A DNA stretch of 28,333 nucleotides from a virus: the IMG/VR virus record IMGVR_UViG_3300030450_001814, positions 1 to 28,333 of that record; one strand, written 5' to 3'. Below are positions 1 to 28,333 of this stretch, one piece after another; position 1 is the first letter of the stretch, and each line of letters begins with the position of its first letter. The position numbers and the translations under genes are program-made. Below the pieces are notes generated by a model. It was not told the origin of the DNA and made no database searches. It saw only the letters and a program-made list of their open reading frames with translations.

Positions 1-536
1 TCAATAGCGCCTTCCCAAGCATCAAGAGAATCTCTACCTACATTTACCCACTGCATATCACATTGATACCAACGTGATGTTTTCCAGGTTCCTGAAACAC
101 CGCTATCTTTTCTTAAATAATGTAAATGATAGTTCGCTGGACTTGCATGAGCTTCATATAAAACACCTTTATTATTTGTTATAGTAGTTGTTATATTTGA
201 GCTACCATTAGCAACAGCTGTCCAGGCAGCAGCAGTTGAAAAATCATCATCAAACATTACATGGTGAGTTGATCCTGGGGTATTACTTGCATATGCTCCT
301 TTAATAACATAATCGCTCCAACCTGCAAAAACTCCCTCTCCAGGCATAAAAGTATAAGCAGGTATAGCACTACTAGAACTACTATCAGACATTCCAATTC
401 CTGCTCTAACTCTACCTTTTATATCTCCTCTAAGATTATCTAAAAGAGCACACTCATTATCTTCTAAATTAGCAGAAGATCTTTTGTCTACCCATCCTCC
501 AGAAAAATCTTTTAATATGTAATCCCTTTTAGGCAC
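1..536 (-). CDS. Virion (tail-type) structural protein, C-terminus cut by window edge
   Basis: Open frame of 178 codons running off the left edge. It probably starts at the GTG at 536, which overlaps the TAG stop of the preceding gene. The N-terminus (PKRDYILKDFSGGWVDK, then an L-E-DNE-x-x-LLDN stretch near residues 24-35) resembles the opening of many podovirus virion proteins, which begin with an F-x-GG motif followed by L-x-DNE. The rest is rich in Ser, Thr, Gly and aromatic residues, as expected of beta-structured tail proteins. Its place at the downstream end of the late operon fits a tail or fibre role. The exact function is not recognisable and the C-terminal part lies outside the window. 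Confidence 0.7.
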   Translation of the reverse strand, partial: MPKRDYILKDFSGGWVDKRSSANLEDNECALLDNLRGDIKGRVRAGIGMSDSSSSSAIPAYTFMPGEGVFAGWSDYVIKGAYASNTPGSTHHVMFDDDFSTAAAWTAVANGSSNITTTITNNKGVLYEAHASPANYHLHYLRKDSGVSGTWKTSRWYQCDMQWVNVGRDSLDAWEGAI

Positions 537-745
537 TAAAGCTTTTCTAGCATTGCGTTTCTAACTACATCTTCAACAGTATCATATATAGCATTTAAAA
601 TCTTAGCCTCTGTTTTCTCAGATATAATAGGAATGTCTATATGCTCATTTAACTTAGTCACAATCTTTTCTTGAAGTTCGTCATCAAATATCTTATCAAT
701 AATTTCTTCTTTATGCTCACTTATTATGTCTTTTATAAAGCTCAT
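536..745 (-). CDS. Small acidic helical protein, unknown
   Basis: A 69-residue protein that I do not recognise. It is rich in Ile, Glu, Asp and Lys with no Cys, and it looks entirely alpha-helical and soluble. The start ATG at 745 lies one base after the TAA stop of the upstream gene and has an AAAGGA ribosome binding site inside that gene's end. The stop TAG overlaps the GTG start of the next gene, so the three are likely translationally coupled. The position between a holin-like gene and a tail-type gene gives no firm clue to its role. Confidence 0.7.
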   Translation of the reverse strand: MSFIKDIISEHKEEIIDKIFDDELQEKIVTKLNEHIDIPIISEKTEAKILNAIYDTVEDVVRNAMLEKL

Positions 746-746
746 A

Positions 747-932
747 TTATCCTTTCTGTTTTAATTTCTTTTTACAACAATCACATGTTACAAAATCCCT
801 AGGAGCATGAGCCTTTTCTTCAAGCTTCTTAATTCTCTTCTCATGATCTCCAGCTAACTTCTTATCATCCATCTTTGTAATTGCTTTTATTACTTGTTTT
901 ATTATTACTTTTACTATCATTTTCGGTATCAT
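747..932 (-). CDS. Small basic protein with hydrophobic N-terminus and CxCC motif
   Basis: A 61-residue protein of unknown function. I placed the start at the ATG at 932 because a GGAG lies six bases upstream; the frame is open further back to 980 but only with a TTG and no good ribosome site. Residues 1-20 are hydrophobic and basic and could form an amphipathic or membrane-associating helix. A charged middle follows, then a C-terminal TCDCCKKK segment whose cysteines could bind metal. About 105 bases upstream of it (933-1037) hold no gene. It sits beside the holin candidate, so a lysis accessory role is possible but unproven. Confidence 0.6.
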   Translation of the reverse strand: MIPKMIVKVIIKQVIKAITKMDDKKLAGDHEKRIKKLEEKAHAPRDFVTCDCCKKKLKQKG

Positions 933-1037
933 TATGTGCTCCAAAATAAAATAAACATTATTAATTTGTCTAGCAACCAAAGCAATAGTATGAAACTCAA
1001 TTTATTAGATATTGATTTCCTATACTTTGTCTCAGAT

Positions 1038-1337
1038 TCAGACCTCATCCTTCTCCTGCATTCTCATTAGCTTATCTTTCAATGCACTCCCAGAAAGTCT
1101 AGCTATAACTTCTATTATTGTTTTATAACTTCTCTCTAAACCTCTTAATTCTAATTGCATCAGCTTCTGTTGATCTATAAGCTTCACAAGAATCCCTTCT
1201 AATCTATTAAACTTCTGATGTATATCTTTTGATAAATCATCTTGTATGTACTTATTTTGCTTCCATATAAAAAAGCCAAAAGCTATAGCTACAACTACAG
1301 GAATGCCATATTGTTCTAAAACTTGTAACCAATCCAT
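1038..1337 (-). CDS. Putative holin (BhlA/UviB-like), one membrane helix plus coiled coil
   Basis: The frame opens at 1367, but the likely start is the ATG at 1337 (MDWLQVLEQYG), giving 99 residues. Residues about 10-28 (GIPVVVAIAFGFFIW) form a single membrane helix. The rest is a charged, leucine-rich helix likely to form a coiled coil. A short N-terminal amphipathic stretch, one helix, then a charged coiled-coil tail is the layout of BhlA/UviB-type phage holins, which open the inner membrane to release endolysin. The GGGA upstream lies in the end of the preceding metallophosphoesterase gene, suggesting coupling. The family call rests on layout, not on a diagnostic motif. Confidence 0.55.
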   Translation of the reverse strand: MDWLQVLEQYGIPVVVAIAFGFFIWKQNKYIQDDLSKDIHQKFNRLEGILVKLIDQQKLMQLELRGLERSYKTIIEVIARLSGSALKDKLMRMQEKDEV

Positions 1338-1339
1338 AT

Positions 1340-2113
1340 TTAATTCCCATTTATTAATTCTCCCCATACTGTTGCCTTACCATTGATTATTTGAACTACA
1401 TCAACAGTAAATATTCCATCATCAAAAAAGTCAACTATCGCAAAAGCATGAGACCAGTTGATAGGCCTACCTCCTAGCCAAGAGTTTTTATCGTTTGACA
1501 TATCTTTCAAACATCCTATGCTCCAAGCAGATTTTTGGCCATCAATATGTGTCGCAGAGTGTTGTTGTATATCATGCCAATGCCCATACATAACATTCCC
1601 TCCAAGTTTACGAAGATGATTCGCAGCATGATACTGACCTCCGTAATGATGGCCGTGGTAAAAATTAAGCTTACCAATTCTTAAATACTTACCCATAGGA
1701 TAATATTGATAACCTCTTTCTTCCAATTTAACAGCATTCTTAAATAAATACTGAGGTATATATGGATGTTGCTCAACGACAATATTCAACCAATTGTCAT
1801 GATTACCCTCAGTTATATATTTTTCTTTACAACCAACCTTGTCTAAAGCTTCATCAATTATATCCATACCTAGATTAACATCTATAACATCTTGATCAAA
1901 GTCTTTAACAAGATAATCTAAAGGTGGAGCAGTTTTCTTTTTCCATTTATGTGAAGAAAAAGCTTCCCACTCTCCTGTATCTCCTAGATCAACATATATA
2001 TTCGGTTTAACTAATTTAATAGCCTTGCACAAAACATTTATTGCAGGCGTATCAGCTAAAGGAAAATGCTTATCAGGAGTTATTATTGCCCTTTTTGTCG
2101 TAACCTTTGCCAT
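1340..2113 (-). CDS. Calcineurin-like metallophosphoesterase
   Basis: A 257-residue protein with the full order of metallophosphoesterase motifs: DxH (Asp14, His16), GD (Gly44-Asp45, followed by TGE), GNHD (103-106), a histidine near 153-155 (HGH) and a final GHxH (177-180). These residues normally bind two metal ions for phosphodiester or phosphomonoester hydrolysis. The start at 2113 has a GGGGAGAGATAAAAT ribosome site. It overlaps the upstream membrane protein gene by 41 bases. Phages carry such enzymes in both late and early regions; the substrate (nucleic acid, nucleotide or protein phosphate) cannot be told from sequence. The fold call is firm, the role is open. Confidence 0.9.
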   Translation of the reverse strand: MAKVTTKRAIITPDKHFPLADTPAINVLCKAIKLVKPNIYVDLGDTGEWEAFSSHKWKKKTAPPLDYLVKDFDQDVIDVNLGMDIIDEALDKVGCKEKYITEGNHDNWLNIVVEQHPYIPQYLFKNAVKLEERGYQYYPMGKYLRIGKLNFYHGHHYGGQYHAANHLRKLGGNVMYGHWHDIQQHSATHIDGQKSAWSIGCLKDMSNDKNSWLGGRPINWSHAFAIVDFFDDGIFTVDVVQIINGKATVWGELINGN

Positions 2114-2261
2114 ATTTTATCTCTCCCCATATTTTTATTAGCATATAAACTAACGTTGCTAGAGCAGCTAGTGCACTAAACAACGGTGGTACCCATTCCA
2201 CCCAATAAACAGAGCTCCCAGCAATTCCTAAGGAAGATGTTTTTAGTGAATCTATCATCAC
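2073..2261 (-). CDS. Small single-helix membrane protein, possible holin or antiholin
   Basis: A 62-residue protein with one clear membrane segment near residues 22-43 (PPLFSALAALATLVYMLIKIW) followed by a short basic, Asn-rich tail. The ATG at 2261 lies directly after the upstream stop; a GTG at 2264 is an alternative start. The last 41 bases overlap the metallophosphoesterase gene in another frame. It is the second one-helix membrane protein within 1.3 kb, next to the BhlA-like candidate, so a holin/antiholin pair is one reading. No family motif is visible. Confidence 0.6.
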   Translation of the reverse strand: MMIDSLKTSSLGIAGSSVYWVEWVPPLFSALAALATLVYMLIKIWGEIKYGKGYDKKGNNNS

Positions 2262-2504
2262 CTATGGACGTCTTGGTGGTGCAGGTCTTGGTCTAACTGG
2301 GACAGGTCTACCTGCTGTTTTGTTCTTTGGTGCAACACGTCTATTACCTGTTAATCTACCCGACGGTCTTGAAGCGTCACTTCTTGCTCCTGCTCTTCCT
2401 GATCCACGAACTCCTGAAGCAGAACCTCCACCTCCAGATGAATCTGCAGAAGAACTTTCTCCTTTAGACTTCTCAACTAAGCCTATTATGTTTGGTTTTG
2501 ACAT
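2262..2504 (-). CDS. Low-complexity Ser/Gly then Arg/Pro-rich basic protein
   Basis: An 80-residue protein, unrecognised. Start at the ATG at 2504, six bases after an AAGGAG. After a short ordered N-terminus (MSKPNIIGLVEKSKG) it becomes Ser/Gly-rich, then Arg/Gly-rich, and it ends in alternating Pro and Arg (PVRPRPAPPRRP). It is probably disordered and strongly basic, so nucleic-acid, membrane or protein-surface binding is conceivable. An opposite-strand open frame over the same bases is a shadow caused by the biased composition. It lies between virion genes and the lysis-type cluster. Confidence 0.65.
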   Translation of the reverse strand: MSKPNIIGLVEKSKGESSSADSSGGGGSASGVRGSGRAGARSDASRPSGRLTGNRRVAPKNKTAGRPVPVRPRPAPPRRP

Positions 2505-2528
2505 CACTATCTCCTTTATTAATTAAAT

Positions 2529-2846
2529 TTATTTTGCATGATAACATAATACCATTACATTAGAATTACTATGACCTGTTGTTGTAACACTAGTAAATGC
2601 TCCGTAAATTATTTCTCCTGTTACTACCTCTAATAATGTAATATCATCTCCTTGCGAACATACAAGAGCAATAGTATCTACATGAGCAGTAGCGAGAGAA
2701 GATCCAATGACTTTAATACAGTTAAAATAACCTGTATGTGGTCCAGAGGCAGCCGTTATTACTTTGAATCCTAATTGACCTAGAGCAGCATTGCCCGCTT
2801 CTTCGGATGTATACTCCCTAAGGCCTCTATGTTTTGCTTTTGACAT
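2529..2846 (-). CDS. Small virion protein candidate
   Basis: A 105-residue protein with a good AAGGAGACTTAA ribosome site before the ATG at 2846. Residues 30-105 are dominated by alternating hydrophobic and small residues (for example VKVIGSSLATAHV-like stretches and TTTGHSNSNVMVL near the end), predicting a beta-sandwich. This is typical of small head decoration or tail proteins encoded after the capsid genes. It shares the general style of the 5638-6368 proteins but not their repeated motifs. No specific family recognised. Confidence 0.6.
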   Translation of the reverse strand: MSKAKHRGLREYTSEEAGNAALGQLGFKVITAASGPHTGYFNCIKVIGSSLATAHVDTIALVCSQGDDITLLEVVTGEIIYGAFTSVTTTGHSNSNVMVLCYHAK

Positions 2847-2856
2847 TTAAGTCTCC

Positions 2857-4134
2857 TTATCTTTTTAATGCGAACGGGCCAGGAGAAACCATCCTGGGTC
2901 CAGACATATACGCTGTTTCTTGTTGTGCGAGTTTAGTTTTAAACTCTTTATCATAATATTGTTTTGCTTTTAAATCTCCTGCTTCTTCTGCCATTTTACC
3001 TTTTATAAATGCTATAAGAGCTCTCGCCTGTATAGAAGAAACAGGTAAAAAATAATCTTCTTTATGTTCATATAAAGAACTAACATCGGTTGCTAAAACG
3101 GGGATTCTACCCCATTGAGATAAGCCAAATCCATCTACACCTATTTCAACTCCATTTTCTAAAAGTGATGCTTGACCCCCTTCCCAATGAGGAGGTCTAG
3201 CTACACCAATAACATTAGGGTTAGGACCATCTCCTCCACGTTTTTGTATTTCCCATAAACCTGTAAATCTACCTGCATCATCCAACCAAACAAGTTTTCC
3301 TACAGTAAAATACTCAGAATATTGAGCATTAGTAACATCAATTAAACTTGCGACAGAGTCTTCACTTAAAGATCCTTTATTAGGAGAAGCTATATAAAAA
3401 GCTAACTGTGAGCCTGCAGCAACAAATCCAGAAGTATGTAAAGGACTATGTTCTGGAGATACTATCCTAGGCACATTATAATATGTTGTAGTCATGGCAG
3501 TAGCATGATAATTCTCACCTAATCCATTTACTTTATAAGTAGGAGAATAAGAATACCTTATAACTAATCCTCCCATACTATTTAAAGTAGGACTTGTCCA
3601 TGAATAATCAGATTTCTGATAAGCATCTGTGTCATTAATAATATCACCACTAGGATCTTGATATAAAGATTTTTCTACAATGGCTATCTTATTACCTTTA
3701 ATAAAATAACCATACTCCATAGCTCTAGTTCCAACAGTATTAGGTTGTTCAGGTTCAACTCCTGTAGTAATATCATCTGTATAAGTCTCACTTACGTTGG
3801 AAGTGACACCATTTAAATCTGAATAACCTCCATCATAACTATTTCTATCTCCATGACTTTTATCAATATCTTTTATTTTAGGCTCATTTAATAATCTAGG
3901 AATAGATCTATACTGACCTTTATTATTAAAATGATTCTTAACTAATATATCAGTTATCTTTATAGCATCATATGGAATATCATAAAATCTTTGATCCTTT
4001 AAAATACTCTTTTTTATTTCTCTTTCCCAAGGAGCTTGTTGTATAGCCATCTCAGTTAAGCCATCCTCTATTAACATTCTAGCAATACCAAAAGAAGGTA
4101 ATTGAGTTCTTTGCATTAATTCTCTAACCAGCAT
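2857..4134 (-). CDS. Virion structural protein, large
   Basis: A 425-residue protein. The start ATG at 4134 follows an AGGAGCACAGA site and overlaps the end of the preceding gene by 11 bases. The N-terminal 60 residues are helical (MLVRELMQRTQLPSFGIA), then come long Tyr/Ser/Thr/Gly-rich beta stretches, and a helical C-terminal 80 residues (KGKMAEEAGDLKAKQYYDKE). No enzymatic motif is seen. Position after capsid, decoration and adaptor-like genes suggests a head-tail junction or tail tube component. Not assigned to a named family. Confidence 0.65.
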   Translation of the reverse strand: MLVRELMQRTQLPSFGIARMLIEDGLTEMAIQQAPWEREIKKSILKDQRFYDIPYDAIKITDILVKNHFNNKGQYRSIPRLLNEPKIKDIDKSHGDRNSYDGGYSDLNGVTSNVSETYTDDITTGVEPEQPNTVGTRAMEYGYFIKGNKIAIVEKSLYQDPSGDIINDTDAYQKSDYSWTSPTLNSMGGLVIRYSYSPTYKVNGLGENYHATAMTTTYYNVPRIVSPEHSPLHTSGFVAAGSQLAFYIASPNKGSLSEDSVASLIDVTNAQYSEYFTVGKLVWLDDAGRFTGLWEIQKRGGDGPNPNVIGVARPPHWEGGQASLLENGVEIGVDGFGLSQWGRIPVLATDVSSLYEHKEDYFLPVSSIQARALIAFIKGKMAEEAGDLKAKQYYDKEFKTKLAQQETAYMSGPRMVSPGPFALKR

Positions 4135-5551
4135 TCTGTGCTCCTTGTCCTTTAGATTGTTGAGGTACTCTTAACGTAACATATTCTTTAAATTTTACAT
4201 CATATAATTGTGATAATGCTGTAAATGATTGTATATTAGCACTTAATTTCTGTATCTCTGCTCCCATTTTTCCAGCTTCATGTTGTATATCTTGTGTATA
4301 CGCTTGTACATTAACTGTATATCTTTGAACTTCATTTTGAAATTCTGCTATTTTAGCTTGCAATTCACCATCAGCATCTTTCCATGCATGTTGAACTTCA
4401 GTCTCCCAAACCTTAGCTTCTTTATTATATTTACCTAATTCATTCTGAATATCTTGTGCATACTCAGTAATTTCTTGTTGTACTTTATTAGCAGCAATAG
4501 CTCCTAATTCTTGATCGTCATCATCTAAGAAAGCATTTAATCTACTATAATCAGCTGATAAAGTAGGCTTTACAAATGTCGGAGGTATGCTTAATATACC
4601 TTGTAATTCATATGGAACGCTTGGAGCTGAATCAACCAATCTACTTACTGATGTTTGATCAGACCAAGATAGCTGACCTAAAGCTTTCATAGAATTTGCC
4701 ATATAAGAAGTAGCTGATTGAGATACTGTGTAATACACTAAAGCTAACCAGTACCCATCTGGAAAATCTAATCCTTGAGCATCTGCAGGTTGTGTAGTAT
4801 TTACTATCTCTGTATAATTCTTTAAACCCCATAACCTAATAGGGTTATCATTACTTGGAGCTGGCCAAACTTCTATTTCTTGATTCTTTGATGTCTGTAA
4901 ATAAATAGGATGTTCGTCAGTAGCATACTCTGGCGACATAGGATCTTGAGCTTTATGCATATCAATATGTTGTATCTCTCTACAAGGATACCATTGAATA
5001 GAAGCACCTCCAGTATCCATTGCTTTTACACCCTTTGTATGATTTTTCTTTCTTTCCACAACAAAAAATCCTGCATCAAAAAACTTACTACTAGCATCTA
5101 TCGGATTACTTGTATAACTATTTACACCGTCTAATTTTTGAACTTTACCACCTGTTTCATTGGCTGAAGAGTATATATTGTCACATACAAAATTAGATGC
5201 TCCTGGACTACCTACACTAGCAACTCTAGCAGTTGTATCATTTAGCCCAGTTAAATTAGTCATTGATGTAAATTTAACATAAGTACCTGCAGTATAGTCA
5301 TGTCCTGCAGCAGTAAAGATTGTAGGAGTTGCAGTGTTACTTGTTACGTCAAGCAACCTAGGAACTTCAGTAGTTCCCATAAATAACTTAAGTTCTTCTA
5401 TAGCTCCTTGCCTTATAAGGTGTCTATAAATCTCAGCTACTCCATCTTGAATAAACTGGTCTACATCGTCTGTAGTAACAATATTACTTGAATCAGGAAT
5501 ATCTACATTAAGCCTTGATTCAATATGCTCTTTTACTGTTTTTAATGCCAT
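4124..5551 (-). CDS. Head-tail adaptor-like virion protein with C-terminal coiled coil
   Basis: A 475-residue protein. Residues about 1-60 contain a helical DDVDQFIQDGVAEIYRHLIR segment, the kind of opening found in phage head-tail adaptor proteins. Residues 60-150 are Thr/Gly-rich beta sequence that looks like an inserted immunoglobulin-like or decoration domain, followed by a mixed central domain with conserved-looking Trp and Pro residues. From about residue 345 to 445 it is a long Gln/Glu/Lys/Ala-rich helix, probably a coiled coil. It is followed by the large virion gene it overlaps. Function inferred from position and layout only. Confidence 0.6.
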   Translation of the reverse strand: MALKTVKEHIESRLNVDIPDSSNIVTTDDVDQFIQDGVAEIYRHLIRQGAIEELKLFMGTTEVPRLLDVTSNTATPTIFTAAGHDYTAGTYVKFTSMTNLTGLNDTTARVASVGSPGASNFVCDNIYSSANETGGKVQKLDGVNSYTSNPIDASSKFFDAGFFVVERKKNHTKGVKAMDTGGASIQWYPCREIQHIDMHKAQDPMSPEYATDEHPIYLQTSKNQEIEVWPAPSNDNPIRLWGLKNYTEIVNTTQPADAQGLDFPDGYWLALVYYTVSQSATSYMANSMKALGQLSWSDQTSVSRLVDSAPSVPYELQGILSIPPTFVKPTLSADYSRLNAFLDDDDQELGAIAANKVQQEITEYAQDIQNELGKYNKEAKVWETEVQHAWKDADGELQAKIAEFQNEVQRYTVNVQAYTQDIQHEAGKMGAEIQKLSANIQSFTALSQLYDVKFKEYVTLRVPQQSKGQGAQNAG

Positions 5552-5572
5552 TATACCTCTTGTTTAAAGATG

Positions 5573-5612
5573 GGGTGCCACGCGGGGAGAGAAGTCTTTC
5601 CAGGTGACACCC
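5573..5612 (-). other. Strong hairpin in late transcript between virion genes
   Basis: In the 86-base gap between two late genes, arms 5573-5581 and 5604-5612 pair over nine positions with one G-U (GGGTG/CACCC plus CAC/GTG). A second shorter purine/pyrimidine stem lies inside. It is the most GC-rich spot of the neighbourhood. There is no T-run after it in the late-strand sense, so it is not a standard terminator. An RNA-processing or transcript-stabilising stem that raises capsid mRNA over downstream tail mRNA would fit. Confidence 0.45.
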
Positions 5613-5637
5613 ACACCTATATTATTAAACTGCTTTA

Positions 5638-5988
5638 TTAGTTACCATCATTATCGCCATTAAAGCAATACCATTTACCTGATGTTCCATCATGATACCA
5701 GTAACATACAGCTACATCACCTTGGTCTGCGTCTATCTTTGCAGTACCTATCGTAGGTTGAGTAGCTGAATCAACTAAAAGAGTATCATTAGAATTATCA
5801 GCTTGATATAGTAATACTTTCTGACCATTGTAGTCTCCATCAGCTAAACTAACCATACCACTTGAAGCACTAGTAACATTAACTAAACCGTAAGGTTTAG
5901 CTATACTAGTACCAGGTGATCCAGCAGCTGTAACAGACTGTACTTCTTGATCATGAGCAGATAAAGCAGGTTTTTTTACTTTTGCCAT
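5638..5988 (-). CDS. Decoration-like virion protein, paralogue of the next upstream gene
   Basis: A 116-residue protein starting at 5988 after an AGGAGG site. It shares its start (MAKVK-x-PAL), a TSASSG block, YNGQKV and a closing WYHDGT-x-GKWY block with the protein encoded at 6012-6368, so the two arose by tandem duplication. Predicted all-beta, with no Cys pair or enzyme motif. Small duplicated beta proteins directly after the capsid gene are often head decoration or spike proteins, which is the best guess here. Confidence 0.65.
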   Translation of the reverse strand: MAKVKKPALSAHDQEVQSVTAAGSPGTSIAKPYGLVNVTSASSGMVSLADGDYNGQKVLLYQADNSNDTLLVDSATQPTIGTAKIDADQGDVAVCYWYHDGTSGKWYCFNGDNDGN

Positions 5989-6011
5989 ATTCCTCCTAAG
6001 TTATGCTCAGG

Positions 6012-6368
6012 TTAAGAACCATTGTTAACGCTGCTAATACCGTACCATTTTCCATTAGTACCGTCATGGTACCATCTAAATAATGCACAAGACCCAGTAC
6101 CTGGAGTTATAGTAGCAGTTCCTTTGACTGCAGCACCAGTAGAATCTACTATCCCTGTATTATTGCTTGCATCTAAAGAATGTACGATAACTTTTTGTCC
6201 ATTGTATTCACCGTCTTTTAACACTATATAGCCTGAGCTAGCACTTGTTAATTGAACTAAACCAGAAGGTTTAGATACTTGTGCTAACGATGGTACAGCA
6301 TTTGCTGTTATGGTAGTAACCTTTTGATTCTGAGAACTACCTAAAGCTGGTCGTTTTACCTTTGCCAT
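6012..6368 (-). CDS. Decoration-like virion protein, tandem paralogue
   Basis: A 118-residue protein with an AGGAGG site before the ATG at 6368. Same layout as the 5638-5988 product: a basic MAKVKRPAL start, a central TSASSG, YNGQKV, and a C-terminal WYHDGTNGKWY. Between these blocks the two copies differ widely, so the duplication is old or the loops evolve fast. Likely a capsid surface or tail-fibre-associated beta protein. Identification is by context; the paralogy is seen directly. Confidence 0.65.
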   Translation of the reverse strand: MAKVKRPALGSSQNQKVTTITANAVPSLAQVSKPSGLVQLTSASSGYIVLKDGEYNGQKVIVHSLDASNNTGIVDSTGAAVKGTATITPGTGSCALFRWYHDGTNGKWYGISSVNNGS

Positions 6369-6371
6369 TGA

Positions 6372-6926
6372 TTAACCTCCTATAGCACCATCAACAAAAA
6401 CACCAATAATTTTAATAGTTGATGTTGATGCTAAGTCATGCGCTAAAGGAGTAAACCTAAAGTGAATGTTTCTAGCAGCTGTGCTATAAAGATTTATAGC
6501 TTGCAACGCATTTGCTTCAGAGTTTGTTATACCACAATTTACGAATGCATTAGCGCCATATCCTGCTCCATCTTTTATAACATGAACAGGAATATTAGCA
6601 CCCATAGTTTCTGCTGAACCACCATCGTCAAGTAATGCTTTAGCAGCACCACCTAAGATTTGAGTACCGCCAGCACTTGTTCCAACACTCATATCAAGAT
6701 CGTCTCCTGATGCTCCTGCTGTAACAATATTGCTTTTAGCTACTAAGATTACATCCTTTAACCAACTATTTGCAGGTTGCACTAAAATAGCATCGCTGTT
6801 TGCGGCTGCAGTTATTGTAACGGCTATCTCAGTTTCTACCACTTTATAAGGTACTACTGCTTGTAGGCCTTTAACCTCATCAAGAAGATTATCAGCTTTA
6901 TTTTGTCCATACATTGGATTTGCCAT
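6372..6926 (-). CDS. Capsid-associated virion protein candidate
   Basis: A 184-residue protein, start ATG at 6926 after AAGGAGATAAATT. It lies immediately downstream of the major capsid gene, the usual place of decoration or minor head proteins. The sequence is rich in Ala, Gly, Ile and Thr with repeated beta-like stretches (VVETEIAVTITAAANSDAIL) and no catalytic motif. Similar-sized beta proteins follow the capsid gene in many marine podovirus-like genomes. No named family recognised. Confidence 0.6.
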   Translation of the reverse strand: MANPMYGQNKADNLLDEVKGLQAVVPYKVVETEIAVTITAAANSDAILVQPANSWLKDVILVAKSNIVTAGASGDDLDMSVGTSAGGTQILGGAAKALLDDGGSAETMGANIPVHVIKDGAGYGANAFVNCGITNSEANALQAINLYSTAARNIHFRFTPLAHDLASTSTIKIIGVFVDGAIGG

Positions 6927-6937
6927 AATTTATCTCC

Positions 6938-8464
6938 TTATGATTTCCAGACAGCATGAGCTTCAGGCATTTGCCATTCCATTCCTGCTTCTGTTAAGAT
7001 TAAGTCCACACGTCTATCAATACCAGAATTTTCAAGAGTTTGAACGCCAACATATACTGAAGTATCTCTGTTAAGACCATTACCTACTAGAGGTCTGTAA
7101 TTGGAATGCTTCATATTAATAGCAAGTATACCAATATCAGTACCGTCTAAGTGGATATTTCTGGCTACATTCATATCTCCATAAGGAGTTGTGATTGTAG
7201 TGATATCAACACCAAACACTTTCTTTTTACCTGTGATTGCCATATCAGCTCTAAATTGAGCAGAAACTTCAAGATTGTTCTTAAAGTATCCACCTAATTT
7301 ATGCAACCAGTTATATACAGAAGTAGAACAGAAGAATACTGTTGAACCTGCATTATTATAACGTGGATCCATAAAAGCAGACATGTCATCTAGAAAATCA
7401 TCAGAAGTCTTAGTATTAATATCAAAGCCACTGAAAATATTAGCTTTACCTAAGATCCAGTTAACTGCACCTTCTGTATAATTAACACCATCACTTCCTG
7501 ATTGTTGAGAACCAAACAATAAAGATTGTTCGATATCCCATTTATGTTCAACTAACTTTTCCTTCCAAACTCTAGCCCACTCGTTCTTATCATATCTAAG
7601 AGCAGTTGCTCTAGCAGTATTAGTCATTGCCATTGCAGTTTTCCAGATTTGAGTTTGACCATAGCTTGTTGAATAAGGCTGATCTTTCCATGTTTCAGGA
7701 TAACCAGATCCCTCTTCATGAGCAGTACCTACAACATAACATTTTTTAGCATCAAGTCCAGCTTGAGACTGATCGTCTAATGCTGTTGCTAAAGTACTTG
7801 TCATTGGAGTTGAAGCTGCTTGGAAAGAACAAAGATGTACGTTAGTGACAGTCGCCATTTTTCTTACAGCTTTTGTTTTTAATATAACAGCTTCACCAGA
7901 AGTTGTTACTTCAACAACTTTTACTACTATATAATCAGCACCATCCCATGCAGATGTAGTAGGAGCAGAACCTCTTGTGTTAATTTTAACAAGTTGTCCA
8001 GGTACAAAAAATTCAGGTTTTGTTCCTGCAGCACCTACTGCTACTTGATTATTTGCATTACCATAAATAGAAGTTATATTACCACTACTTTTGTAGTCAG
8101 TTTCCATTTTAAAATAATACTCATCATTCAAATCATGATTGCCATGAGTTAAAGTTGAAGTTGCAGTAGAGCATGCACTTGACGTACCATGAGCTACTAC
8201 ATAAGCATATCTTTTATGAAAAGACTGCCTTTTTTCAGTGAACTTGAATGCTGGGTCATCAGTCGGTTTTTTAGAAACTTTACTTAAAAATCTAAAGAAA
8301 GGATCTTGTGCGATTGCTAACTCAGAAACTCGATCACCAAAGTTATACTTTCGTCTCAGATCACCAGTATCGGGATTTCCAACACCACCCGTAGGTAGTC
8401 CTGGCGTAGTAATCCCAGTACTCGAACCTGGCGAAAGATCACCAATTTTAAATAAATCAGACAT
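6938..8464 (-). CDS. Major capsid protein
   Basis: A 508-residue protein following the scaffold-like gene, with a strong AAGGAGGACATTAAA site. It has the features of a main head protein: a Gly/Pro-rich N-arm, a long mixed domain with a beta insertion, a helical section (KEKLVEHKWDIEQSLLFG), and a C-terminal part with SVYVGVQTLENSG and an LILTEAGMEWQMPEAHAVW end that resembles capsid proteins of marine phages. The HK97 fold is assumed from family practice, not shown. Gene order portal - scaffold - capsid supports the call. An opposite-strand frame at 8238-8519 is a shadow. Confidence 0.85.
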   Translation of the reverse strand: MSDLFKIGDLSPGSSTGITTPGLPTGGVGNPDTGDLRRKYNFGDRVSELAIAQDPFFRFLSKVSKKPTDDPAFKFTEKRQSFHKRYAYVVAHGTSSACSTATSTLTHGNHDLNDEYYFKMETDYKSSGNITSIYGNANNQVAVGAAGTKPEFFVPGQLVKINTRGSAPTTSAWDGADYIVVKVVEVTTSGEAVILKTKAVRKMATVTNVHLCSFQAASTPMTSTLATALDDQSQAGLDAKKCYVVGTAHEEGSGYPETWKDQPYSTSYGQTQIWKTAMAMTNTARATALRYDKNEWARVWKEKLVEHKWDIEQSLLFGSQQSGSDGVNYTEGAVNWILGKANIFSGFDINTKTSDDFLDDMSAFMDPRYNNAGSTVFFCSTSVYNWLHKLGGYFKNNLEVSAQFRADMAITGKKKVFGVDITTITTPYGDMNVARNIHLDGTDIGILAINMKHSNYRPLVGNGLNRDTSVYVGVQTLENSGIDRRVDLILTEAGMEWQMPEAHAVWKS

Positions 8465-8520
8465 TTTAATGTCCTCCTTTTTTTTACGAGTTACGCTCGG
8501 AGGACTAATATTACATTAGC

Positions 8521-9447
8521 CTATCCGAACAGATTATCTACATTATCATCCGAACCTATTAATGCATCAAATACATCATCAGTCGGACTCTTTTCGGTTG
8601 GCGCACTGTTAGTCTGGCTTACACTTTGGGGTATATTCCTTACATTTTCCATCTGCTTAGCAACATCTTGCCTTGCATTGTTTTGGATATTTCTAGCTTG
8701 GTTTCCTCTATTTAATAGATAGTATGCCTCATCAAAACTTATTTTTGAAGAAGCAGCCTTTTTCAACACCGCTTTCATATCCTCTCCAGAAAGATTTTTC
8801 TCTTTTTGAAATTTATTAGCAAAAGCAACTAAACGTTGTTTCTTTACAACCTCTGCATTTTGCTTTTCTTTTTCGCCAAGAGCTCTTGAAACTTTTTCTT
8901 TAACTGCTCTATCGACTTGAGCATCAAAAACTTTAGCTGAATCCGATTTAGGATCTTCTAAAGCTTCATTAGGGTCATAATGGAAATCATCACCTAAGCC
9001 CAATTCTTCTTTAACAGTTTTAGAAGGTTTTCCTCCTGATTGTAAGTAATCCTTAATATGGTTTACTAGACCTTCGTCCTTGCGCATTACCTGCATTAAA
9101 GGTTCAATTTGTTTAAACTGTTTAACTTTGGCCGCAAGCTTAACAGCTTCTTTACTTGAATCCTTATAACGCTTTTCCCAATCGACATTTGAGTTACTAT
9201 TGCCCTGCAATCTATTAGGAGGGGTTGCTTGTGCATTAGCATCAAGGCCCTGCTGTATTGCGGGGGGTTCATTTCTCGCATCAAGGGTTTCTTGTTGGTC
9301 TATTTGATCAACTAAGCTATCATCAATAGCTCCATTGACTTCAGTTTCCAACTTTTCAAAGAACTCTGTTGAAGAGCCATAAACCTTTTCATTTGCTTCT
9401 TTGTTATCAGAAACGGGGGCTTTTGGGTTACCTTTACTTTGTTCCAT
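8521..9447 (-). CDS. Capsid scaffolding protein
   Basis: A 308-residue, highly charged and Gln/Asn-rich protein between portal and capsid genes, exactly where scaffolds are encoded. It is predicted helical throughout: a disordered N-terminal third (QQGLDANAQATPPN), a helical coiled-coil middle (DWEKRYKDSSKEAVKLAAKVK) and a short acidic C-terminal tail (DDVFDALIGSDDNVDNLFG), which in scaffolds often contacts the capsid protein. AAAGGAGAGATAG precedes the ATG at 9447. No protease motif is visible. Confidence comes from position plus composition. Confidence 0.8.
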   Translation of the reverse strand: MEQSKGNPKAPVSDNKEANEKVYGSSTEFFEKLETEVNGAIDDSLVDQIDQQETLDARNEPPAIQQGLDANAQATPPNRLQGNSNSNVDWEKRYKDSSKEAVKLAAKVKQFKQIEPLMQVMRKDEGLVNHIKDYLQSGGKPSKTVKEELGLGDDFHYDPNEALEDPKSDSAKVFDAQVDRAVKEKVSRALGEKEKQNAEVVKKQRLVAFANKFQKEKNLSGEDMKAVLKKAASSKISFDEAYYLLNRGNQARNIQNNARQDVAKQMENVRNIPQSVSQTNSAPTEKSPTDDVFDALIGSDDNVDNLFG

Positions 9448-9476
9448 CTATCTCTCCTTTACTAAATGCGCTAAAT

Positions 9477-11837
9477 TTACGCATTATTTTTGTTATTAGC
9501 AAGTCTTTTTCCTTCTTCTTCTGCAACTTGTTGCATTCGCTTGTCTGCATCAGCCATAGACTTGCCTAGTTGTTTTTGGTTTTCATTAGCAGAATTGTCA
9601 AGTTTTCCTAGAATTTGCTCAGTAGTAGCTTTCAATCTAGCTTTCTCAGCTTTGCTACTATCTTGAACTTGATCAGTAGCTCTTTGTATTTTACCCTTAG
9701 CTTCTTCTTTCTTTTTAACAACTTCCATTTCTGCCATCATTACTTTCATTTTTATATTAGCTTGAACTATCTGTCTTTCTAAGGTCTCAATAGTGCCAGC
9801 TTGATCTTTAATGGTACTTTGAGCTCCTTGTACTTGGCCTTGTAGTTGACTATATAAACTTTTTCTTTTAGCTATAGCTTCCTTATCTTTCAAATCAGTT
9901 TCTGCTAACAAAGCTATATCATCTATAACTCCTAGTTGTAGCATCTGTTTTAATTCATCTAGATAAGCCCATCTATTAACAGGCATTGTCGAACCTGATA
10001 TAATTCTTATATCAAATTTAGCAACATTAATATCTAAAGATTTTCCTATAGCATCACCTCTATCATTGTATAAAGGCACATTAAATTCTACTTGTCTCTC
10101 TTCTTGAAGTGCACTAGGTTGAACTAATCTAAATATCTTATGTGCACTGTAAACAGATTGAGAATATTGCATAACAACTCTACCTACTTGTTTTAAGGAA
10201 GGCTCTATACTATTCTTTAACCACTGTTTAATTCTTCGTGTTCCATACTCATCAACAGCTAACATACCACGATATGTCTCATGCTGTCCTCCTGTATCTC
10301 CCATCATAGAGGCATATATACCAGCTAAATACTCCATATCCCCCTTACTTTCTTGTACTATTTGAAAGAAAGCGCTATTCAATGGAGCTGGTTGAACTGG
10401 AGTAGGAGGCGCTGCTCCTGGTCTAATTGGAAGTAAAGCTCCAGGGGAAGATGAATAACGCTCCCAGTATTCGGTGTCAACAGACCCCTCCTCAAACATC
10501 CATCTTAATGAACTTCCTAATGAAGCATTATGCACTAATAATTGATGTGCTTTGTTAACTTCTTGTTGTTTCCCAACTAAAGGAGAAACAGCACTCATAG
10601 GATACGGAGTCCCTATCCATTTAAAGTGAATTGGAATTATTGGATAATCTTGAATCTTTTCAGGAAGTATAGTTTCATACATTAATTTATCTCCAACAAC
10701 ACAAGTTTGTTTTATTCTTGGAGCAAAGAAAGGGATAGCATTTATAACATTTTTAATAAAATCAGATTCATCTTTAACCATTATATCATATTCTTTTTTA
10801 GATATAATAACATTCTCAACTTTCTCTTGCTCTCTTTGAAGTTGACTTTGGTACTGTATTTTTACTTGCTCAATTTCTTTTTGCTGTTGTTCTTTGAATT
10901 TTTGAAGTTCTAATTGATATCTTTCTGGAATCATTTCACCTGCCTGAACTGCTTGCTCCATCTTCATTTTTCTTTCTTTAAATGTAACTTGCTGTTCTCT
11001 CATAACTTCTTGTAATTTAACTTGAACCATTTTTTGTATTTGTTCTAATTGTTCAGGTTTTATCGGTAATTTATAAAAGACACTCATATATTCAATTTTA
11101 ATCTTTTCAAATAATTCAAATAGTTCTAATAATTGATCTGACTCCCCTGTCTCTGGATCAATAGAATCTTGTTGAATATCTTTATAGGTATAATCAATTT
11201 GATCAATGCCTCTATTTTTTTCTGAATAACTATGTTCATATTCTGTATCAGTAGATGCTTTAGATATCTTATTCTTATAAGCAGGAAATAGTTCTTTTAA
11301 ATGAGCTTTAGGCACGACTTTTCTAACCATTATAAATGCTGCGTCTTTAAACAACATATCTCTAGACTTAGGATCTACATATACATCAAAAGGTTCAGGT
11401 TGTTTTAATACTACTTCACCCATACCGTTATCCATATCTGGATTTATATCTACTTGTAAGTAACCTATTGATTTACATATAGAATCATTTATAGCATTTG
11501 AATACAAAGAATTACCATCTGAAGTATACCATATATAATCTGCAAGATCTGATATAACAGCAGCTACATCTGAGTCGCTACCATCTACACCTATAGCTTG
11601 CCATCTTGGGTTGTTTGCTGTGGCATAAAAATTTAACATCTCTACAACAGGAGATATCCTATTGATAGTAAATGTAGGCATACCTTGTTCTTCTAAGGCA
11701 GTCCTCTCTTCGTTTGTTAATTGATTATCATTAGAAAAGTCAAATGCTTTTTGATTAACATACTCCCACTTTACTCTAGTACTATTATTAACTTGATTAA
11801 ATATTTGTCGTATTCTATCTACTTTTTTCTTTGACAT
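9477..11837 (-). CDS. Portal protein, P22-like, with long coiled-coil insertion
   Basis: A 786-residue protein from the ATG at 11837, which overlaps the upstream TAA stop and has GGAGAGGATA before it. The N-terminal 180 residues follow the P22-type portal pattern: a basic helix, a GMPTFTINRISPVVEML segment, a helix pair, SIGYLQVDI and the DVYVDPKSRDM loop. Residues about 258-345 form a Gln/Glu/Lys-rich insertion predicted as coiled coil, absent from short portals. A helical, coiled C-terminal 150 residues resembles the barrel/crown region. It forms the dodecameric ring at the capsid vertex for DNA entry and exit. Confidence 0.85.
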   Translation of the reverse strand: MSKKKVDRIRQIFNQVNNSTRVKWEYVNQKAFDFSNDNQLTNEERTALEEQGMPTFTINRISPVVEMLNFYATANNPRWQAIGVDGSDSDVAAVISDLADYIWYTSDGNSLYSNAINDSICKSIGYLQVDINPDMDNGMGEVVLKQPEPFDVYVDPKSRDMLFKDAAFIMVRKVVPKAHLKELFPAYKNKISKASTDTEYEHSYSEKNRGIDQIDYTYKDIQQDSIDPETGESDQLLELFELFEKIKIEYMSVFYKLPIKPEQLEQIQKMVQVKLQEVMREQQVTFKERKMKMEQAVQAGEMIPERYQLELQKFKEQQQKEIEQVKIQYQSQLQREQEKVENVIISKKEYDIMVKDESDFIKNVINAIPFFAPRIKQTCVVGDKLMYETILPEKIQDYPIIPIHFKWIGTPYPMSAVSPLVGKQQEVNKAHQLLVHNASLGSSLRWMFEEGSVDTEYWERYSSSPGALLPIRPGAAPPTPVQPAPLNSAFFQIVQESKGDMEYLAGIYASMMGDTGGQHETYRGMLAVDEYGTRRIKQWLKNSIEPSLKQVGRVVMQYSQSVYSAHKIFRLVQPSALQEERQVEFNVPLYNDRGDAIGKSLDINVAKFDIRIISGSTMPVNRWAYLDELKQMLQLGVIDDIALLAETDLKDKEAIAKRKSLYSQLQGQVQGAQSTIKDQAGTIETLERQIVQANIKMKVMMAEMEVVKKKEEAKGKIQRATDQVQDSSKAEKARLKATTEQILGKLDNSANENQKQLGKSMADADKRMQQVAEEEGKRLANNKNNA

Positions 11838-12295
11838 TATCCTCTCCAATTCCCCTGTTTATGTTTCCCCTGGCCAGGCATATCGCCTTCAACCATCTTC
11901 ATCTTCTCTAGCTCTTCTTGTCCTGCGTCAACATCTACTGTCCCATCATGTATCTGATCTATAACAGAATTAGTATCAAAATTCATCTGATCTAAAATAA
12001 CATCTTCTTGAGATGTTCCTACTCCCTGAACTTTACTATACAGGCTAGCATTTATGTCCTTTACTTTAGAAGGATCAGGTGCCTGTAATTGACCTTTAAT
12101 AAACATTTCTCTAACTGATTTCCAGCTATTTACTGAGCCTGTATTTAAAATAGAAATCATTTTAAACATATCAATCATAGGAGGAGTATCCAGCTGATCG
12201 AAATTTTTAGGCATAGGCTTATTAGTTTCTTTTCTTTTTAATGACATTTCTGACATTCTTTTATTTAAATTCTCTATCTCTTTAACTGTCGGCAT
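11837..12295 (-). CDS. Unknown helical protein upstream of portal
   Basis: A 152-residue protein with an AGGAGATAGAA site before the ATG at 12295. The sequence is charged, Met-rich and helical, with a Gly/Lys-rich tail (GQGKHKQGNWRG). It has no membrane segment or enzyme motif. Its stop overlaps the portal start (TAATG), and its own start lies inside the end of the NlpC/P60-like gene, so the three are coupled. It may be an internal virion or head-assembly protein. No family recognised. Confidence 0.65.
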   Translation of the reverse strand: MPTVKEIENLNKRMSEMSLKRKETNKPMPKNFDQLDTPPMIDMFKMISILNTGSVNSWKSVREMFIKGQLQAPDPSKVKDINASLYSKVQGVGTSQEDVILDQMNFDTNSVIDQIHDGTVDVDAGQEELEKMKMVEGDMPGQGKHKQGNWRG

Positions 12296-12932
12296 TTCTA
12301 TCTCCTGTTGATGGATTGAATCTATAACCTCTTACAAATTTTCTATTAGGTCCTTGTTCTCCACCCTGCCCTTCATTAAGTTCATACCATTCATAATGAT
12401 TAGTTTGAATACTTCTTGGATCGTTACCTAAAGGAGCTCCTCTATCATGTATAACATCTACTCCATTAAAATAACCTCTAAATAAACCATTCCTATCTGG
12501 TGTACCTGTCACATTCTTTATTAAAACAGCGTGATAACCTCCTTCAGTATTATTCACAACCATAATATCTCCTGCCTTAAGATCTGAAGCGATATCAATT
12601 GCTTGCCAATCCTTAGATGGTTTGTAATGACGCTTTTCTCCTATATGAGAAAGAAGTTCAACTGGCCTTCCTTCTACTGCGTCCATGAAAGTTGCAACAT
12701 TATTTGTCAAAGGCATAGCAATGCCTGCTTCTGTAAAAATATCATTAATACATCTCATACATACTTTTTCATAGTCTTTTACTTTCTTGCCTGACTCATA
12801 TCTCCACCTAAAAGTATCTGCACCTGATTGAACCTTATCTTTACCAACCTCTACAGCTTTTTCTGTTGTACCATCTGCTTGCGTTATATCAACATCAGAC
12901 ATATATTTATCAAATAAACTATTTGCGTCCAT
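12282..12932 (-). CDS. Putative NlpC/P60 or CHAP-like cysteine peptidase/amidase
   Basis: A 216-residue protein with the layout of papain-like NlpC/P60 and CHAP domains: a cysteine-bearing helix (VCMRCINDIFTEAG, Cys58 or Cys61 as nucleophile), then DLKAGDIMVV (residues 117-126) and a histidine in GGYHAVLI (His134). In these families the enzyme cuts peptidoglycan stem peptides. The third catalytic residue cannot be placed by eye. It lies directly downstream of the M15-like peptidase, with TAATG overlap. It could act in lysis or in wall penetration during entry. Moderate confidence because the motifs are loose. Confidence 0.6.
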   Translation of the reverse strand: MDANSLFDKYMSDVDITQADGTTEKAVEVGKDKVQSGADTFRWRYESGKKVKDYEKVCMRCINDIFTEAGIAMPLTNNVATFMDAVEGRPVELLSHIGEKRHYKPSKDWQAIDIASDLKAGDIMVVNNTEGGYHAVLIKNVTGTPDRNGLFRGYFNGVDVIHDRGAPLGNDPRSIQTNHYEWYELNEGQGGEQGPNRKFVRGYRFNPSTGDRNADS

Positions 12933-13327
12933 TACTTGCTCCTTATCTCAAAATGGGGAAAGTCATCAAATTTATTATCATCTACCTCAAAGTTCATATT
13001 CCAGTCTCCTCCCCAGCGAAGAGTAATACCCATCCCACGAGCCAACCCAAGCACGAACCCACTAAAAAGGTGGAAACGCTCTCTGTCATCCCAGTCCACG
13101 GGGTAAGGCACAACATCAACAGCACGACTAGGCTTTGAATTATGCCTACCCATAGGGTAACGGACTTTAGTTTTTCCCTCTTCATATAACCTGTCTTGCC
13201 TTCTTTCGTCTCTATGACCTTCTATAATAGAACAGTCTACATACTTAATAACTTCATTAAATACCTTTTGTAAATCTTCATGACAAGTAGAAAGTTTTTC
13301 TCTACTTTTCTTGCTAAAATATGGCAT
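12932..13327 (-). CDS. M15-family peptidoglycan peptidase (endolysin)
   Basis: A 131-residue protein that matches compact phage L-alanyl-D-glutamate or D-Ala-D-Ala type M15 peptidases. Zinc ligands fit His62 (GRHNSKPSRAVDVV), Asp71 and His125 (FPHFEI), and the family GGDW appears at 106-109. Before this, EGHRDERRQDRLYEEGKTKVRYP is the usual N-terminal signature. No signal peptide, so it would need a holin to reach the wall. The start ATG at 13327 is two bases past the upstream stop with no strong ribosome site, so coupling is likely. A phage lysis role is well supported. Confidence 0.88.
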   Translation of the reverse strand: MPYFSKKSREKLSTCHEDLQKVFNEVIKYVDCSIIEGHRDERRQDRLYEEGKTKVRYPMGRHNSKPSRAVDVVPYPVDWDDRERFHLFSGFVLGLARGMGITLRWGGDWNMNFEVDDNKFDDFPHFEIRSK

Positions 13328-13328
13328 A

Positions 13329-13646
13329 CTATTTATCTAATTTGCCGTATTTCTTTTTAGGATTAGGGCCTGGATATGGAGGTATTGTACCATCATTCAA
13401 ACCTTTCTTTTGATTAATCCCACCTAATTCACCAATATTTGTACCAGGGCCTACTGGTGGTAAGTCTTCCTTAAAACTTCCAGCACCTCTAGTCCCAGGA
13501 TCTGATGGTGGGGGTACAGGGGTTATTTCGTCAGGCTTTGAATCCTGTCCTCTTAATATATCACAATTAGAAGCAGGCAATCCTTTTGCTTTCGCTTGAT
13601 CCAAGCAATCTCTCAAACTCTTATAAGATAATCCTCCTTTAGGCAT
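13329..13646 (-). CDS. Gly/Pro-rich small protein, unknown
   Basis: A 105-residue protein starting at 13646 after AAGGAGATAGAT. The first 30 residues are ordered (LSYKSLRDCLDQAKAKGLP with two Cys nearby). The rest is Pro/Gly/Lys-rich and probably unstructured (ITPVPPPSDPGTRGAG). It sits between terminase large subunit and endolysin genes. No domain recognised; it may be a virion-associated linker-type protein. Confidence 0.65.
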   Translation of the reverse strand: MPKGGLSYKSLRDCLDQAKAKGLPASNCDILRGQDSKPDEITPVPPPSDPGTRGAGSFKEDLPPVGPGTNIGELGGINQKKGLNDGTIPPYPGPNPKKKYGKLDK

Positions 13647-13656
13647 ATCTATCTCC

Positions 13657-15228
13657 TTACGCTGTTATCCAGCTTTTTGCTTTAGGCTTATGTTTATACC
13701 AATCGCCTTGTTTGTTTTCTTTAACTACTCTAGATGGATAAGCATACTTACAAGAATATGCTAAAGCATCTATAGTATCGTCATGACCCATCCTAGGGCC
13801 AAATGTTATAATTTCATGTTGCAGATCATACATATCTGCTTTTATGTGCATAGACTTTATTGCGAATCTTTGCGCCAAAATCTCTTGTATCCTATCACGT
13901 TTCGACATCCTTGTCCCAGGTTTCTCAGCAACATACTTAACTGCGAAATCATTTCTCCTACGCATCTCGGCATTAAGGGACTGGAATATCGGCTTTGACA
14001 TAGTTGTATCCTCAACCACGAAAAGATTCGGGTGATAGATTTTGTTAAGGTCGAACATATGGTCAACAATGCCTTTCTTGGCCTCTCCAGGTATGCCCAA
14101 GACAGGAAGCGACCTAACTCTTGTATAATGTATAACGTAAACATTATTATCAGGGTCAACCCCAACAACAAGCAATACACTAAAATCGCTGTCCCTACGA
14201 ACACTATCAGTAGCAGGATCGACACCAGCAAATACGTTAACTGGTATAAATCCTTTCTCTTTATCATCGATATACGAGATACCAGATTCTTCATCATGTT
14301 TAAACTCTCCCTCCCAATATTTTATATGATCTCTAGTAAAAATAGAATCATCAGCAGACTGAACTTCCATCATATATTCTTGATAGAACTTTTGTGGTTG
14401 CCCAGAATCTGTATAGAACTTTTTCTTTCTTTCCATCTCCTTCTTGCCAAACCAATCTGGCCATAAAGGAGTACCGTCGTCTTGTATAGCTTTGTAAGTA
14501 ATCAATTTCCAGCTAAAATCTTTTGCTGCACTTTTTGCTTTGTCGTGTGCAACAAGGATGTTATTAATGAATGAATCGTAGTGAACGGGAGTACCGTTAA
14601 TACGAAGCCTACCTGTACCAGGCTCAAGAGCAGGAAAGACAACAGCCGTAACAAGGTTAGAGATTTTACTACGAGACTCAGGCGTAATGGTATTATTCTC
14701 ATCCTCAAAGTCATCCAAGACGATAAGGTCGTATCTTTTATGTAACTTAGCTCCTCCTCTAATACCTGATAAGTTAGATTTAGAGATGAGCTTAGAGCCG
14801 TTTTTAAATTCGATATCATCTTCTGTCCACTTCTTTCCTTTTTGTTCACCAAAGTAATATAATACTCTTTCATTAAATTCCATATGATACTTGATATAAT
14901 CAAGATTTGGAACACTTATTTTACTACTTGCAGCTACCCATCCATAAAACAAAGGTTCTTCAGTAAAACATAAATCATGCATTATATTGCATTTAGTTAA
15001 AACTGTCTTACCATGACCCCTAGGTAATATAACCGCTAATTGTTTTATACTCTTATCATAACAAGCATCAGCTACTTGATAATGAAAGAATGGAGTCTCA
15101 CTCCGCATAAAGTCATCAGGTAGAAATAACTTACCAAATGCTATTAAATCTTTTTTAGCTAACTCTAGTTGGTTCTCAGCTTTAGAAACATTTCTACTAT
15201 TTATATTAAACGATTTTTCCATCAACAT
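13657..15228 (-). CDS. terL: Terminase large subunit (TerL)
   Basis: A 523-residue DNA-packaging motor. The ATPase domain has a Walker A-like LPRGHGKT (residues 69-75, Lys74) and Walker B LIVLDDFEDE (Asp172, Asp173, acidic partner near 175). The C-terminal RNase H-like nuclease has GVDPAT (Asp337), VVEDTT (Glu406) and GHDDTIDAL (Asp483, Asp484, Asp487). Start choice between the two ATGs at 15228 and 15222 is open; both lie within the end of the upstream gene. Works with the small subunit (17012-17740) and portal. Several frames on both strands within it are shadows. Confidence 0.95.
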   Translation of the reverse strand: MLMEKSFNINSRNVSKAENQLELAKKDLIAFGKLFLPDDFMRSETPFFHYQVADACYDKSIKQLAVILPRGHGKTVLTKCNIMHDLCFTEEPLFYGWVAASSKISVPNLDYIKYHMEFNERVLYYFGEQKGKKWTEDDIEFKNGSKLISKSNLSGIRGGAKLHKRYDLIVLDDFEDENNTITPESRSKISNLVTAVVFPALEPGTGRLRINGTPVHYDSFINNILVAHDKAKSAAKDFSWKLITYKAIQDDGTPLWPDWFGKKEMERKKKFYTDSGQPQKFYQEYMMEVQSADDSIFTRDHIKYWEGEFKHDEESGISYIDDKEKGFIPVNVFAGVDPATDSVRRDSDFSVLLVVGVDPDNNVYVIHYTRVRSLPVLGIPGEAKKGIVDHMFDLNKIYHPNLFVVEDTTMSKPIFQSLNAEMRRRNDFAVKYVAEKPGTRMSKRDRIQEILAQRFAIKSMHIKADMYDLQHEIITFGPRMGHDDTIDALAYSCKYAYPSRVVKENKQGDWYKHKPKAKSWITA

Positions 15229-15502
15229 CTAGTAATGGATTATCTTGAGCAGGCAACTTAGCTTGAGTAGATTTAGGCAAACCTGTATAAAACTGCTTAA
15301 ATCTTGAATATGTCTTAGGTCCAAATACACCATCTAACTTTAAATCATCAGCTTGATCCTTTGGAAAGACTGCTCCTAGAAGATTTAATCCAGCCTGAAC
15401 TTCCTTTACTTGCTCTGGGCTCATCTTAGTATTACCTAATAAACTTACACTCTCATCTTCTGTTGCTTGATCTATAAATTGATCTTCTGTTGTTTTTGCC
15501 AT
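15206..15502 (-). CDS. Small protein with peptidoglycan-binding-like domain
   Basis: A 98-residue protein whose middle (VKEVQAGLNLLGAVFP, then KLDGVFGPKTYSRFKQF) follows the PG_binding_1 pattern: paired-helix LQ-x-L-x-x-LG, a DGxFGxxT loop and a closing helix with F/Y. Such three-helix domains bind peptidoglycan and usually accompany a hydrolase. Here the domain stands alone, with disordered flanks, so it could be a virion cell-wall anchor or be used with the separate M15 or NlpC-like enzymes. The 3' end overlaps the TerL start. Weak ribosome site; start at 15502 chosen as the only early ATG. Confidence 0.65.
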   Translation of the reverse strand: MAKTTEDQFIDQATEDESVSLLGNTKMSPEQVKEVQAGLNLLGAVFPKDQADDLKLDGVFGPKTYSRFKQFYTGLPKSTQAKLPAQDNPLLDVDGKIV

Positions 15503-15508
15503 ATTAAT

Positions 15509-15730
15509 TTACCACTTGCCAATAGGACAAGAAGCACCTTTAACTTTAACTTTAACATTCATCATACATCCACATTTTCTACATTGATTGTTATCTTTTA
15601 AAAATATACAATCTTTACATGTGGCAAATCTTTTCCTGGCATCAGAATCATTTAAAAAACCATTCTTTGTAACATCTACAGTTGATTTTAGTAATCCTAG
15701 CCAGTCATAATTTTCTATGTCTCTAGCCAT
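15509..15730 (-). CDS. Small zinc-ribbon-type protein (DUF6171-like)
   Basis: A 73-residue protein with cysteines arranged as TCKDCIF, then QCRKCGCMM, and a final SCPIGKW. The spacing CxxC...CxxCxC...C and the CPxGKW ending match a family of small phage and prophage zinc proteins (DUF6171-like, by memory). The first 30 residues are helical (YDWLGLLKSTVDVTKNGF). AAGGGGAGATTGA precedes the ATG at 15730. The function of this family is unknown to me; it is often found near terminase and structural genes, as here. Confidence 0.7.
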   Translation of the reverse strand: MARDIENYDWLGLLKSTVDVTKNGFLNDSDARKRFATCKDCIFLKDNNQCRKCGCMMNVKVKVKGASCPIGKW

Positions 15731-15741
15731 TCAATCTCCCC

Positions 15742-17025
15742 TTAATTTTCTCCACAACATGGATATGCTGGATAAAAGATAGTTCCATTAGGTTCACATC
15801 CGCATGCTACTTGATTCATACAGTCATCTGTACACCTCTCCCAACATACTAAACCAGAATCATCACAAATATCTGATCCGTCAGGAATACCGTCATCGTC
15901 AGCATCTCCATCGTCAACATCACCAGCACATTCATCCCAAGTTCCTTCATAAATAGTAGTCCCTGGAGGGCAGTCCTGACAATTAGCAATTCCTCCATCT
16001 GGCCAATAACAATTTATATCGGCTCCTCCAGAAGCATCTGTATTCTCATCTTCATTAGCAATACCCATGCATGCATTATAAGCTTCTGTATCTCCTATCA
16101 TTGCATATGAACTACAATCATCTTCATCAATTATAGGATCTCCTGCTCCACCACCTGGATCAGTATCTTCTGTTGCGTCATTTTCATTAAGTTCTATACA
16201 ACCACTACCTGGGTCGTTAGGATCTTGTCCATTATCAAGCATTCCTTCACAAGGACAACAAGCAACACAAGTATTTGCTGTATATACAGGAGTACAACCA
16301 GAGCTCCATTGTTCAGTGCATCCCCAAACACCATTGCCTATATAGTCCCAAAACATACCTTCTTGACTTTCGCAAGCAGGGCAATTTGTAGAATTAGCAT
16401 TACAACCTTCTGGGACATCATAACCTTCTCCTCCAGTTGTTGTTCCTCCAATGCCACCATAAGAAACATAACCACCAGCATCTTCACAGTCACCTACAGT
16501 CTCATAAAAACCACCTAAAGGCTCGAAGCTATCAGGGTCATTACATGAAGCCCCTTCCATTGATTGACCTCCTGGTCCTTGGTTCATAGGGCTTTCGCAG
16601 AAACCACTGCTTCCTCCTGTCCATGTATAACCATTTTCTATACAAGTTTGATATAATTGAGAAGAACATACAGGCCAGGGTTGACACCAACCTCCAGCAC
16701 TAGGATCTGTTTCGTGAAAACCAGGATGGAGACCTAATCCTTGTCCTGTGTAACCAGATTCAGCATAAGGTACCTCTCCTTCGACATGCCACCCTCCTGA
16801 TTCACCCCCTCCACCAGGATCTTCTCTTATATCTCCTTGTTGTCCAGGGGTATCACCTAAAGCTCCACTCCATGGCATACTAGGTTTTTGTAAGTTTTCT
16901 ACAGCATTTACGGGGGATGCTTTTACTTCTAATTGTGCTAAGGGGTTATTAAACATATTATCTCGGGGATCTCTATTAGAGAGTTTCATTTGCTCAAAAG
17001 GAGATCTAGGACTATTTTTTGCCAT
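15742..17025 (-). CDS. Cysteine-rich secreted-style protein with calcium-type repeat
   Basis: A 427-residue protein unlike its neighbours: very rich in Cys, Gly, Asp and aromatic residues from about residue 110 to the end. Residues 369-391 (DVDDGDADDDGIPDGSD...) match a thrombospondin type 3 calcium-binding repeat, and repeated CxxC and C-x-E-x-G units resemble extracellular disulfide-rich modules. There is no signal peptide; the first 110 residues are polar (APRSPFEQMKLSN-like start with Asn and Pro). AAGGAG lies 7 bases before the ATG at 17025, which overlaps the TerS end. It may be a virion surface adhesin. An exact family is not recognised. Confidence 0.65.
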   Translation of the reverse strand: MAKNSPRSPFEQMKLSNRDPRDNMFNNPLAQLEVKASPVNAVENLQKPSMPWSGALGDTPGQQGDIREDPGGGGESGGWHVEGEVPYAESGYTGQGLGLHPGFHETDPSAGGWCQPWPVCSSQLYQTCIENGYTWTGGSSGFCESPMNQGPGGQSMEGASCNDPDSFEPLGGFYETVGDCEDAGGYVSYGGIGGTTTGGEGYDVPEGCNANSTNCPACESQEGMFWDYIGNGVWGCTEQWSSGCTPVYTANTCVACCPCEGMLDNGQDPNDPGSGCIELNENDATEDTDPGGGAGDPIIDEDDCSSYAMIGDTEAYNACMGIANEDENTDASGGADINCYWPDGGIANCQDCPPGTTIYEGTWDECAGDVDDGDADDDGIPDGSDICDDSGLVCWERCTDDCMNQVACGCEPNGTIFYPAYPCCGEN

Positions 17026-17740
17026 CTACTAACTCCTTTGGTCTCTCAGCTTCAGCTATTGTTTGATTATCAAAACCCTGAAAAGCTATCCCTGTCATCT
17101 GAGTTACTTTAGTAGAACCCTTATCTTCTAAGTCCATAATATCAGATAATTTAAATAATGCCCTAAGTTTAACATCTTCTTTTTCAGCTCCTTCTGCTGT
17201 GGTTTTAATTCCTTTCAGAATATAAGTTTCATCGATTCCTAATTCTTCAAGTACTGGTTTTAATTCTTCTTTCACTGCCGTTAAAATTCTTTCTGTTTTA
17301 ATTAAGTTAATAGACTTATCATAAGCATACTTCTTATTATTAGTAGGAAAAGCTTTTAAATAAGCATCCTCTGGATTTAACTTTTCTTTAGTTAAATAAT
17401 AAACAAATAAACTTTCTTTACTACTTAATCCTTCTTTCTTCGGTTCCAAAAATCCTGAAAAGGAGTAAATATTTTCCCTTTTAGAAGTATCCATTTTTGT
17501 CGTAGGACGCTGAGTAAAAGTGCCTGTACAAGTGCCAATATAATACACAATTCGATCCTTACCTTTTGATCGAAGCATTTTGCCCCTTCTAAGAATCTGG
17601 ATAACGCATTCATCATCGGCTAAAACCCAATCTCCTAAATCTCCCTCTCTCCAATTGTCAATAACACTTACTTCTTCTGGGGGAGTATCTTCGGGTTCAT
17701 AGACCCTATGATTAATACCGTTTACACGATACTCTCTCAT
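17012..17740 (-). CDS. terS: Terminase small subunit with extra N-terminal domain
   Basis: A 242-residue protein. Residues about 105-210 have the TerS pattern: SSKESLFVYYLTKEKLN with a helix-turn-helix-like DAYLKAFPTNNKKYA, then a helical oligomerisation core (TERILTAVKEELKPVLEELG) and DVKLRALFKLSDIMDL. The first 100 residues form an additional domain (LGDWVLADDECVIQILRRG) not usual in small TerS proteins, of unknown role. TerS recognises phage DNA and starts packaging by TerL, whose gene lies 1.8 kb downstream. Its ATG overlaps the stop of the 39-residue gene. Confident on the core, not on the N-terminal domain. Confidence 0.75.
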   Translation of the reverse strand: MREYRVNGINHRVYEPEDTPPEEVSVIDNWREGDLGDWVLADDECVIQILRRGKMLRSKGKDRIVYYIGTCTGTFTQRPTTKMDTSKRENIYSFSGFLEPKKEGLSSKESLFVYYLTKEKLNPEDAYLKAFPTNNKKYAYDKSINLIKTERILTAVKEELKPVLEELGIDETYILKGIKTTAEGAEKEDVKLRALFKLSDIMDLEDKGSTKVTQMTGIAFQGFDNQTIAEAERPKELVDGKK

Positions 17741-17859
17741 TACTTCCCTTCTTTTAAATCTTCTTTCTGATATAAATAGTCTAAGCTATCTGTTTCTTCA
17801 CCATGTATTTTGGTGCCAGGTCTAACATTTAAATCCTTTGCCAGCTTACCAGTAACCAT
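17740..17859 (-). CDS. 39-residue protein, possibly the end of a broken longer gene
   Basis: A short frame (MVTGKLAKDLNVRPGTK start) with GGGGAG six bases before its ATG at 17859 and a TAATG overlap with the TerS start, so it is probably translated. The same frame continues upstream without an ATG through PYSGDIHPVGEKH to an in-frame TGA at 17899-17901, and then through DPKKVPAGHHI. These upstream residues look like real coding sequence, so this may be the surviving or re-initiated 3' part of a longer gene. Function unknown. Confidence 0.5.
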   Translation of the reverse strand: MVTGKLAKDLNVRPGTKIHGEETDSLDYLYQKEDLKEGK

Positions 17860-17941
17860 ATGTTTCTCCCCAACTGGGTGAATATCTCCAGAATAAGGTC
17901 ATATATGATGTCCTGCTGGTACTTTCTTTGGATCTATGTTT

Positions 17942-18136
17942 TTATTTTTTTCCAACCGCAACCTTTTTAACTTTCTTTTTCGAAACCTTAGAAGCTACCT
18001 TTTTTGGTTTTTCTTCTAGAGAACTAATCTTTTCCTCTAGTAATATTAATTTTTTTCCTAAAAGCAGTAGGTATTTTTCTAACTCATCACAACGCTTATC
18101 TGTATGTCTTTTAACAGACCAACCATCTAAACTCAT
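17942..18136 (-). CDS. Small coiled-coil protein with Lys-rich tail
   Basis: A 64-residue protein: residues 14-43 are a Leu/Glu/Lys heptad-like helix (LEKYLLLLGKKLILLEEK), then a Lys/Val tail ending VAVGKK. It stops at a TAA just after a run of seven A. Removing one base from that run would fuse it in frame with the DPKKVPAGHHI segment that follows. The ATG at 18136 is preceded by GGGAGGGTT. Coiled-coil oligomer with a basic, possibly DNA-binding tail; role unknown. Confidence 0.55.
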   Translation of the reverse strand: MSLDGWSVKRHTDKRCDELEKYLLLLGKKLILLEEKISSLEEKPKKVASKVSKKKVKKVAVGKK

Positions 18137-18175
18137 AACCCTCCCTGTTTAATTGCGCGAGCGAAGCGAGTAAGA

Positions 18176-18193
18176 CAATTGCGTTAGCAATTG
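18176..18193 (-). other. Perfect hairpin between small genes
   Basis: CAATTGC and GCAATTG (7 base pairs) enclose a four-base loop, just after the stop of the 60-residue gene. No T-run follows in the late-strand sense, so not a standard terminator. Beside it is a short GC-rich run of GCGAGCGAAGCGAG. Could be an RNA-processing or regulatory stem. Confidence 0.4.
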
Positions 18194-18197
18194 ATAA

Positions 18198-18380
18198 TTA
18201 TGCCTCACCAGGCTCACCATCATATATTTGCCAATAACCTCTAGGCACCTCTATGTGACTAGGAACCTCTCCAAAAGCAGGTGTTTCTGTATGATCACCC
18301 TCTATATACTCTTGTATATGTTCTACAGTCTCATCATCATCATCGTAAACAATTTCTAGTATATATTTCTTTATAGCCAT
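18198..18380 (-). CDS. Small acidic protein, unknown
   Basis: A 60-residue protein with a strong AGGAGGTTAT site before the ATG at 18380. The N-terminal KKYILEIVYDDDDETVEHIQEYIEG suggests a beta strand, an acidic loop, then a helix; the second half has EVPSHIEVPRGYWQIYDGE. It is the first gene downstream of the best promoter in the window, so it probably opens the late transcript. No family recognised. Confidence 0.65.
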   Translation of the reverse strand: MAIKKYILEIVYDDDDETVEHIQEYIEGDHTETPAFGEVPSHIEVPRGYWQIYDGEPGEA

Positions 18381-18414
18381 ATAACCTCCTTTATTTACGA
18401 TAATTCAGTGTACT

Positions 18415-18443
18415 AGTTTACTACCAATAAAATTAAATGTCAA
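18415..18443 (-). promoter_or_regulatory. Sigma70-type promoter for the late operon
   Basis: On the minus strand a perfect -35 TTGACA (18438-18443), a 17-base spacer and a -10 TAAACT (18415-18420) lie about 35 bases upstream of the 60-residue gene. The 162-base gene-free gap around it contains A/T runs and an inverted repeat just upstream of the -35. It is the best promoter match seen in the window. Confidence 0.65.
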
Positions 18444-18453
18444 CACTTTTTTT

Positions 18454-18493
18454 TTTCTGTGTAACTAATAATAAAATAAGGCACTTACAGAAA
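18454..18493. repeat. Inverted repeat upstream of the late promoter
   Basis: Arms TTTCTGT(G)TAA (18454-18464) and TTACAGAAA (18485-18493) pair over 9-10 positions with one bulged base. They lie 10 bases upstream of the -35 box, where an activator or repressor could bind. A run of T lies next to the left arm. The binding protein is unknown. Confidence 0.4.
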
Positions 18494-18542
18494 TTATGCA
18501 ATGTTTTTATTTTTTAAAATTCGTAGTATGTTATAATTCCTA

Positions 18543-18917
18543 TTATAACTCTATTATTGCATACTCTACAGCTTGAGTGCCAGTGCTTGAAACTGCCCAT
18601 AAAGCAGTTAACCCTGCAGTCTTTATTACACATGATTCTCCACCGTATAATCTACATATATGGTCAGTAGCATCTGCAATAGACTCTCGACCGAAAGTTA
18701 CATAGTTAGCAGAGTTTGTACCTAGGTTTTTTAAGTATATCCAACCATATGTTGTTATATCTCCATGGTCAGTTATTTGCTCATTAGTAGATACTTGCTG
18801 AACACCAGTAGTCCACGCATCACCAGCCATATCATCATTAAACACTTCTTGACGTGCAAATTTTGCACCATTCTTTTCAGCTGTAATAGATAAACTAACT
18901 TTTATCTCGTTTGCCAT
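18543..18917 (-). CDS. Small beta-rich virion protein candidate
   Basis: A 124-residue protein starting at 18917 after GGAGAAAAAAGAC, overlapping the upstream gene by 23 bases. The sequence is beta-rich with Thr/Ala/Gly (TTYGWIYLKNLGTNSANYVTF, then a late SSTGTQAVEYAIIEL). This pattern recurs in small capsid or tail-spike-associated proteins that often end with a strand of alternating hydrophobics. The stop lies within an 8-base-pair hairpin (18530-18549). Not assigned to a family. Confidence 0.6.
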   Translation of the reverse strand: MANEIKVSLSITAEKNGAKFARQEVFNDDMAGDAWTTGVQQVSTNEQITDHGDITTYGWIYLKNLGTNSANYVTFGRESIADATDHICRLYGGESCVIKTAGLTALWAVSSTGTQAVEYAIIEL

Positions 18918-19125
18918 TGTCTTTTTTCTCCTTTGCTTTTAGATTCTTCTCAGCCATTTTTTTAATAAACTTTTGAAAGTCATCATTATCCTTCTTGTAA
19001 TTCAGATATAAATCGAACACTTTTACGTAATTCGTTAATACCTGCTCTGTCATCATTTGTCTTTGACCTAAATGATTTATCTCCCGAACTATGTCTTTGT
19101 TTGTCGGTTTCTTTTTGTTTGCCAT
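18895..19125 (-). CDS. Small basic helical protein, unknown
   Basis: A 76-residue protein. I chose the ATG at 19125 because AAGGAGAGAGAAA lies directly before it; the frame is open to 19149 without a comparable site. Composition is Lys/Asp/Asn-rich, and residues 5-65 look like two or three helices (NKDIVREINHLGQRQMMTEQ, then YVKVFDLYLNYKKD). The tail is Lys-rich and probably unfolded. Overlaps the next gene's start, so likely coupled. No family recognised. Confidence 0.6.
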   Translation of the reverse strand: MANKKKPTNKDIVREINHLGQRQMMTEQVLTNYVKVFDLYLNYKKDNDDFQKFIKKMAEKNLKAKEKKDNGKRDKS

Positions 19126-19168
19126 TTTCTCTCTCCTTATTTGGGCCATCCTGGCTCACCACTTCTGA

Positions 19169-19267
19169 TCAGCCACCTTCAAAACCACAGAATTGACATC
19201 TGTATTTACAGTTAACAGCATATGCAGTGCTACCACACCCTAAACATGTTACTCTTAAAGTAGGCAT
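19169..19267 (-). CDS. 32-residue zinc-knuckle microprotein
   Basis: A very short frame, MPTLRVTCLGCGSTAYAV then a second cluster, with CxxCG at Cys8/Cys11 and CxxCG at Cys24/Cys27 plus Cys20. Two CxxCG knuckles about 12 residues apart are a minimal zinc ribbon. The ATG overlaps the stop of the upstream 52-residue gene (TAATG), consistent with coupled translation. The next gene starts about 44 bases downstream. Too short to assign by family; the cysteine pattern makes it more than chance. Confidence 0.55.
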   Translation of the reverse strand: MPTLRVTCLGCGSTAYAVNCKYRCQFCGFEGG

Positions 19268-19425
19268 TACTTAGTTAGTTTTCTTAACTCTATACTATTT
19301 ACTAATGGATGTTTTAAGTCTAAGTCCATTTCTTTCATAATATCTGTAACCTCATCATCATTTAATGGGGTTGCAAAAGATACCTGAAATGTAATGTTCA
19401 TCTGTGTATGTTTCTTGTTATTCAT
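19267..19425 (-). CDS. 52-residue protein, first gene on the late strand
   Basis: Frame starting ATG at 19425 (MNNKKHTQMNITFQVSF), with a possible internal start at the second Met. Strand-like start, then a DDEVTDIMKEMD helix. No good ribosome site is visible upstream, which lowers confidence, but the TAATG overlap with the zinc-knuckle gene and typical codon use support it. Not recognised. Confidence 0.5.
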   Translation of the reverse strand: MNNKKHTQMNITFQVSFATPLNDDEVTDIMKEMDLDLKHPLVNSIELRKLTK

Positions 19426-19500
19426 AATAGATTGCTAATTTACATAGTAACTTTTAAAAATACAAGCATTTTATCATACGGTCTTATATACATGTGATTA

Positions 19501-19519
19501 CCCCTTACGGGGATTTTTT
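19501..19519. terminator. Hairpin with T-run in the divergent region
   Basis: CCCC-TTAC-GGGG followed by ATTTTTT on the plus strand. It looks like a short rho-independent terminator for plus-strand transcripts, placed about 100 bases before the first early gene. It could shield the early promoter from read-through. On the other strand the loop reads GTAA (GNRA type). Confidence 0.45.
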
Positions 19520-19559
19520 GCTATCGCTTTTTAGTTATTTTTGATTTGGTTTTTTTGAT

Positions 19560-19577
19560 TATAATTTATTTTATAAT
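19560..19577 (+). promoter_or_regulatory. Early promoter -10 candidates
   Basis: Two TATAAT boxes at 19560-19565 and 19572-19577 lie in a T-rich stretch 25-40 bases upstream of the first plus-strand ribosome site (AAGGAGGG, 19601-19608). No good -35 at the standard spacing (TTGATT at 19541 is too close to the first and too far from the second), so the promoter is likely but not firm. Confidence 0.4.
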
Positions 19578-19700
19578 TGTTTTTGTATGTTAACTTAATA
19601 AAGGAGGGCTCAAGCTTTCATAAGAAATAAGAACTACAGTAATACAACTATTCAGATCGGTAAAGGTCAAGCAGTTACTAAAGCTTTAAAGGCTAGTATC

Positions 19701-19910
19701 ATGCTCGAAGCACAACAAGCATTAGCTTACTTACCTGCAGAGGATAAGATAAACATGGCTCTTGCACTTGTAGCTGCACCTGCTATTGACGATACCAACA
19801 CTATACAAGCTATAGCTGTTGAGGCGACTGAGCAACTTGAAAAGGCTAATGCCACAGTAGAGAAGCTTAAGGCGCAGTTGGCTAAAACTGGCGGTGACAA
19901 CAACGAATAA
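19701..19910 (+). CDS. Small helical protein, first early gene; true start uncertain
   Basis: From the first ATG it encodes 69 residues: Ala/Leu-rich helices (EAQQALAYLPAEDKINMALA), then a coiled-coil segment (EQLEKANATVEKLKAQLAKT) and a polar GGDNNE tail. But there is no ribosome site before this ATG, and the frame is open back to 19602, where a strong AAGGAGGG lies with no ATG, GTG or TTG after it. The extra residues (RNKNYSNTTIQIGKGQAVTK) look coding. An ATA at 19620 may be the start. Function unknown; a small oligomeric early protein. Confidence 0.55.
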   Translation: MLEAQQALAYLPAEDKINMALALVAAPAIDDTNTIQAIAVEATEQLEKANATVEKLKAQLAKTGGDNNE

Positions 19911-19948
19911 TACTATTGGCACGTGTTATTGGATGTTGTTTGAGGTTT

Positions 19949-19988
19949 GGGAGAACCTTGTCCGATGAATTACCAATCTCCCTTTTTT
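19949..19988 (+). terminator. Terminator-like hairpin after the first early gene
   Basis: GGGAGA (19949-19954) pairs with TCTCCC (19977-19982), followed directly by six T. The loop is long (22 bases). The 5' arm can instead take part in another hairpin (AGGTT/AACCT at 19943-19947 and 19954-19958), so the two folds exclude each other, as in an attenuator. Confidence 0.5.
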
Positions 19989-20051
19989 ATGTATTAACTC
20001 TATTATCATATGGATAGTGAGTTACTATTAACTGGATAAGGAGAAGAGATT

Positions 20052-20186
20052 ATGTCATATCTTGGATTATCAAAAGACCACTGGATGTTCTGTAATACTA
20101 GTGGCATAGTCTATGGTGTATCATTAGCACAAGCAAGTACGCAAGGACAAGCTTGGGAAATGGCGTTTACGCACTTCTATGCCTAA
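20052..20186 (+). CDS. 44-residue protein, unknown
   Basis: MSYLGLSKDHWMFCNTSG start, with AAGGAG and a 6-9 base gap before the ATG. Aromatic and small residues, with GQAWEMAFTHFYA at the end. No membrane segment. The ribosome site and a normal stop make it a probable small gene, but nothing identifies it. It lies between a terminator-like hairpin and a structured RNA region. Confidence 0.5.
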   Translation: MSYLGLSKDHWMFCNTSGIVYGVSLAQASTQGQAWEMAFTHFYA

Positions 20187-20207
20187 TATATATATAGACT
20201 TATACCA

Positions 20208-20349
20208 GACTACCACCTGTCTTCCCGTTGTAGTTTGAGATCGTTAATAGCGAGGGCACTACTTGGGGTGTTTGTAAAGCCAAGCCACTTAATTGTGCGG
20301 TAGTCAAGGATGAATCAGGGCGAACCTGAGGTCCAGACAACACCTCGCT
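20208..20349 (+). ncRNA. Structured RNA element upstream of a small Cys gene
   Basis: About 190 bases here (20187-20377) hold no gene. Seen pairings: AGCGAGG (20249-20255) with CCTCGCT (20343-20349); inside it GCAC/GTGC (20256-20259, 20295-20298) stacked on CTTGG/CCAAG (20262-20266, 20280-20284); and TCAGG/CCTGA with a GCGAA loop (20315-20329). A further GACTACC (20208-20214) can pair with GGTAGTC (20299-20305), which would cross the outer stem as a pseudoknot. The outer stem ends shortly before the next ribosome site. It may be a cis-regulatory RNA. No known motif recognised. Confidence 0.45.
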
Positions 20350-20377
20350 TATACCATTATTTAACTAGGAGTACACA

Positions 20378-20521
20378 ATGATGTGTAAATGTGATGAAGG
20401 ACTAATAGATAGTCTTAAAGAGCAGGAATGTCCATTGGAAGATATGGCCATGTTATTAATGTTCTTTGAGGGCATACACAGTGCTGATTGCGAGCATTGT
20501 GATCTATTTATTGCGGGATAG
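20378..20521 (+). CDS. 47-residue Cys-containing protein, overlapping the tRNA
   Basis: Starts MMCKCDEGLIDSLKEQEC after a TAGGAG site. It has a CxC at the N-terminus and CxxC near the end (DCEHCDL), which could bind one metal. The middle is a short Met-rich hydrophobic helix (DMAMLLMFFEG). Its stop codon lies inside the first bases of the tRNA gene, so mRNA processing of the tRNA would remove the end of this gene. Function unknown. Confidence 0.5.
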   Translation: MMCKCDEGLIDSLKEQECPLEDMAMLLMFFEGIHSADCEHCDLFIAG

Positions 20522-20583
20522 AGGAATGGTACCTCACTTGGCTCATAACCAAGAGGTTGGCAGTTCGAGTCTGTCTCCCGCAT
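20512..20583 (+). tRNA. tRNA with CAT anticodon (Ile2 or Met)
   Basis: Full cloverleaf read by eye: acceptor TGCGGGA/TCCCGCA (7 of 7), T8-A9, D stem GAGG/CCTC, anticodon stem CTTGG/CCAAG with loop CTCATAA (anticodon CAT at 20544-20546), a five-base variable region and T arm GGCAG/CTGTC with loop TTCGAGT. CCA is not encoded. The anticodon stem lacks the three G-C pairs of initiator tRNA. The phage uses ATA heavily, so an Ile tRNA with lysidine-modified CAT is attractive, but elongator Met cannot be excluded. Confidence 0.9.
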
Positions 20584-20587
20584 CAAA

Positions 20588-21250
20588 TTTCGTAAGAAAC
20601 GGCAGTATCATGTCGTTAGGATAAGCATAGTAATATGCCCAAAGTTATATGTTGTGTAAGTATCGAGCAATGTATGCACCAGTAATGGCCCAAAGATACA
20701 AGCTTCTACATATTATGTCTCTACGGCACGAGATATAGTATCATCAAGATGGTAATTGATGTGAGTATGGTAACATACAATAGAATAAGGAGTAGGAATA
20801 ATAGCTTGAGTGTGACTGCAAGAGCGTATTCCAGTATTATGGTTAATCCTTTAGTGATAAAGGGCGACACCAGACATACCATAGTTTATAATATGTCAGT
20901 TATAAATTGTAGTGTTAAGCGTAGTATTTACTGTCTTGAAAGAGATAGCAAGCTACCCTGTGAGCGACTTAACACAATAACTATTATCGGTCAAAAACAG
21001 ATAAATAGAAAAACTGCCACAGCGATTAGGAGCATAGGGCTCTAAATACTTAAATCTTTTGCAATATCAGAGAGCATACTTGGCCTCAAGCTTAGTGTGT
21101 GTTGTGATGAAAGTACTATACAGGTGGGCACATTTGTATAGCTATTAGTAGTTGCTGAAATAGCCTAATCGTAAAGAGTGATAGTCTATAACTATTGAGC
21201 CTGTTAGTGTACTTAGAGCAATCTAAGTGGATAAGGACAAAACCACAGCG
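20588..21250 (+). ncRNA. Probable large structured RNA next to the tRNA
   Basis: The 742 bases between the tRNA and the next gene (20584-21325) have no credible gene but many hairpins. GNRA-capped ones: TTTC-GTAA-GAAA (20588), GCATA-GTAA-TATGC (20625-20638), CCA-GTAA-TGG (near 20680), CCTTTA-GTGA-TAAAGG (20848-20863) and ACTTAGA-GCAA-TCTAAGT (21211-21228). Others: AACGGCA/TGTCGTT (20598-20617), ATTATGGT/ACCATAGT (20836-20885, enclosing the GTGA hairpin) and CTATACA/TGTATAG (21116-21141). Large ornate phage RNAs such as GOLLD and ROOL sit beside tRNAs; this could be such an RNA or a new one. Ends are approximate. Confidence 0.55.
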
Positions 21251-21325
21251 TGGAATGTAGTCTGAAAGTGCTAACGAATAGAATGTAATCTCAATTCTAT
21301 AACAATTTTAACTTAACCTGGAGGT

Positions 21326-21490
21326 ATGATGCCTGAAGAACTATTTAAGGACTTAAGAAAGGTTGTTAAATATTTATATGATATAGAACAACACGATTGG
21401 GAAGAGAAAGGCAATCCTGATGACCATATATTTCATTCATTTAATAATGTAAAGAACTATTTAGTGGGGAGGAAAGAATGGGACAAGTAA
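21326..21490 (+). CDS. 54-residue protein, unknown
   Basis: MMPEELFKDLRKVVKYLYD start, with GGAGGT just before the ATG pair. Helical and acidic, with His and Asp in the middle (QHDWEEKGNPDDHIFHSF). It overlaps the next gene by 13 bases. Probably a real small early gene; no family recognised. Confidence 0.55.
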   Translation: MMPEELFKDLRKVVKYLYDIEQHDWEEKGNPDDHIFHSFNNVKNYLVGRKEWDK

Positions 21491-21681
21491 GTGAAGCTTT
21501 AGTAAATTTTTTAATCAATGGTGGTAGCGACTTAGGATTTGATGAAGGTTGTTGCCCTAAGATTAATGAATTTAAAACTATACTAAAAGAAAGAGTGCCT
21601 GTATGGCATTACTATGGGTATCAAAGTGAAGAAGAATACTATGATGCCATGTTTGATGATAATGAACCAATTGAATATTAA
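21478..21681 (+). CDS. 67-residue acidic protein, unknown
   Basis: GGGGAGG five bases before the ATG at 21478. Helical first 20 residues (QVSEALVNFLINGGSDL), then a loop with two adjacent Cys and acidic aromatic tail (GYQSEEEYYDAMFDDNEP). A possible small regulatory or inhibitor-like phage protein. It is followed by the phosphatase gene after 12 bases, so co-transcribed. Not recognised. Confidence 0.6.
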   Translation: MGQVSEALVNFLINGGSDLGFDEGCCPKINEFKTILKERVPVWHYYGYQSEEEYYDAMFDDNEPIEY

Positions 21682-21693
21682 TTTGGAGGAAAA

Positions 21694-22191
21694 ATGAAGC
21701 GAGCAATAATATGTGACGTGGATGGAACAATAGCTTTGATGGATTTTAAGAAAAGAACACCTTTTCAGTATATTAAAGCTAATGAAGATAAGCCTAATGA
21801 TAATATTATTAGGTTGTTATTAAATACTGCTAAAGCTGAAGAAGCTTTTATTATATTCCTATCAGCAAGAGAGAATGTAACCTTTCCTACTGAACGTAGT
21901 AAATATAATACTGCTTATGATCTAACTGAAAGCTGGATTAGAAAGCATGTGTTTAATGATTATACTGGTACTCAATGGTATGATAATTGGGGTATTAGTG
22001 GCTGGCAATTAATATTGCGAGACAAAGGTGATTATAGAAAAGATTGTTATGTTAAGTATGACTTATATAACAAGCGCATCAAAGACAATTATGAGGTTTT
22101 TTATGTTTTTGATGATCGTAACCAAGTCGTAGATATGTGGAGAAACGCTCTTGGCCTAACCTGTCTGCAAGTTGCAGATGGAAACTTTTAA
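21694..22191 (+). CDS. HAD-family phosphatase, polynucleotide kinase 3'-phosphatase type
   Basis: A 165-residue HAD enzyme: motif I CDVDGT (Asp8 nucleophile, Asp10 acid/base), motif II FLSAR (Ser57), motif III lysine near RKDCYVKYDLYNKR (121 or 127), motif IV VFDDR (Asp140, Asp141). The order and the VFDDRNQVVDMWR...CLQVADGNF ending match the 3'-phosphatase half of T4 polynucleotide kinase. The kinase half is absent. Likely removes 3'-phosphates from DNA or RNA, for repair of nicked tRNA or DNA during infection. TTTGGAGG precedes the start. Fold is certain, substrate inferred. Confidence 0.85.
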   Translation: MKRAIICDVDGTIALMDFKKRTPFQYIKANEDKPNDNIIRLLLNTAKAEEAFIIFLSARENVTFPTERSKYNTAYDLTESWIRKHVFNDYTGTQWYDNWGISGWQLILRDKGDYRKDCYVKYDLYNKRIKDNYEVFYVFDDRNQVVDMWRNALGLTCLQVADGNF

Positions 22192-22205
22192 TGTGGAGGA
22201 GAAAT

Positions 22206-22430
22206 ATGAAACATTTAAGTAATATAGTACCTGTAACAAAATATGTATGGTATTACACTATGCTATTTATTAGTTATATGTTATTTAGAAACATTTTTAC
22301 TTCTAATTCATATTTATGGTGGCCCTTTAAACATTGGATACAAGATCACACATTTGAATCTATGTTTATATTGGCTATCATAGGATATATATGTAGGACT
22401 AGATGTTCTAGAAAACATGGAATTGGATAA
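22206..22430 (+). CDS. Small two-helix membrane protein
   Basis: From the ATG at 22206, preceded by GGAGGAGAAAT, 74 residues (the frame is open further upstream but inside the phosphatase). Two membrane segments, about residues 13-31 (YVWYYTMLFISYMLF) and 50-63 (FESMFILAIIGYI), joined by a Trp-rich loop, then a short basic tail with two Cys. Small inner-membrane proteins in early phage regions often act in host takeover or superinfection exclusion. Role here unknown. Confidence 0.6.
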   Translation: MKHLSNIVPVTKYVWYYTMLFISYMLFRNIFTSNSYLWWPFKHWIQDHTFESMFILAIIGYICRTRCSRKHGIG

Positions 22431-22439
22431 GGGGGTGAT

Positions 22440-22586
22440 ATGATGAAATGTATTAAACAATTATCCACAAGTAAGATAGTAAGAACAAATGATGGAGCTG
22501 CTGCAATGAAAGTAGCTTCTGGAGACTGGACATACATTGCTAAGAAAGAATGGAAAGAGAAAGTCAGAGATAGTAAGTTAAATTAA
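22440..22586 (+). CDS. 48-residue protein, unknown
   Basis: MMKCIKQLSTSKIVRTNDG start with a GGGGGTG ribosome-site-like run just before it. Basic, with DWTYIAKKEWKEK helix near the end. It lies nine bases from the preceding stop and 14 before the Ubl gene, so it is in the same transcript as the conjugation cassette and might belong to it. No family recognised. Confidence 0.55.
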   Translation: MMKCIKQLSTSKIVRTNDGAAAMKVASGDWTYIAKKEWKEKVRDSKLN

Positions 22587-22600
22587 CAATAGGAGGGCAT

Positions 22601-22810
22601 ATGCCTACAATTAATCTACTTAATAACTCATCTTCATTTGCTGAAACTGAAGTAACATCAACTACTGTTGGTTCATTAAGACGTGAATTAAACTTACATA
22701 GTCACACTATTAATGTAAACAGAACTGTTGTTGCTGATGATTATGCTTTAGAAGATGGAATGAATGTAGCTGCTGTATCATCAAATAAAACTGGTGGTGA
22801 AGCCAAATAA
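22601..22810 (+). CDS. Ubiquitin-like protein (ThiS/MoaD-type beta-grasp) with masked di-glycine
   Basis: A 69-residue protein. Residues 36-66 (TINVNRTVVADDYAL, then EDGMNVAAVSSNKTGG) follow the ThiS/MoaD pattern of VN-x-x-V, an L-x-x-G-x-x-V-x-V strand and a GG tail. In ThiS, MoaD and ubiquitin the C-terminal Gly is adenylated by an E1. Here Gly65-Gly66 is followed by EAK, so the mature GG would need to be released by a peptidase, as in pro-ubiquitin; the JAB gene two genes downstream could do this. AGGAGGGCAT precedes the ATG. It is read here as the modifier of a four-gene conjugation cassette. Confidence 0.8.
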   Translation: MPTINLLNNSSSFAETEVTSTTVGSLRRELNLHSHTINVNRTVVADDYALEDGMNVAAVSSNKTGGEAK

Positions 22811-22822
22811 GCTATTAACGTT

Positions 22823-22901
22823 AGGTCATGAGGGAGTGATACGTGTACATGTAAGCCCACGCAATGCGCAGCGCTTTGTAATCTTCACTCCTTTATGCCT
22901 T
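22823..22901 (+). ncRNA. Long hairpin leader of the E2-like gene
   Basis: In the 106 bases between Ubl and E2-like genes, bases 22827-22839 pair with 22885-22897 over 13 positions with two G-U pairs, and three more pairs follow past one mismatch. About 45 bases lie in the loop with smaller stems. The 3' arm ends six bases before the GGAGG of the E2-like gene, and its CTCC could pair with that GGAGG instead. It may set E2-like expression relative to Ubl. No known motif recognised. Confidence 0.55.
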
Positions 22902-22916
22902 TAAACTGGAGGATTT

Positions 22917-24527
22917 ATGCAAAATTTCGAGAGATATAGTATAGACGTAGGGTCTGCTATGGATGATCTTTATATTGGTCCCCAAGCAGAAGTGTTGGAA
23001 AAGATTGCTAACTTCAATAATAATTATTGTCGTGGTAATAATGAATTATTTTTAGGTGTAACTCCTAAATTTAGATGGAAGCCTGGTAGTTATGATAAAG
23101 TTAAAGATATTTTATCTAATGTATGGCTAAGATGGAATATGAGACCATCTGGTATGAATAGTATATTTACAAGAGAACAAACTTATACTAAAGGTAGGCT
23201 TAAAGAAGCATTACTTGAGATAGAAACAATACTATGTAGATTTAGGAATGAAGGTAGAGTATTTGTTACTGATAGGACTGTGATAACTGAATCTTTCAAT
23301 ATATTAAAGAATAAACTATTAGAAGAAACTGATAAAATATCTAAAATACATGAAAATGTTAGTTTACAAATACTTAATGCTGATGATGAGTTTAGTCAAC
23401 ATATAATAGAGTTAGTATTGCCTATTGAAGATATTGTTATAAAAGTTAAGGTAGGAGGAAGAAATAGAGCAGGAGATGAAAGAGATATTGGTGATATTCC
23501 ATTTGGAGATATAAAGTTAAGATTTAGAATGCCTTTATCTAAATGGTTTAATGTATTATACAATAATTTAGAGTCTAATACTTTAGATGGAATTAGTCTT
23601 CCTACAAATCTTTTGACTCATCATAGTAATGGAAGAGGAAACTTTACTTGTAATGCTGAAATATATCCTAAACATATGGGATTAAGACATCCATATGTCT
23701 CTACTTATAGACAAGGCTATGGAGCTGCTGGAAATAATGTATGTATGGGGGAGATGATGCGAGATATTATAGGATGTTTTCTTAAATTAGATTGGACATC
23801 TATGATATACTGGATAGACACTTGGCTTTCTACATATAAAGTAGGTGTTACTGGTCCATTAAATGATATGAGATACGCAAGTATAGGTAAACAAACTATA
23901 TTATTAGATGGAAAAGATAATAGTGAAGACTATTATAGTGTTGTAGCACCGCCATCTACTGGTAGTTGTTGGGATACTCAATATGAATGGATAAGAGGAC
24001 GTCATCCTGAAAGAGATCAAATATCAAACATATCAGCTGAAGTTATTAAACAGTGTGATGAAATTAACTGTCAACTAAAATCTGAGTGTTCTGGCTACAA
24101 GGCTAATACTATAGATATAGCTTTACAGCTTAAATTAGATAAGTTTGTATCTGATAACTGTTTATTTGAAATTTTAATGCCTAATCAACAAGAATATGAA
24201 GAAGAGTGTATATATTATCAAAATATATTATCAGATAGTGTTTTTCCAATATCAAATAATATTCGTATTCCATGGGAATTAATTCAAGAAGCTATAAAGA
24301 ATAAATCTTTTCCTATAGTATCTAAACTATTTGAGTTTATGATTAATGAAAATATTGTAACTATAGTAGATGATGATCCATTATGGGAAGATATAATTGG
24401 TGAAGTAATAAACGGTGACAAACATGAAGATATATGTCAAGCTTTAACTGAGCTTATGGGTAAACCAGAGCCAATAACTGATGAACAAAACGACATGTTA
24501 GATTGGGTCGCTGCAATGAGACAATAA
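22917..24527 (+). CDS. E2-like ubiquitin-conjugation protein candidate
   Basis: A 536-residue protein with GGAGGATTT before the ATG. Residues about 200-310 carry an E2-like block: IYPKHMGLRHPYVS (His258-Pro259-Tyr-Val) and AGNNVCMGEM with Cys276 as the likely catalytic residue, followed by LDWTSMIYWIDTWL. E2 enzymes have HPNV, then a Cys after G-x-x-C-L, then a W-x-P helix. Residues 1-165 are helical; 350-391 carry four Cys (351, 380, 385, 391) that could bind metal; 392-536 is acidic and helical. It lies between Ubl and JAB genes. The E2 reading is strong from context but rests on a short motif. Confidence 0.65.
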   Translation: MQNFERYSIDVGSAMDDLYIGPQAEVLEKIANFNNNYCRGNNELFLGVTPKFRWKPGSYDKVKDILSNVWLRWNMRPSGMNSIFTREQTYTKGRLKEALLEIETILCRFRNEGRVFVTDRTVITESFNILKNKLLEETDKISKIHENVSLQILNADDEFSQHIIELVLPIEDIVIKVKVGGRNRAGDERDIGDIPFGDIKLRFRMPLSKWFNVLYNNLESNTLDGISLPTNLLTHHSNGRGNFTCNAEIYPKHMGLRHPYVSTYRQGYGAAGNNVCMGEMMRDIIGCFLKLDWTSMIYWIDTWLSTYKVGVTGPLNDMRYASIGKQTILLDGKDNSEDYYSVVAPPSTGSCWDTQYEWIRGRHPERDQISNISAEVIKQCDEINCQLKSECSGYKANTIDIALQLKLDKFVSDNCLFEILMPNQQEYEEECIYYQNILSDSVFPISNNIRIPWELIQEAIKNKSFPIVSKLFEFMINENIVTIVDDDPLWEDIIGEVINGDKHEDICQALTELMGKPEPITDEQNDMLDWVAAMRQ

Positions 24528-24589
24528 TAAAATTATCCTATTAAACTATAACGAGAGTATAGAATGGGATACTAACCTTGGAGGTAATA

Positions 24590-25597
24590 ATGAGTGAATT
24601 TTATATTCAACAGAAAGATTGGCGTAAGATAATAAATTACGCAACAGCCAGAGAACAGGAATGTGGCGATGAAATAGGAGGAATGGCTATTGCTAGACAA
24701 GATGAAGATAAAGATTGGATAATATCTCATCCTACTATTTTAAAACAAAAGACTACTGGAGGAACTTGTACATTAGATAAAGATGAATTAGCTCAATATT
24801 ATTCAGATATGGCAGCTAAATTTGGAACTAATATACAATTTGTTTGGTGGCATTCTCATGCTAAAATGGGAGCATTCTGGTCTGGTACTGATACAGCTAC
24901 AATGAAAGAATATGCAGCAGGTAACTGGAGTATGTTTTTAGTTGTAAATGTAAGAGAAGAATACAAATTTAGAGTACAATACTGGAATCCTATTGAATTA
25001 GGTGAAGATATTGATCTAAATATTGTATCTAAAGAAAAAGAGAAAGTTATTCCTAAATCTATATTGAAAGAAATAGAGAATAAATGCGAAGAAGAACACA
25101 CAATCTCTAAGAATGGATATGGATATAATTACAAATCTTACTTAAGAAACAATTCTCAGTCTAATTTGTTTAACCATACTAAAACTAATATAGATTCTGA
25201 TAAAGATGATTTAATAGCTTCTATAAACTTAGTTTGTACTGGGGGATCAATGAATTATGGACATCAAATAGATATACAAGAAGATCCTATAGTATATTTA
25301 CATGAACAATTAGATATGGGTAACTCTAATTATTGTGATGGAACTATTGATTATGCACGCTATAAAAAGGCTGTTTATCAATTTAATAAAACATTAAAAG
25401 AGTTAGAAGGTGTTAATACACCTAAAATTAGAGTTAAATTGTATTCTGAATCTAAATTACTTGATAAATGCATGACTTTAAATCCTGTTGAATTTATAAC
25501 AATAGATAATAAAAGTGCATATGATCTTTATTTAGAATCTCTAACTGAAGATGCAGAAGAAAAAGATTGGAATAATTCATTTGGAGTGGGGGTATAA
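24590..25597 (+). CDS. JAB/JAMM metallopeptidase, deubiquitinase-like
   Basis: A 335-residue protein. I chose the ATG at 24590, four bases after GGAGGT; the longer TTG frame from 24578 covers the ribosome site itself. The JAMM motif is complete: Glu28 (DEIGGMAIA), then WWHSH (His88, His90), seven residues, Ser98, two residues, Asp101. These bind zinc and cut isopeptide or Gly-x bonds. Residues 130-335 form an extra domain of unknown type. In Ubl operons such enzymes mature the modifier and remove it from targets. Its TAA overlaps the E1-like start (TAATG). Confidence 0.92.
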   Translation: MSEFYIQQKDWRKIINYATAREQECGDEIGGMAIARQDEDKDWIISHPTILKQKTTGGTCTLDKDELAQYYSDMAAKFGTNIQFVWWHSHAKMGAFWSGTDTATMKEYAAGNWSMFLVVNVREEYKFRVQYWNPIELGEDIDLNIVSKEKEKVIPKSILKEIENKCEEEHTISKNGYGYNYKSYLRNNSQSNLFNHTKTNIDSDKDDLIASINLVCTGGSMNYGHQIDIQEDPIVYLHEQLDMGNSNYCDGTIDYARYKKAVYQFNKTLKELEGVNTPKIRVKLYSESKLLDKCMTLNPVEFITIDNKSAYDLYLESLTEDAEEKDWNNSFGVGV

Positions 25598-26250
25598 TGG
25601 TAAACGAAAGATCTATAGGCATAGTTGATAATTTAGATAATTATGTCTATCACATACTTGGTTGTGGAGCTATTGGAAGTTCCACAGCCATACAATTAGC
25701 TAGGATGGGAGCTAAAGAAATAACATTATATGATTTTGATAAAGTTGAGATACAAAATGTAGGAGTGTCTCAATACTTTAATAGTGACGTAGGGGACTAT
25801 AAAGTAGATGCTTTAAAGAATCATATAAAAGCTATAGATAATTCTATATATGTAGCAACTCATCCTCACAGGTTTGATACTTGGGAAAGTACTGATAAAG
25901 AAGATATAGTAGTTTTAGGTTTCGATAGCATGCAAAGTAGACTTGAAGCTGTGACTATCATCACAAATAAAGGTAATTCTCATAAACCATTTGCTGTCAT
26001 TGATGGTAGAATGGGTGCAGAACATTATCAACAATATCTCTTTGTTAAACCTACCCTTAAATCCTATCTTAGATCATGGTATAGTGATCAAGATGGCGAT
26101 CCTGAACCCTGCAATGCAAAGGCTACTAGTTATTGTTCTAACATGTCTGGAAGTTTCATCGTTAATTCTATAAGGAAACTGATTACTAATCAACCCCTTG
26201 ATAAAGAACTAGCTTTTAATTTCCCAACAATGATGATAGAATCAAAATAA
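25597..26250 (+). CDS. ThiF/E1-like Ubl-activating enzyme
   Basis: A 217-residue single-domain Rossmann enzyme: GCGAIGS (Gly22-Ser28) nucleotide site, LYDFDKVEIQNV with Asp46, Asp48 and Asn54, and GDYKVDAL with Lys69, all E1-family hallmarks. Asp110 (GFD) is the second conserved acid. Cys172 and Cys180 (PCNAKATSYCSN) are candidates for the thioester site. The usual arginine-glutamine after Asn is replaced (NVGVSQY). It would adenylate the Ubl C-terminal Gly66. GGAGTGGGGGT and a TAATG overlap link it to the JAB gene. Strong family call; the missing Arg is noted as odd. Confidence 0.9.
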   Translation: MVNERSIGIVDNLDNYVYHILGCGAIGSSTAIQLARMGAKEITLYDFDKVEIQNVGVSQYFNSDVGDYKVDALKNHIKAIDNSIYVATHPHRFDTWESTDKEDIVVLGFDSMQSRLEAVTIITNKGNSHKPFAVIDGRMGAEHYQQYLFVKPTLKSYLRSWYSDQDGDPEPCNAKATSYCSNMSGSFIVNSIRKLITNQPLDKELAFNFPTMMIESK

Positions 26251-26271
26251 ATTTGGTTTGGTAGCCCAAAT

Positions 26272-26373
26272 AAGTAGAGAGATTCAATAACTGGTCCTAT
26301 AAGTCCTACAGTTGGCCCTATAGGCAAAGGAATATGTTATATTAAACAGGTAAAGCTGAGAATCTCTTTATTT
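26272..26373 (+). ncRNA. Structured leader before the Sak4-like gene
   Basis: In the 190-base gene-free gap, bases 26272-26285 pair with 26360-26373 over 14 positions (two G-U). Inside, TTG(G)CC/GGCAA (26312-26327) and AATAT/ATATT (26331-26343) form hairpins, and AACTG/CAGTT (26289-26313) is an alternative. The 3' arm ends in TTTATTTT, so it could also act as a terminator. Its AATCTCT can pair with the AGAGA of the next ribosome site (AAGGAGAGAAGAAC). Confidence 0.5.
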
Positions 26374-26374
26374 T

Positions 26375-26398
26375 CCGAATTTTAGTTGTATAATTCGG
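26375..26398 (+). promoter_or_regulatory. Promoter -10 inside a palindrome before the Sak4-like gene
   Basis: CCGAATT (26375-26381) and AATTCGG (26392-26398) form a 7-base inverted repeat that overlaps a TATAAT at 26389-26394. The -35 region (CTTTAT) is weak. A repressor bound to the palindrome would cover the -10. Start of Sak4-like gene at 26441. Confidence 0.4.
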
Positions 26399-26440
26399 AG
26401 TTAATTCGTAAATTAAAACCTTAAATAAGGAGAGAAGAAC

Positions 26441-27202
26441 ATGAAGATGTTATACTTCGACCTAGAACATGGGTCACAATCGTTGGGCTCTAAGAAGGAT
26501 GTAGAAGCTATATTTGGCTACCCTTGTTTAGAACCTAAAAGCTGGGACCAATTCCAGTCTACTATAGGAAAGATTTATACACAAAAATCTAAACAAGTAG
26601 AAGTTAAAATTGGAGATCTCACAATAACAGAAGATAGAGTTGAAGTAGTACCTAGAAATGGCACTGTATTACATGGTGTAGTTCTTGATACTTTTTCAGA
26701 ACTATCTAAGAAATTTATGAGAAGTATATCTGACAAAGATGGTAAAATGAGATTACAAGGATGGGGACAACTAAAGAATAAATTAGATACTGCATTAGAA
26801 TTTATCTCTAGAATACCTGGTGTTGTAATTTGTAATTGCCATTCAAAAGTTCAATCTATGGATGAGTGCAATAAAGTTGTACCTTATATAGATGGATCAA
26901 CTAAAGAAGATATATCTAAATGGTTTGATTTTGTTCTTTATACCAAAACAGTTCTTAAAACAAGTGGTGAAAGAGAATATGTTTGGGTTACTAAAAGATG
27001 TGAAATTTATGACCATGCTAAAGATAGAACAAACTTACTACCTGCTCAAATTCCTCAAGATTATCAGTTAATTATTGACGCTGCTAAACAAAAAGGATTC
27101 GAAGGATGCAAGATATTAGTTATCGGTGCTCCTGGTAGTGGTAAGACAATGAGTTTGCAAACACTAAAAGAAGGAGGTGCTCGTGAGAACACTAACGATT
27201 AA
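26441..27202 (+). CDS. Sak4-like recombination ATPase, apparently circularly permuted
   Basis: A 253-residue protein of the phage Sak4/AAA_24 type (RecA-like annealing-recombination ATPase). It opens with KMLYFDLEHGSQSLG, which in normal members follows the P-loop. Then HGVVLDTFSEL (Walker B Asp83), a sensor-like VVICNCHSK and WVTKRCEIYDHAKDRT, and finally the P-loop KILVIGAPGSGKTMSLQTL (229-236) near the C-terminus. The usual order is P-loop first, so the gene looks permuted between the first helix and second strand. AAGGAGAGAAGAAC precedes the start. Followed by an ssDNA-binding candidate, as in other Sak4 modules. Confidence 0.8.
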   Translation: MKMLYFDLEHGSQSLGSKKDVEAIFGYPCLEPKSWDQFQSTIGKIYTQKSKQVEVKIGDLTITEDRVEVVPRNGTVLHGVVLDTFSELSKKFMRSISDKDGKMRLQGWGQLKNKLDTALEFISRIPGVVICNCHSKVQSMDECNKVVPYIDGSTKEDISKWFDFVLYTKTVLKTSGEREYVWVTKRCEIYDHAKDRTNLLPAQIPQDYQLIIDAAKQKGFEGCKILVIGAPGSGKTMSLQTLKEGGARENTND

Positions 27203-27713
27203 ATCAGGCGGAGGTGGAGGAAACTTTACTGACGGCTGGAATCATGTAGAAATAACAAAAGCTAAATATGGCGAATGGGAAGGAACAAAGTTTATCGATG
27301 TTCATTTCAAAGATTTTCCTGAAACTTTAAATATGCGTTGCTACGCTAAGAAAGGTAAAGATGGAGAAGAATTTGCTATTGGCAGATTATTTCGTTTTGC
27401 AAATGCTGGTTTAACTGAAGCATTAGAAGGCGATGACGGCACTAAAGTTGTCAAGCTTGATGATTCAGCAGATCAGCTAGTGGGTAAACACTTAAATGTA
27501 TTCCTATATAAAGATGGTGAATATTTTAGAGTACTTACTCAACCTGCTCCAACAGAGTTTACTAATGTAGTAGAAACATTTAAAGAAAATGATGTTGCCT
27601 ACTGGAAAGGTAAAGCTGAAAAATACTATCACGATTATATTGAAAAGAATACAGCATCTAATGGTGTGTTCACTTCAACTAGTGAAGATGTATTTGCAGG
27701 AATGCCCGAATAA
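27183..27713 (+). CDS. DUF669-like ssDNA-binding protein candidate
   Basis: A 176-residue protein starting at the GTG at 27183 after AAGGAGG (an earlier in-frame GTG at 27177 lies in the ribosome site). It overlaps the Sak4-like gene end by 20 bases. The N-terminal NFTDGWNHVEITKAKYGEW and GTKFIDVHF strands suggest an OB-like fold; the end is a helical tail (YWKGKAEKYYHDYIEK) and an acidic tip. DUF669-type ssDNA-binding proteins are usually encoded beside Sak4 enzymes, which supports the role of coating ssDNA for annealing. Family call is from pattern and neighbourhood. Confidence 0.65.
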   Translation: MRTLTIKSGGGGGNFTDGWNHVEITKAKYGEWEGTKFIDVHFKDFPETLNMRCYAKKGKDGEEFAIGRLFRFANAGLTEALEGDDGTKVVKLDDSADQLVGKHLNVFLYKDGEYFRVLTQPAPTEFTNVVETFKENDVAYWKGKAEKYYHDYIEKNTASNGVFTSTSEDVFAGMPE

Positions 27714-27735
27714 AATTATCTCGGGGAAGATGATA

Positions 27736-27792
27736 GAGAGAGAGAGTTACGGCTAAAACCACCATTCGTTGAAAGCGTGGTCTCTCTCTTTC
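27736..27792 (+). ncRNA. Structured leader before the primase gene
   Basis: Bases 27736-27746 (GAGAGAGAGAG) pair with 27782-27792 over 11 positions (one G-U). A second stem, ACCAC (27758-27762) with GTGGT (27777-27781), stacks on it after an 11-base bulge; bulge ACG (27749-27751) may pair with loop CGT (27767-27769). The 3' arm TCTCTC can also pair with GAGAGA of the primase ribosome site (AGGAGAGAAG). The 109-base gap holds no other feature. Confidence 0.5.
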
Positions 27793-27822
27793 GACCTTTA
27801 TACTAACTAACCAGGAGAGAAG

Positions 27823-28333
27823 ATGATCAAAGAATTTGCCTTTGGCTTGAGTAGACGTCATTATTTTCAGGATGCTTCTCAAATCGAACAATGGTTAGGG
27901 TTAGACAGTAATACTTTTATGTCTTTATATGATTATGATGATGATGTAAAAGAATATTTCGCTAAGAAAAACACCCTGTCTGGATATAATGGAAAGATAT
28001 ATATACCAGATGAATTTATCTTAGACATAGATGGAGCCAATGTAGATGTAGCACTATCTAAGTGTCATAAATTAATAGAGTTATTGAAATCACTTAAAGT
28101 ATTTTACTATCTCTATTTCAGTGGTACAGGATTCCATTTACACATATCAGGAAAAGCTTTTAGATGGAAACCTGACATTAATTTGCATACTAAATTAAAG
28201 AAAGTTTTAAATGATTATAAAGTATGGGAACATGCTGATCCTTCAGTAACAGATAAAACAAGAATAATAAGAGTTCCAAATACAAAGAATACTAAATCTA
28301 ATCTTTATAAAGTATGGATTAAAGAGGATTGGA
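27823..28333 (+). CDS. Archaeo-eukaryotic-type primase, C-terminus beyond the window
   Basis: 170 codons of an open frame cut by the right edge. It has the AEP catalytic set: LDIDGANV (Asp68, Asp70 for metal), SGTGFHLHI (100-108, His105 and His107) and RIIRVPNT (Arg147, Arg150) followed by KSNLYKV. These bind the nucleotide and metals for primer synthesis. AGGAGAGAAG precedes the ATG. Phage AEP primases are often fused to a helicase, but that part would lie outside the window. Fits the replication module after Sak4 and the ssDNA-binding candidate. Confidence 0.85.
   Translation, partial: MIKEFAFGLSRRHYFQDASQIEQWLGLDSNTFMSLYDYDDDVKEYFAKKNTLSGYNGKIYIPDEFILDIDGANVDVALSKCHKLIELLKSLKVFYYLYFSGTGFHLHISGKAFRWKPDINLHTKLKKVLNDYKVWEHADPSVTDKTRIIRVPNTKNTKSNLYKVWIKEDW

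Follow-up and report, generated by a model that had tools for sequence, protein, structure and literature searches.

A predicted ubiquitin-like conjugation cassette in the replication-recombination block of a phage

Does a phage carry a ubiquitin-like (Ubl) conjugation pathway of its own, and on which proteins would it act? The question is raised by IMGVR_UViG_3300030450_001814, a 28.3-kb phage fragment, the whole of which is called the window below. Bacterial operons combining E1, E2, JAB and Ubl genes belong, to our knowledge, either to host defence, as Bil does, or to mobile DNA such as plasmids, as with PRTRC among others. A preliminary description made from the sequence had placed a complete set of this kind in a phage early operon. 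That the window is phage DNA was confirmed by its minus strand, which carries genes for terminase, portal, major head and endolysin. All four ORFs were present where they had been reported (Table 1), with the JAB and E1 genes overlapping as TAATG, and the complete Ubl, E2-like, JAB and E1 set was located inside a replication-recombination block, on the strand opposite to the structural genes. An early operon is plausible, judging from the position beside Sak4, SSB and primase genes; the promoter and terminator scan yielded no more than in shuffled sequences. The full set is here a modular yet position-bound part of phage replication-recombination blocks.

Table 1. Features of the cassette and of the adjacent module, in window coordinates
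Feature	Position	Strand	Evidence
Ubl, ThiS/MoaD-like beta-grasp, 69 aa	22601..22810	+	ORF, AlphaFold model, fold matches
K63-T-G-G66 motif of Ubl, predicted JAB cleavage after G66	22787..22798	+	Conservation in relatives
E2-like protein, 536 aa, UBC-like domain at about residues 124-351	22917..24527	+	AlphaFold, VIA
Putative active-site stretch of E2-like protein, His258-Pro259 to Cys276	23688..23744	+	Conservation in 55 relatives
Four further conserved cysteines of E2-like protein (C351, C380, C385, C391), possible metal site	23967..24089	+	54/55 each
JAB/JAMM metalloprotease, 335 aa	24590..25597	+	Prok-JAB 5.6e-6 (Pfam)
JAMM motif H88-S-H90-x7-S98-x2-D101, upstream E28	24851..24892	+	Conservation in 69 relatives
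E1, predicted ThiF/MoeB-type adenylating enzyme, single domain, 217 aa	25597..26250	+	ThiF 9.9e-21 (Pfam)
E1 nucleotide-binding motif G22-C-G-A-I-G27	25660..25677	+	77/77
E1 Cys172, candidate thioester cysteine	26110..26112	+	76/77, remaining sequence truncated
Sak4-like ssDNA annealing ATPase, adjacent module	26441..27202	+	phrog_124 1.5e-22, AAA_24 4.6e-16
SSB-like protein, adjacent module	27177..27713	+	phrog_378 0.0098, weak
Primase-helicase, adjacent module, cut by window end	27823..28333	+	phrog_16345 primase 1.3e-12

The AlphaFold model of the Ubl (pLDDT 84) displayed the beta-grasp elements and matched ThiS, MoaD and ubiquitin folds, with VIA Z scores of 9.0 to ThiS 2lek and 7.3 to ThiS of 1zud and MoaD of 1jwb. 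The hmmsearch led to MoaD (E 0.0034), and the match to Pfam ThiS was weak (0.048) and under the family cut-off. The C-terminus reads KTGG with a tail of EAK. In related viral contigs K63, G65 and G66 were each conserved in 49/49, position 64 was T, S or V (30, 12 and 7 relatives), and past the GG there followed 0 to 9 residues or a whole extra domain. Such a variable tail behind a constant K[TSV]GG fits a precursor matured by JAB. Because the invariant Lys63 stands directly before it, the tryptic remnant is predicted to be TGG (SGG or VGG in relatives), not the Gly-Gly for which a search had been proposed.

The E2-like protein gave no meaningful Pfam match and no sequence match in the PDB, and Foldseek returned no significant match for its model (best E 0.23). 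The AlphaFold model was of moderate confidence (pLDDT 76.6, pTM 0.62) and its order of elements, a helix, four strands, the Cys and two helices, is UBC-like. UEV and E2 folds headed the VIA list with Z scores of 3.6-4.8, all below 5 (TSG101 UEV 4.8, E2-25K 4.6, UbcH7 4.2, Ubc15 4.0), so that the model appears to match UBC/UEV folds weakly but consistently. The E2 fold, whose absence would have spoken against the preliminary description, is supported at moderate strength only, and it is fold and motif that suggest the E2 assignment. Cys276 was invariant (55/55 relatives) at a median identity of about 20%. The reported HPxV motif held for Pro259 (54/55) and in part for His258 (41/55), which is Phe or Tyr in the other 14.

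For the JAB protein the start was taken to be the ATG that follows GGAGG; the ORF is longest when read from the TTG at 24578. Its closest solved sequence was the Rpn11-like JAMM of Caldiarchaeum (E 5.4e-5), and E28, H88, S89, H90, S98 and D101 were each conserved in 69/69. The E1 matched profiles of eukaryotic E1s including UBA6, of MccB, UBA5, ThiF and MoeB, and of Cap2, and its length in relatives was 214-244 aa, apart from one truncated sequence. Beyond the nucleotide-binding glycines, D46, D48 and K69 were conserved in 77/77 like G22, G24 and G27, and D110 and C172 in 76/77; the usual NxxRQ motif was present without its Arg (N54-VGVSQ). Cys172 would be the equivalent of ThiF Cys184. Sequence and fold show the protein types, least firmly for the E2-like protein, and their conserved catalytic residues, including the invariance of the three residues singled out in advance for mutation, Cys276 of the E2-like protein, Lys69 of the E1 and His88 of the JAB.

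Direct sequence searches of an annotated phage collection with the E2-like, JAB and Ubl proteins found no match, and the E1 alone matched; an E1 scan of genome contigs gave only distant E1s and one contig with the full set (L028). Through the E1 the family, a sizeable group of environmental phages, was seen in hundreds of viral contigs. Among loci fetched by the E1 alone and having at least 4.5 kb upstream, the four genes were on the same strand in 38/38 and in the same order in 37/38, so the genes are kept together in relatives, against the refuting case that the preliminary description had named, and their co-occurrence is far beyond chance. Loci selected by primase were all-or-none: 14 carried the full set and 10 none, and in one more the fetched stretch stopped just short of the Ubl. 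The pairwise distances of the four proteins correlated (r 0.65-0.85), with the E2-like protein evolving fastest (median identity about 20%, against 56% for the E1). Directly downstream of the E1, an annealing gene, an SSB homologue or analogue and a primase-helicase gene were found in 52/52 loci, the annealing gene alternating between the unrelated Erf and Sak4 types; PriCT_1 and DnaB_C are present in a full-length relative (L100) of the window's primase-helicase. Inheritance as a unit and the place beside annealing, SSB and primase genes are likewise shown by sequence. The set had also been described as lying next to a repair phosphatase; this PNKP-type gene was present at 3/26 loci and was dropped as a cassette part.

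Taken together, the sequences and models indicate that these genes probably give the phage a ubiquitin-like conjugation pathway that is complete in itself and can be reversed. The chemistry set out below is inferred throughout, as are Cys172 as the thioester site, the extra cysteines as an E3 substitute and the choice of targets. JAB would trim the short C-terminal tail of the Ubl and expose Gly66, which the ThiF/MoeB-type E1 would adenylate with ATP before carrying the Ubl on Cys172. Cys276 of the E2-like protein would next take over the Ubl, for the E2-like protein to place on lysines of target proteins. The cassette is without a separate E3 gene, and the large, fast-evolving flanks of the E2-like protein and its conserved four-cysteine module may act as E3. 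Finally, JAB would take the Ubl off the targets again. Points against this pathway are the E2 assignment by fold and motif, the Phe or Tyr in place of His258 in 14 relatives, the missing Arg of the E1 and the lack of a separate E3 gene. The likeliest targets would be proteins at ssDNA, replication or recombination intermediates, either those of the phage (Sak4/Erf, SSB, primase-helicase) or those of the host. Taken alone, the proposal that replication and recombination proteins are the targets is tentative and somewhat less probable than its negation; a shared operon does not imply a shared target. Among phages with related primases the cassette comes and goes as one block, and since related phages live without the whole of it, it is dispensable for replication and a role in the core replisome is weakened.

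The same chemistry could instead serve counter-defence, with a host antiphage protein as the target or a host Ubl-type defence being overridden, a reading that we regard as possible though rather unlikely. An accessory cassette gained or lost as a block is what a host-dependent function would be expected to look like, and the component evolving fastest is the E2-like protein, the would-be chooser of targets. Against this stand the strict place beside the annealing, SSB and primase genes, kept near primase in Crassvirales and FpV4 as well, and the fact that no host or defence partner was identified.

Two further readings appear improbable, each to a similar degree. The first is a sulfur carrier of the ThiS/MoaD-ThiF kind, with processing by JAB, in which a thiocarboxylate would be supplied for thiolation of a nucleotide, tRNA or cofactor and the 536-aa protein would be the acceptor enzyme. 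The Ubl and E1 do resemble ThiS/MoaD and ThiF, and the sulfur-assimilation clusters of Iyer et al. 2006 combine Ubl, JAB and E1 (PMC1779556). However, no desulfurase, rhodanese or thiolating enzyme was recognised when the recurrent neighbour genes of 76 loci were surveyed, though some of these genes have no known family, and the fourth protein has the UBC-like element order and an HP...Cys site. In the second, the E2-like protein would be a non-catalytic scaffold (UEV/RWD-like) with a structural Cys276, and the E1 itself would modify the targets. The best fold matches, to the non-catalytic E2 variant TSG101 UEV, and the structural appearance of the other four conserved cysteines agree with it, but UEV domains lack the E2-type catalytic Cys, whereas Cys276 is invariant within an HP...[VI]C site.

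The cassette was also compared with known systems. The likeness to Bil-type operons that had been proposed applies to the gene order and not to membership. BilABCD shares the four components, the order Ubl-E2-JAB-E1 and a JAB maturing the Ubl, but its Ubl has two tandem beta-grasp domains, its E1 has an inactive and an active adenylation domain plus a Cys domain, and its E2 carries a CEHH motif (PMC11354881). The cassette has a single-domain Ubl, a single-domain E1 without Cys domain, and an E2-like protein without CEHH, as no His occurs in the residues following C276 (CMGEMMRDIIGCFLKLDW); unlike Bil, it is carried by phages beside replication genes. Bil membership was rejected on this domain make-up and the missing CEHH. 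According to a report cited in PMC12135933, Bil hinders phage assembly through tail modification, and by analogy the phage might use its Ubl to mark the virion proteins of competitors and so exclude superinfection; the four components in the BilABCD order would suit this, but the domain make-up unlike Bil, the location inside a replication block and the lack of a recognised self-protection gene speak against it, and we regard it as improbable.

The PRTRC cassette of plasmids (type 6d of Iyer et al. 2006; proteins C, F, B, A and ThiF; PMC1779556) is also carried by mobile DNA, in the order Ubl-(F)-E2-JAB-E1. In hhalign the E1 and JAB proteins matched those of PRTRC at 96% and 77%, and the Ubl and E2-like profiles had no significant match to PRTRC C and B. 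The E1 scored 5e-9 against NCBIfam PRTRC_ThiF (TIGR03736), its 35.8 bits being under the cut-off of 144.75, and the E1s of the two systems fall in separate clades. In PRTRC A, a JAB with an N-terminal domain (JAB-N), the matching part begins at residue 84, whereas the cassette JAB has no such domain and its Pfam match begins at residue 19. No ParB, protein E or protein F gene of PRTRC was seen in the window, and the neighbours that recur across loci are Erf/Sak4, SSB and primase. PRTRC membership was ruled out by the ThiF cut-off, the missing ParB, E and F genes and the absence of JAB-N, and by the features tested the cassette is neither Bil nor PRTRC. The lambda/T1 tail proteins TAPI/TAPK likewise pair a phage Ubl with JAB, among tail genes and with no E1 or E2 (PMC1779556); this module was rejected because the cassette is off the tail genes, on the opposite strand and by Sak4, SSB and primase. 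With eukaryotic ubiquitin/SUMO the cassette shares the E1-E2-Ubl-JAMM logic, the HP...C site and a Ubl precursor that is sometimes fused; it differs in having no E3 gene, no proteasome and a minimal ThiF-type E1. Searches of the open-access literature brought up no account of such a Ubl-conjugation cassette in phages, and one may exist in subscription papers or preprints.

If active, the cassette would mean that phages themselves use ubiquitin-like tagging, with consequences for how the ubiquitin system arose, for what bacterial Ubl defences mean and for the biology of crAss phages; its make-up and position suggest that proteins are tagged by some phages in the course of infection. A diverged Ubl/E2-like/JAB/E1 set was also found near primase genes, in the same order, in Crassvirales, including the cultured crAss001 (gp76-gp79, annotated as ThiF, metalloprotease and hypothetical), and in Flavobacterium phage FpV4, likewise in culture. 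None of the papers checked described the set as a Ubl pathway. As in the cassette, the E2-like protein has an H..C site; the Ubl domain ends in KSG[GA] but differs in a long C-terminal extension, and the crAss E1 in an N-terminal extension. It is a speculative and less probable proposal that several phage lineages, including cultured gut crAss-like phages, have a complete, JAB-reversed Ubl pathway dedicated to the proteins working at replication and recombination intermediates of the phage, which would parallel, in viruses of prokaryotes, the modification of PCNA, RPA and Rad52. The E2-like profile did not match the crAss/FpV4 candidates significantly (0.2%; E 0.065 with a larger alignment, over the Cys region), so homology of these proteins was judged from gene order, the H..C site and weak fold matches. 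The latter were a cr128_1 protein of 435 residues (E 9e-3) and A0A1B0WLX5 of 420 residues (E 6e-3). The length of A0A1B0WLX5 equals that of the FpV4 protein.

An E1 profile search of viral contigs yielded 351 related stretches, and profiles of the four families were built from 76 distinct E1 loci. The preliminary description had treated the four genes as one set, and this was upheld in the relatives: the ubiquitin-like (Ubl), E2-like and JAB genes were present at every one of the 38 E1 loci for which 4.5 kb or more of upstream sequence was available; 37 had the window's gene order and one read E2-Ubl-JAB-E1. This test of joint occurrence was fair, because E1 was the selection criterion for most loci. 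The JAB and E1 genes mostly overlapped or abutted across the loci, and in the window they overlapped in TAATG. Here the start codons of the Ubl, E2-like and JAB genes were preceded by a GGAGG-like site, and no terminator-like site was found within the set in a plus-strand scan whose total matches were not above shuffles. A limited pattern scan covering 84,980 prokaryote species, each represented by a single genome, found no close E1 relative.

The minus strand of the window, a virus record of 28,333 bases, carried metallo-phosphoesterase, tape-measure-like, major head, portal, endolysin and terminase genes, while the plus strand carried, in order, genes for a PNKP-type phosphatase, the cassette, and Sak4-like, SSB-like and primase proteins. 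At all 52 loci whose downstream sequence was long enough, E1 was followed by genes for an annealing protein, SSB and primase-helicase, the annealing protein being Sak4 at 28 and the unrelated ERF at 24. Among 25 primase-selected loci with at least 5.5 kb upstream, 14 had the full cassette, 10 had no cassette gene, none had a partial cassette, and at one (L142) the Ubl gene fell beyond the fetched stretch; it was present in L078, from the same contig. Mapping cassette presence onto the primase tree required five state changes, of which supported branches forced at least three. Therefore, the cassette behaves as one block that is an accessory of the replication module yet keeps a constant place. 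At two cassette-free loci this place was filled by other genes before Erf, SSB and primase, including in both a pair encoding proteins of about 130 and 325-372 aa; L183 also had a gene for a 331-aa protein that may resemble DUF932.

Coordinates of the cassette genes and related features (L-numbers, loci fetched from other contigs or genomes)
Feature	Location	Remarks
tRNA-Met gene	window 20512-20584	between minus-strand structural genes and plus-strand genes
Ubl gene	window 22601-22810	69 aa
E2-like gene	window 22917-24527	536 aa
C351, C380, C385, C391 of E2-like protein	window 23967-24089	beyond E2-like domain
JAB gene	window 24590-25597	335 aa
E1 gene	window 25597-26250	217 aa
Ubl with extra domain after K-TGG	L071:2288-2875, L096:2686-3297, L100:3707-4327	weak DUF7303 match in two
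Cassette place in cassette-free loci	L184:4963-6472, L183:3705-6074	
crAss001 set (cultured phage)	NC_049977, L120:5395-9805	gp76 ThiF, gp77 metalloprotease, gp78 and gp79 hypothetical
cr106_1 split Ubl	L021:3695-4898	
Compact set	WSZW01000107.1, L028:4416-7657	record "archaeon isolate GLR112"

The Ubl was modelled as a beta-grasp protein (pLDDT 84) with ThiS 2lek as its top VIA match (Z 9.0, 63 residues at 3.1 A). K63, G65 and G66 were conserved in 49/49 sequences, with T, S or V between K63 and G65, and the tail past GG comprised 0-9 residues or an entire second domain (about 110-120 residues), which makes the fused forms phage counterparts of the fusion precursors of ubiquitin. E28, H88, S89, H90, S98 and D101 of JAB were conserved in 69/69, and the nearest solved structure by sequence was the Rpn11-like JAMM of Caldiarchaeum. 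In E1, GxGxxG, D46, D48, N54 and K69 were conserved in 77/77 and D110, R115, C172 and C180 in 76/77; the arginine of the usual NxxRQ motif was missing. By comparison with ThiF and MoeB, Cys172 presumably occupies the place of ThiF Cys184, the PDB alignments ending short of it.

The E2-like family was the fastest-changing (median identity 20% vs 56% for E1; median column conservation 22%), which fits a target-selecting role. Cys276 and Pro314 were conserved in 55/55, Pro259 in 54/55 and His258 in 41/55. Its model (pLDDT 76.6) contained a helix (120-144), four strands (149-153, 163-179, 189-206 and 244-251), then Cys276 and two helices (278-290 and 293-305), and this predicted element order is that of a UBC domain. 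UEV or E2 structures made up 21 of the 23 first VIA rows and the top Foldseek entries. Foldseek by itself gave nothing significant (best E 0.23), and the 536-aa protein, described earlier as having an E2-like site, is graded a probable, not a proven, E2 because all VIA Z scores were below 5. C351, C380, C385 and C391, each conserved in 54/55, possibly form a zinc or Fe-S site; they were absent from the invariant residues of the crAss E2-like candidates.

These parts support a complete predicted cascade, in which the Ubl would be matured by JAB, activated by E1, transferred to Cys276 of the E2-like protein and ligated to lysines of target proteins, and the ligation would be reversed by JAB. The position of the cassette points to targets in DNA replication or recombination. 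That related phages dispense with it speaks instead for a conditional role, counter-defence being one example; replication or recombination targets are rated slightly higher.

Iyer, Burroughs and Aravind distinguished five types of E1/E2/JAB/Ubl operons in bacteria and mobile elements, and also described Ubl/JAB genes in the tail regions of lambdoid phages as a separate case (PMC1779556). The likeness to the antiphage BilABCD operon, noted in the preliminary description, held for gene order but not for domain make-up (PMC11354881). Gene order and mobile setting were also common to the plasmid PRTRC cassette; assignment as PRTRC was rejected, with a ThiF score below the model cut-off and the other PRTRC genes absent. 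Ubiquitin, ThiF and thiamine were not mentioned in the crAss001 and crAss-like phage papers examined, and searches of an open-access library brought up no account of Ubl conjugation genes forming a set in a phage.

E1 was also present in Crassvirales genomes (cr128_1, cr106_1, crAss001, DAC15 and others) and FpV4-group Flavobacterium phages. In the genomes read, it was accompanied by a homologous JAB, upstream of which lay a protein of 420-445 aa containing an H-x-H...C site and a beta-grasp-like protein in which KSG[GA] was followed by a long extension. In crAss001, primase gp80 adjoined the set. Homology of E1 and JAB between the environmental group and crAss/FpV4 is solid, while that of E2 and Ubl is supported only by gene order, motif and weak fold matches. 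On an E1 tree with several long branches, the two groups formed supported clades separate from PRTRC. In cr106_1, an HNH endonuclease gene separated the Ubl, ending in KSGKF, from what is its C-terminal extension in relatives, giving two genes. The compact set at L028, on a contig recorded as archaeal, included JAB, a 171-aa protein and E1, together with a di-ubiquitin-like 152-aa protein whose two near-identical repeats both end in PKIDGG, and a protein of 227 aa in which a Cys-rich tail follows HPHVSHGDVCVG.
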